DNA of 64,000 nt. Source: Linnemannia hyalina (taxonomy: Eukaryota > Mortierellomycota > Mortierellomycetes > Mortierellales > Mortierellaceae). Both the position numbers and the translations under genes were made by a program. The notes beneath the pieces are model-generated. The model searched no databases, was not told where the DNA came from, and saw nothing but the letters and a program-made list of their open reading frames with translations. Shown piece after piece: positions 1 through 64,000 of this stretch. Position 1 is the stretch's first letter. Every line of letters begins with the position of its first letter. The stretch lies in assembly GCA_019671135.1 (NCBI GenBank), contig JAHRHY010000001.1, positions 248,001 through 312,000 of the forward strand, given 5' to 3'.

Positions 1-452
1 GGGAGTGGAGAGGTTATGGATGCAGGCTGCTTTCGATCAAGATGTAATTGAAGCAGCAGCAAGCTGCACCAAGACACAGAAGATAAAAAAAAAGAGTAAC
101 GCCCAAGGGAGAGCCAAGAGAGATGATGAGGTCACATGGTCGTTCTCTTTTTCTTGTCCCCTTTTCACCTTTTTCTTGCACACTTTACTTTCCTTCATTC
201 GCTTTCTTCCTTACGCTTTTTCTTCTCCCCTCACCTTCGACTCTCACGCCTCTGTGCTGCCAACTCGCATCCCCACACCCAGCCTCTCCTATCATTCACA
301 CCCCTCGCTTGAATCTTTCACATTCATTCATCCATCCTTTCTTACCTTACCACTCAAGAGATCAAATCACTCCTACTCAAGCCAACAGTAACCTACTAAC
401 ACGCCAGAGTAGGCGCACCCTATACCCCCTCCACAGGCTTACTTCGTTCCAA
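1..452. other. Gene-free leader upstream of the PAP2 phosphatase gene
   Basis: This stretch is C+T-rich on the plus strand, as is usual for leaders in this window. The open frames in it are low-complexity Ser/Pro/Phe strings without family features, so I see no gene. It probably holds the promoter and 5' UTR of the next gene. Confidence 0.5.
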
Positions 453-2517
453 ATGGATACCCAGACCAACCAGTACCCAAACGCAGCACCTGCAGCAATC
501 GACCCTCATGAGCAGCAACCTCCACCTCCCCACTCACAATCAACATCACCACCCTCACAACAACAATTGCTAAACAACGACCATCACCGCCACCGGCAAC
601 AACAACACGAACAACAACAACAAGAACAACAAGAACACCAGAGACAACCGTGGTCGTTCATCAGTGCGCTCTCGATATCCCTCTACCAGTCGTTGTCCTT
701 CTCGCGGTCGCCCTCGTTTGAAAGGACGCGGTATATTGCGTCAACCTGTACTTTTATTGCGATCATCTATCTCAGGACGTTGCATTGTCTGTTCTTTGGA
801 ACGGGAGCTCTTTCTTGTGCCGTTCTTGGTAAGGAAACAAACCGTTATTGTTGCTTCTTGTTGGAGGAAGAGGAGTTTTGGTGGTAGAGTTGGAGAAAGA
901 TGGGTGATGCGTCTTTGTCATCATACATATACCTTTTCTGGACAACAACAGAACAATACATCTGTCACTCGGATGTCCGAGAGGTACAAGGACAAGGCAA
1001 GGCAAAGGGGGTGCATGAGGCGCTTTTTCTTTGCTGCTTGCGCATTGGTCGGTCGTAACAAAACAAGAAACTTTCCCCCCCACACTACTGAAAGTACACA
1101 AAAACAGACAACTAAAATGGACACATGATCCCTGAGTTTGGACCCCATTTCATGCAACCATAAAAGTGAGGAGGGTAAGGGACACAGGGCGACGAAAGAA
1201 CAACACGACAACAGAATAACAGCCGGAGGTGAATCAGACGAGCAGACCGCCTTACAAAACATTACACCGAGCGCGGGGGGGCACAGAACCTCGTTTCAGA
1301 GATAATGAGCATTTTGTTCATGAATTGGACTACGACCTTGGTTCGCTATTTGAGTTTGCAGGATTTCGAAATAGTCATTTTTTATGACGCTGAACATGAT
1401 AAAACAAGTCGCAAAACTGGATATTTCGACAGGAGAAGGGACAGCGCATTGCGAAGTACTTGTGGGGAAGGCATGTCTTTCACTCGTTACATCATAAACC
1501 ATAGACGGGCGGGACGGAGGGACGGAACATATACTTCCGGTGCATGGGACACACAGGTGAATTCAGTTGCTCATTGAGTATTTGCTAACCCCGAACCTGA
1601 TTTTTGTTTTCTACCTTGACCATGACGCTAATATAGCAAAATGCCTGAAGCATATTATCCGGCAGCCAAGACCAAAACAGACAGGACGCGGATTGCAGGA
1701 GGAGGATGGGGAGGAGGAAGGGGAGGAGGACAAGGATATCTTGGAACCCACGCCTTGTCCACAAGCAGAGTCGTCATCGTCATCATCACAACCAGAATCG
1801 ACCTTTGGAGGACCCTCATCATCCACAGTCGCAGCTACAGCCACTACCACGACAACAACAACGATTACCCATATCATCATGCCATCACCGAATGCGTCAG
1901 GATCCACGTCAATGACAACCCAGGATTCGATGAACGACCCAATCCAGCGTGCAGGGTCTCCTACATTGTCACTGGCCCCTACAACGACTCTGCAGAAGGA
2001 ACAAATGGATGCTTCGAACGAACCCAAGGCCAGGATAGCAAGCCAGCGGATCCGAAGATATAAGCGGCGCAAGTTCTATTTCCGTGTGGATTATGGAATG
2101 CCCAGTAGCCACGCCCAACTGGTCGCATTTTTCGTCTGTTATATCTCACTCCAACTGGTGCTCATGGAACCCGAGGGCTCGGCGGGACAGTGGTTCTTGA
2201 TCATGCTGTTGCAACTTTATGCCTGGTCTGTGGTCTGGTCACGTATCCGCCTCGGTAGTCATTCGGTCAGTCAGGTCCTTGTGGGCGCTGGGATTGGAGC
2301 TATTTACGGGACGGTGTGGTTCTCGATCTGGGTGTGGAAAGTTGAGGAGATGATCAAACATTGGCAGTGGATGGACCGGTACGGAGTTATTCAAGTGCGC
2401 AAGATCTGGAAGCAGCTCGAGATGGATGAGGCCGTTGCTGTCGGCAGGGCGGACGGAAGAATGTATCTCCGACATGGGCAAGGTTTGCCGCACAACGGAC
2501 AATTCCTCCGGTTTTGA
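453..2517 (+). CDS. PAP2-family lipid phosphatase, dolichyldiphosphatase-like
   Basis: Two exons are inferred, 453-828 and 1637-2517, joined in phase across an 808-nt GTAAGG...ATAG intron, giving about 418 residues. All three PAP2 signatures are visible: K130-x6-R137-P138 (KHIIRQPRP), YGMPSSH with H284, and SRIRLGSHSVSQ with R328 and H334. YGMPSSH is typical of dolichyldiphosphatases (yeast Cax4, human DOLPP1), which dephosphorylate dolichyl diphosphate in the ER lumen to recycle the N-glycosylation carrier. Hydrophobic segments lie before motif 1 and around motifs 2 and 3. The N-terminus is Gln/Pro/His-rich. About 120 residues of acidic and Ser/Thr-rich low-complexity sequence separate motifs 1 and 2, which is unusual. 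The start is the first ATG of the open exon after a pyrimidine-rich leader. Another PAP2 lipid phosphate phosphatase subgroup remains possible. Confidence 0.78.
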
Positions 2518-3142
2518 GATCGAATGTATGACCGAAGGGCTGTGAGCGGGCTGTGGTTGTTGTGACCCTTTTTTGGTGCCTATCTAAGCCTGCACTCTGT
2601 AACAGTAACTCTAAAACAGGATCGTGCGTTGCTTTGTTTTTTCCGCGCACAAACTGTGTATTTCCCCCATTTTCTATTTTTTGCTTTTCTTTGTGTTTCA
2701 AGGCGCCAGAAACGCTTCTTGGGACTTTTTTTGTATTTGTATTCTATCCTCCCATTTTGTTAATAAACATCAATAGTCAATTCGCGTCTGTAGTGAAGTT
2801 GGTACGTGTGTGGCTGTCTGTGTATTGTTATTTTCTTCAGGAGTTAAGGAGGAAGGGAAGAAGGCGAGCAATGATTATCAGGACATTTTTCATTCTGAAC
2901 GCGACCAACCCGTCAGGTCGAGTTCGGTGGATCGTGACTCCCTTGCCTTCCATTTTTTCTTCTCCACCTTTATGTCACGCTCCATCTCTTTCACTTCCCA
3001 TTTTTTTCTGCTTCTTTCTTCTTTACTTGCTTATCCACCCTCCACCACTCACTCCAATTGCCACCTTTCATCGCCAACCCTGGCATTGCCTGCACTCTAT
3101 TATATTTAGGACAACTAAAGAAAACGAGGACGCAAGTAGGAA
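2518..3142. other. Intergenic: 3' UTR and lipase leader
   Basis: No gene is seen. It contains AATAAA-like sequence near 2762 and a pyrimidine-rich leader from about 2940 in front of the lipase gene. Confidence 0.5.
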
Positions 3143-4563
3143 ATGAGACAACACACAAGCCTCTTGGCCTCAACATCAATACTCCTGGGCGCACTCCTAC
3201 TACTCCAGGTGCAAGCAACTCCAGTGATCCCTATCAATCTCCCGAATTTCAACTTTACCGGCGACAATGGAGTGAACTCTTTATCTCCAGCAAGAGGAAG
3301 AGGAGGAGAAATAGTACCGGCAAGAGGAATCCAGGAGGGCTATGTGTGGACGTCGAGGGGGACGTATGAGACGTTTGATAGTGAGTGTGTATTGACGACG
3401 GAGCGGCCGGTCCCTGTGGTCTTGTTGCCTGGGTTGCTGTCTCCTGGTCTTGTCACGTATGGTTTTCGCGAACATCGTTTTTGTTCTGTGAGTTTTTTTT
3501 GTGTTGGATTGGAGTAGCTTATGATATTTGTTTTAATATAGGACGCGGTACATGGCGCATCGGTTGCAGGATGCAGGATACTGTGTCTACCAGGCAAGTC
3601 TCTTCTTTGAAGCACAACCACTGCTTATGGAACATCAACAAAATAAAAAAAAGAACATCCACTCCCAGCTCGCTAATATCTCCCCTTTTTCATTTTCATC
3701 CTGTCGATCATGGCAAAAAAAAATAACTTAGCTGGAGTACGGATTGGGAATAATGGATACGCTAGTCGGGATGGGGGATATGCGAGAGTCTGCAAAGGAG
3801 CTAGGTGCATTTGTGACAAAGGTGCAAACTATCACGGGAGTCAGCCAGGTCGACCTTGTGGGTCATGCCGAGGGCAGCCTCGTGTCCTTGTAAGTTCCGT
3901 TGTCAATCGCTGTCCGAACTTATGTCTAGATTTTGCCCCCTTTTTTTTCTGGGTCTTCTCCCTGCCTTTGATGACTTTGATTCAACCGATTACTCCTGTG
4001 CTCAACATCCCCTGCTTCGCCCTCCTTTTTGCAATAGGTGGTACATGCGCAAATTAGGCGGGGAGAAAAACGTCAGGACCCTAACAAGTATCGCGACCCC
4101 CTTCCACGGGACGACCTTCCGAGGCTTAACAACAATCCTCAAAGGCCTAAACTTCTACGACACCCTTGCAACACTCACAGACCAACTATGTCCAGCATGC
4201 ACACAGGTCGTCGAATCCTCTCCCTTCTTGCAAGAGCTCAGAACAAAAGAAAGGAATCCGTCGTCTATACGGCCTGCACCCGCGCCGAAGGGGCCTCAGG
4301 ATGGAGGTGTGAGGTATCTGGTGGTGATGACGGCGAAGGATGAGGTTATTACGCCCTGGACGTCGGGGTACTTGGATGATGTTGAAGGTGGAGATGAGGA
4401 AGGAAGGGTGACGCATGTGGTTGTAGAGGATGTTTGTGAGTATGGTGTTGGGACGTCATTGAGGCATTTGGCGATTATGTTTACTCCGCTTGTATTTGCT
4501 ATGGTGGATGGGTTCTTGACAACGAGGGATGCTAAACCTCGTTTGGATTGTCAGTATAGTTAA
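3143..4563 (+). CDS. Secreted class 2 lipase-like protein with Ser-to-Ala nucleophile change
   Basis: Four exons are inferred: 3143-3456, 3542-3593, 3732-3889 and 4038-4563, giving 349 residues. Intron 2 has a GC donor (CAG|GCAAGT). Residues 1-26 form a signal peptide (MRQHTSLLASTSILLGALLL, then a Q-A-T-P cleavage region). The alpha/beta-hydrolase plan matches bacterial and fungal class 2 triacylglycerol lipases: VVLLPGL oxyanion segment, RYMAHRLQDAGYCVY, a nucleophile elbow at GHAEG, TPFHGT, an acid candidate D276 in TAKDEVITPW, and His318. The elbow is normally GHSxG, but codon 168 (3867-3869) is GCC, alanine. Either this is a non-catalytic paralogue, for example a binding protein, or a single-base difference or error. 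All splice phases agree and the frame is otherwise open, so the gene looks maintained. Confidence 0.82.
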
Positions 4564-5012
4564 TTAAGAGTTACAAGGTAAAGGTAGAGGGGGAGGAGGT
4601 GGGTGGGTTGGTAGATGACGGGGAGTAAAACAGTTTTTGTATTATCTGTTGTCTTGGTGGGGAAGGGTTGAAACGAAACGCGTTCGCGTCGCGTCGTGTC
4701 ACGTAGCGTTTTGGTGACACTATCACAAAATGATGGCGAGGACATGTTTTTTGTCGTGTTTTTTTTGGTGGCAATAGTAATAGGGACGCGCTTCTCCCAC
4801 TCTCTTCGCCAACCTCTCAACTTTTCTTAATCTCTAATACAATCAATGCAAACACAAAACATAGCAGTCCCGTCTCCACTCTTTGTCTCCTCCACTCCTT
4901 TTCCAACGCTCCAGAACCACAACGATACACACACTATCTCTATCTCTTCTCTCTTCTCTCCATTCCCTCCCTGCCATTCACTTGTTCTCACTTATATCAT
5001 CCCAGGCCGACC
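4564..5012. other. Intergenic, no gene seen
   Basis: It holds the lipase 3' flank and a C+T-rich tract (about 4795-5000) resembling the leader of the intact six-cysteine peptide gene downstream. Confidence 0.45.
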
Positions 5013-5210
5013 ATAAAGCAAATCTTGTTGTTCTTGATGGCAGGGCTCTTGGTCCTCCCCTCCCTCCATTCTCGTCCGCTGTCCCAACACCACCACCTTT
5101 CACAAGCCCTTGTGAGTTTGCCTGCGACAAGGATTACCGCAAGTGCATATCGGTGGCGCAGTTCATATGTAAGCAAGAGGGATACCTGCAAGGACCATTG
5201 CGCCAACTAA
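5013..5210 (+). pseudogene. Decayed tandem copy of the six-cysteine secreted peptide
   Basis: This is a damaged relative of the intact gene at 5973-6173. The two align through the signal peptide (a shared run close to TTGTTGTT..TTG.TGGCAGG) and through the cysteine core, where CEFAC-DKDYRKC here matches CQAAC-DGDYHKC there. The ATG is replaced by ATA at 5013. The signal-peptide frame and the cysteine-core frame differ. The final C-KDH-C returns to the first frame because the segment between Cys4 and Cys5 is 16 nt instead of 18. So there is one lost start and at least two frameshifts. No GT-AG intron of plausible length repairs it. A rescue by an unusual start is unlikely. Confidence 0.65.
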
Positions 5211-5972
5211 CAGTGGGTAGAGAGCCGTCCCCCCCCCCCTTTTTTTTCCATCTGTGTCCGAGGTCGGCAATGAAGGGCAAAAACAGAATGACGGCAAGGC
5301 AGTTGAAGATGAATTTATTTTTGTAAAAGAAACTAGTCAAGTACAATAATCCCCATGCTTATTCAATCATCTTTGCCGGCGCTCCGTTGCTCCAAGCTGT
5401 TTGTGTAGTAATACATGATCAGCAAGTGCCTACTCGTCGACTACTTGGAAGTTAGGGCGGTGTCTATTGAAAAATAAAACAAAGATCAGGGCTATAAGAC
5501 AAACGAAAAGAGGAGGGCATATAGGAGACACGAATGTAGACACTTGACCAACATGATACAGGGAGAGATAATTGGCGCTTGGCGACTGCAGAACACCGGG
5601 GAAAGGGGGAGGGAGGCTGTGGGGGTACTAATTATTGCGGAGTAGTACATGGACATAGAGCACGGGGGGTACATGGTCACTTCCATGGGATACATATGTC
5701 ACTGCCGAGAGTAGCAGTAAAAAGAAAGGGACAAAGATTATCAAAGGGGGGCTGGGGAAGTAAAAACTAAGGACAGATCGTTCCTATCGCAAAGCTGCAC
5801 TGTCTTAGTTTTCTTCTTCACTTACGTTTTTCTTTTTCTCTTCTCTTTCTTATTCTCTTCACTATCCAACCTCTTCCCTTGCAGAAACATAAACTTCTTC
5901 AGAAAACATACTTGCTCACCTCTGGCCTCTTGTCATCTCATTTTTTGTTTTCCCTACTTTACTCCAAAAACC
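5211..5972. other. Spacer between the tandem peptide copies, no gene seen
   Basis: About 760 nt with only short unsupported frames. It ends in a pyrimidine-rich leader (about 5810-5970) directly before the intact peptide gene. Confidence 0.45.
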
Positions 5973-6173
5973 ATGCGGCGAAACATTTTGTTGTTGGTTG
6001 CAGGTCTCCTTGTCCTACTACCTTTCTCGTCCACAGCCCCTTCAACATCAGTATCGTTACTTCAACCTCGCACACCTGCTTGCCAGGCTGCCTGTGATGG
6101 GGACTACCACAAATGCATCCTGAAGGAGAATATATGTAACGCCAATAGAGCAGATTGCTTGGCTACGTGCTGA
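5973..6173 (+). CDS. Small secreted cysteine-rich peptide
   Basis: A single-exon ORF of 66 residues. Residues 1 to about 22 are a clear signal peptide (MRRNILLLVAGLLVLLPFSS). The mature part has six cysteines in the regular pattern C-x3-C-x6-C-x6-C-x6-C-x3-C, with the last cysteine as the final residue. CX3C pairs at both ends suggest a disulfide-linked helical hairpin or other compact fold. The even number of cysteines and the signal peptide point to an extracellular product such as an effector, antimicrobial or signalling peptide, but I do not recognise the family. A broken copy lies about 760 nt upstream in the same orientation, so the locus is a tandem duplication. The start is the first ATG after a C+T-rich leader. 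Confidence 0.72.
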   Translation: MRRNILLLVAGLLVLLPFSSTAPSTSVSLLQPRTPACQAACDGDYHKCILKENICNANRADCLATC

Positions 6174-7843
6174 GCTTGACCGAAATCCAATAACAAGAAA
6201 ACAGGTAAAGGAAAGAAGAAGGCAAAACAAAAAATACCCAAGAACCTGCCTCTTTATATTGCCGCAAATCGAGCGATATCTATTTCCTGGCCATGACTTG
6301 ACCCAACCGTGACTAAAAAGCGCCTTTTTCGTTCATTCTGCTTTTTCACTTTCCCAACTGTTTCTTCGACCACATAGGGCGAGAACATGACCAACAGCTG
6401 TACGAGAAACCAGAGCGACATACGCGAAAAAATAAAAAGTAATGCCAACTGAGACGCGAACAAGGCTAGTCGGCTTGTGAACCAACAATATGGAAGAAAG
6501 GGTACTTTGGTACTTGACTGGTGTTGAACAACGGTAGCACTGAACCCTTTTAAATGATGCGTAAAGCATGGAGTATTGGAATCGAGTACGATGAAGAGGA
6601 AAGCTGTAATCAAATGGAGAAGAGTGATGGTCAAACAAAGAAGAAACCTTTGGTAGAATCAACAGAAGGTACGAAAAAACATCTGCACCCAAAATGATCG
6701 ACAATTATTTTTGACAAGGAAATCTTTGCCACCAATTGAACACGTGAAACAAAACAAACCCTTGCATCAAATGAACGGGCATGTCACCACTCCACTGTTT
6801 CCGGACGCCAGCGTCACCCAAAGTCACGATAAACTCATCTCTCTATCTCCCTTTCGTTCTACGATCTATCCTGGAGCCAGAAAGTGGCCATATAGTGTTT
6901 ATTACAGCCCAGACTATTTTGCACACGTCCAATGCATTTTCAATCCGTATGCAACGTCAGCAACGTTTGCCGTGTTATGGCAAATATGTTGTTCGTATGA
7001 GGGTGAGTATCTCGCAATGGTGCAGAGGGAGCATTTATCTTCCTTTATTTGAAACAGTAGCAAGCAAAAAATAAAAGAGTACAGGAATAAGGCTTTTTGC
7101 TGCTGTCTCTGCCAGAAATTCTGAGTGCATTTTTATTTTTCTTTGACTCCACTCCATCTCTTCCACAGCAACCTCATCCTCACTCCCACGCCTGTTTCAT
7201 CCTTCATTTTATACCCCACCCTCTTTTCGCCACCCCACACTCATCGTCGTCCTTCTCTTTCCCTTTCTTATCATTCTCTTCCCCTTTGCTGTCCCTTACT
7301 CTCTTTATCACCTCTCCTTCTCTTTGTTTATCGCTTCATCCTTCCCTATTCTTACTTCTTACTTACACACATACGCACACCTCTACTCTCTCTCTCTCTT
7401 TGAAGCCGATTGAGATAATAAATAATAGTAACACTAATGTGACATCAATCAACATCGGTAGGACCAGTAGGAGAAGCGACATTGAGCGAGTACCCACAGT
7501 CTTCAACTACTGTCCGCGAGATGGAAGGCAATTCAGGGAACATGAGCAGATTTGTCCGCTCTGCGACTTTCAAAGGTACAACTGACCAGTCCTTCAACAA
7601 CTCAGACAGGCACGCGACGCACAGACCAGGCGGGTTAAAAATCACAAATAGCAAGCTGACACTCTAACACTAATATGCTCGGAATTGTCGCGTAACTTCA
7701 GAGTTATAGAGCAGGTATGATTCTGCCGCCGGAGGGTGTACTCATATGCTTGACAATAAACGATCACCCAGCTAACCAACCGATCGGTTGTAATAGGGTC
7801 TGAGCTTCAACACGGCCTGGATGCAGACACCACAAAGTCCACC
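6174..7843. other. Intergenic, about 1.7 kb without a supported gene
   Basis: Frames at 6254-6704 on the minus strand and 6711-7074 on the plus strand have no recognisable domain and no coding pattern I trust. From about 7130 to 7400 it is C+T-rich, ending in a CT repeat. That tract probably belongs to the GPI2 leader, which may contain an untranslated exon or 5' intron. Confidence 0.45.
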
Positions 7844-7847
7844 ATGA

Positions 7848-9066
7848 CGGAAACGTCTTCATATAAAACAGGACTACCCGGACAGCTATGTCGATGATAC
7901 TTTCCTGGAGGAGTTACAGAATAACGGTAAGAGCGGTTCTGATCCTACTGCCTGTAGCGGTTTCAAAGATGAGACCCAATACCTGATCTCTTGCTTTTCT
8001 TGTTCGGGAATCAATATATGGCCAATATATGGCATTATGAATACTGGTCTGTTGTGCTCGAATCCACCATTTCGTCGATCATGATCTTTGTTGCTGTTTT
8101 TGTCTATCTATATCAGAAACAGCCTAGCTCATATGTCTTGATCGCCGTTGGTACCACAGGGACAGCCATCGGGTACATTTTCTGGGAATGGAGCAACACC
8201 ATATTGATGTCAAAATTAGATTTTCAGAGTAAGACAGTGGCGCTTGGAGTGCTTTGTACTACAAGGTGAATTGGCACTCAAAGATACTAAAATCCATCTT
8301 TTCTCCTGGCCAGGGCGAAAGATTTTCGAAGGCGCGGGATTTTTCTTCTCAGCACTGCTCGGGCTAACCCCGATTCTGAAGACGCTGACACTCCCGATAT
8401 CTGGGGACGCTATCTGCTCCTTGGCCGTCATCCTTTTCCTTGCCAACCTGGCGTTTCATGATTATGGCAGCGACAACAAACGCAACATTAAATACCCAGA
8501 ATCGCTTTCAATTAATGCAGCCATCTTTTCATCTGCAGTGCTGGCGTCGAGACTCAAGACGAGTCTGCATGTCTTTGGACTCATGGCGTTTGCTGTCGAA
8601 TGGTTCGCGCTCTTTCCGATGCTTCGGCGGCAAGTCAGGGTAAATGTTCTCTGGTTGAAAGGCTGACATGTTCAAATAAACTGACAGGGACAATCAGACT
8701 AACATCTCTCATTTCTTATGGATCAATAGAGTATATCTGTACGAGGGAGCCTAGTGTTAACCATTGTCCTCTTCTTGACTGCAACCACTCTCTTTCTGCC
8801 AATCTCGTCAGCGATCGCTGTGATCTATATCCTGGGCATAGCATTCGTGACCTTTGCGTGTCCCTTCTGGCTTATCTGGATCCAGAGGTACAAAAAGTAA
8901 GTTTGGCTGTCGTAGTGCTCGCTATAATGCTTGCAACAATCCATAGCTGTCTATGTACTATTTTTTTTACTCAGTTGGCCCTTGTCCCGACTCTATGTGC
9001 TCAAATAGTGAGATCCACGGACCATGGGATGAAGCACGGCCCAAGATCCAGCGCTCGCTCGGGTGA
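7848..9066 (+). CDS. GPI2: GPI-GlcNAc transferase subunit C (GPI2/PIG-C)
   Basis: Subunit of the ER complex that transfers GlcNAc to phosphatidylinositol, the first step of GPI-anchor synthesis. Diagnostic family blocks appear in order: QDYPDSYVDDTFLEELQ, YEYWSVVLES, GLTPILKTLT, SLAVILFLANLAFHDYG, SLSINAAIFSSAVLASRL, LHVFGLMAFAVEWFALFPML, and the C-terminal EIHGPWDEARPKIQRSLG. Exons read as about 7848-7926, about 7974-8228, 8314-8639, 8730-8896 and 9009-9066. The last three junctions are clear and in phase. Six or more hydrophobic segments fit a multi-pass membrane protein. The 5' end is unresolved. RKRLHIKQ precedes the first block in frame but follows a TGA (7845-7847), and the nearest ATG (7844) is one base out of frame. 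The first coding exon is therefore either further upstream or disrupted. The 7927-7973 intron (47 nt) is also tentative. Confidence 0.85.
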
Positions 9067-9878
9067 CTATAACTAGGGCGATGGCACATCATTCCAGAGG
9101 ATTTGTACCGAAATAACGTGGTTATTTCTTTCATCCGCACCTCGCCATGGCAGCAGTCACTGTCATGTGTTGGGTCGTTTGTCTATCCTATTTACTTAGA
9201 CAAGCGACCAGATTAAAGATACCCCACCTTTGTCTCGCTACCCCCCCTCCCCATGTATCGACATCTGGTTTTTATCAACGATATTTCCCACGCAGCACGG
9301 ACTCAATATCAATTTATAGTGCCATGCTAATTTATCCAAGAGCACGTTGATCTCCTTGAGACTTATTCCCACGTCGTTCCTTCCCACCTCCTTAGCATTT
9401 GTAAAAGTCATGGGTCATTGAAACCATTTTGGCACAAGTTCCAGCATTTTGAATTCTCCGTACTTTCTCTCTATATCGGTGGTTGGGCTCTTCCAGGCAG
9501 TTGTTGTACTCATATCAATTGTTTTTTTGATGGTTTAATGCATCCTGTCTACGTCTTCAGTGACATCCTAAGCTCAAGCTTGTACATGGAGTTAATGCGT
9601 TGTGCGAAGAAAATGTCGCCCAGGGCGACTTAAGGGTCTTCTTTTATGCAACCAGCGTATTGACATCGATACACTGTCTCCTCAGCTTGTCAAAAAAGTC
9701 TTACTAAGATGGTGCCACAGTGAAAGCCATATAGTGCGTGAATGGTTTATGTTGAGCAAAAAAAGGTCTTCGACGTTTTTCATAGAACTTCTTTTGCAGG
9801 AAAAAGGGTAGCTCGCATTTCATTCAAGCCATGATTTTCTTGATGGTGCTCTAGACCATCGCCATTCATTCATTCAAC
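9067..9878. other. Intergenic, no gene seen
   Basis: Only short frames interrupted by stops. Some may be eroded transposon flank, since a transposase fragment starts at the right edge, but no ends are recognisable. Confidence 0.4.
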
Positions 9879-10310
9879 ATGGCCGACCTTCTCGTGCCGG
9901 TAATCGCGGCACAACTCGCTATGCTCTACGACCGTTTCTGCTTGATGCCTCGTTTGACGTACGCCAATATTCCGACGAGTACTGTGTACAAGAATTTCGG
10001 TTCACCTGTGCCCAGCTGGAGGAGGCCCTTGAGGTCCTCCAGGTTCCCCCAAGGGTAACAGGGACAACGTCGATTCGCTTACGGTACTTTGCGTGACCAT
10101 ATACCGCTTGTTTTACCCAGCCCGGATTAACAGGATGGAGATCATATTCCGCAGGAGTTCCAGCGCCATCGTGTCGTCCATCAGTAACCTTCGATTCCGC
10201 ATCTGGGGAATGGGGCCGGCAGTATTCCAAGATCAACATCCGTATACATCCTCGCTACTGTCATCGCCACCGAATGGAGATCGTCTTATCGCTTGGGAGG
10301 TAAGGGTAAC
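9879..10310 (+). pseudogene. Fragment of a PIF/Harbinger-like DDE transposase (N-terminal part)
   Basis: Three plus-strand frames carry consecutive pieces of one protein. The first starts at the ATG at 9879 (MADLLVPVIAAQ). The second reads LLDASFDVRQYSDEYCVQEF then FRFTCAQLEEALEVLQVPP. The third reads LTVLCVTIYRLFYPARINRM and IFRRSSSAIVSSISNL. The order, a residue-poor helix followed by a YRL-[AF]-[YF]P-[AN]R segment and an S-x-SAI helix, is how the helix-turn-helix region of PIF/Harbinger (DDE_Tnp_4) transposases looks in related fungi, from memory. At least two frameshifts and a stop break it, and the catalytic DDE core is missing. It is a dead transposon remnant. The family is moderately certain. 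Confidence 0.5.
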
Positions 10311-11406
10311 AAGGCTGATAGACCGTACAGGTTGTCACATGAATGCGATGTTTGACGACCAGCTGCCATTTTAAACACGTTTTCGAGAGGTTGACCAGCA
10401 GCTCTTTTTCCCATTCCATATCCTCGCAACAGCATAAAAGGCACTCTGCTCCGTGTATCCAGTAACATTTCAGGCCCATACGCTTGCGGTAAGGCCAGTA
10501 CCTCCAGGTCCTTCTTCTCTCCTACACAGAACAACAGTTTTGATGCCAGCATGCCTTCTTGCAACGTCCAGATTCTTGAGGATCAGTCACTTAATAAGAT
10601 TGCAAAGTAAAGATCCATTACAGTTCTGGCAACCGTCGATATCAATCCAGCATCCACCACGAGGGTCGCACCTGCATCTAGGTAGATGTCTCGTAGTTGT
10701 GCAACTACTTCGGCTCGGAATTTCGGGGACCTCGGCATGCATAAAGTATCAATCCACGCATAACGCACACCAAGGCGGCTACAAGCTTCAGGAGTTAGCT
10801 TAAAGAGCATTCTCCGCATCTTCGACTATCTTGATCAAAGATTCCAAAGATTCCTTGAAACCAGATTTGGGAAACGGCCACATGAGGGGTCTTGGGCTCG
10901 TGCTCAAACAATACTCTCTCCTTGGTGTCGAAAAGCACGAGTTTAGCAGTCTCCTTAGGCTCGAAATGTGTCTCTTCACATTCGCATCCTTCGTCCAAAT
11001 GGCCAGGCTGTTGATGGTTTCCCGTGCTGTACGCCTTGCGGCAGGAATCATCACAGGTTTTGTGTAGTTGCTGATGTGTCGTTATTTGATTACATCTTGC
11101 GATTAGCTGGAACATTATTCTTGGGTGTAGCTCAAGGACTATGTTGGCTCGTGAGGGACAAAAGTTTGGCAGGTCGATGCAGTCTTTAGTTAGCTCCATC
11201 CACTGAGTTTTGTTGCGAGTACAACGGGCTGCCGTGGTTTGGATACATCCGCAATGTTCTACCAGTCCGAATAACAATAGAGCGTATCCTGGGTCTTGCT
11301 GCTGAGTGAACATCTGATATAAGCCAGCACTGATAAAGCCAAAACCGGCTTCAATGAGCGACGAGGCTACGGCAGCCATGTTCGGGGACGCACTAGCAGC
11401 GCGCAT
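10286..11406 (-). pseudogene. HET-domain (heterokaryon incompatibility-like) pseudogene
   Basis: Read on the minus strand, three blocks of the HET domain occur in the right order but in different frames. HVAVSQIW (cf. the usual YVALSHCWG) lies near 10890. RYAWIDTLCM (cf. YLWIDSLCI) followed by DIYLDAGATLVV (cf. DIYxxAxxTIAA) lies near 10650-10760. A distal NVFKMAAGRQTSHSCDNLYG block, as after HET domains of this fungal group, lies near 10310-10370. The N-terminal 200 codons (11406-10795) are open. A frame change is needed near 10900 and another near 10800, and a stop follows at about 10583. HET proteins act in non-self recognition and cell death. This copy is not translatable without repair. 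It overlaps the end of the transposase fragment on the other strand. Confidence 0.55.
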
Positions 11407-11646
11407 AACATGTTTTAGAGGCCATATCCAAGTTCACGAGACAACTGAAGCAAAGTAAAAGTCGCCTGCGAAGCTGTCAAATCTCCCCTCAGCGCTTGTT
11501 CCATTGTGCAAGCCGCAGACTGATGTTGTTGTTGCTCCACTCACTACATTGCTTCAACAAATCGCGGCTCAAGCAAATCACTCGCACAATTCACAAAAAA
11601 TGTATGTAATGGTATGTTTGCTATAGGCATAAAAATAAGCCCCTAT

Positions 11647-14600
11647 CTACTGTCTACGGTTCCTGAGTGTCGCGTCAGAATCCTGCTTCACATCGACAAC
11701 ACCAGCATCAGACTTCTTGGACTTCTTGACCTCATACCCTTGGTAACCGTCAGGGTTAGCGTCTCTAATCAGCTTCAAGAAGACCTCCTCCAACGACGTC
11801 TGCGAGATACCATAACCATGCACCAAAGGCTCAGCATGTTCATTCTGTCCAAGATGCACAGACACAGGAGTAAGACCTGGAGCAGAGGAGATCTGGTTCT
11901 CGCTTGAAGACGAAGGCAAGGGAGTGTTACGTCCGCTGTTCGCATTGGATCCCTGTGCAGAGCCAGCAGGACGAACAGAGGAACTGGTACCACCATCAAC
12001 AGTCTCGAGCCACTTGACCAGTCCTGGAATACTGCTCATCGACGAGGGTGGGAACTGGTACAGCAACGCACCGGCAGAGTCGTCCTTGAGGATACAGCCA
12101 GGAACGCGCGACTCGATCTGAGACTTGACATACTCGGTGTTGGCGGGGTCGGTCATAAGGGAGATACGGTATCCGGCTCCAAACTTGTTCTTAAGATGGA
12201 TCGAGTTTCCGATAGCACGAAGGCGTCCGTGAGCCATGACACAGATGCGGTCTCCAAGGATGTCAGCCTCTTCCATAGAGTGAGTCGTCAAAATTATAAT
12301 GCGTCCCTGCTTGAACTTCTCGATAAACGACCATACATGGCGACGGTTCGTAGGGTCCATTCCTAGATGAAAATATGATAGTAATTAATATCAACGATTC
12401 AACACCACCAAATAACGTCACCAAATACAATAAGGCAAGACAACTTACCAGTAGTAGGCTCATCCAAAAAGATAATCTTGGGGTCACCGAGGGTAGAGAT
12501 GACCATGGAGAGACGTCTCTTCATACCGCCAGAGTAAGTGTGCGACAACTTGTCCTTGACATTCCAGAGTCGAACGGCGTTCAAGCGCTCCTCAGTCAGG
12601 CGTGGGATGTCCTCCTTGGGCACGTTCTTGAGTCCAGCATAGAGTTGAATATGTTCCTTAGCAGTCAGGTCGTCAAACAAAATGTCGTGCTGGGGGCAAA
12701 CTCCCATCATCGAGCGAATCTCTGCCATCTCCGAGTTCATCGATAGTCCGTAAAAGGTGGCATCTCCTCCAGTCGAGCGCGTCAATCCCGACAACATGTT
12801 CATGGTGGTCGACTTTCCAGCACCGTTCTGCCCCAAAAGCGCCAACAGCTTGCCCTCCTGCAATGTCAAGCACAGATCCTTGACGGCAATCTTGTCCAGA
12901 GGACTCTTCCTGAAGGCTGACTCCCGGAAGACCTTTTGCAGGTTGCAGATTCTGGCGGCGGTCTCAAAGTTGCTGTCCAAAGCCAAGCCTCTCTCAACTG
13001 TGACATCTACGTCATCCTCGTCCTCGACTGGGAGATCCGAACGATCTTTGCTCATCTTGGCCATGTAAGCATCACGCTTGGCCTTGTTGGCTTGCTGAGC
13101 GGCGATCCAGTCGTGAGTCGAGAGCTTTTTGCGAATGTTCAGGCCGTAGAAGGAAGGGTCGAGGAAGAACAGAGGGTGACGGCTGTTGCCGTAATCATCA
13201 GCAACGACCTGGTCAAAGTAGAGGGTGAGGATAGCAAAAACTCCAATATTCATCAACAGCAAGTACCACGACTGGACAGGTGCTGGGACATCAGGATGGC
13301 GGGTCTTGTAGGTGTCATAGGTAGGGGTGTAAGAGGTAGGGATCTTGTCGTAAAGGTTGTTCCAGTGGAAGCCGGGACCAGGAATGTAGGTCGCCGTCAA
13401 GACGTCGAAGCGGCCCGACGAGTACAGGGACATGTCGAGGAAAATTTTGCCAAAGTTGAAGAAAGGAATAAACATGAGGCAGTACTTGCCGGCGACAGAG
13501 GTGCCTTCGTCATACCAGATGTAACCAACATACGAGTTGGAAAAGACCATACTCTCAAAGAGGAGACCGATGATAAACAAAAAGATTCCGATCAAGATGG
13601 CTGTCCTGGAGGCCTTGACCATGGTGGTGATCCAGAAGGCCATAGTGACCATGGCCAGTCCAAAGAGCAAGAAGGTAATGACCAGCGCACCAAAGTTGGA
13701 GTTCTTGAAGACCGAGAATCCAAAGGCAATACCAAATCCGCAAATGACAACGGCGCTGATGAGGACCAAGACAGCGTTCGAAAGCCACCACGAGAACCAG
13801 TAGACCAATGTCTTCAGACCCATCATTTGCATACTGTGGCGCAGGTGGAGCTCCTTTTCCATGACAATCTGGTTGAGGACACAGATAAAAATGACCATCA
13901 TGGAGCAGAAGAAGAACATGGCGCCGAGACTGGAGACGACTTCGTCACTGGCAAGCGTTGGAGGAACCTTGGGGAAATCCTTGAGGTGGGCATTGAGGTT
14001 GGCAGATGTTCCCTCGGCAATCTGGAGGATGGCCTCGTCGACAGCGCGGGTGAATGAGAGAAGCGAATCGCCAAAAGGATCGGTTCCATTGGCAGAGGTC
14101 GTAAAGTTGAACCAGGTCTGGTAGACATAGTTCTTGGGAGGGCCTTCAACAATCGAAAACTCGATACCGAAGCGGGTAGTGTTAGGGTTCTGGAGCGAGT
14201 ACTTGTAGATGAAGTCGCCGTTGGGAACAGGGACGAGGTCGAGGGTGGTTGTGGGGAGAGTGTTGAGGTCCGATGCAGAGAATGCATTGGCAAAGGCGAG
14301 GTCGACTGTGGGTTCACGGACTTTGTTGTTGTTGTTGACAGTGGTGAGAATCTGGCGAATCTCGGGGGTGTCGGGTGTGAACATGACGTTAATACAAGCC
14401 TTCTTTGGTGTCCGTCCCTGAAATGAATTGAATTGGAGGATGTGTGCGAGGAGGTTAATACTGGGAAGGGTGAATGTCGATTCCTAAGGAGACTTTATTC
14501 GCTTTATGAGCATGTGTTACCTGGCAGGTGTCGATCCCAGGGAGTGTCCATGACTCGGGGTGGTAGTTGGACTGTAGTTGACGCGAGGTGTCGGCCTTTT

Positions 14601-15033
14601 GGAGGACCCAGAGAAGGAAGAGGAAGAGGATGGGACCCAGCAGGGTCTGGGCAAAGGTCGATCTTCTGTATCGGATCTATTATGTTGGGGAAGTATATGA
14701 ATCCATGCATTTGCATGTTGAGTTCCAGGTCTGAGCGTCAGGGTCGCCGTATCTTTGTCTGCGTAACCAGACCAAGTCGAATGTTATTGTTCTCGCACAA
14801 GTCCAAGAATAGAGAGATATTATGCTTTTTGTTACCTGGAGAATAGTGTTGCGACGGAGCATGGTGCCGAGCTGGCGGAAGCCTAAGACGATGCCATTCT
14901 GGTAGGAAAAGTCCTGGTCTGCGGCCGAGCGGACGTTGAGGGTGTTCGCAAGCTGCTTTTGCGTTTCGGTGGCGTGCACTGCTGTTGATGTTCCTCGTCC
15001 TGCCGAGTCGTGATTAGTCTCCTTGATGGACAT
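11647..15033 (-). CDS. ABC transporter, ABCA-type half transporter
   Basis: Four exons in coding order: 15033-14836, 14676-14521, 14417-12449 and 12362-11647, all in phase, giving about 1012 residues. The layout is an N-terminal membrane anchor (TLLGPILFLFLLWVLQ), a large lumenal loop, a block of about six membrane segments, then one nucleotide-binding domain: Walker A GQNGAGKST, Q-loop CPQHD, signature YSGGMKRRLS, Walker B KIIFLDEPTTG and H-loop TTHSMEEAD. The C-terminal NEHAEPLVHGYGISQTSLEE block is typical of ABCA proteins (SQ-T-LE-VF). One TMD plus one NBD means it must dimerise, as the plant ABCA half-size group does. ABCA proteins move lipids across membranes, but the substrate cannot be told from sequence. 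The start is the ATG at 15033, followed by a soluble leader of about 50 residues. The whole gene is intact. Confidence 0.9.
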
Positions 15034-16599
15034 TGTAAGTAAATGTATGTCTACTTTAGATTCAGGAGTGAATGCGGTCAACTTTGTTGTGTGTGATTCC
15101 ACTAGGCTGTTGACATTCACACAAGAACAGGGGTATAAAGTGAGAGGGAGGTGTAAGGAATAAGAAGAGGGAGCTTCGTCAAAAAAAAAAAAGAGGATGG
15201 AGAAAGAGGGGATGAGGGAAGAAGAGGAGAGAGGAGAGGAGAGGGGTTGGGCAGTTAACGATTGACCCGGTGGAGCGAGGAGGAGGAGTGATGAAGAGGA
15301 CGAAGTGATGAGGGAGGGGAGGTGGATAAAGAAAGGTATGACAATAAAAAAAAAAAGGGTTATTTTCCGACGATGCGATTATGCGTTGTGTCTCGATCGC
15401 ATTTCAATAAAAAGGTGTACACGCACTCTCGCATGCAGAGCACACACACACAGTTGAAGACAAAAAAACAGCCAACCCTAGCCTCTCTCGCGCCGTTACC
15501 GACCAACAAGGGCTGTCGCCGTCGATTTTGTCTTTTTCTCCTTTTTCTTGTTCTCCTCTCCCCTCTTTTCAACGCTGGCACTTTTTCATTCATACAAGAT
15601 ACTTCAATAACAAAAAAAAGATGCAAAAGTATAATTGCATTGCATCCAAGTAGCCCCTCCCCCCAGCCGGAGTATCCTCCGCGAACCAACCTTCATCCCC
15701 ACTACAACGATCGATAACCCCACTGAGACTCAGCCTGCAAAAATTGTTTGAAGGAAGGACAAGTGCTCTCGACTCTTCAATCAAGATATAGACAAACCTG
15801 CTTGTCCGCACTGGGCAATTATTATTATTTGTGTACCACAACCACCCTAGATGGAATTACCCCTACTTCATCCTCAATTGAACAACTGGACTACCAATTC
15901 CATATACCCGTTGGGCCACAGCCTTTTACTTGGTAAAAACACTTTTTCGCTGTCATCAACCCCATGCGCATGCGCGCTCCTGCAGTACCACGTCTCACTC
16001 TCAGCCTCAAGTAGGGTCTGGCCCTTTGTCTCATCAGTCGATCCTTGTTCCTTGTGCCTTTGCGTAGCCAACGATATTATTATTCCATTCCGCCGCCCCT
16101 GGACCCTTTTGCCAAAAAAAAAAAAAAAAAAAGTCTTGGCCACAGCCCTCATTCGTTCTTGCTTCTGCTGCGTAGAGAATGGACTGTTTTGGGGGGGTTG
16201 ACATCCGGTAGTCGGTAGAACAAGGAAAAGAATAGAATTCATTGACGCCTTGAACAAATTACATTATTTGTTCCTGTGCATGGCACCCCTTAATCCTCTG
16301 TGGAATCTTTAATAAGAAGTACCTCCAGACAAAAAAAATATTCTGTCTCTTCCTTTGATCGTTGTCGCGTTTCTTGGTCCTATTCTTGACGCGAAGAAAC
16401 AAGAGAAAAGGGCTCTCATCCCTTCCACACAAGCATACAAGCACACATTCGTCATCCATGTGCCAAGCCCATTTCATTCCATCTCACGCCGAAATGGACC
16501 ACTCTCGTCTATCTCTTTCTTTCACCCGTCTCTCCGTCATCTCCGTTTTGACACACTTGCCCCGTCCCCACTCGAGCAACCTCAAGTAGCACGTTGCCA
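15034..16599. other. Intergenic, about 1.57 kb, no gene seen
   Basis: It holds the upstream region of the ABC transporter gene (purine-rich on the plus strand at 15150-15320, i.e. C+T-rich on the coding strand) and an A20 run at 16114-16133. Frames are short and of low complexity. Confidence 0.45.
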
Positions 16600-17550
16600 G
16601 GAAGACAACAAACTCCTTCAACTTGCAACTGGAGCGCACACTCTGGAACAGCTACAAGGCATATGGACCCATCCCTCTGTACATCAACCTCCCAACTATC
16701 GACGATCCAGCTCACGATCTCACTGAGAAGCAGCTGTGTTACCATAACTTTTTGGACGTCCAGAACCTAGAGTTGAAGCTGCACCGACGATTTGTTCTCA
16801 TCTGCGTTGGGTATGATAAGACTCAACTCAAGACTAACTTACACAAGTCCAACCAGTACAACCAGCCAGGACAGTGAAAAGTCCAAACGGTCGTCAGCTG
16901 TCAGAGTCAGTACCTGGGTGCCGACTACGGTCTCGGCTCCAACCCCAGTCAGCAGACCGCTATTCTCGCGCCACAACCGAGCTCTTGCAGGAGGCCGTCA
17001 TTGCGTCGTTCTCGAAAGCCTAGATCCAGCAATACGTTGAGAAATTTGTCGCGTCCCAGCCAGCACACATATCTGTTTTAGGCAGTCCGGGATGGACAAA
17101 GGAGGATTACATGGAGACGTTGATAAATGTCCTGGTCTGATAGAGTTGGTCTCGAGCCCCTTTCTACTGACGCTGTCGTTGGAGGCGCTTCCAGGAGCCA
17201 TCGATCCCAAGGAGGATCTGTGGACCGCCCGGATCACGCTTGTGCAGCTTTACGATGGCTTCTTCAAGCAGTGGCTCAGAACCAACAGGGCACGATTGGA
17301 GAGCAATTCACTGACCACAAGGGACCAAGATGCATCCGACTTGCTTACAGAGGACGAGGGCGACTTTTTCTACCACGGTATCTAGTCCCAAAAGGACCTA
17401 TCAGTGGCGGTATTTGAACACCAAGCAGGAAACCCGCTGGTCCTGTATTGTACACCTACCTTCGCGACAAGAACACATGGAAAGTCAATTCTTTCCACCC
17501 AACGACAGCCAGATCAAGCCGCTGAGAGAGTCGGTCACGATCACGCGGTG
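16600..17550 (+). pseudogene. NACHT/STAND-type NTPase pseudogene fragment
   Basis: Pieces of one protein lie in successive frames: LERTLWNSYKAYGPIPLYIN with LPTIDDPAHDL, then RRFVLICVGYDKTQ and NLHKSNQYNQPGQ, then VVSCQSQYLGADY, then LLQEAVIASFSKA (stop) IQQYVEKFVASQ, then ELVSSPFLLTLSLEALPGAI and TARITLVQLYDGFFKQWL. The order fits the NACHT fold: a Walker B-like hhLIC-DGYDE (here LICVGYDK, acidic residue lost), the sensor segment SC+S-YL, and the helical NPFLL-LSLE region. I recall such ATPases, often with WD40 repeats, as a large family in Mortierella, but this is from memory. Several frameshifts and in-frame stops (for example after NQPGQ at about 16877) show it is dead. The P-loop part upstream is not recognisable. 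Confidence 0.55.
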
Positions 17551-17865
17551 ACGCTTGGGGTCGGGTCGTTGAGGGTTTGGAGGGTTTGAGGGAGGATGGG
17601 TTTTATGATTTGGTTCTTGTTTAGGGTGAGTCGAATGAGTTGAATTTGGAGGATGTGGCAGTGGATGTAGTGGGGCTGAGTTCTTTGAAGCGCGATTTGT
17701 TCATACGAATATGCAAAAAAAAAAAGACATAAACGCAACCGACGCCAATGGCAAAAAATAAAAAAAAATGTCAGAATGGGTATGACAGCAAAAAAATGTG
17801 CTGCTCTCTTGATGTATTCCGGACCTCTTTGGGGCTGAAAAGAAAGAAGAAAAAACCCCCTTTAC

Positions 17866-18839
17866 TCAACGAATGGTGCTTTGCTCGATCCCAACATCAG
17901 AACTACTCCTCTCATGCCGATCCATGATCCCTCTATGACTCTCTCCCTCGCCACCACTAGCAGCATGCCGCCTCATCCACCCCTCACGTCTCTCTTCTCT
18001 CTGTTGCCCACCTCCTCCTCCTCCTCCTCCTCCTCCTCCTTCTGCCATTTGAAGGTCCTCAGGATCACTATCATGATAATAATCCACACCCTCCACCCTC
18101 GAAGCCCACCCCTGAGCACGCGCACGCATCCGCATCAATGGACTCGAAGGTGGAGGTCTCTGGTGCATCCAGTGACGATTCTGTGGCTGGAGCTGATATG
18201 GGTGTTGGCTATGATGTTGATCTTCGAAAGTAGCTTCAAACTCCACCTCAAGCTGTCCAATCCCTTCTCCTCCTCCTCCCGGCCACCGTCCCTGCTCATA
18301 TTCCAGGTGTAGCTCCTGATCTTGGCCACTGTCGACCATAGAAGTCGGAGACATCGTAAAGGGCTCACGGGAACCACCAACACCCAAACCCATCATGAAA
18401 GAGGGCGACAAGAAATTCGAGACGGATGCAGAACTGGACGACAAGATCTGAGGAAGCGGCGGACCACGATGCCCTAACGCTTCCCTTCGTCTGCTCAACA
18501 GTGCCGATGTACTGTAGTGATTGCTCCCACGCCGATCCGAGGAATTGGCATTGTTGTTGTGGAGGCTGTAGGCGTTGTGGTGATTGGCGCTCAGGGCGAT
18601 CGGGTCATGAGAAAGTGAGTGTCGGAACCGATAATCGGGGAGGCGTGTGTCAATGTATCCTGAGGTAGTAGCAGCAGCGGTAGCACCTGTTATTGTTGTA
18701 TTTGATGCAGCAGAGGAGAAGTTGTGGAGATCTTGACGACGTGTTTGGCGGATGGTGGATCCGAGGCGGATGATATGGCGGTGACGGCATTCGGGGCATT
18801 GGCAGTCTGCTGCTAGACAGATATTCGACCGTGCTATTA

Positions 18840-18877
<38 letters not shown>

Positions 18878-19011
18878 GAGAGAGAGGGCGATTGATGGGA
18901 CTATGTTGGTATGATAGGGAAGCAAGATTGAAGGGTACGAAAAAATATTAATCGTGTGCAGTTGTTACCTCGATCTGCATCTACTTCAATGACAGGGATG
19001 GGGATACCCAT
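17866..19011 (-). CDS. Hypothetical protein with an N-terminal Cys/His cluster
   Basis: Two exons, 19011-18969 and 18833-17866, join in phase to about 336 residues. The first reads MGIPIPVIEVDADR. The second starts ARSNICLAADCQCPECRHRH. The four cysteines and following histidines (C-x5-C-x-C-x2-C-x-H) within residues 15-35 look like a small metal-binding cluster. The rest is Ser/Asn/His-rich low complexity with an acidic stretch, a run of at least ten glycines encoded by a (CCT)n repeat, and no recognised domain. No signal peptide or membrane segment is seen. The intron carries a 32-nt AG repeat. I do not recognise the family. Coding status rests on the long frame and matching splice phases. 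Confidence 0.6.
18843..18874. repeat. (AG)16 microsatellite in an intron
   Basis: A perfect dinucleotide run lies inside the single intron of the minus-strand gene at 17866-19011. On the coding strand it is (CT)n close to the acceptor and may act as its polypyrimidine tract. Confidence 0.9.
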
Positions 19012-19491
19012 TATTGCTGCACACCAAGCAAAAGGAGAGAGAAAGTGAAAGCTAAGAAAATCAAAGGGAATGAGGTCAAGTAAGTACAAAAGAGAGGAGG
19101 CGAGGGGTGGACAGGCAGTGACAATGACAATCGTAGGAAAGGGATCGACAACACACGGACCACCCTGACACGCCTAGCCCGGCCTGACTGACTGACTGAG
19201 GAGAGAACAAACAACACCGCCCGGCGATTTTCAAATCTCGACTCTTTGCTATGGTCAGTTCAAATTAGAATGCACAGAGGCACATTGCACCAAACAACTA
19301 AGTGTAGTCCAAAAGGCACAGCCTTTTTATTATGTATAAGTATTGTAATATTAGGGATTAGAAAAGTATGGGTTGTTGGAGGGTCATAAGTGTCATTAGC
19401 AGGAAGTGTTTGGCAAGTCTCAATTAGCGACAGGCGCTTGTCATCACCTATTTTGTTTTCTTGTATTGGTTTATCTTTATCCTTACTCCTT
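19012..19491. other. Intergenic, no gene seen
   Basis: It contains the upstream region of the minus-strand gene ending at 19011 and the 3' flank of the next minus-strand gene. Confidence 0.45.
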
Positions 19492-21881
19492 TCAAAAATC
19501 AAAAGGGAAGAAGGTAGGAGCAAGTACAGGGGACTCAGCCTTCTTGGCCTCAAGGGTCTCTTTGGCCTCATGGATCCCACGCATGACGATGAGCTTGACC
19601 CAGGTCTCGAGTTGATGGCGACCCAGGGCGGTCTGCTTGACAATATCGATAGGGTTGAAGGATCCTTGGTCGATCTTGAATTCCAACCGGAACTTGCATG
19701 CCCTACACACAAAGGAAGAAATGAAAAACGTGTTAGGGTGAGGGCCAAGGATTTGTTGTTGATTGTTCGAGTGCCAATAGTTGACAAGAATGAGAAGAGG
19801 CTAGGGGGGACATACTGGATCAAGAAGCGCCAGTTGTCGGCGCCACGCCAGGTGCGTGTGGTGTCTTCGTGGGCCTTGTCGACGACTCCAAAGGGCATGT
19901 TGGTAAGACGGATGAATGCATTGAACACCATGCACACCACATAGCCGTCGCTGTGTCATCGGAAGATTAAAAAAAAGAAGGCATGCAGGGTCAGTTTTTG
20001 TGGGACAAAGCAAATGATTCCTTGCATATGGCATTTCTAAGCATAGAAGGAGGAGACGACGTGTTATGTACCTAAGGGCCTTCAAGAAGGCGGTCTTGTC
20101 GGTGGATGGAGAAGGGAGCGAGTCGCGAGTTGCAGGCTTGAAGAACTCGAGGAATGCATGGCAGCGGTCTATTAACATAGTCATCACCATGCGATTAATG
20201 AGGGCAGTCGGTTAGTCTACGTTCGTCCATCTTGACAAAGGAATCTAGAAAGGATCATGAAGTAAATTCAGATGCCTCGTTGTTTGTTAGAAAGAACACT
20301 CACCCAAGGAGATCTGCTCCCCTTCCTCAGTCGTCCACTCGTCATCATTAATCCACTTGGGCAAAGCCTGGGTAGCAGCCTCAGAGCCATCGTTGCCGGT
20401 ACCACTTGAGATCAGCAATTGCTCCAACTGGGTCTCAATCTTCTCGACCTGAGGCTTGAAGAGATGCTCCTGGACAATGGCAAGATACTCCTTCATCTCT
20501 GCCCGTTCAGCCTCCAGGTCTCCGAAACTGAGTCGCGCATAGCAATAGTCCTCCGGGTGGTCCATCTCATTCTCAGAGTCCAATACCCGGTTATACTGCT
20601 CCATAAGCGACAACATCTCGATAACAGACAGGGCCGCCTGACGATGGATGATCAAAGCCGAGGCCGAGAGGACAGGGGCATGCATGGAGTAGGTCCTAAT
20701 GGACGAGATGGCTTTGGTCGAGGACTCTAGCAGCGCTAGCATGTCGACAGAGACGTTATCGTACCGGTGTTGTTGCTGTGTGTTGAGCGAACTGTTCGAG
20801 AATTCTTTGCCGTATCCCAGTTGGTGCGACATCTCGTTCTCGTCGACCGAGATGGGCGAGTCCAATGGTGACTCGTCGTGGTACTGTCGTCCGTTTCCGG
20901 AATGTGCTGAAGGCGAAGGGTAGCTGATGATGCCCCAGATCTCCAGGACCTGTTGGATGTCTTCGTGGCAGTTCCTCAGCAGGACTTCTGGACTAGGTGC
21001 CATCAATCCTGCGCGGGGCCCGATCGAATCGACAAAACTCATCTTGGCAAAGTCAAAGTTCAATACTCTATTATAAAACAAGGGAGAGAGTAGAGGACGT
21101 TAGGTCAGGTCACTATGCACATAGCATACACATCCTTGAGCAGAGAGGTCATAACGTTCGGGATTCAAGGAGGTTGTTGCATCGTTGTTGTTGCCGTTGT
21201 TTGATGCAAGGTACATGCATGCCCAAGGCAAAAATAAAAATGGCGCATGTGTGACAGAAACAACAACACTTACCCCTCGCTAATGGCCCCGCCAGAGGCA
21301 TAGTACTTTTGCAGGTATGTGATGGAACCCAATGCCCGGATGCTGGCTCTCTTCCTGGCGCTGTTCGACAGCTGCCTCACTTGTCTGTTGTTTTTTGTGT
21401 CATTTCCGAAGAATATGAATAAAGAAAAAGAATAATGGATATCAGTATAATAGAAAGAGGAATCGCATGGATCGAGGTGCATTGACCATGGCACCTGTAT
21501 GCGTGTGAGTGTGACAGTGAGACAGAGACACAGAGAGTGCAGCATTTCTCTTTTCAATACTCCGTGCGCATCCTGAATGGTTGGCGGATGCAAGATCCCT
21601 TCTCTCTCCGGCCCAAATATTTTTCCAACATACCTTGGCTTGACATATCCTTCGGCAAACTTGAGTGTACTCATTCTATATCCAGCAGGAGGTGGAATGT
21701 TATTGTACGATGTCGACGGTAATTGTTGTTGTTTTCCATGATGTGGTTCATCGTGGTGGTCGAGTTGCCGAGTGTCGAGGTCGTCATAGACACCAATACC
21801 ACCGACAGTAGAGGAACGTTCCCGTTTTTGGCGATGTAAACGAAAGAGATAAAAGATAAAACTGTCAGCGGGCTTTCTCAT
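19492..21881 (-). CDS. Conserved fungal protein with a calponin-homology-like C-terminal region
   Basis: Exons in coding order are about 21881-21637, 21388-21276, 21069-20304, 20170-20070, 19945-19816 and 19702-19492. The junctions I checked are in phase. The middle part is helical (LEAERAEMKEYLAIVQEHLF, KIETQLEQLL). The C-terminal part reads RCHAFLEFFKP, FLKAL, SDGYVVCMVFNAFIR, ADNWRFLIQACKFRLEFKI, FNPIDIVKQ. DG-hVhC-hhN and the later xNWRFLxxCKxxhx pattern resemble calponin-homology domains (DGVxLCxLxN, xNIxxFLxAC), which bind actin or act as signalling scaffolds. A separate fungal family with a CH-like fold is equally possible. The N-terminus is uncertain: MRKPADSF at 21881 is the best ATG in the open frame, but an extra 5' exon cannot be excluded. 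Confidence 0.6.
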
Positions 21882-24800
21882 CTTTGCATTATGGGTGGGG
21901 ATGTCAACAAAGAGATATAATAGGGACAAGTCGAAAGGGGGAGGGGGAAGGAGAAGAGAGGAGGAAAACAGATGGAGGGTTGTTGCTGATGCCTATTGTT
22001 TTGTTCTTTTTGGAAGGAAGGTGCTTTTGTGAAGAGGCCGACAGGAGAATGTACAATGATAGAATACAGAGGGCAAAGAAACGAGAAATGAAGGGCAGTA
22101 GAGAGAAGAGAGGAGAGAGAGAGCCAAAAGACAGAAAGGGGGGGGTGGATGGAGCGTAAAAGAAAGAAGGGTGGGTAGGTTGGTTGGTAGGTGGCAACCG
22201 AGGCAAGGAAGCAATGGGCAAGATGTTTCTTTTTGGAGGCGCTTTTTTCGCGAGGGGGTGGGCGTTGTCCATTTCTTCTTTTCCTTCCACCCCATGCTTC
22301 TTCTTTTCACTTCCTTGTTAATTTCGGAACAAGGGAGGAGGTGACTTTACAGTTGTGTCCCAAGGAAGGAAGGAAGGTCAAAGGGGTTAAAGAGAAAGGT
22401 GAGGCAACTGCTGAAGGAGCACAGAAAGAAGGGGAAGTCTTTGTCTGTCCTCAATTGTGCGTTCCTTGTAGTACAAAGAAATTGTGGGTTTAATAAAGAT
22501 CCGTTTGTCGAAAGTCCAGGGAGACAGAGTATGATGTGCTGCTAACCTTTAGTATTGTTATGGAATGGAGGACGAGAGGAGAGGGGGATGAGTTGGTTGC
22601 TTTTGTTGATTTGTTGTCGTGTCGAATTAGTTGTGCTACAAAAGGCTTGATAAAGAGAGTGGGCGTGCGAGAGAGGATAGGGGGCAATTAGTTGAGGATT
22701 GGTTTGTTTCGCAGAACGCAAGAGGGTGCAGATTGCAGTGAGAAATGAGAGGGAAAATAACAGAGAAGAGAGGTGAGGAGGTGAGGAAGTGAAGGACAGA
22801 AACGTAAACAAAAGAGAGAAGAAAAGAAAGAGAATAAAGTGGAATAGAGGAAAGAAGAGAGAGAAGAAAGGGAAGAGTAGGGAGGAAGGGATGGAAGTGT
22901 GGTGTCAGTACAGAGATAGGATGGGATCAAGGATTAGGATTAGGATTAGGATTAGGATGTTGGGTTATAGGTATGTCAAAGGGGATCATGGAACAAAAAG
23001 AAAGAGAAAAAGAAAAAAAAAGTTGCAACCAACAAAGGGTCAAGGGCGAATGCAAAAAGGGCTTATGGGGATGGGAATAGAGATGATGCAGATCTGAACA
23101 AAAGACAACGAGAGTGTCAATGCATTACGATGTACTCTTCCATAAGCCCATCAAGTTGGTTCATGGTGGGCTGTTACGTTACACTTTTTTTTGTTTCGTG
23201 TTTGACAATTGTTAAAGTCCGTTTGCGTAGCATCGACATGGTTCATGGACACATCGCACCCTTTTTAGTTTCCACGAATTATGTGTCTATGTGTGTGTCT
23301 CTAGGATGGTTCAACGGAGTTCAACTCTTCAATGAGCACCGACCATCCAGCTCCTCGAGAGTGTAAATTAAGAACTGCGCTCAAGTGCTTGGACCATCCA
23401 AACCATTGACCGGGTGTTTGTCTATTCTGGCAGAAGAAAAGGAGGTGGGATCATGTTACAAAGAGTGGCAAAAAGGAGGAAGAGAGAGAGAGAGAGGGGC
23501 GAGGGACCATGTCCTGTACCCGTTTGGACGCGGATGAGGCGACAAGGATCCATGGGGTGACACAAGAAACAAAAAAAAGAGAGCACTGGAAGAAGACATC
23601 AAAGAAGACGACGATGAGAGGAAAAGGAGCCTTGTTGGATCCCTTTCTAGAGTATTAGTGATATGCGACAAAGAACACGAGTACGAGAATGCGGGAATAG
23701 CTATCCTAGACTCCGAGTTCCCTTTCCTTTCCTCGAGAGACAGGTGAACTCGGTACGTTCTTGTCAGTGTCGCCACGAGGAGTGGCAAACAGAGACGGTT
23801 GGCGATGTGAGGGACTGTCTGGGCTTGTTTGTATTGCGTTCTTGCTTCGTGGCTCCTAAAGCAGGACATCAGATGCATAACCTTGTAAGGGGCAACTTTT
23901 GGCCATATCCATATACTAAAAGGTCTCACACCTTTGCGCCTCCAAATAGACCGATCCATCTCCGCGTTTTGCATTTCGCAATAACAACGTTCGAGAAAAA
24001 CAAGAGAAAGAAAAAAAAAGTCAAGGGGCAGAGAGGCAGAGAGAGAAAGAGAGAGGGAGGAAGAGGAGACTGGTGTTGTTGTGAAGCAGAATCGTAGATT
24101 GGGCAGACAAAAAATCCAAGGAGACGAATGTCCATCTGTACAGTACGAAAAAAAAAGAAAAGATAACACAGGAAAAAAGGTGAAGGAGAAGGAGAAAGGG
24201 AAGGAAGAGGGAGTGATAAAGCGAATGTAGAATGAGAGGAAGGGAGAGAGCGAGAGGGAGTAGGTGAAGGTGAGGATAACTTGGATGGTTAAATGAGCCC
24301 TTGAACAGGACAAGGATGGGTCCCATTGTACACCTTGTACAAAGAGAATCGCAGAGAGAGAGAGCTATGTAGTATGTGCCTAGTCGAGCTTGTGGTGCTT
24401 CTTGGAACTTTCCCAGAGCGCCCATGGTCAGTGTCCGGGGTCAGAGTCGATTGGCCCTCTCTTTGCTGTGTCGCACACCTAGAAATACTCATCGTTGATC
24501 GATGATAAATGAGGGTGAGACCGATTGACTATTTTGATCAATGAGGAATGAATGGTAGATTGACCCACTCAGCGAGTGCGAGTCGAAATGATGGAAAGAG
24601 GGTTCAAGAAGGGAAAGAGTACGGGGTCTTTTTTCTTTCCAAAGAGACCCGACAAGGTTGGAGTGATCTACGTCGACATTCAATCACTAGTACTGTACTA
24701 TGAGGTGCTATTCATGCAAGTGCAGTGGTACTCATCTATGATGTATGCAATGAAGAACACTCACTTTTCGTCCACACGCTGGCACAGACTAGCGATACGC

Positions 24801-25735
24801 CCAGCTATGTAGTTACTGAAAAGGGTACGAAGTTGATTTGTTAGCTCGAAAGAGATGACGCTGTCAAACATGGGTAAGTTTTTGTCATCATAGGCACAAA
24901 CAAACAGGAGAATGACACAAGCAGGCAAAGGCGACGGGTGGCAACCATTGCATGTTCAACCCTCCACCCCCCAAGCAAGTATTCAGGAGTATCTAGCAGA
25001 GGAAAGTTATTATTATCACCATACCATTCACCATCACACTTCTCCCGTCTCAGGTTGTGCAAAAGAAGGGTGGCTCCTTCTTTTTCTTGTCTTGCCCCTC
25101 ATGTCAGCGACATGGACACGAGCATACAATCTACACGGGATTCTGAACCATCCTCTAATTTATTTCTCCCGTTCCTCCTTTTCTACTCCCTTCCTCTCTG
25201 CCCCTTTACCATCTTGTGTCCGAAGGATGGTGGTGAGTCGCAGCAAAGTGTCGCTTCCCGTCCATCTTACCCTTTTTTTTCTTCGCCTTCCCTCCCCTTC
25301 CTTTCTTCTCCGCTCAAGGTTTCCTCCCTTTCTGTCCCCTGTGCAACAATCACGTTCAGAGGGAAAGAAGGGACGAGAACATGTCGGAATTGACCTTTCG
25401 AACGAAAAGCCAACAAGTGAACGAAACGGCAGGGGGTGAAAAAGAAGTAAGGGAACCGTCGCCTCATGAAAGCGAACGCTGACTGGACTAACCAAGCCAG
25501 GGTGATAAGGCAACAAACCATGACGGGATCATTTTCTCGACTCGACTATTTAATCCACCCACCCAACCCCATGCGACCATGTTTTCTTTCTTCTTTTCTT
25601 CTCCTCTTCTTTCATCCTCTTTGGCACGATCCATACTCCCACCACTACCTCCGACATTCTTGTTGCCCACGCTCGCTCCTCTCCCAGACTACCACACTAC
25701 AGTAAACAAACAAGCAAACAACCGATAACAACATC
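21882..25735. other. Large gene-free gap, about 3.85 kb
   Basis: Both strands were read for splice-linked coding blocks and none were found. Composition alternates between purine-rich and pyrimidine-rich tracts. The long frames (for example 23456-24313 on the minus strand) are Ser/Leu/Phe low-complexity translations of these tracts. From about 25560 it is the C+T-rich leader of the reticulon gene. Confidence 0.45.
22931..22958. repeat. Short (GGATTA)4 tandem repeat
   Basis: Four perfect GGATTA units plus GGAT. It differs from the fungal telomere unit TTAGGG (it reads TTAGGA), so it is most likely a simple microsatellite. Confidence 0.85.
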
Positions 25736-26373
25736 ATGGATACCCAGATTGAGAAGCCATTCGCTGAGCACCAGAGCACCTTGACTGAGAACGCCGTCGA
25801 TTCTGCCGCCCCCGCCCCCCGCGATCGTAGCAGCAGTGACTCGCCCAAGCCCGCTCTCGATGGCAAGCATGGAATTCCTGGTAATTATGACGGATTTGCT
25901 TTGTTGTGCTACTCCCACTTTTGTCTTGCCATGAAACACGAAACAAGAGGGCCAAGGTGTCCATCGGAGCAGGATATCTGTTGACGACAAAAACGGGGCA
26001 GATACCAAGATGAAACGTGATGATCCAAGATAAATAGACACGCCATCCACCAATTACTTACACCACACAATACCCTTCCCTCCCCATTACCTTTCTTATA
26101 GGCCACTCGGAGTACATGAACCCCCGTCTGAGAAGCCTCCTCCTCTGGGAGAAACCCCGTCTATCAGGAGGAGTCCTTGCTGGATCATTGACTGCAGTTC
26201 TCCTCTGCCGCTGGGTGTCGCTCCTGAACCTGGTCTCTGCGCTCTTTGTCTTTGGCATCTCGGCCTCGTTTGTCTATGTCAACGGATTGACGCTCTTTAA
26301 CCGTGTCACCAGCAAGCCTACTGTTCGTCCCCTGGAGTAAGTGTCTTCTTTTCGTTTGGTGTATTTTGTCGTG

Positions 26374-26405
<32 letters not shown>

Positions 26406-27193
26406 GTTTGTCCCTCCTTGTCCTTTCCCTGCCTTTTTGCGCTAGGATGCGAGAAATCCCTCTTGTTTTCCCTCCCTTTCCTTTCTTTTGCCAACCCCCT
26501 GGTGTCTAATCTTACAGGAAAGAAAAAAAAAACAGGGAAAAAGCTAACGCATTCACTTTTGTCATCTCTCTTTCTTTTCAAATAGGAGATACTACTCTCG
26601 CTCAGCAGAGTTTGTGCACCTGGATGCGGACAAACTCCACCGCCGTGTCGACTATATCACCGATGGCCTTAATGTCGTCTTGACTGAGTTGGCCAAAGTC
26701 GTCCTCATCGAGGATAACAAGCGCTCTCTCAAGGTAATAAATACAACAACGAAGACACAATACTAATGCTACTACTGCAATTTAGGAGAACAAATGGCCA
26801 TCTTTTTCGTCGGTGATACTAACACCCCTCTTTACACCTTTCCTTCCGCATCCCTTTTATCCTTCTCCCCTCTTTCTCCCATCCTCACGCACAACTCCTT
26901 TCCCCCCTCAGTTCATCGGAATCTTCTACGCAATCTGGACCCTCCGCACCTGGTTCTCAACCACAACCCTGATCTCCATGATCCTCGTCTCGCTCTTCGC
27001 CGCACCCCGAATCTACATCGATAACCAAACCTTGATCGATGCCCAGGTGGCCAAGACGAACGAGCTTGTTCAAGCTCATGTGGGCAAGGGAAGACAGATT
27101 GCTCAAGAGCAGTTCTCGTCTGTTTATTCCAAGGCCGAGCAGTTTGCGCAGGATAAGGGAATTATGAAGAAGAATGACAAGAAGACCGAATAA
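25736..27193 (+). CDS. RTN1: Reticulon-like ER membrane-shaping protein
   Basis: Four exons, 25736-25880, 26102-26336, 26586-26733 and 26912-27193, are all in phase (269 residues). The reticulon homology domain begins at residue ~50: LLLWEKPRLSGGVLAGSLTA, then two long hydrophobic hairpins (VLLCRWVSLLNLVSALFVFG, SFVYVNGLTLF and later FIGIFYAIWTLRTWFSTTTL, ISMILVSLFAAPRIY). Between them is the soluble linker with HLDADKLHRRVDYITDGLNV. Reticulons insert hairpins into the outer ER leaflet and bend tubules. The C-terminal tail is charged and helical and ends in KKNDKKTE, a lysine-rich ER-retention-like end. The first exon is a Pro/Ser-rich cytosolic leader. The start ATG follows a C+T-rich tract. 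Intron 2 carries a T30 run. Confidence 0.92.
26375..26404. repeat. T30 homopolymer in a reticulon intron
   Basis: An uninterrupted run of 30 T lies in the second intron. It is prone to length variation and to sequencing error. Confidence 0.9.
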
Positions 27194-27700
27194 GTTTGGT
27201 CGAAAAGGAAAGGAATGGATGGGGTGAGAGGAAAAAGGGGTGCAGCAGTAGTGCTAGTAGCAGTAGCAGTGGGAGGATCATAGATCGCATATTTGTACAT
27301 AGGGAAAAAAAAAACTTTTTAGCCAGTCGTTAATCGTGCGAGTGTTTGTTGCACTACTTGTTTGTTTTCTCCGAAATGCGAAAAAGTCGATTAAGGACCC
27401 TGGCACATCTTAGCGCGACAAAGGTGCGTGCGTGAGAAGAGTCCGAAGCACTCATGTCCAACCTTTAAACAGCCAATCAGCTAAACAGAGAGAAACGAGG
27501 TATTTTTTTGTATTTATTGAATGCAATAGTATGGTACATGAAATGCTTCTGGGAGAGAAAAGAAAATAAAAACACAGAGTCCAGCAAAAGGCGAAAAGGG
27601 ACTTGAGATAGGTTGTGTGAGAAGGACCGATGAATTATGAATGAAAGAAAAAGAAAAGCAGCGACAAAAATAGGTAAACAGGCAGAAAAAGAGAGAGTAT
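27194..27700. other. Convergent spacer between reticulon and PRMT1
   Basis: This is the 3' flank of two converging genes, and no gene is seen. It contains a short AGTAGC-type repeat at about 27245-27270. Confidence 0.5.
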
Positions 27701-29256
<1,556 letters not shown>

Positions 29257-30321
29257 GTTGAGGGTGTGAGGGAGGTGGGTGGAGGGGATGGAGGGGAGGT
29301 TGTTGGAATGGTGCAGAGAAAAAAAAAAAAAAAAAAAAAGCGAAGCTTTGTGAAAGAAGGGTTTGTGCCAAGCCACCCAAACACAAGGTTGAGGAGGCAC
29401 TCGCACGTTTCGGTCTTTACCTTCCTCCAGCGCTCAGGCCCCTTTTGAGACATCACCGTATGAATTAATCAAGTGCGTACTACACATTTTCTTCATCAAC
29501 TTTTTCCTCAGAAAAGAGAATTCAAGGGAATGTAACAAAGACAAGGATGATGCTGGGTCATAAGGAGTATGTGGTATGTGGATGATGGTGGGTTGATAGA
29601 GTATGACAGAAAGTCAGAAAATGGAGAATAAAGAAATAGTGATCCCTGATGCCTTCTTTATTGTGTATTTGCAATATGGGATAATATATATTTCCAAGGA
29701 CCAGTTTTATGTGTGTGTGTGGTGCGTGTGTGTGTGTGTGTGCCAACTTGGTTGCCTTGTCATCCCTTCCCTTTGATTCCAGTACATCTCTGTTGTCATC
29801 GATCCCTTTTTTATTTTCCCTTTACCCTTTCTTCCCCTTCTACTCCCTTTCCTTTGACCACCACCTCCCTCTACTTCTCTTGCACCCGCCCAGAAGCTTC
29901 TTCTTCTCTTCCTTCCAACATAGTCCACATACACCCTGTCCATCCTTTTCCTTGACTGTCAATCTCTTTTGGACTCCCCCCTTCTCTCCTTCCTCCCTTT
30001 GTTTCCTTCTCTACGTCCACCCACGTACGACGACGCCCCCAAAACCACTTGTTTGTCAGTCAGCTCCAGGACAGACAGCACCATACCACCGTCCACAACA
30101 CACAACGCACTTCGCCTCCCCACCACCGCCACCAAAAAAACACAAGTATAGCACACACACACACACACACACACACACTGTCACTCTCTTCACTCTGACG
30201 CCAAAACTTACATATCGCCTCTCACTCATCTTTCCTTCCTTCCTTCCTCCACTCACTCACTCACTCATCAACAGAACCAGTAGCACATCAACTCCCTCAA
30301 CCACCACTCCTCACACACTCC
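29257..30321. other. Intergenic between divergent PRMT1 and CDH1 genes
   Basis: A shared upstream region with no gene. It contains an A21 run (29319-29339), a GT/TG microsatellite at about 29709-29742 and an (AC)n run at about 30152-30178. The CDH1 side from about 29760 is C+T-rich. Confidence 0.5.
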
Positions 30322-33223
30322 ATGGTCATGGATTCGCAGTTCAAGAAACGACTGCAAGCGATACAGCAGAGCACAGCGAGACAACCTCTGCCTCAGCACC
30401 TACCGCTCATGCTCTCTCCTCCCCGAATGACCAACCCACCCACTTCCACCAACACCAACATGGCCGGACGGACCATAGGTGGACCTGTCCGGAACAACAC
30501 TGCTGCTGCTCGAGCCATGAGAGTCCGGGTGCCTCCCGCCACAAGTGCTGGCATAGGACGGAGCCTCTTTGGGAACAGCAGTAACACCTCCTTGTCAACA
30601 GCGTCTTCCAACGCCTCAAATACCTCTGCCTCAGCTTCTCCTTCCACATCCACACTCGCAGCCGCAGCACGAGCAGCATCAGCAATATCTTCTGAGGTCG
30701 AACCATCACCGACACCAGCACCTACACCGAGGAGAGGAACAAGGGCCCGTCGTGCATCACCTACTCGATCTAGGACGAGAAGGGCAACGGCAGCTGGGTC
30801 GGCGAACCAAGCTGCTTCTTCTACTACTCGCAGCGCTTCGAGTGCTCCAAACCGGTCAGAAACTCGAAACAGCACTCGCAATACCGCCATAGCCAGCACG
30901 ATTGCCTCTACCTCAAGTCATAACACCTCCGCTCCGACCACTAGGAGTAGTACCAACGGTAACAGCAACAACTGCGATGGGAACGGAGATTCTAACAGTC
31001 GCGCCCTTCTCGAAACCAACATCTCCAGCAACAACTCCAACAATGGCAACGAAAGCGACAGCAGTGAACACGACTCTGATGCGGAGAACAATGCCCCTCC
31101 AGGATTCAAACCACCACCCCGGTCAGATTTTATCATTAGGAGAACTCGTCCCGTTGAAGGCGCCTCATCATCATCATCGAGTATGTTTGACTCGCACAAC
31201 TACCCACCCTCCCCGTCTGGTGGCATGAAGTCACCTACGATGCGGTCACCTGGCCTGAAGTCACCGTCAAAGAAGCTTGTCTACGACAGGTAAGTTCTCT
31301 TAAAAGTTGTTCGCAAAGTTATCGACGAGAGAGTACTTTGAAGCATTGCGGATTACTAACATTCAATCTTCTCCTGCCTCATGCTTGCCTCAATAGATAC
31401 ATTCCTATGCGAGAACGAGACCTTTCAGAGCTGTACGATCTTCACGAGGCGCCCTCGACGCCAACGCGGCCGCGGAGCAAGAATCAGCCAATGACTCCAG
31501 GCCAGACTCATGTCACAGACCACTATCGTCAAGGTACTGCTTGTCTCCATGCAACTTTATCATTCAGTTTATGCCGCGGTAGATTAACCATCGATCTGTC
31601 CTTTCCCTCCCTCTTCGTTTATCACTCAATAGCTCAAAACCAGGCTCATGACTCTGTGATCGCAAACGAGCTGATGTTGACCGACCCCCGCAGTCCGCAC
31701 GACCCTTCATTGAACTCTCCTCGGCGACTCTTTACCTACTCTTCAACCACAACACACAACACCATGCACTTTGATTCACCGTCCCGCCAAATCTACGCCC
31801 CGACACCCGTTTCGCAGGAAAGTCGCAACATCCTTCTCAGTCCCAAGAAGGGTCAGCGCGCCATCAGCCGTGTGCCCTTCAAAGTATTGGATGCTCCTGA
31901 CCTGAAGGTACCTTACACGCTTCCTCGCATAGAGTGTCTTGCTATTGTTGTTGGGAAGAGAAAAGCCATGTCTTGCCTCGATTCCAACCCGCGCTTCTCA
32001 TTTGACTCGACGAATAGGACGATTTCTATCTCAATCTTGTGGATTGGTCTTCCAAGAATGTGCTCGGAGTGGGTTTGGGTAGTAGTGTCTATCTCTGGAG
32101 CGCAGCATCAGGAAATGTGCACCAGCTCTGTGATGTTGGAAGTCCCGACACTGTCACCTCTCTCAGCTGGACTGGATCGGTAAGACTAACTAGGTACTCC
32201 TTACAATCCTCGCAGTGTTATTATTGCAAGCTCACATTCTGACAGTCGTTTCCTTGTTTCGTTATACATAGGCATCATACCTGGCCGTGGGAACTGACAA
32301 GGGCGACATTCAGATCTGGGACGTTGCTGCACAGAAGCGAATTAGAACCATGACGGGACATACTCAGCGAGTCGGAGTTCTGGCATGGTCTGACCATACG
32401 TTGACATCAGGCAGTCGAGACCGGAAGATCTATCACCGCGATGTGAGGACGCAGGATATGTATCAACAGACCCTGATCGGCCATTCTGGAGAGGTGATTG
32501 TTACTCTCGTGATATATGGAGTAATTGAAGCACGTTTCCGATATGAACATGATTCAGAACTAACAACAACAAGTTGTCAATGATGTATTAGGTGTGTGGA
32601 CTGAAATGGAACGGCAGTGGAACTCAGCTTGCAAGCGGAGGAAACGACAATCGATTGATTATCTGGGACAAGGATTCAACCAAACCGCAGTTTCAGTTCC
32701 GGACCCATCAGGCCGCTGTGAAGGCCATTGACTGGAACCCTCACCAGGCAGGAGTTTTGGCCAGTGGAGGTGGTACGGCTGATCGACACATCCGATTCTG
32801 GAACACTATGACAGGGACCTCCATTGGAGCTCACGACACTGGTTCTCAAGTAGGTTCTACGCCTAGCAATACACTTCTGCAATTGTCGTTTATTCATTCG
32901 TGCTAATCGTTTCGGCCACCGTGCGTCTTAACAAAACATAGGTGTGCAATCTCGCCTGGTCAAAGACGACGAACGAACTGGTATCGACTCATGGATACTC
33001 TCAGAACCAGGTGCTCGTGTGGAAATACCCGTCGATGCATCAGATTGCATCACTCCCAGGACACACGCTTCGTGTCCTCTACCTGGCGTTGTCGCCCGAT
33101 GGTCAGACGATTGTGACGGGCGCTGGAGACGAGACTCTTCGATTTTGGAACGTCTTTCAGAAGAGCAAATCTGAACGACGCGACGACGACGGACTCTCTG
33201 GCGCCATAACCACCATCCGATAA
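30322..33223 (+). CDS. CDH1: APC/C activator, Cdh1/Fizzy-related WD40 protein
   Basis: Seven exons, 30322-31289, 31397-31533, 31633-31907, 32018-32179, 32272-32493, 32592-32849 and 32942-33223, are all in phase, giving about 767 residues. The protein activates the anaphase-promoting complex in late mitosis and G1 and presents substrates. Evidence: a C-box [18 protein letters not shown] across exons 1 and 2, the linker [19 protein letters not shown] and [20 protein letters not shown] that precedes the propeller in Cdc20/Cdh1, seven WD-type blades (for example [28 protein letters not shown]), and a C-terminal isoleucine-arginine tail (TTIR). Cdh1 rather than Cdc20 is favoured by the linker wording and the absence of a visible MAD2-binding motif. 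The N-terminus of about 320 residues is unusually long and Ser/Thr/Asn-rich, with possible CDK sites ([13 protein letters not shown]). Confidence 0.92.
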
Positions 33224-33730
33224 AGGAAGTGCGTTCTTCCACCTCTTGCAGACTTTTTTTTCTTGCTCTCTATCCAGCAGGACTTGTACGCAATTTTGGT
33301 TTTGCATTGTTCATTCTCTTCCATTAGTTCGATTTTACTCTTCACCCACATCCACCCATCATTTTCTCTCGCTATTCATCCCCCAATTACCCTCCATACT
33401 TCTTGTTTTCACTATGTACATCATCTCCTTGTTTGCCACCAATACTGTATCAACAATCCACTTAAACCCGCCACTAATTCACCTTCCTAGCGTGTTTTTT
33501 TTTGTCCTATCATTTCCGCTGCTTTTCTCCCTTGCCCTCCTCGCTTTCGAGCGAACCTTTGCAATAAAAAAAAACGCAATAACAAACCAAAAAACTTGGA
33601 GAAGGAATTATGATGGTTTTTCTTGCTTTGCCATGCCAACAGAGTCAAAAGAAAAAATATGTTGCAGATGCTCAGCAGCAAATGTGATTTATTTTTCTTG
33701 CAGGGAGGAGGTTGGAGGGGGATGAAGCAT
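33224..33730. other. Convergent spacer between CDH1 and the uL23 gene
   Basis: T-rich 3' flanks. No gene is seen. Confidence 0.5.
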
Positions 33731-35414
33731 TTAGATGAATCCAATCTTGTTGGCGACATCGAGGGCATCGACATCAGCGGTGAGCTTGATGTAGGCCTTC
33801 TTGTTACCATCGGGGCTAAATAACATTGAAGGAACATGGACAAATGGATAAAATGTTAGTCCATGGGTTTGTGATAGCTATATTCGTAGAAAAGGTGGAA
33901 GGGAAAAGATGGAAAGGCCATTCCTTCGGTCGAGAAAAGAGGGTACGAGTGCGTCCATGATCGTTGTAGTTTTTCATCTGTGCTGTGTAGAACCCTGCTC
34001 ATTCTTATAATGACTGGTGCCGCTTTGAAGAGCTATAAAGTCGAAAGCCTTGTTTAGGCAGGGGAATCATCTTGCGTTTGTCGTATGGGCTTTCGCAGAC
34101 CATAGGGATTCCCTTGCTGAGTATCTCGAGTTGCTGGGTTTGGTGGTACTTGGAGGAGGTTGGAGCTGCTTTACTGGTTTGTCGCAAGTTGTGGATGTGG
34201 TATAAAGTACGCTCGCGTAAAGTACTGGCGGTTTTGAATCATTGTAGATCAATTGATCACGTCGCTCCTGCGGTACGAATCGCAAGTGTGTTGACGAATA
34301 CTTCCCGAGCTTCCCTGCTGCTATGTCGATATCCTGACTTGCTTGTTGATCCTGAACCGTTGATGCCTCGAGAGTGAAGGAAATACAAGTGACATCGAAA
34401 ACAACTGCTTCTCCAAGTAACCGGAAAAACAACAAAAAAGACCAAAGGGTTACGTACCGGATGAGGGTGTTAACCTTAAGAGCGGTAACATCGTACATCT
34501 TCTTGAGGGCATCCTTGATCTGACGCTTGTTGGCCTTGACGTCAACGATGAAGACGAGGGTGTTGTTCTCCTCGATCTTCTTCATGGCAGACTCGGTGTT
34601 CAAGGGAGTCTTCAAGACCTTGTACTGGTCCAAACGGGGAACGTGAGGAACAGACTTGCGGGCGTACTTGGGGGAACGGGCAAGCTTGAGGGTCTTGGGG
34701 CGGTTGAAGGTGGTGGAGGTGCGGATCTTGCGGGCCTTCTGGCCGTTGACGCCCTTCAAGGCAGCCTTCTTGGCGGCGAGAGCCTTGTTCTTATCCGAAG
34801 GAGCAGCTATTGGAAGGTGGTTGGGGGGGGAAGAGATCAGTCGACTGGATCTTGGTGGATTGCTGTTTTGTTTTGGTCCTGATCGTTGGGTTCACTCCTC
34901 TTCCCAGCTAAAGAGAAAGTTGGTGGATGTCCTGCTTTCCTGTTGTAGAAAGTGTGATCCTCCTGTCGCAAAAAGGGTGCACGATGTCTGTTTCTGCTTA
35001 TAGGCAAAAGACATAGCTCCTGCAAGTAGATTCCTCCTGTAGCAAGCTGCTGGCTGTCGATGCCGAGTAAGTGCAACGATGTTGGGCTCCCTCCAACAAA
35101 ACACTGTTGAGCTGTCTAGCTGACAGCAGTTCCTCCTGTTGTGTGTATCTCGCTTTCCCCACCAACAGCTCATCCAGACCATGGGTCCCACCCACCCTTC
35201 CTTCCAGCTCCCATCGAAAAAAAGTTGAAGTCGATGATCCCGCAACCAAAAAAATAACACTGGCCTCGATTCCTCCTGCCAGTAGCAACGATGCCGGAGT
35301 GTTGCAAGATAGCGTCCTGAAGAGTATGCCGATGGTTGGATGCCTCAATCGATGGATATGGCCCCATGTCCCCCTTGCGGATGTATAATTTCAAAGATCC
35401 ACACCTTTGGTCAT
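33731..35414 (-). CDS. RPL25: 60S ribosomal protein uL23 (yeast L25, mammalian L23a)
   Basis: Two exons are certain: 34806-34458 and 33815-33731, joined in phase. The protein reads [20 protein letters not shown], a basic N-terminal extension, then [80 protein letters not shown] and ends NKIGFI. uL23 binds 25S rRNA at the exit tunnel and is a docking site for nascent-chain factors. The coding frame needs a first exon whose length leaves one base over. The best candidate is ATGACCAAAG at 35414-35405 (M-T-K), with a weak GTGTGG donor and an intron of about 600 nt. This part is uncertain. With it the protein is 147 residues, normal for the family. The gene is divergent from COX7A. Confidence 0.9.
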
Positions 35415-35623
35415 CGTGGATACAGAGGGTAGAAAAGAGGGAGTACCAAATCGCTCGCCTCCAGTCATTCACTAAGACACAAAGAGCGCCCATCTCCACC
35501 CCACGTGACTTGACCAGTGACGTAGAATTCGGCTTCGGTGAGGGGAGGGGAGAAAAGGTCATTGCACCATCATCCATCCATTCACCTTTCACACTCCACC
35601 ACCCTCCTAACGACCACATCACA
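35415..35623. promoter_or_regulatory. Probable bidirectional promoter, uL23 / COX7A
   Basis: Only about 210 nt separate the proposed first uL23 codon on the minus strand from the COX7A start on the plus strand. No clear TATA box is seen. The span depends on the uncertain first exon of uL23. Confidence 0.35.
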
Positions 35624-36485
35624 ATGTCCCTCATCAACCGCCCTAACCCCGTCCCCCACCTCCAGCGCCTCTACCAGGTACAATGACCAGTTCTTCCTGT
35701 GCCTCACTTATTCCCGTCTCCTTCGCTGGCCACCCTTTCGTGACGGACCTCAGGAACACGACCAACCCAAAGCGTGAGAGAAGAAGAAGGCGCCGAACAA
35801 CCATGCGACCAGTGCTCGGAATATTTAGGGCCGACACCATTGGATTGCTCTCCTTTTCACAGAGAACAACAAGGAAGGCACCAACACCATGACAAACCCA
35901 TCACTTACCATTGAAGGCGTCAGACTCGGCAATAGTAGAAGCCCCCCCTCTTGAGCCATGAACCAGCCCAACCACCACTCACGCACCACCTTCGGACTTA
36001 ACCCTAACGACACACGTCCCGCACACACAAAAAAAAATCCCACCTACAAAAATTTAAAACGCGCTTCCGAACCCCCTTCTTCCAAATCCAGTCAAGGCGC
36101 CGAACTCTCAACCCAATTTTCCAACTCCTCTAACCCACTCATTCTCTAACCCACTCATTCTCTTTCTATTTCCCTCTCTCTCTGCAACTGGCCATTGGAT
36201 ATCACGGCTATACAGAAGCCCACCCACGTCCCAATCTACCTCAGACGTGGCGGTGACAAGTTCATCATGACCGGGTTCGGCACCCTCGTGACCGTCGGTA
36301 TCATCGGAGCCCTTTACGGCGCCACCAAGATGGCTCGCGTAAGTATTCTTCCTCGTTTTTTTTTTTTGTACTTTGTCTCCCTGCTATCAATGTGCCATTT
36401 TGCGCATCATTGGCTGTAATCACTAACGGTTAGATCGGCCATTCGTTTTGACTTTTTGTGAACAAAATAGGGTGTCAAGAACTAA
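35624..36485 (+). CDS. COX7A: Cytochrome c oxidase subunit 7A-like protein
   Basis: Three exons, 35624-35677, 36216-36338 and 36471-36485, in phase, give 63 residues. The sequence starts MSLINRPNPVPHLQRLYQ and continues KPTHVPIYLRRGGDKFIMTG, FGTLVTVGIIGALYGATKMA and RGVKN. A short soluble N-terminus, the IYL+RG--K matrix-side motif and one transmembrane helix are the COX7A plan, a peripheral subunit of respiratory complex IV in the mitochondrial inner membrane. The last exon encodes only four residues plus stop. The 538-nt first intron is long for so small a gene. No cleavable presequence is obvious, as in many COX7 proteins. Confidence 0.8.
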
Positions 36486-37383
36486 GATGTTCAGCAGGAC
36501 TGTGAAAATATGCAGGAATCATGTATGAACAAGGATCTTTCTTTACAACCCACCAACCTCCCCGCTCGCCCGATGTTAGAAGACTATCAACCCGGAAACA
36601 TCATTACTCTCGAAAAAATGAAAAAAGCAACAAAAAAAAATTAGTATGGAAATCGACCCTCAGGAAAGAATGTTTTGAAAAGAAAAAAAAAATAAAGCAT
36701 CCGGCACTGTCGGAATCGATTTGTGAACCATTCACTATTCATCATGTATTAAAAAAAACGATCGGCCATTTCTTCACCTCACCACTGTCAGAAACCCATG
36801 AAGCAAGCTAGCCATTTCAACGCGTTGGCAAAAAGGGCAAAATGAGAATGGTTTTTTAATGGATATGATACAGAAAAAAGGAAAGAAGAGAAAGAAAAAG
36901 AATTATTTGGATGGGTTGGGGAAAGTGGCGTTGGAAAAAAGGGAAGAGACGAGAAAAGAAGGGTAGAAAAGATAACAGGAATGACACGTGGAAATGGCCA
37001 AAAAAACAAAGGTTTGGTTTTTTACAGCCTAATTGTGCATTCCTGCTCCTGGTGACGATGCATGAAGAACTCTGTCGACGGGAGAGGATGGTTGGGGAGG
37101 GACCAAAGTGTGGGAAGGGAGGAGGAGGGAGGATCGGCAAAAAAGTAATATGAGAAGATGGGAGGACAAACAAAGAGCACTTGAAAGTTGTCTATCCCTT
37201 CCCTTTTTCCTGCCGATGTCGTGGTGATAATGGTAAGGCGGTAGGTAGGTGATGATGGTAAACTGTTGTATTTTGGTGTTGGTTTGCTGTTGGTTTGCTG
37301 TTGTTGTGGCTGCTGTCTCCTCAGTTCAGTCGCATGAAAAAAGACATCAGGAACAACCTGCACGCTCCTTGCGTGCCCTTGCT
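36486..37383. other. Convergent spacer between COX7A and PKA, no gene seen
   Basis: About 900 nt, A-rich on the plus strand, with purine-rich tracts at 36870-36980. Open frames are low complexity. Confidence 0.5.
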
Positions 37384-40300
37384 TTAAAAGTTCATGAACA
37401 ATGAACGGTAAGGATCGCCTGTCTGTCCAGCTTCTTCGTCGACGACCTCGGGATACTTTTCAAAATTGCTGGTGTCGCCTGGGTGAATACTTGGTGGAAC
37501 TATCGGTGCGCCCACGGTCTTGTCCAACAAGCCCTGCCAATCCACGCCCCGGAACCATTTATGGTTCTTAATGTCATCCGATCCACCCTATAAAGTTTGG
37601 GAAAGAAGAGAAGTGTGAGACAGCGGAAAAAAACGCTAACAGTCGTGATCAAGCCTCAAATAGCCGACATGAGTCTCCAACAGCTTAAACAACAGCCCAC
37701 CAAGCCCAGCCCAGACAGGCCACTCCAAGCGCCCATGCTCCTAAATGCTCATTCCTCTTTCTTCATACCTTCAAGTTGCCGAGTCGCTTAGTTCGGTCAG
37801 CGGTCAGGAGTTTTTTGATGAGATCCTTGGCGGTAGGGTCGATATGCGGAGGGAAATAGATCCGTCCTGCAAGAATCTTTTCGTAGATGCCAAAAGGGTT
37901 GTCGTCAAAGAAGGGTGGGTATCCAGCTAGCATCTCAAAGATCAGAATACCGAGTGCCCACCAATCGACCGCTTTGCCGTGTCCTTTCGACTGGATGATC
38001 TCTGGTGCAAGGTATTCTGGTGTTCCGCATAGCGTCCAGGTTCTATTTTTCGTTGTCCATTGAAATATGATAGGCGTTTAGGATAAAGATCTCTGAATCG
38101 AGACTGCCATGGCTTCTCGAACAAAATGTATGCTCCAGATAACAATAATGAAGGCATGTTGCCGTACCGGTCCACAACATGCTTGGCGAATCCGAAATCA
38201 GTAATCTTGACATGTCCAGCCGAGTCCAGCAACAAGTTCTCTGGCTTCAGATCACGGTAGATAATATCTTTCGAGTGCAGGTATTCGATTGCCAGTACGA
38301 TTTCTGCTGCATAGAACCGCGTCATATCGTTGGTGAACTGTCCAGCCTTGCGCAAATGTGAGAAAAGTTCGCCTCCGATCACATACTCCAACAGCATGTA
38401 TAAGTGGCGATCATCCTGAAATGTCGTGAACCTGGTTCGATCGCGTCATTTGTAAAAATGAAATGAAAATATAGGAGTGAGAATGATAAGTCGGACATGT
38501 TTTCAGATAACGATTCATTAGCATCATTTTTTTTTGCCTGCAGCCATACAGAGACAAAAAACTTACAGGTTGACGATAAATGGGTAGTGAACCTGTGCAA
38601 GGATCTGCTTCTCCGAGTTGATGTGCTCAACCTGCTTTAGCCGCACAACTTCGGACTTTTTGAGGACCTTCATGGCATAGAACGTCTGGTTCTGTCGAAA
38701 CTTTGTCAAGTAGACCCGTCCAAAAGTTCCCGTTCCTATTTTTCCACAAAGTGAATGATATCAGATGAAAACAAACAAAGAAAAGAATAAGGGGGGTTAG
38801 ATTATGGATATTAAGATCGGTCTACCATTTCCAGGCATGATTTAGCGCACTGTCTCTTTTTTTCTCATCTTTTTTTTCCTTTCCGCTTGTTTTTGAGCAT
38901 GGTCCCATTTAGCCCTTGTCCAATGCCCTCACTGTGCTTTTGTAATGGGTGTTATTGGAATTGAATCAATTCTGTTTGAATTGGCCTCCCTTAAAAAAAT
39001 GCCGATGGAATGAATGTACAAATGAAAGATAAATGAAAACATGGGCTTTGATGTGTCCTGCTCTCTCGCCTCTCTCCCTCTGTTCGTGTACATCTTTATT
39101 TCACATTCGCCCTTTTGTCCCACTTTTTTTAGACCACATTGTCCATCTCGTCAGAGAGAAAGATAAGAAAACGAGAGCGTCGTCAAATGAGCTTTGGGGG
39201 AGAAGGGGGGAAGTGGAGAAGGGGAGAGAAAAAAGACATGAATGAGAATTGTCTACTACTCCGCGACAAAGGGTAGAGGAATGAGAGGAAGAGCGATTGA
39301 AGAGGGCGGAAATGTGTGTGAATGTTGTCCCAGAGAGTCGGAATGATCAGTAACAGTGACAGTGGTGACCCCATTTCATATTTTAATCAGTCTGAGTGGA
39401 ACCCATCCAGTCGCACCAAAGTGTATATGTGATCAATCAAAATCACCATCATCAATCATTCAAAACCGCTTGTGCCTGAAATAAGAGTGATGTTGAAACA
39501 GGCAGGGTGCACAAATGATACACAAAGGAAGCAAACAGAATAGACCACAATAGAACAAACAAACTGTTGCTGTTGTTGTCAAGCCATCCTTCGTGTTTCC
39601 CATCCCCGATCGATGAGAGTCAACAAAAGAAATGTAGAAAAAAATATAAAAAAGCCAGTGAGCACAAGGCAAAAGCCGATTTCTCCTCGGTCAAGAAGAA
39701 AGGACACACGACAAGGGCGAGTGAGTGCTTCTGGTCGTGACAAGTGTTGATGGGTTGATCTGGTTTAGATCTATTTCTTCCCGTAGGATAAACACACACA
39801 CACGGCACTCATAGAGGATCTTTTTTCCTTTCTCTTTCATTGCCTCAATGTCTCTGTCTGCTCTCTCTTTCCCTTCCCGCGCTTACGCTCGTCATCATCC
39901 AGCGTCATTTTGGACTAAAAAAGTCCGCTCTCCACTGGCTTGATCTCTTTCTCTTTTTCTCTCTTTTTTTTGGTGCTCTCGTTGTTGTTGTTGTATCGTT
40001 CGCTTCACTTGTGATGGCGACAAAGGGAGAAAAATAGCTGGGTGGGGATCAATCGGATGTGGTGCACGAAGGAGAATAAAATGGACTGAGGGATGTAAAG
40101 AAAAGGGACAGTGTGAGAGCGGGGGGAAGAAACCAGGGCATAGCGAATTGACTTCATCCGTGTGGTACGAAGAGTTGTGCGTGTGTTGCTTGTGGTGGTG
40201 CGGTGCGCTGCGTGTGTGTTGGTAGAAATGAGAGAATGTGTGTGTGCTGTTGGTTGTTGGTGCTGGTGTTGTTGTTATTGAGTTGCTTGTCCCTTTTACC

Positions 40301-42486
40301 ACTCTGGGAATATGTGTGCTTGACCAACAACCAGCAAACCCTCCTCCCATCATCCCCAAAATACTTGACCAGAGGTATGTTTAAACCAACAAAAAAAAAA
40401 AAAAAAAAAAAAAACCATAAAATACACACTCGCACACAACAAACACAAAACAGCAAAAACGGTCTTTCGGCCATCCGTCTGTCCATGGGGGGAAGGGGGG
40501 AAGGAGAGAGGGAATAGAACAGGGTCAAGGGACAGAAGAAGAGGACGTGTCTGTGTGTACGATGTCCATTCTCACTCACTCCAGGAACAAACTCGTCATA
40601 GACAAAGAAGCATCGAAGAAAAAAAATACGGGCATGTGCGAGTCACCTCAGGCATTCGTCGGAAAACAGTGGATTAAATATAAAAAAAAAAGCCTTTGTT
40701 CATCCTGACCGTGTTAGACTGAGGTGGTCTTCCTTCCCAAGAGTATCTCTCCAAAGAGGCACATCGCAACCCTTGGTATGTGAGTGAGTGAGTGAGTGAT
40801 GAGGGAGACAGGCGTGTGGTCAAGGTAACAACTTTCTGTCCGTTCCGTTTGTCGTGTCCGACCGTCGGTCTCTGTTGATATTGTTCACAGATTTTACATG
40901 GTAGTCCTCTTCATTTTTATTATGCCCGATGCAAGGATTGGATGGGTAATGTGTCCTTGCGTTGTTGTTGTTGTTGTTGTTTCTCTGTGCCCTTTCTCTC
41001 ATTCACTTTTCTCTCTCCACTTTGCTCTCATGTCGCACACGGTTGTGCATTCATCCCCTCACGCCCACACCAAACCATGTCATCGTTTGTTTTCTCTGTC
41101 CTTTTTGCTCTCTGACTCTATCTCTATCTCTTTCTCACTTTTTGTTTGTTTGTTTATGCTCTTTTCCGCCTGCCTGTCGGTCTGGTTTGTGATGATGGAT
41201 GGGCAGACAGAGTCTCCACCTCATCCAGGCGAGCTCTCTTCCATTGACCCCAAATGGCTCGATCTCGGTTTTTTTCATATATAGATGGTTCTTTCTGTTC
41301 ATTCTTGGATGATCCATCCATAATGAACAGAACAGCAGTGGTGATCTATCAGTTCAGGAACAATCACTTCAATCCGCCCAGGAACAATCAATCAAGTGCC
41401 AGAAACCTCTTGATATTCTTTTTTGTTCCCTCAACTCAGTGGGCTTGTGAAGGTTTGTGTGCCTCCCATCACGATTTTATCAACCCACCTCTTTTTTTTA
41501 GGTCTTCCTTTCCCCCGGAGTCTCCAACTCGTAGCATCTCCCTCCCCTTTCTTCAATTCGGCCTTGATTTCGACCTCCTCTCTTTTCCTTTGTTCTTTTT
41601 CCCATTGTGCCTCAAAGTCCCGGACAAGAAGAACAAGGAGGAGGAGGGGTAAGTGGAGAGACAACCACTTACTCTCAAACCTCCTTCTCTGTTTCCCTTC
41701 CTTCCCCTTTGGGGCTGGTGCCTGTCGCTGTTGTCTGATGCCTCTCTGTCCTCTGCCTGCAAAGGTTAACCTCGTCCCTTTTCCTCAACGCACTCACTCT
41801 CAACAAGAAAAAAAGAAAATGAATAAACTGATGGACCAATAGCAACAACAAAGAAGCCGAAATCATAAAATAAAAAGAGCGATCCCCAATAAAAGGCTCG
41901 CTGTTCCTTCCTAACTGTAGGTGTGGTCGGTCTTTTTCGTCTTTGGCTTCATATTACTCTTCTTCTTCTCCTTCTTCATCCTCACAGGGTGCGTGTGCTG
42001 TCAATCATTCATTGAATGAATTGCTCTTGTGTGTGGGGGAGGGGAATGGAGGGGCAGAAAAGAAAAGTTTCGCCTCGTCGAAAGAAAGTGGATTGGGTGG
42101 GGTAGTGCAGGTGGGGTGAATAATAAACAATGAAAAAGGGACGAGGCGATTTATCAAAATCGGCAAATGCTCTGTCCTTTATCTTCTTGCCATAGTTGTT
42201 GCTTACCTAGGGTCTCCAAGAGGTCAAAGTCCCTGAGGCCATATTGAGGTGTGGCCTCAAAAAAAGGACTCTTTGATGGACGGACAATCTGTCCCTGTGC
42301 GTTGATGTAGGAGCCGTCGTTGAAGAGGTCGTGTGGGTGGGTGCTGTTCTCCTGGGCGGCGAGACGGGCATATTTTTCCTGTAGGCGAAGTTGGTGTTCC
42401 TGAAACTGTTCTTGACGCATCGCATCATCGTGGGAGGAAGCCATAGCCATGCCGCCTGGCTCCATATTGGCGTGTCCGTTACTCAT
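37384..42486 (-). CDS. cAMP-dependent protein kinase catalytic subunit
   Basis: Exons in coding order are 42486-42207, 38735-38567, 38431-38168, 38042-37769 and 37587-37384, in phase, giving 396 residues. Exon 1 encodes a regulatory N-terminus and the start of the kinase fold, [13 protein letters not shown]. Exon 2 continues with [20 protein letters not shown]. Key residues: glycine loop G94-T-G-T-F-G99, Lys116 in [21 protein letters not shown], activation loop [18 protein letters not shown] and DWWALG, and the C-terminal hydrophobic tail PYRSLFMNF where FxxF is usual. This is an AGC kinase of PKA type, released from its regulatory subunit by cAMP. The first intron is 3471 nt, more than ten times the local norm. 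A 13-nt alternative first exon (MPGN, 38838-38826) also fits the same acceptor but would drop the first beta strand. Confidence 0.93.
38736..42206 (-). other. Giant first intron of the PKA gene
   Basis: The donor is G|GTAAGC at 42206 and the acceptor is AAATAG at 38736. No protein-coding blocks are seen on either strand. It contains an A24 run (40391-40414), GTT/GT-rich and CT-rich tracts, a (GTGA)n stretch near 40781-40797, and a possible alternative first exon at 38826-38838 (ATGCCTGGAAATG, then GTAGAC). Confidence 0.7.
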
Positions 42487-45400
42487 GGGGAGGGGAGGGG
42501 ATAGATATTATTAGATGTATAGAATAGATATACTGGAAGGTGAAGAGACTGGAGTATAACAAGAGAGGAAGGAGGAGGACCAGAAAAGGTGGACGAGGAG
42601 GGTGGGAGTGTAGTTGAAGATTTGTTTGTGTTTTTCTGTGTTTGTTTGTTGTTTGTTGTTGTGAGGGTGGTGTGATAGAAAGATAGCGTGTGCGTGTGTG
42701 TATATGTGTATATGCGTGCGCGTGTGTGAGGTTGGGTAATGAGATTGAGTGTGGGGTGTGGCGGGAGAGTGTCGTCAATAATTGAATGCGGGGTTGCAGT
42801 TGTTATTGTTGTCTGTTGTTTGTGTTGTTGCTTGTGTGATGAGGATGGGCGAGAGGTGAGTGTATGGCTGTAAGTGAGGGAGTGAATGAGGATGAGACAG
42901 AGTGAGGAGCGAGGATTGAAGAAGGGAAAGGTAGGAAGGAAGTGGATGACGAGAAAAGAAAAGAGGCAAGACTGAGTGTGTGAGCTAGTGAGTGAGTGAT
43001 GTCGGAGGATGAAGATGAAAAAGGAAGAGAAAGAGAAGAGTGAGTCGGAATGATTGATGAGAAAAAGAGAAAAGGGAAAAAGAGAGGGTGAGAGAAAGAG
43101 AGAGAGAAAGAGACAGAACGAGAAGGAAAGGATCCCGTGGTCAGACGCAAAAAAAAAAGGGACGAGAAAGAGAAAAAGAAGTCAACAAAAGTCAACAACA
43201 ACAAATCAAATAACCTTGTTCACAGACAGGGGAGAAGGAGAAGGGAAAGGAAAAGGAAAAGGGGAAAGAGAAAGAGAAAAGGAAAGGAAGGAGAGAAACG
43301 ACAGCGAAAAACGAACGAAGGAGGACCAAAGAAAGGGATGATGGGTAAGTGGGTGGTACTACAATAAAAAGCATAAGTATGTCCACCATTGGATCGAAAA
43401 GGATTCCCTTGGTTGTTCTACAGTACGATCACCATGGACCCGACAGCTTTGCTCATCCCCCCATCGAACACACATACACATACTCCAAGGGATTATTTCA
43501 ACTAAACCACAATTTGCCACCACACCAGTTCCGCGTACGGACAGATGTAGCATTCCTTACTTCTTACTCGCTTTAAGACTATGCACCTGCATTGTCACGA
43601 GGATCAAACCTCATCTCCTACTGTCACTTGGCCACCCGCTCGGATGCTCCATGTCTCACGACTTATCATCTGCCTCTGCAGATCCCATCTTTTACTTTAA
43701 TATGATGCCAGTTTAGGTACCGTTCGCATGCTGCATCCAGCTCATCATCCCATAACCGATCGATGGATGGCATTCAGTGACCTACAGAGATTCCCCCTGA
43801 ATTTTTGGCGGCAATCTTCGATGTGTGCACTGTGTCCCCCCACCCTCACTCACTTCACTCACTCACTTCACTTGCTAACAACAAATATTAGCTCACTTCA
43901 TTTCATTCCATCCATTCAGTTCATACAACAGCATGTCCCTTTCAAAAGTGAGCAAATAAAAAGCAGATGCGGCTTTGACCCTCTCTCCCCCGCCTCTTTC
44001 CTTCCCTTCCCTTCCGTTCATATCATCCATTCGCGCGCTCTCCACTCTCAAAAACAAGACATCATGCGATCGATCAATGCCCTGTCTCTGCCTCGCCTCT
44101 CCCCCATCTCCGTCTGTCCGTCCATCCATCGATGCATCCATCCCATCCCGTGTGTTTACAAAAATATCTCCAGATCAGGACGTTTTCCCTCTTCTTTTTT
44201 GGACGCTCTCCAACATTACAAACTGTGGTTTTTTTTTTCTATTTTCAGTGCATGCCTGCCTGCTTGCCTGCCTGCGCCGCCAGTCAATAGGTCCGTCCAC
44301 TCCCCCTAAGCTTCAGACGGCGTCTACCATATCTCGTATGAGCGAGAAAAAAAGAAAAAAAAAGAAAAAAAAAAGAGCCAGAGCCAGAGCATCTACGCTA
44401 GAGTAAGCGTAGCATGCCTTTGGGCGAAATCCAAAACACAAAAACAAAAGAGAGGAAATGGCTGAGAAGGTATGAGAATGAGAGGTTATTACAGAAACTG
44501 GGCACACAAGGAAGGGCCTAAGCCCAAACACCGCCAAGAAGATCAATAAGAAACAAGTTACCAGTGTTTTTTTGACTATGTTTGAAGATCAGGAATGTGA
44601 TGCGGTGGAAGAATTAGACTAACAAGGAGAAGGAGGTCAAACTATCGAACGAACAACTTTTTTTTTTTTTTTTTTTTTTTGCTTAGTAATGATATAACTC
44701 CAGACAAAGGAACCGGCTCGGCCAACAGGAAAATAAAAACGAGAAATATCTCCAGATCCAGCAGATCCTTGCGAACTCAAGTCTCTGAGACTGGTGGCGA
44801 TACATATTTCATGATACTTATTCATCAATTAGGATCTTAGGTGATGGTGGTGGGACAAGGTACCTTTTTTTTGGCATGGATGTGGATACAGGTATGGGTA
44901 TGATGTTGAATGAGGATGGAAAGGTGATCGATGGACCCCGGAAGGATAGAGCATCCGAGACCGCGTCTTGTACATCACAACGCGAGACAAAAATCCAGAA
45001 TGTGTCTTTCCAATCTTGTGGAAGGAGAGAACATAGGAGTGACAAGTCGCGACTGTGTCGAAAGGTGGATGGCCGTTTCCGTAGAGGGTCTGAGCAGGCA
45101 TTTTTCATTATTTGCCAGTGGGTGTTCATGCGCTCGCGTTACAAAGGAGATAAGGAGATGTCAACCAACAATTCTCTTTCTCATATCTTTGATGGTCAGG
45201 TGAGAGAATACTATCAGGTTAGAAGAAACTCGACCTCTTATTAGTGGCAAGGTAACGCCCCTGCCAATTGTTCATTCTACCAACGACAAAGAAAACCTGG
45301 TTTGAGAGGATCCTAAAAAGAGTCGGAAACAGCGTTCATTACTTGGTGGCACATGTCTCATGTCATGTCCCACAAAAATAGATTAACTGGCAAATTGGAT

Positions 45401-45839
45401 GCCGGGGTGCTGGGGCTGGCTTAGCAACAATGGCCGGGGATCATCTTGATGGCGATGATGATGGCCCTGGATCATGGATCATGGTCTAGTATGTCGGCAA
45501 CGGTGGACACTCCGTATAATTCTTCAATTGATGTCCCTCTTTGTCGCTCAACGTCCATGTACTGTACGCTTCACTCACCTCCATTCTCATCCAGCCCTCC
45601 GCTCTCATATCACTCTCTTCCAAATCCTCGTTGCCTTGTGTTGTCTCCTTCTCCTTCTCTCTCACTCACACACACTCACTGTCACATCCTTCCCTTCTCT
45701 CCATTCACATTCACATTCATCCCTCCCATCCACCCTCCCTTCTCCTCCTCCTGCTCTTTCGACAACCTTCTATCCTTGACGACCTAAACGCCCCAGCGAC
45801 CACAACAGTAGCAACAACAACACAATACATCAACGGGCC
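42487..45839. other. Intergenic, about 3.35 kb, no supported gene
   Basis: This is a divergent upstream region between PKA and TMEM170. It has GT/TG-rich and GA-rich low-complexity tracts (42600-43330), a T23 run (44658-44680) and a (CT)-rich TMEM170 leader (45580-45770). Frames near 44637-45244 look slightly less random but show no domain. I cannot support a gene there. Confidence 0.45.
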
Positions 45840-47193
45840 ATGTCCTCTGGCTTCCTCCCACCATCCGACTACAAAACCCCACCATGGCCCTCTCTCTACT
45901 GGCCTGTCACCGACCCCCTCAACCATGGCTACTTCATGTACTACCCCAACGGCAAGTCTCTCTTCTTAGATTACAACAAAACCACCAAAGCCCTTCCTGT
46001 GTATCACACCTAGACCATCTTCACTACCCACCCACTCACCTCTTTTTTTTCTCGTTCCAATTAGACATCTGGCGGTTTACCACCTACTGGACGCTAATCT
46101 TCATCGTCAGTATTTACACCATGGCAGGACTATGGGCGTTCATCGTGTTTAGCAGGAGGCGGTATAAATGGGCGATTCTCCTCCCGGTCTTCTTTTTCGT
46201 CATGGGTGCCTTTATTGCCTTTCTTAGCGGGAGTCTTGTCGGTAAGGGAGAACTAACTTCCGCTCGCAGTGCACTTGCACCACCATGGACTATGGATCAT
46301 GGATAGCAGTTTCGAAACGGAACGAGGAGAGATAGAGAAAAGGGAGGGAAAGGATGTAAGACTTCAAGGATGAGTATGAAGAGGCTGTTGGAACGATCTG
46401 GATTTTATTTTCTGTCGATAAGGAATCGAGGACATTAGATGGAAAGGCAAAGGGAGAACCAGGATACCAGGATGGTTATTATCCTAAGCGACAAAACGCC
46501 ACAGTTATTTCGTAACGGGGCAAACTAGCTATCGATGGAAAGGAAACTCAGGATGTCACCAAATGCGTGGGCAGATGAACACGAGATTCGAACAGGAATT
46601 ATGACTAAAAAAAATCACAGGATGAACTGGCACATGGTCAACACCTCATTAGAAGCACTCAACATACAAACAAAAACAACACCATCTGGCGATAGAAAGG
46701 GTCAAAAGACAAGCGATAAGAGCACAATGGCATGAATTCCAGGGGAGGACCATTTTTTGACAAAGGGGGGGAAGGACAAGGCCGTCAAAAAAAATGAATC
46801 GACATTCATTTTTCTTTTTTCATCAATGGAATATACAACTCAACAAATGTCTGGACAAAGGACAGCACGGCGTCGCTATCTCGATCGACCTTCCAGAACA
46901 CCAACCAGCCATCAGGAGGGAGCTCGCTCCACATGATACCATATCATGGATTTCCAGGGACCACTCGGCTCTTTGATACAATCCAAACGTAGCGGTTACT
47001 CAGGGCAGTAACTAACCCTCCATTTCTCGTTCTCTTAAATTTGCAACACAAATCTATAATAGGATTGGCGATAGCGGCGATCTACAATGCAGGAGCATAT
47101 CGCATGTCGACATGGGTGCCCATGCTATGGGGACTCATCCAAGCCCTCGTCGTCATCATGGGGTCCTACTCCACCGTCACCACCATCCTCTAA
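45840..47193 (+). CDS. TMEM170-family membrane protein
   Basis: Three exons, 45840-45951, 46065-46241 and 47063-47193, in phase, give 139 residues. Intron 1 has a GC donor (AACG|GCAAGT). Three or four transmembrane segments are visible: WTLIFIVSIYTMAGLWAFIV, WAILLPVFFFVMGAFIAFLS, GLAIAAIYNAGAY, and VPMLWGLIQALVVIMGSYS. The FxxYWTLIFxxxxxxxAGLWAF start, the short basic loop RRRYKWA and the GxxIAxxYxAxxxxMSxWxPxxWGLxQ end match the TMEM170 family, which in animals affects ER sheet and nuclear envelope shape. The 821-nt second intron is long for this window and holds no ORF I can support. The gene converges on the GDSL esterase. Confidence 0.75.
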
Positions 47194-47408
47194 AAGTTTT
47201 CACCTGGCCATTCATTCGTTTATTGATGCTGTTCTTCTTTTTTCTCAAGTGTAATCAATCCCTTGTACCATAGCTCTTTTTTTCTTAGTCACCCTAATAC
47301 AACGCCTAATTTCTTCCTCACCTCAGTCGTCTCTCTTCTTCACACACACGCTCAAAGCAATAAAGCAAAAAGTCTAAAATGGCTCTATAATTAATCATAC
47401 ACGTTTGT

Positions 47409-48565
47409 CTAAACAGTTGACGCTGGGACCGGGGGCTTGTTGGCGCAGATCAAGAGGTCCGTCTTGGGATGGTCCACATCCAAATGGCGCCACCACGGTC
47501 CGTGCATTAGCATCTTGGCCGGGTGCCAGGCCTGGTATTTGGTTCTTAAAACCTTCATGATCTCTTCGAAAATCACCTAGATCGTCATGAAAACGAAAAC
47601 ACGCAAAGGGTGTGATCGGTCATGTTAGAAAACATCTTGGACATACCCCGCGACTGGGGGGGAGGGAAGGGGGCGAATAATTAATTACCAGATAGAAAAC
47701 CGAGGCAAAGAGAAAAACTTACGTCGTTGCCTGCAGCGGCGAGGTGCAGCCCATCCTTCAAAAACTCACCCAACGTCCGCTCCCCACCTTTGACTTTCTC
47801 CATCATAATCCCCCAAGTATCAATCACATCCACCTGACACTCCTCCCCCTGCCCATTCCTCTCCGAATACTCCCTCCCCACACTCAAACACACTTCCGCA
47901 TAGGCTTTCGTCACCTCCCAATCGCGATTCATGCTCATACCCCTCTGCTGACACTCCTTCTCCCACGGGCCCTCATTCACGGGTGGTGGGCAGATGAGGA
48001 TAATCCTTGTATGAGGCGAGTAGGTGGGTGATGCTGGGGAGTGGACCATCTCGATGAGGGCGCGGAGGTTTTCTTCGTATCTTTTCAGAGAGGTATGTTG
48101 GGAGGATGGTGGGAGGCAGGCATCATTTGCGCCAAAGAATATGGTCAGGAATTGGATCTTTGAATGTGTTGGCGTGTTGGCGAGAGGGAGGAGTTGCGGG
48201 AGGAGGTGGAGGGCTTGTTCGGATGTGTAACCTATTTTGAGGGACGGTTGGAGGACGTGGGGTTAGATGGTGTATGGTTTTTGGGTCTGATTTTGGATGG
48301 TGCTGGAGGAGGGGGGGGGGTGAGGGTGTACCTGAGAAGCCGCGGTTGATGATATCCAGACGGCGTTGGTAGGCGTTTGCAAGCTGTGCGGCCCACCCGC
48401 GGTCAATGATATCAAACGAGAACTAGAGAAAAAAATGTAAAGGAGCGAAGACTGGTTAAAACGATTGAGAAAAATAAATAAAAATAAGATGATGATGTGC
48501 TTGTGTACCTGGGTGATGGAGTCTCCGAAGAGGAGGAAGCTGTCGAATGAGGTGTATGCGACCAT
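47409..48565 (-). CDS. IAH1: GDSL/SGNH esterase, isoamyl acetate hydrolase-like
   Basis: Exons in coding order are 48565-48509, 48422-48332, 48231-47723 and 47576-47409, in phase, giving 274 residues. The SGNH hydrolase blocks are complete: block I LLFGDSITQ (Ser16), block II INRGFSGYTS (Gly), block III TIFFGANDA (Asn85), and block V DGLHL (Asp209, His212). YTSFDSFLLFGDSITQFSFD and the RGWAAQLANAYQRRLDIINR segment match the IAH1 subgroup, which hydrolyses short-chain acetate esters in the cytosol. No signal peptide is seen. An extra loop (about residues 120-180) makes it longer than yeast Iah1 (238). The gene starts at the first ATG of the open exon. Confidence 0.9.
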
Positions 48566-49070
48566 CGGTTTCTAATGAATGTGATGATCAAATCAAGATT
48601 GTAGGAGGAAGTAGGAGGCGGGTCTCGACTGTCTCACTGACCCATTTGCTCATTTATTTGACGGTCCCAAGCAAAATATAGATATCACTGCCGTACAATA
48701 GAGAAAGAAGAAAAAGGCCTGTGCACTTCCAACAAACAACGAACAATGACGAACAAGTTGATCTACTGCTGGGCCCTCTTTATGGCAACTCCTTGCATTG
48801 CAATGAACCAGCCCAAATGAAGCATAGCTACCATTGTTTATTCTTCTTCCTTATCTCCTGCAATGTAGTCATCAACTATCCTCTGGTGTACTTGCATGAA
48901 TACAAGTTGGAAGGGGTACCAATTGACACCGTTTTTCCTAGTCGGGAACGGTTTCGACTAGACTCCATGAAAGCAACCAATAACCAAGCCCTTCCTCATT
49001 TCTTCCTCCCTCATATGGCCCCAAAACTCCAGAATCTAGCCTCTAGTGCACCAAAGGGAGAAAAAAAGGC
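48566..49070. other. Intergenic between two minus-strand genes
   Basis: No gene is seen. It holds the upstream region of the esterase gene and the 3' flank of the next gene. Confidence 0.5.
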
Positions 49071-49891
49071 TCAACAACTGGGCTGATGATCCCCATCCGA
49101 GAACCAGTGAGTCTTCGTCCGCGGCTCGTTCACAGCCTCTCCTCCTGTGCACCGATGCTGCTCGTCAGAGTTGGCCCCCCTTCTCTTCCACCACGCTGAC
49201 TCTTTGGTCGGCTGTCCCATTGGCACTTGAGAAGGGACACCTGTCATACGATGATGCCCCCACAACGACACCTTATCTCCTCCCTCTCCGGGCCCCGAAC
49301 GCTGGAAATATCGATTGTTCTGCTGTTGCTGATTCCGTCGAGAGGCGACTTGCTCGTCCATGTTTTTGAGGAGATATATGATCACAGCAGGGACAACGAC
49401 AGCATAGAGGAGCTTGAGAACCACACGCCATCGAGACCAAGGCGACCATGGGGCTCCGTTCTCGCCGTGTGCCCACGAGGTAGTGGATGATCGTCGGCGT
49501 TGTGTCGCATGTGAGTTTTGCAGCAGGGAGGAGGTTGGAGGGAGGGAGGAGGTTGGAGGGAGTGAGATGCGTCGTTTCTTGAGCCTCTCAGCTGTGGCTG
49601 TTGCTGATTCTGTTGTTGTTGCTGATTCTGTTGTGATCGGAGGAGCAGGCTGTTGCATATGCACATGTGGCTGCTGCTGATGCTGCAGATGTGTTGGTTG
49701 CTGTGGCGTCAGGCGTTGCGAGGGCGTGAGAGGGGTGGCAGTGGTGTCTTGTTTGTTATCGATATTTCCGTCGTCAGTGCCCAAGTCGTAGCTGCTCAAG
49801 CTGTTGTTCTCACTGTCGCCTTCGTTGGTTTGCTGATGTTGTTGTTGCTGCTGGTCGAAGGGCTCAAAAGTGTTAATGTTGTTTTTGTTGC

Positions 49892-49922
<31 letters not shown>

Positions 49923-50213
49923 GCTGGTACTTCTTGTTGATCGGCTGGAGTTGTTGCCTTGCATCATGGTCATCATCGTCTCGGCCATATCGAGATCCAG
50001 ACGCTGCTCTTGCTCTTGTTCGTTATCGTCGTCTTGTTTTTCAATGAAGAAGGTCTTCTGGAGACGCTGTGGGTGGTGTGGGTCCCCGGCCTTTGATGCT
50101 GAGGAATCGGGTGTGTTGGTGTTCGTGTTGCTGAGTGAGAAGGAAGAGGAGGAGGGGGAAGTTGCCATCGAGACGTGTTCGTTGGTAATGCTGTCGGTAT
50201 GGTTGTTTTGCAT
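49071..50213 (-). CDS. Low-complexity single-pass membrane protein, unknown function
   Basis: A single-exon ORF of 380 residues. The first two thirds are disordered: Ser/Thr/Asn-rich, an uninterrupted Asn run (about ten, from a GTT repeat), Gln/His-rich stretches, and short tandem repeats TTESATTTESAT and LPPTSSLPPTSSLL. Near residues 255-290 a basic segment (RLKKRRISLPP, then WSPWSRWRVVLK) precedes one membrane helix, LLYAVVVPAVIIYLLKNM. About 90 soluble residues follow and end in QPSC. The positive-inside rule would put the N-terminus in the cytosol. Start and stop lie in a single uninterrupted frame. The family is not recognised. It may be fast-evolving, and simple-repeat translation cannot be excluded for the N-terminal half. 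Confidence 0.55.
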
Positions 50214-50978
50214 GAAATATGTCGACTGTCTTAATCAGGAGCGGAGGAAAGAAGAAAAAGAGGCCGAGACTTCTCTGGGCTTTTTTTATAGCCTCTATGT
50301 TATTGTTTTTGTGAGTGTGTGGGCTTGAGTGATAGAATTCAATCGAGTGAGAGAGAGTAGGGGAGTGAGGGTGAAATGAGTCGAGTGAATGGAGTTGAAA
50401 TGGGACTGTAGGAATGAGGGTGTGAATGGAGTGGAGTGGAGTGGAGTGAAAAGTGAAAAGTGAAAAGTGAGATGAAAAGAAAAAGAAGGAAAGCAAGTTT
50501 GTGTTGTGGAATGAAACCTTACGTGTCTTCCTTTCCCTTCAGTGCTTTTGTCTCGTGCGTGTGCTCGAGCTCTGGTCGTTTGGGCCTCTGAAGATATGTC
50601 ATGCTTTGCACACAGTAAGAATGGATCCAACAAGCGTGTTTTCACCCACTCACGTAGCTTGCTCGCTTTAACCAGTTCATCCTGCTTCCCTTGCGACGAC
50701 GCAATGCTTTGCACAGGTAGCGGATACAAATAACAACTATTTTAGTGGCGTAAAACTAACATGGTCCGACCACACCATCATTACCGTTACACGTAACCCT
50801 TCACTCACCATATCCCCTAGTTTGTTTGTGGTGCAAATTTGCACCACATTTTTTTCGATTTATCCAGGTTTCCAATAAAACGGGTTAGAAGACTACATCG
50901 TGGGAGTGTCATTGTCGTCTTCGTCACATTAACCCATTACCTTTTTTTTCTCACACATCGACTTCACCCTACTCGCTC
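50214..50978. other. Intergenic with simple repeats, no gene seen
   Basis: It holds the upstream region of the minus-strand gene. GGAGT (x4) and GTGAAAA (x3) direct repeats lie at about 50426-50470. A 22-bp palindrome follows near the right end. Confidence 0.45.
50827..50848. repeat. Perfect 22-bp palindrome upstream of the piggyBac remnant
   Basis: The half-site TGTGGTGCAAA is followed directly by its reverse complement, with no spacer. It lies about 130 bp before the transposase start and could be a protein-binding site or part of a transposon end. Confidence 0.8.
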
Positions 50979-52471
50979 ATGGACTCCAGTCTCGAGTTCC
51001 TCGGTTCCTTTGACGTTTCTGACTCTCAAGGCACCGTAGTAGCATCTGCGGAGGAGGTTGACGAGGCACAGGAGGAGGAGTTGTTGTTTTCGGTCCGTTG
51101 TCGTACTCGACCAACGCCTGGTACAGATAGCTCTGGGGACGAGGAGGAGGGGAAGGCAGGAGATGAAGGGGTGATAGATGCTCCAGCCCCACCGACAAAG
51201 AAAATGAAGGCTGCCAAGAAGGCTGCTAAGAAGCCCGTTCGTGAGACTAGAGAACTCCCGCCTGTACCAGATTTCGACAATATCTTTCGCTACTACAAGG
51301 ATGGACACCCAGCACAATCCAACCTTCCCCGTGCTCTTCAACTCGACCAAGAACTGGCACCAATAAACATATTCAGCCTATTCTTCAGCGGCAAAGTATT
51401 TTCGGATATGGCCACCTTCACTAACGCATATGCAGCATCAAAAGGAGCCGGCACAGGAGAGGGATTGCGCCAATGGGTAAAGACCACACCTGACGAACTG
51501 CGCATATTCCTCGGCATCATTGTCTACATGGGCGAATTCAGGCAGAACTCTGTCTCAGAGTATTGTTCAACCTTCCCTGAATGTCCTCAACACAACATCA
51601 CTAACTTCATCTCCCTCGTCCGCTTCGAACAACTGAGGCTTTTTTTCATGTCTCCAACCCCAACGAACCTGAGCAACATTGGTTCTCAAAGGTAGAGCCT
51701 GTGATAGATGGGTGCATTTCTCTCTATGAGTTCGCTTCCTTTTCTTTTACTTAACGAAGAGAGTCACCACTCTTGCCCTCTGCTAGCCTATAAAAGCTAG
51801 CTGCGGACAATCGCCCGATCCACCTCAGGTTCTTACCGTGTTCTGGATGGACAATAGACCTGTCTCCATGCTCTTCACCGTCCATGCCCTCAGCCTCGGC
51901 GACAACGACTGATCCGCTGTCTAAGATCGCAGACGCCCTCGAGAGACAAGCGCCAACGCAAAGTCAGTGCGGGATGCTTATAAAGGACATTCCAGGGCGT
52001 TACTCCCCATCCCAAAAATCATCGATGACTACAACCACCACATGAACGGAGTCGACATCGCCGACCAGTTACGCAGCTACTATTCGACTCAGCTCAGGAC
52101 TTATCGCGCATGGGCTCCGATCTTCTTCTGGTTACTGGATACAACAACCATCAACGCGTACCTCATCAACAAACTCTTCGGCTCTTTCATGCATCACAGG
52201 GGGCTCCGACAGTTCCAAGCTAAGGATCTGATGGTGTCCGCCAAATGTCGCGACACCCCTACCCAAGTATCCCCTTATGTCTCGAAAAAATTCAAGGGAC
52301 CAAACGATGAACTACTGAACTGCTCATGACTGGCTCCCATTTCCCCGTCCGAGTCAAGGACCGCCCCTACTGCATCCTGTGCAGATAAAAGAAACGAGAA
52401 GATATAACACAAGCATATCCTCAACCGCCCAGCGAATCTGCTCTCTCTGCAAGGTTCCTCTTTGCACCAAA
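50979..52471 (+). pseudogene. piggyBac-like transposase with central deletion
   Basis: The N-terminal part (50979-51695, 238 codons) has an acidic, Lys/Ala-rich leader and the piggyBac N-terminal domain: LFFSGKVFSDMATFTNAYA, TTPDELRIFLGIIVYMGEF, QHNITNFISLVRFEQLRLFF. A frameshift follows (EQHWFSKVEPV is in another frame). At 51840 the third catalytic block VFWMDNRPVSMLFTVHALS appears, then 51967-52329 gives the C-terminal part PIPKIIDDYNHHMNGVDIAD, RTYRAWAPIFFWLLDTTTIN. A cysteine-rich tail (CILC, then CSLCKVPLC in another frame) follows to 52471. The segment that should hold the first two catalytic Asp is missing. With several frameshifts and stops, this cannot be an active transposase. Confidence 0.75.
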
Positions 52472-52600
52472 AATGATTGAGGAGTATCATACGCGCCATA
52501 GGTTTTAGAATAGATTATCTCAAAGTGAAGTTAGAATTTTAAGGTCCTGTGCCCTCTCCACCTTGCATCGCGTGTTACTGCTACTATTAAATAAAAGAAA

Positions 52601-53134
52601 GATGCCAGCTCTCCAAGTTGTCCATTGTTGCGATGGTCTTCCTGAAATGGATGAAGATGACACAGACGCTGGTGGTGATGCCGGTGCTACTGATGTTGAC
52701 GAGGATGTGGACGACGATGACGCCCTCAAGCGACCCAAGAAGATCATTTTCAAACCGGGTCATATTCAACTCTGCTGGTGATACTTCCTCCGCTTAGCAT
52801 CATCCAAGCGACTCCAGTTCTGCATTCAGGCCAAAATGAGCGATTCTTTCATCGACATCAACGAGAAAGCGTTGGTTGCGCTTCTCTGGGGAAGAAGACA
52901 GTTCAGCTAGACAACGTATAGAAGGACACCCGCTACACTCACAACTGGGCAGCCGCCAAACAGCGTTCTTCGTACGGAGAGGTGATCAAGGAACTATTCA
53001 TCGGGGACCGGGATGCCATCGAGGAAGCCAGGAACAAGCAGCAGACAACATACGGGAAGAGGACAACAACCATGGCTGAGCGTCAGGAGACCTATCCACA
53101 CATCTACGGACAGTTGGAGCTCGCGCGGTATTGA
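52601..53134 (+). pseudogene. Decayed ORF of unknown family between two mobile genes
   Basis: One frame reads MPALQVVHCCDGLPEM, an acidic stretch and RPKKIIFKPGHIQLCW, then a TGA, then YFLRLASSKRLQFCIQ and EKALVALLWGRRQFS, then a TAG. A second frame (52931-53134) reads RYTHNWAAAKQRSSYGEVIK, LFIGDRDAIEEARNKQQTTY and ends YPHIYGQLELARY. The second block has a convincing coding character and a natural stop. I do not recognise the protein. Its place between piggyBac and Fanzor relatives suggests a transposon passenger, but it could be an unrelated gene fragment. Confidence 0.35.
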
Positions 53135-53822
53135 CGAGGAGGGTCATTTTTTTCTGAGAACGGCACAATGCCTCCCTCACGGCCAGTGGGGATCTGAGAG
53201 TTATTGGGTCGTAAAGCTAAAAAGGAGGGTGTACTTGGGCCATGCAAATGGCCTTCTCACAGGAAATGACATATGTGTCACAATCAATGATTGTATCAAG
53301 GGATCAACTAAACCCCTCGCATGACCCTCGTCCTCCAACCCACGTAGGGAGCCGCGAGTCTATCCATGATCAACGATCAAGGACATGACGGCAACACATT
53401 GTCACCCGTAAGGACAGACACATATAAATAAGGCCCCTCTTTCCTCTATTTCTATTTTTTCTTTCTTTACTTACTCCTTCCTTCCTCCTCTCCTACCTCT
53501 TTCCTCCTTTCTCTCCGTCTTTCCTTTCATCACCACCATTATACTATCACAAAGCAAAACAAAATATACACGTACACGCCTTCCTTTTTTCTCCTTTTCA
53601 CTCGTTGCCAACACAAAACGCGTTTTGCTTTTCTTTACCGCCTGTCCGCCCAACCCACCCGCCACCGTCAAGTAAGTTGATGCAAGTTGCGAATGAACGT
53701 GCAAGTCGATGCAGGAAGCCCATGTATGGATCCTAACCATCGTTGTCGTTATTAATTTCCATTAGTCTAGCACGGGCCTCCATTCCTAAGAACACAGCGT
53801 AACATTTCTACATTTTGTCGTG
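53135..53822. other. Upstream region of the XPG-Fanzor gene
   Basis: No ORF with support. It contains a TATA-like box, a long C+T tract (53435-53660) like those before other genes here, and then the start codon. Confidence 0.45.
53423..53430 (+). promoter_or_regulatory. TATA-like box of the XPG-Fanzor gene
   Basis: TATAAATA is followed by a C+T-rich tract, about 390 nt before the ATG at 53823. It is the clearest TATA-type element I saw in the window, but it is based on consensus only. Confidence 0.35.
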
Positions 53823-55543
53823 ATGGGAATCCGTGGCCTTCCCAAAGAGCTGCACGATAGCGAGGGAATACCTGGGGGGTCTTGTAAGGATGCAGGAAAA
53901 TCAACACACGTGGATTTCCTATGCCGCTTCTTCCGCTTGCTACAGGCACGTGCATTCCAAATTCTCCAACAACGCATCAAGGCCGGGTCTGACTCTGCCA
54001 CAATCACGCCTGCCCCAGAGCTGCAGTTAGAGACCTAGGTGCCCGCAAGATCTCGAAAAAGGAAGAACATCGCCGAGCACAACTCAACCCCCAATACCCC
54101 TTCCCTTGATGTCACTATTCCTTTTGATCCCAAACAGACATTAGATGAGCTGATCGAGGACAGTATTGATAGACTCGGCTACAAGAACCTTTTCCTCAAC
54201 CCAGAAGGCCTGTCCCCTGTCGACAAGAAGAATCTGCAGGTAACCTACAATTGTGTTTTTACTCATTCCGTTAGAAGTGAAGTGCTCGCTCGCCTTGATT
54301 CCTCTACCCTTTGTTTTTTTTTTGGGCACATAACTTATTAGACCTTCCGAGCAGTAGGACACGTCCTGGATGATATCCTGTCCAAGGAATTCGACAAAGA
54401 GCTCACCATCATTCATGTGGACGGTTCACCATCAGAGCAGAAGCGAGGAGAACATCGGCAGAGAAACGCGACCCTAAAGCGAGCACTGGACAAGCTACAG
54501 ACGAAGGTCAGCGGTTCAACCCGGTCAACAAAGCAGCTCTTCAAGACCTGCAAGAACAACTACCGCCTACCCCGAGGGAGTCTCGAGCAGGATATCCTTC
54601 CGGTGTTGAGAGAGAAGGGCTGGTGGATCCACCTGTGCCCGTATCAAGCGGATACATGCCTCTCAAGAGTGTGTCAGGACGCCCCAGACCCCGACTCTGT
54701 CATGATCGTCACTTCTGATAGTGATCTAATTGTCTACGAGGGGATCCGCCACATCATGATGCCCGTGGGCAAGACGAGGGAGTTGCAGTTGTTCGACAAG
54801 ACCAAGCTCCTGGACCGTCTAGATCTGCCGTCGGAACAGCACCTTCTCCTTGTCTGTATCGTAACCTCCAACGATTACGTGAAGAATCTTCCGTACTTTG
54901 GGCTTCACAAGAACTGCGACATCATACGAGACTTTGATCTGACAAGCCTAGGGCCGCTGGGAGGATCTGGAGACAACGACCACAGAGCCGAGGCATTGAT
55001 GCCGTTCATTCAAAACTACCTGGACGAAGTTGAGCGTCAACTGGGGAAACTGAAGAAAAGATCGATACAGCAGACTTCTACTCGACACAAGCAACAGGAA
55101 ATCATCCACATTGGCCCGGAATATTATCGCCATGCAATCACCGCATTTTTCGAAAGGATGGAGACGCCTATACAAGAACCGCTGGAGCAGGACGACGAGA
55201 GTCCTCACTCTCACGATATCATTACCATGATACTACAGGAACTGTACTCTCGCAAAAGTCAACAACAGCAGCCTCAGCAACCCAGGAACGACACCCACAC
55301 CTTCACACAGCACCTACCACCAGAGCGAGTCCCGATCAAACTGGCTTCTACCAAGGACATGGGCATGGACACCGATACGAACATCGAATCAGCACCCTCG
55401 TCAACATCCACGCAATATGATTCCAAGACGATCTCCGAATGCACCCGGAAGCGGAAAAGATCCCTGAAACACAAGCAGCAGCGGAAGGATCGATTCAAGG
55501 CTAAGAAGTCAGAAGCCAAACACAAGCAGTGGAGAGAGTCACA
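53823..55543 (+). CDS. FEN1/XPG-like flap nuclease part of an XPG-Fanzor gene
   Basis: Exons 53823-54239 and 54342-55543 (phase-consistent) encode about 540 residues that continue into a Fanzor. The start MGIRGLPKEL is the invariant FEN1/XPG N-terminus. HVDFLCRFFRLL matches the first metal-binding Asp region, IIHVDGSPSEQKRGEHRQR matches FDGxPPxxKxxxxxxR, and GWWIHLCPYQADTCLSRV plus VMIVTSDSDLIVYEG match the XPG-I region. TSNDYVKNLPYFG matches the GCDY helix-hairpin. In the usual EAEA motif only one acidic residue remains (QAD). The end is Gln- and Lys/Arg-rich. Codon 72 (54036-54038) is an in-frame TAG with no good intron to remove it. Apart from this the frame is open, so damage is recent, or the stop is bypassed, or it is an error. 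Flap nucleases cut branched DNA. A role in transposition or repair of Fanzor-made breaks is inference. Confidence 0.75.
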
Positions 55544-55649
55544 GTAAGTTTAGTTACACTTTGAAGATGTTTCAAGTTTCGTTGAATTCCTACGCTTCGT
55601 TGCAAAGTTCATTTTTTATTCATTATTCCCAATACTCCTGTCAACTTAG

Positions 55650-58570
55650 GTTCAAATCAAGGACCGATATTCAGAAGAGGTATTCAGTCAGAACTGTCAA
55701 CATCCACGACGCCCCAAACGTCGATGAGGCTGAGCTTTCCCATATGACTGTGCCTAAGCCTCGCTCCCAGAAACAGTCATCTCCGTATATCAACAACCCG
55801 GTCTCCGACAACAACGCCAAAGATACATCCAAAACAACAAACGGTTCTTCGTCCCAGCAGAAATCCAGCGAAAACTCCCAACAAAAGAAGAAGAAGCGCA
55901 AACCTAGGAAGCGCAAACCTAGGAAGCCGAAGTCTGAAGTTGCACAACTTAAATCCGGATTCTCAAGCACCTTTGCAATTTCAACACAGACGATCGGTAG
56001 TGTTCTGGGGTGCCTACGACGATCACTATTGCCGGCACGAGAGACTGGGCGACTTGCTAAACTCAGCGACGAGGACATCAAGGATATAGCGGTCAGGATC
56101 GACTCGGCAGTGGCGACGATGGCAGAGGCCAGGATGTTTGTTTTTCGAGCAGTAGAGATTATGATCCTTGATCAGCTATTGGGAGGAGAAGGCATTTCGG
56201 GAGCGCTGGATGCTGTCGCTGGCGAGGAGGATGCAGGAGAACCCTTTGACGTGCTTGAGTTACTGTTGGAGAAGGCCGCCGGGACCGCTATTATCAAGCA
56301 TATGTTCTCCCTCATCCTCAACGGAGAGATCGAGCGCGGTCGCCCTAAAACAGTCAAGGAAAAGTCCAAGGCCGCGAAGAACATCTCGAAGGCTGCTTAT
56401 GATCGTCTCCATCAGATCCTGCCAGGATTTCGGCCTGTCAACAAGGACTCCATCTGCGTTGGACGGTTGATTGTTGATGCAGCGGCGGAATTCTCTGTTC
56501 AGCTGAGAAAACATTTTCGGGATTTGCCATTCACCATTGGAGCTAGGGTATGTGTCCATATACGTAGTGCTACATGATCCTTTTAGCCTACACCATTTTT
56601 AAATACTAACTCACAGTCCTTGCTCGACTCTTAAATAGATGTTAAAGTGTGGTTGGAGCGAGATCGACCTGCCAGCTGGATCATTTAAGGAGCAGCCGGG
56701 ATCCCAGACTGTTGGAGCAATTCAACAAACTACAGCGGAGGAGAGGAATGACGATAACGACGAGAAGGACGAGGATGACGACGAAGAGGACGTAGAGGAC
56801 GAGGATGAGGACGAGGGCGACAACGATACCAGCATGCGATTTGCCGGTGGATACATCCGTCACTGGTGGAAAGAGGCCGAACGTCTGCCGCCGGCTATGC
56901 AACCTCTCTTCTGCCTTCGACATAACTTCACCGATCCGTTCATCACATTTGAGGAGCGGGCTCTGCCGCCAATCTTGTGGTCCACGAGCAAGAAGAATCC
57001 GAACCCGTGCGCTGTTGCTGCTTCCAAGATCATGACCGCCAAAGAAGCATCCGCACTCGTCGAATTGACGCATGGGGAATTGATCAGGATCTTATTCTAT
57101 GGAGAACCAGATGAGATCAGGAAGTCACATTCCGTGTGGCAGACATCATACGGGAGACGCTCGACAACTATGGAAGCTCTTGCCAACAATCATCCGGCCA
57201 TCTTTGATCCTAATATCCTTCACTCATACTTGGACAACAAGTTCCGCTTCATCAACTACGCCAGTGACTGTCGAGAGAAAGGGATTGCATGCGACAAGAG
57301 TCCCCCTCCCTTGCCGACAAGTCTCCTCTCACAGGACCCGACCCTATGCCCGCAACGATTCGCGCTCAACAACATCTTTTCGACAAACGGCAAGGAACTC
57401 CATGTCACCTGCTTTGATACCACCAAGCCCTACAGGAGCAAGTTCGCCTTTAACCCTATCTATCGGATCGAAAACAGATTCCCAACACTACAATCAATTC
57501 TGGACGAGTTTGGCGTGTCGTCTATCGAGGAGATTGATGTCTGGGGTATTGACCCCGGTGAGGTCAACACGGCAGCATTTTGTAGGATCTTGCGGACCTA
57601 TCTCACTTCAATTGACACCAATGTGGCGACAGATGATGACGCTGAACCGCAACATCGACGCAACTACCAAGCATCCACCAACAGCATCCTCCCTCCTGGT
57701 CTGGAAGCCAAGAATCTGGTCGTGAGCAGAAAATCGCTTTACCAGCCTGTGTTTGCCCATCGAAATAAAATGCAGGATCTGTCGACAACGAGGATCACCG
57801 TCAGTCCAGGTCAGACGATTGAGGGCAAGTTATGGGCCGAGCAGAAGGACGGGCAAGCGGATGGAGGAACGTCGATTCTGAGTATCAGCGAGATCCTGAA
57901 CGTGCTGCCATCCCGACAATACCAACAAGTTGCAGACATGGAGCAATCCACGTTCCGATTTTTCCTTGTTCAGGATATCTTGCATGGATTCTATGGGTCT
58001 GCAAGAGTGAAAGCCATGGGCTGGGATCTGAAGAAGGCCAAGAAGGCAGAGATGGACCTCGCCATCGATGCCATCCTCAGGGAGTGCACCACCAAGACGC
58101 TATTCTGCTATGGAAATGGGTCCTTCCGTACAGGCATTAACCTCGCATCCCCCATGAGTCCTTCAAGGCGGTCTTTGCGCAAAAGGTAACGGGTTTTTCT
58201 GTATTTCCTGTTAGTTGTATTTGTCCGATACAGAAAAAACAAATACTGATCATATTCATTTTGTTCATTTTTATGAAAATAGGCTGTTGCTGCTGGGCAC
58301 ATCGTGGTGTTGGTCGATGAATACCTCACTTCAAGCATTTGTCCCACCTGCCTCGAGTCGAACGAGGTATCCCGTCTCGCCAAGCCTACCACGAGGTCAT
58401 GCGTGTGCTTGACATGCGGAAGGTGGCTCCACCGCGATATTGTTGGAGCACACAACATTGCCGCTGCAGGCGAGGTTTGGATGCGGACCTTGACAAGGCC
58501 GACGCCTTTGAGTCGCAAGAGCCCAAGTGAACAGTCTGCATGGTCCCCAGACCTCCATAATTCGAACTAG
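55650..58570 (+). CDS. Fanzor (eukaryotic TnpB-like RNA-guided nuclease) part of an XPG-Fanzor gene
   Basis: Exons 55650-56547, 56639-58185 and 58283-58570 follow the nuclease part through a 106-nt GTAAGT...TTAG intron. N-terminal: a strong basic NLS (KKKKRKPRKRKPRKPKS). Then come a helical region, a very acidic stretch (56750-56825) and the catalytic fold: RuvC-I DVWGIDPGEVNTAAF (Asp codon 57551), FCYGNGSF, then VVLVDEYLTSSICPTC (Glu codon 58319), then SCVCLTCGRWLHRDIVGAHN (RuvC-III Asp codon 58436). The zinc ribbon is C-x2-C-x16-C-x-C-x2-C. VDEYxTS with Glu there, and not in the canonical RuvC-II position, is the Fanzor arrangement described in the literature. Exon 56639-58185 is one base short: frame is lost at a run of five C (about 58149-58153), and a sixth C would restore agreement with the last exon. 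Separate translation of this part from an ATG at 55567 is an alternative model. Confidence 0.85.
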
Positions 58571-58826
58571 ACTGGTTACCTGCGCCGAAAACGCAGTCAC
58601 CATTATCCCAGCGTTGTCCATTATTGACAGCCGAAGGGATATTGCACTAAATCAAAGCGGAAATAGAGGATGTGCAGCCCTCCCACTCGGCAATAGTAAT
58701 AGCGCTCTATCCTGCAGCCCCCTAGTAGGGTGCGCGAATGACTCGCCGCCGATCGTCAACGGCTCACCATAAAATATCGCCTTTCCTCTCCGCCGCCAAA
58801 AGCAGCGGGGACCAACACCCATTGCT
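58571..58826. other. 3' flank of the Fanzor, candidate guide-RNA (omega RNA) region
   Basis: No ORF is supported. Short inverted repeats such as GCCGATCGTCAACGGC (58748-58763) are seen. In known Fanzor and TnpB loci the guide RNA scaffold comes from the 3' end of the gene and its flank, so this is where to look. The sequence itself does not prove an RNA. Confidence 0.25.
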
Positions 58827-59141
58827 GTGGGTTCCGAACCCGAACCCGAACCTGTATGCGAACCCGAGCCAGAGCCAGAATTCTCGACCACACAAACCAC
58901 ATACGACTCAACTATTTTGCCACCAGTCTGTACATTTGCAGAGTTGGTTTTTGAGAGCTCAAATGCTGGCGTTGGGATCAACGGTCAAGAACAGGATGCG
59001 TACGCTATGGTGCCAATAGTTGACCTGGAGTTGGTAAACGCCATGTGCGATGGGAGAGGGAGACAACGCAGTCGCGGCCGAGTGTTGGACCACGAAGAAG
59101 AGGAGCGTCAGGGAAGGCACCAAGTAGTCGCCTCTGAATAG
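58827..59141 (+). CDS. Hypothetical ORF with Pro-Glu repeat, weak support
   Basis: An ORF of 104 residues begins with a hexanucleotide repeat encoding PEPEPEP and continues TYDSTILPPVCTFAELVF and GQEQDAYAMVPIVDLELVNA, ending in a basic/acidic tail. The opposite strand over the same bases encodes a Gly-Ser repeat, so the direction is unclear. No family is recognised. It could be an exon of a larger gene or a transposon passenger remnant. Confidence 0.25.
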   Translation: MGSEPEPEPVCEPEPEPEFSTTQTTYDSTILPPVCTFAELVFESSNAGVGINGQEQDAYAMVPIVDLELVNAMCDGRGRQRSRGRVLDHEEEERQGRHQVVASE

Positions 59142-59365
59142 ACATCTATTTATTTTTTCGCAGGAGCAGATGTGGATAAGAATGCAAGGTGGAATAGACT
59201 ATAGGCTACTAGAGGTATACTACAATGGTAACACATTATCGCAACAAGAAGAAAACGAATGATCACGGCGAGCGGATGTGTGTGTCCGGCATTACCTTGT
59301 TTATGAATGAAGGAGGATGACGAGTGAGGAGGTAGGGGGATGAGGAAATAAGGTGTTGAGGGACT

Positions 59366-59405
<40 letters not shown>

Positions 59406-59930
59406 AGGGGAGGGGATATCATATCTTTTTATGACATATCTCTTCTTTTTGAATGCCGAAGCAGGCCCGCACAGCGTACAAGAAAAGGGATAACGGAGAA
59501 CTAACAGGGTTGTTTGAAATAAGAGAAAAAAATCATTAAAAAACGGTTGGGAGCAAAGAGAAGGTCAAGAATGAGCATGCACAGCACAGGCAAGTTAGCG
59601 GTCTGGTGTCTTCCTCCCTCTTCCTCCTATCTTTCCTCTTCAAGCATCAGAGTATTTCAAACGAGAATGGAAGAGACAAGGGAAGGGAGTGTAATGGGTA
59701 TGGAATCGAAAATTGCAAAGAACAAGACAAAAGGGTGGCCAGACACTCTCAATGCTTAAGGAAAGACGTAACCGGTTCGGTTAGAAGAAAAAATACGCAA
59801 TTGTTAGCAACAGGGAAAACAAAGACAGCAAACACGTAGTACACAACGCCGCCCAATGTCCTCGCAACTTTCAACGAAACAAAAAAAGTCATGAACTCGT
59901 CAATTTGTTCCCAGGTCATCTCTGTTGCCA
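59142..59930. other. Intergenic, no gene seen
   Basis: Mostly purine-rich on the plus strand. It contains an (AG)16 microsatellite at 59369-59401. Confidence 0.45.
59369..59401. repeat. (AG)16 microsatellite
   Basis: A perfect dinucleotide run, the second of this type and length in the window (the other is at 18843-18874). Confidence 0.9.
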
Positions 59931-60201
59931 ACCGACAATGATTTCACCCATCTCTCTCACGACATGGCTTCTACGGAGGCCACCCACTCTTCATTCACTC
60001 ATTCATCACAGGTGCCGCGAAGAAGTCGTTTCCTGATAACGAAGGAATAAGTTGAAGGAGGGTGTCAGTGACAACCAGTTGTTGAATCCTGGGAGGGTCG
60101 ATGGCTGTTGGAGGGAGGGTAAGTGATGAATGAGTGAATGAAGAGTGGGTGGCCTCCGTAGAAGCCATGTCGTGAGAGAGATGGGTGAAATCATTGTCGG
60201 T
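59931..60201. repeat. Perfect 79-bp inverted repeat with 113-bp loop
   Basis: The left arm 59931-60009 is the exact reverse complement of the right arm 60123-60201. The arms begin ACCGACAATGATTTCACC and end CATTCATCAC. Identity stops sharply at both ends, and there is no target-site duplication or terminal motif typical of a transposon. A transcript through it would fold into a 79-bp hairpin. Confidence 0.95.
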
Positions 60202-60224
60202 AGGGTGAATGTCGCTCATAGGGG
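59995..60224 (-). CDS. Small hypothetical ORF overlapping the inverted repeat
   Basis: The frame MSDIHPTDNDFTHLSHDM ... IDPPRIQQLVVTDTLLQLIP ... NDFFAAPVMNE (about 75 residues) starts at an ATG and runs through the right repeat arm and loop. The loop part has an amphipathic, coding-like pattern. No family or signal peptide is recognised. It may be a fragment of a former gene. Confidence 0.25.
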
Positions 60225-60577
60225 CTCTCGTATTACGGATGTGTTCCTGTGAGTGACGAAAAGGGCCTTTATTATTTCTTTTTAAAAAAGAGCCACACAT
60301 ATGTCCATGGCACCTATGACAATACAAGTAGTCCGTCCTTTGTAGGACACTTGTTGATCAAACTCCCCATCCATCTGTTCAAGACAAGAAAAGTATGTTT
60401 ATTATCTGGCCCGATGATAGGGTGGTCGTAAATCTGTCCATTGAATGCCATAGGCTTGGAGTCCTCCGGATAGTATCGAGTACCTAACAGTGTTTGTTTC
60501 TTGAGTTCCTCGGCAGTGGTGGCAGGAGGGGCAGAAGGGGAAGGGAACAGCGACCAAGACCGGGTCCTAGACGTCAG

Positions 60578-60988
60578 CTAAATATTATACGCCTCAATCG
60601 CCACACTACCGGCGTCTGTGCTTACAAAAGGAACATGAACGACACCGACGTATATATCAGGATCGGCCGGCTGGAGGGTGATCTTGTCGACATTACTACC
60701 ACCATCGGGAATGTTGGTCACCTTGAAGAGTTAATTCTCGTCTTTTGGGAGGCCAAGTTGGACTATGTAATGTCCACCGTCAGGGTAGCAGGTCATATAG
60801 AGCTTAGCGTATCCACTGAAGGGATCAAAGAACTGGAGCGCGTAGGTGCCATTGGCGATAGATGAAGCGGTTGAGGGTATGATGAGTACAAATATGGTCA
60901 CGGCTGAGAGTATGAGAAGTTTCTGGATCGACACGTTTTTTCTGCTATGCGGTTTATGGATAAGATGCAAAATAAGAGTTGGATGCAT
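60578..60988 (-). pseudogene. Small secreted protein gene interrupted by an in-frame TAA
   Basis: From the ATG at 60988 the frame gives an N-terminal hydrophobic segment (KLLILSAVTIFVLIIPSTAS, a signal peptide or anchor), then ANGTYALQFFDPFSGYAKLY, MTCYPDGGHYIVQLGLPKDE N, a TAA at 60731-60733, and in the same frame LFKVTNIPDGGSNVDKITLQ, PDIYVGVVHVPF and a natural TAG at 60578. The two halves read as one beta-rich extracellular domain (GTY-L, GGSNV-xIT, hYVGxxHVPF). So one codon kills an otherwise complete protein of about 136 residues. No intron of credible size removes the TAA. I do not know a name for the family. Confidence 0.5.
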
Positions 60989-61715
60989 GGCCCTTTTTTG
61001 CACTGACCAATGCGGGATGACAATAGAGCGCAATGTGATTATCGGAAATGCTTTGTATTTGTGATGGGGAGTTAAATGTGAGTGGGGTGAAGAGAAAGAC
61101 GGCGTAGGAGTGATAGGAAAGAAAGATAGCGTAGGACGACACGTCTTTTTTTTATGGCCAAGGCCATTAGTCAGTTATTATTTTTTATTCATCTCGGATG
61201 CTGAGGAAAGCCACAAAATATACCACACTATCCAAGAAAACAGAAACGATAAAAGAATATTAAAAGACAGCCAGCAAACGGTGAAGAAAGACGCGAACTA
61301 AAACATAAAAACCACAGCGCGATAGGCGACCAACTAGAATAGAGCAACGGTGAGAATGAGGTGAAGAGAGGGGAACCAACTCAACATCCCCTGTCCTTCC
61401 CTTATTTTTGGATATCATTTTGCAGAGAATGGGGAGTGAGAGTGCCACAATGTAAGAAGCGGTAGGGAATCTATCGAATTCTCCAAGGGATGCTCAGATG
61501 CTGGCTGCCTGACATTGTGCAGGATAAATAATAACGCGCCACAATATTAAATACTATTCTCTTCGGCAAAGAGTGATGGGAATGCATTGGCAAGTACCCA
61601 ACATCTATCGGGCACGCGACAAACTTCTTTGCCCTATCCCCAATGCCATCTTGAAATCAAGAAAAAAAATCGTACGACCGATTTCGGTGTTCAACTGCGG
61701 TCATGAGTCTCCACC
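60989..61715. other. Intergenic, no gene seen
   Basis: Only short frames. It separates two minus-strand small-protein genes. Confidence 0.4.
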
Positions 61716-62051
61716 TCATCTACCTAATCCTACCATTCCACGGTCGCCACCTCCTCCTCCGCCTTGTCTACCTCGTCCACACGAATACCCACGTCCTCTT
61801 CTTCGCTCGCCCTTTCCACCACCTCGTCCTCTTTCGCTCTCACCTCCCACTCCGCTATTGATAGGCAGCCGCTCTGCAAAGTCCAGACAATCGACATCAT
61901 CACCATTCTGTGGCGGCAGGGATGAAGAAGCGACAGCGGCGATATCGAGCTCGATCTCGGCTTCGGTGTCACTTTCGACGACCGTGTGGGTATTGTCGTT
62001 GGCGGTGGGATTGGCCGAGGTAGACCGTGTAAGGACTGTGACGATGACCAT
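61716..62051 (-). CDS. Small Gly/Arg-rich protein, possibly secreted
   Basis: An ORF of 111 residues from an ATG at 62051. A short hydrophobic N-terminus MVIVTVLTRSTSANP looks like a weak or truncated signal peptide. An acidic middle (VVESDTEAEIELDIAAV, NGDDVDCLDFAERLP) and a Gly/Arg-rich end (GRGGGKGERRRGRG, GRGRQGGGGGGDRG) follow. The hydrophobic part extends upstream in frame without an ATG, so a 5' exon may be missing. The family is not recognised. A second Gly-rich candidate lies 0.75 kb away on the same strand. Confidence 0.4.
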   Translation of the reverse strand: MVIVTVLTRSTSANPTANDNTHTVVESDTEAEIELDIAAVASSSLPPQNGDDVDCLDFAERLPINSGVGGESERGRGGGKGERRRGRGYSCGRGRQGGGGGGDRGMVGLGR

Positions 62052-62801
62052 GGAGATGGTCAATGTCAAGGTCGCGTATGTATGTCATGATGTGTTGTTG
62101 TTGATTTTTGGAAAGAGGTGTTTGATTGGTAGGGATAGGAGAGGAGAGGAGAAGAGAGTATAAAGGAGTAAAATATGAAATGTGCACGTTTTTGAATGAA
62201 AACCTGAAGTGAGATGGGCAGAGTTACCGAGAGCAAGTAAGGAGGGATCTGGATGGTATCCAGCTCTGAGTACAAATCCTTAGGTTCATGCAAAAGCATG
62301 GTTGGTTTCGTTAAAGAACGATGGAAACAAAAAAGAAGTGTGGTCACAAGCCATAGGGGAATGGATTCTGAATTCTGTTTAGGGGGGTGAGGGATGCAAG
62401 GGAAGGGAAGAGGAGAGGAGAGGAGAGATGCGGCATTATTTTGCGTTTTCTGAAACTTGCGCCAGGCGACTCTACCCTGAGTCTGGACCCTGAGTCTGAT
62501 AAAAAAAAATAATAGAATTAACGTGCCGAGAGCTTGTCACGAAAATGAAAACGCGTGCCCGATAAAAATGAGCCCATTGCGCTCAACAATCCTCTTTTTT
62601 TTGGGGGGTTTTTTTAGGTCTACGACAACAGCAACATCATTGCACATCCTTGCGTTGCATATCTTTTTGTATTACATTTTGGAGAACGAAGGCGAGGGAC
62701 AATAGTACAAACAACTCTAGTTTTCCCACCTAAGGTTCCCCCGCTTTTCCAAAACGTCTTCTTTCTCCATCTTCCGTCAGTCGCAACCATCACCTCCAGT
62801 C
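62052..62801. other. Intergenic, no gene seen
   Basis: It separates the two Gly-rich candidates. Frames are short and repeat-rich. Confidence 0.4.
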
Positions 62802-63119
62802 TCATCCTCTTCGCCCACCACCATCACCTTTACCCTCGCCTTGAACCCATTTATGACTACCACCACCACCGCCTTTATCACCTCTGTTGCCGCCCTGACC
62901 AAATCCAGCGCGAACCCGCCCACAAAACCACCACGCTTTCTTAGGAGTGAGGAATCGGAAGTTTCGTCCGAATATCCTCCAGCATTATGTAGGCGGCCAT
63001 TGTGTTTATTGAGGTACTGGTGAGAGCAACGGCAGCGATAAATGGTATGGTTGAATGGTGCCGTTGAGGTTGCCGGAGTTGTTCCCAAGAAGGGCTAGGA
63101 GGGTAAGGAGAACGGCCAT
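62802..63119 (-). CDS. Candidate small secreted Gly-rich peptide (two exons)
   Basis: Exon 1 (63119-63018) begins MAVLLTLLALLGNNSGN, a good signal peptide, and runs to SLPLLSP at a CCA|GTACCT donor. Exon 2 (62894-62802) after a GGTCAG acceptor encodes GGNRGDKGGGGGSHKWVQGE and a GDGGGRRG end. Phases match, giving 64 residues. The splice is inferred only from consensus. Without it exon 1 stops after 37 residues. It resembles the neighbouring Gly-rich ORF in composition and orientation, which suggests an old tandem pair. Confidence 0.35.
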
Positions 63120-64000
63120 CGATAGGGTTGTGAAGGTGTGTCCGGATGTGTGTTCATTGTTGGCGGAATTGCGGTTGTTGCTGTTGTATGTAGATATAAT
63201 ATATGAGGTTGTGAATAAGGTCAGTTTTTTTTGGGTGTTTGGTAATGTTGTTTTGTGAAAATAATATGATGGGAGTATTTATGTCACGACGGGTAGGTGA
63301 GAATTAGAAATAGTAGAAAGGGAGATCAAAGCGGACATGCTCGCAGAACTCAAAGCAACCCGAGAGTCACATCAGGGCGAGAGTGACCTGCCTTTCTTGC
63401 CAAAAGTCTTTCCTATTGAAATGGGAAGGAAACTACATCCTCTACATAGACGTTGTTCTCTATCTTTTTTGTATATGTGTTGTTTATGTGTAGGCTCCCG
63501 CTTCGTTAGTAGTGTTCTGTGATGAATAATGATAGAAATGGGATGGGGATATAGAGCATCATCACTCTCTTTCTCCCTCTCTCGCTTTTCCTGTCCTCCT
63601 TTCTGCCTGCTCCCTTTTTCCTCTCGATCGCCCTTTCCCTATTATCTATCTTCCGCTGTCTTACTCCTTGCCTTTCTCTCTGTCATTCATGCTTCTCAAC
63701 TTAAAAAATGACCCGTCGACTAAAGAGGAAGAAGATAGTGTTGTTGTAGGTGGCGTGTACCTGTCTACATTTTTGAGTCACGTAAACGCGAAATTAATTT
63801 AGGCTGATCTCATCCGCAACGAGTGTGATCCACGGCGACAAAGGTGTGCTTAACATCAAGAAAGACGCTACACCCTAATGATGGCGAAGGAATGATCAGT
63901 CAGGAAAAATATATTTTAGACTCTACCTACCCGACATCAACAACATCTGACCTTAGACCTTCTCTTCATTTTCGCTTGATCTCTCCTTGTTTTGTTGTTC
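63120..64000. other. Right edge of the window, no gene seen
   Basis: About 880 nt. A C+T-rich tract at 63555-63690 resembles gene leaders elsewhere, so a plus-strand gene may start beyond the edge. The short frame ending at 63711 is a translation of that tract. Confidence 0.4.

Follow-up and report, generated by a model that had tools for sequence, protein, structure and literature searches.

Evidence for a mobile-element protein of Linnemannia hyalina that joins an EXO1/FEN1/XPG-type 5' nuclease to a Fanzor1 nuclease

An N-terminal 5' nuclease of the EXO1/FEN1/XPG type and a Fanzor1 nuclease very probably form one mobile-element protein, as judged from sequence, gene structure and fold. The gene was studied in a window of 64,000 nt, covering positions 248001-312000 of contig 1 in the genome of the soil fungus Linnemannia hyalina (51.5 Mb, 50 contigs). 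The paper describing this genome (PMC8444964) reports a 51.6 Mb PacBio assembly annotated with Funannotate and mentions RNA-seq solely as a further experiment. A sequence-only reading of the window had proposed a single XPG-Fanzor gene. The fusion itself stands, supported by the co-occurrence of the two parts, the junction intron, database models, a one-frame example, trees and folds, whereas this particular copy does not, being a pseudogene.

The window gene has five exons on the forward strand (all coordinates are window positions). According to the gene model and its translation, exon 1 (53823-54239) begins with MGIRGLP at 53823, the start of an XPG/EXO1/FEN1-type nuclease, and is followed by intron 1 (54240-54341; GTAACC..TATTAG, phase 0). 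Exon 2 (54342-55543) encodes the nuclease core (HVDG, QAD, TSDSD, TSNDY) and a basic tail, with the longer motifs HVDGSPSEQKR, TSDSDLIVYEG and TSNDYVKN as first read. The junction intron (intron 2, 55544-55649; GTAAGT..ACTTAG, 106 nt, phase 2) leads into exon 3 (55650-56547), which contains the FKSRTD block, a basic linker and the N-terminal part of the Fanzor. After intron 3 (56548-56638; GTATGT..AAATAG, phase 0), exon 4 (56639-58185) carries the Fanzor with its RuvC-I motif GIDPG (D codon at 57551), and beyond intron 4 (58186-58282; GTAACG..AAATAG), exon 5 (58283-58570) encodes VDEYLTS, a C4 zinc ribbon (Pfam PF07282, E 5.4e-9) and HRD, including VDEYLTSSICPTC and CVCLTCG-x3-HRD. The earlier gene picture was right about the motifs of both halves and about the 106-nt intron, and it overlooked the other three introns, the two lesions described below and the enclosing transposon with its ends at 50811 and 58641.

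Compared with its two siblings, one on contig 5 and one on contig 23 (98% DNA identity), the window copy is broken by an in-frame TAG in exon 1 (54036-54038), where the siblings are open, and by a frame shift near 58150 in exon 4. The window copy is a pseudogene, and both siblings carry other lesions of their own; the case for the fusion rests on relatives. For two of these, C1_1460k and C23_187k, five exons could be modelled without interruption, giving proteins of 1467 and 1368 aa, respectively, and intron phases 0, 2, 0 and 0. The deposited model of the window gene, KI688_000070 (P0003), has the identical junction splice, skips the TAG-bearing stretch and diverges from the relatives at its C-terminus. 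In our own modelling, an unconstrained run added spurious exons. For the window copy, C5, C23_2623k, C1_1460k, C23_187k and C11, a constrained run picked the acceptor that matches the conserved F[KR].RTD; for C33, C8, C1_3553k and C6_27k it picked another, and the conserved one was assigned by eye. The paths of this run placed false introns around the lesions of the window copy, C5 and C23_2623k and missed the zinc-ribbon exon in C1_3553k, C33, C8 and C11. The C33 gene, rebuilt with hand-set exons, encodes 1317 aa with no stop.

Six families were compared at the junction (window/C5, C1_1460k, C1_3553k, C23_187k, C33/C11 and C6_27k), the XPG parts of the five non-window families being 33-44% identical to that of the window. 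In all six, the upstream exon ends in W..S. or W..T., the downstream exon starts with F[KR][SR]RTD, and the intron between them shares its place and phase 2. The same joined junction residues are present in database proteins of Dissophora ornata, Mortierella alpina and M. antarctica. These observations bear on the alternative that two adjacent genes were falsely joined across an intron, which we consider very improbable. Funannotate produced the L. hyalina annotation automatically, an ATG opens exon 4 in several clade A families, and 11 of the 34 database relatives end before RuvC, all of which would suit two genes. However, it is the splice donor that creates the first stop in five of the six families (in C6_27k the frame continues into the intron), residues are conserved on both sides of the intron, the exon-4 ATG is missing in C6_27k, P0004 and clade B, and in one lineage both parts share one open frame.

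This last example lies on contig 23, where the XPG motifs GEAD, SGDSD and SRNDY, starting at 1,074,474, are followed 2.2 kb later by the Fanzor motifs TNG and MDPG (1,076,700-1,077,599) and then by a zinc ribbon at 1,077,937. The XPG and Fanzor motifs were each reported within a 1398-codon open frame, sharing one phase and interrupted by no stop; 601 and 901 bases were read directly, and the middle stretch was inferred to be open from the reported frame length. A second set of open-frame values, discordant with the first for the same places, was left out. In profile comparison, the two pieces of the locus aligned as XPG (E 8.8e-15) and Fanzor (E 4.9e-8).

The protein search for chains with both domains, which the sequence-only reading had suggested, found both the XPG DSD..ND and the RuvC-I patterns in 16 of 34 database relatives (ten species by name); the opposing outcome, with the two domains in separate genes throughout, was not found. 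Among the others, the 11 that stop before RuvC include some labelled partial. Another seven show Fanzor motifs but lack the XPG pattern, and several of these proteins start inside the XPG part. Precomputed annotation lists both Pfam domains in Podila verticillata P0009 and Linnemannia gamsii P0010; on rescanning with XPG_I (cut-off 24.9 bits), the window scored 12.5, P0009 23.5 and P0010 28.1. Trees of the XPG half and of the Fanzor half have the same two-clade split and a similar order within the clades. The distances in the two halves were correlated with r 0.94 over 14 proteins (0 of 5000 permutations as high), r 0.72 in clade A (5 proteins, 123 of 5000) and r 0.78 in clade B (9 proteins, 5 of 5000), after C33_1359k and P0013, missed by the RuvC-I pattern, had been dropped from 16 proteins. 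Two separate genes were rejected on the conserved junction, the one-frame example on contig 23 and the similar trees.

At the genome level, the window query gave 71 XPG matches, merged to 68 places. At 59 of them a same-strand zinc ribbon follows within 8 kb, the distances being 0.8-3.9 kb. With a divergent-clade query added, the count rose to 85 XPG-like places, 62 of which are followed by a same-strand Fanzor zinc ribbon no more than 6 kb away, against a chance expectation of about 0.005 per place; chance adjacency was rejected on this comparison. The input consisted of the 68 merged places, 58 of the 92 rows of a further search (the other 34 being already-counted places) and 46 of the 102 rows of another. 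Since only part of these rows entered the count, the places with only a Fanzor RuvC exon number at least 7, a lower bound, and those with neither Fanzor exon at most 16, an upper bound. Some of the latter may be fragments or adjoin Fanzor exons that were not listed. Among at least 91 zinc ribbons, 62 have an XPG part upstream and 29 do not. Four proteins were among the matches listed in the A1 profile search, all from Mortierellaceae genera by name. To look for a viral origin, viral contigs were scanned once with a single peptide pattern; none of the 13 matches to it was a relative, and this speaks only weakly for absence.

Both halves were also examined by fold comparison, as the sequence-only reading had advised, with an EXO1/FEN1-type core and a Fanzor1 fold as the outcome. 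The nuclease core has the EXO1/FEN1/XPG fold, and fold and profile matches of this half are to the DNA nucleases EXO1, FEN1 and XPG/Rad2. Six of the seven acidic metal-site positions of XPG/FEN1/EXO1 nucleases are kept; under the residue numbering that we assume for this site, the counts among ungapped rows of A2 are D31 19/20, D166 27/27, D244 28/28, D266 27/28, D268 28/28 and D318 28/29. The Lys and Arg seven residues apart (K173 and R180) occur in 27 of 27 ungapped rows. The exception is the first Glu of the E-A-[DE] motif, present in 20 of 28 rows but replaced by Gln in the 8 rows of the window's clade. Mkt1- and Asteroid-like proteins are a precedent for a domain that binds with weak or no catalysis, and the Gln at one ligand would fit a fused domain of that kind, whose main task would be to bind branched DNA or partner molecules. 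We find this unlikely, as the remaining acidic positions and the two basic residues hardly vary, clade B keeps the Glu, and purifying selection was detected. The latter was measured in F2, a family with open copies: among eight copies (28 pairs, the pairs not being independent), the XPG exon has a pN/pS of 0.37 and the RuvC exon one of 0.23. The values lie below 1 in both halves, and both were therefore kept during the spread of F2. Comparison of the window copy with its siblings gave 1.0-1.2 in the XPG part and about 0.6 in the Fanzor part, values that say little on 9-18 changes.

The Fanzor half belongs to Fanzor1 by several features. PMC3627910 gives the C-terminal motif of this class as D-X(125,275)-[TS][TS]-X-X-C4 zinc finger-X(5,50)-RD, and it is present here with D-to-TS gaps of 235 (P0004), 223 (C1_1460k), 201 (C23_187k), 201 (C6_27k) and about 226 (window). 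The zinc ribbon is PF07282, and Fanzor1 is closer in fold than other Cas12-type proteins. The TDG motif, placed in the Fanzor1 WED domain by PMC10711439, is found in C23_187k, C6_27k and many clade B proteins; the window gene and C1_1460k have TNG. Residence within a eukaryotic DNA transposon, another Fanzor1 trait, is seen in the inverted ends and the PF13843 transposase. By its membership in Fanzor1, the fusion is presumably RNA-guided.

The enclosing element spans 7,831 bp on the forward strand (50811-58641 by copy boundaries), with TATCCC...GGGATA ends. Behind the left terminal TATCCC (50811-50816) lie the N-terminal (50889-51695, E 1.5e-13) and C-terminal (51967-52326, E 3.7e-7) parts of a degraded DDE transposase (PF13843) and a fragment of a second, C6-type Fanzor (52602-53203, 91-92% DNA identity to C6-type Fanzor exons). 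Because the stretches 50811-52510 and 52602-53203, including this fragment, resemble C6-type elements at 88-91%, the window element is a chimera. On the left, 10 copies begin exactly at 50811 and five more at 50807-50809; on the right, both siblings end at 58641. A sharp stop after GGGATA was seen in 9 of 9 F1 copies listed, in nine different flanks, and in 3 of 9 F2 right ends, the end key not being found in the other six; all eight F2 alignments stop at one common place. The contig 8 copy of F2 has TATCCCTTCAACCGTT on the left, agreeing at 15 of 16 bases with the right end when the latter is reverse-complemented, and its upstream PF13843 transposase is open over 333 codons (E 2.8e-44). PF13843 (DDE_Tnp_1_7) is the transposase domain of piggyBac elements, which duplicate a TTAA target. 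No TTAA duplication was present in the flanks of the window and contig 8 copies, and nine F1 right flanks had no tetranucleotide in common; with no TTAA, the element is therefore named only a PF13843 inverted-repeat element.

Transposase-like DNA also lies upstream of 12 C6-type copies, seven F2 copies and C1_1460k, and such company would be expected if the fused nuclease aided the transposase by trimming transposon ends or gaps in excision or insertion. This role seems rather improbable, since the fusion partner is the Fanzor and not the transposase, and no such DNA was found upstream of F1 or clade B by a DNA search, which diverged transposases would escape.

The right end of the element folds like the end of an omegaRNA, an assignment with modest support. 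A first 3' hairpin of the presumed omegaRNA (58580-58596) has a 5-bp stem and a 7-nt loop. All six right ends examined have such a hairpin at 34-47 nt from the terminus, each matched by 5-10% of shuffles. The stem letters differ between most families, with paired changes between window and C48; the stems were compared by script, as the A4 alignment is one column off between families at this hairpin. A terminal TATCCC..GGGATA stem-loop (58604-58641) follows, and the TATCC..GGATA stem closes the best fold in 5 of 7 right ends, F1 and F2 excepted. The z-scores of these folds, between -1.0 and -3.3, are modest. At its end, the transcript of the fusion overlaps the presumed omegaRNA, and P0001 has a weak XRN_N match (E 0.013, below the cut-off). 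Both would agree with a fused domain that acts on RNA and matures the omegaRNA by trimming the transcript from its 5' side, as do the XRN 5'-3' exoribonucleases of the wider superfamily. This, too, is unlikely, and slightly more so than a binding role: the fold and profile matches point to DNA nucleases and, to our knowledge, the TnpB and Fanzor relatives studied need no such processing partner.

A role on DNA after the cut is the reading we prefer, though we put it a little short of an even chance: the fused nuclease would resect 5' ends after a guide-matched Fanzor cut and so lead to homologous repair. The resection or flap removal is suggested by the likeness to EXO1 and FEN1. TnpB models involve homing by homologous repair, and a similar homing may apply here. 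An omegaRNA from the right end of the element would carry flanking DNA as guide, and the Fanzor would cut the matching site where the element is missing (on the sister, on the homologue or after excision). The tethered nuclease would then digest the 5' strands at the break or remove 5' flaps, and homologous recombination from the element-bearing chromosome would restore or spread the element, ordinary movement being provided by the DDE transposase. The earlier idea of cleavage coupled to end processing fits and may be narrowed to 5' resection. Counted against resection are the Gln at the metal site in the window's clade, the broken window copy, its dN/dS near 1 with the siblings on 9-10 changes, the modest z-scores and the database models ending before RuvC.

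Compared with the Fanzor1 proteins SpuFz1, GtFz1 and PpFz1, the fusion is longer by about 700 residues at its N-terminus, where the same chain holds an EXO1/FEN1-type nuclease, and the available portions of PMC11423790, PMC10432273 and PMC10711439 contain no mention of an N-terminal nuclease on Fanzor1. In mariner elements such as PGv-1, Fanzor1 likewise sits within a transposase-bearing element with a GIY-YIG nuclease encoded alongside but, unlike here, as a separate protein; Mortierella is not mentioned in that text (PMC3627910). Unlike the EXO1, FEN1 and XPG/Rad2 nucleases, the nuclease of the fusion is transposon-borne and joined to an RNA-guided nuclease, with Gln for one Glu in the window's clade. 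T5 exonuclease is a FEN-family enzyme. Its engineered fusion with FnCas12a and other exonuclease-Cas fusions similarly join an exonuclease to a Cas12-type RNA-guided nuclease and, as T5 exonuclease-Cas12a raises editing (PMC11471210), the combination of cutter and exonuclease is workable. Those fusions are hand-made, whereas XPG-Fanzor is natural, diverged and kept by selection. A literature search with most subscription papers outside its coverage found neither Fanzor and XPG together nor Fanzor in Mortierella-type fungi, in agreement with the sequence-only reading, which knew of no described XPG-Fanzor fusion. Both halves are known families, and within the reach of these searches their combination is new.

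Overall, the retention of a 5' structure-specific nuclease on the Fanzor chain through deep divergence suggests that the function includes what follows the cut, be it resection or the removal of flaps. The fusion is a natural counterpart of the hand-built fusions of cutter and exonuclease and may offer ready-made fusion architectures for genome editing. Still more tentatively, the transposon-borne protein may be a homing machine that finds the empty site by RNA, cuts it and resects the 5' strands. If so, repair would be forced from the element-bearing copy, which would amount to an RNA-programmed selfish drive with a built-in choice of repair pathway.

Judged by DNA identity, the 7,831-bp inverted-repeat transposon that carries the broken XPG-Fanzor gene (50811-58641, plus strand) is a chimera with two Fanzor transposons as its sources, because its left part (50811-53203) resembles elements of C6 type, another XPG-Fanzor family of the L. 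hyalina genome, to which it is 88-91% identical. Stretches on contigs 5, 12 and 23 are 95-96% identical to the same left part. Elsewhere in this genome, XPG-Fanzor units stand in head-to-tail pairs on contig 17 (100787-109620) and contig 4 (1735473-1750527), as if elements had inserted next to one another.

At the right end, a second signature, TTCGGTGACGTA followed by GCGCCCATT, lies 3' of the stop codon in four loci of clade B (L069, L070, L071 and L072), and a stretch similar to it is placed after GGGATA in the C6-type copy C6_27k. Downstream of the window element, two inverted copies of about 82 bp each (59928-60009 and 60123-60204) share 99% identity and look like a small hairpin element; the 255-bp stretch containing them has relatives on contigs 5, 13 and 26. 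A short repeat of about 65-80 bp (approximately 60281-60366) recurs in both orientations at more than 20 other places in the genome.

In the alignment of the XPG nuclease part, the metal-site Glu in the column of residue 242 of protein P0001 is replaced by Gln throughout clade A, to which the window's protein belongs (8 of 28 rows). Going by this substitution, the chemistry of the XPG nuclease may be altered in this clade.
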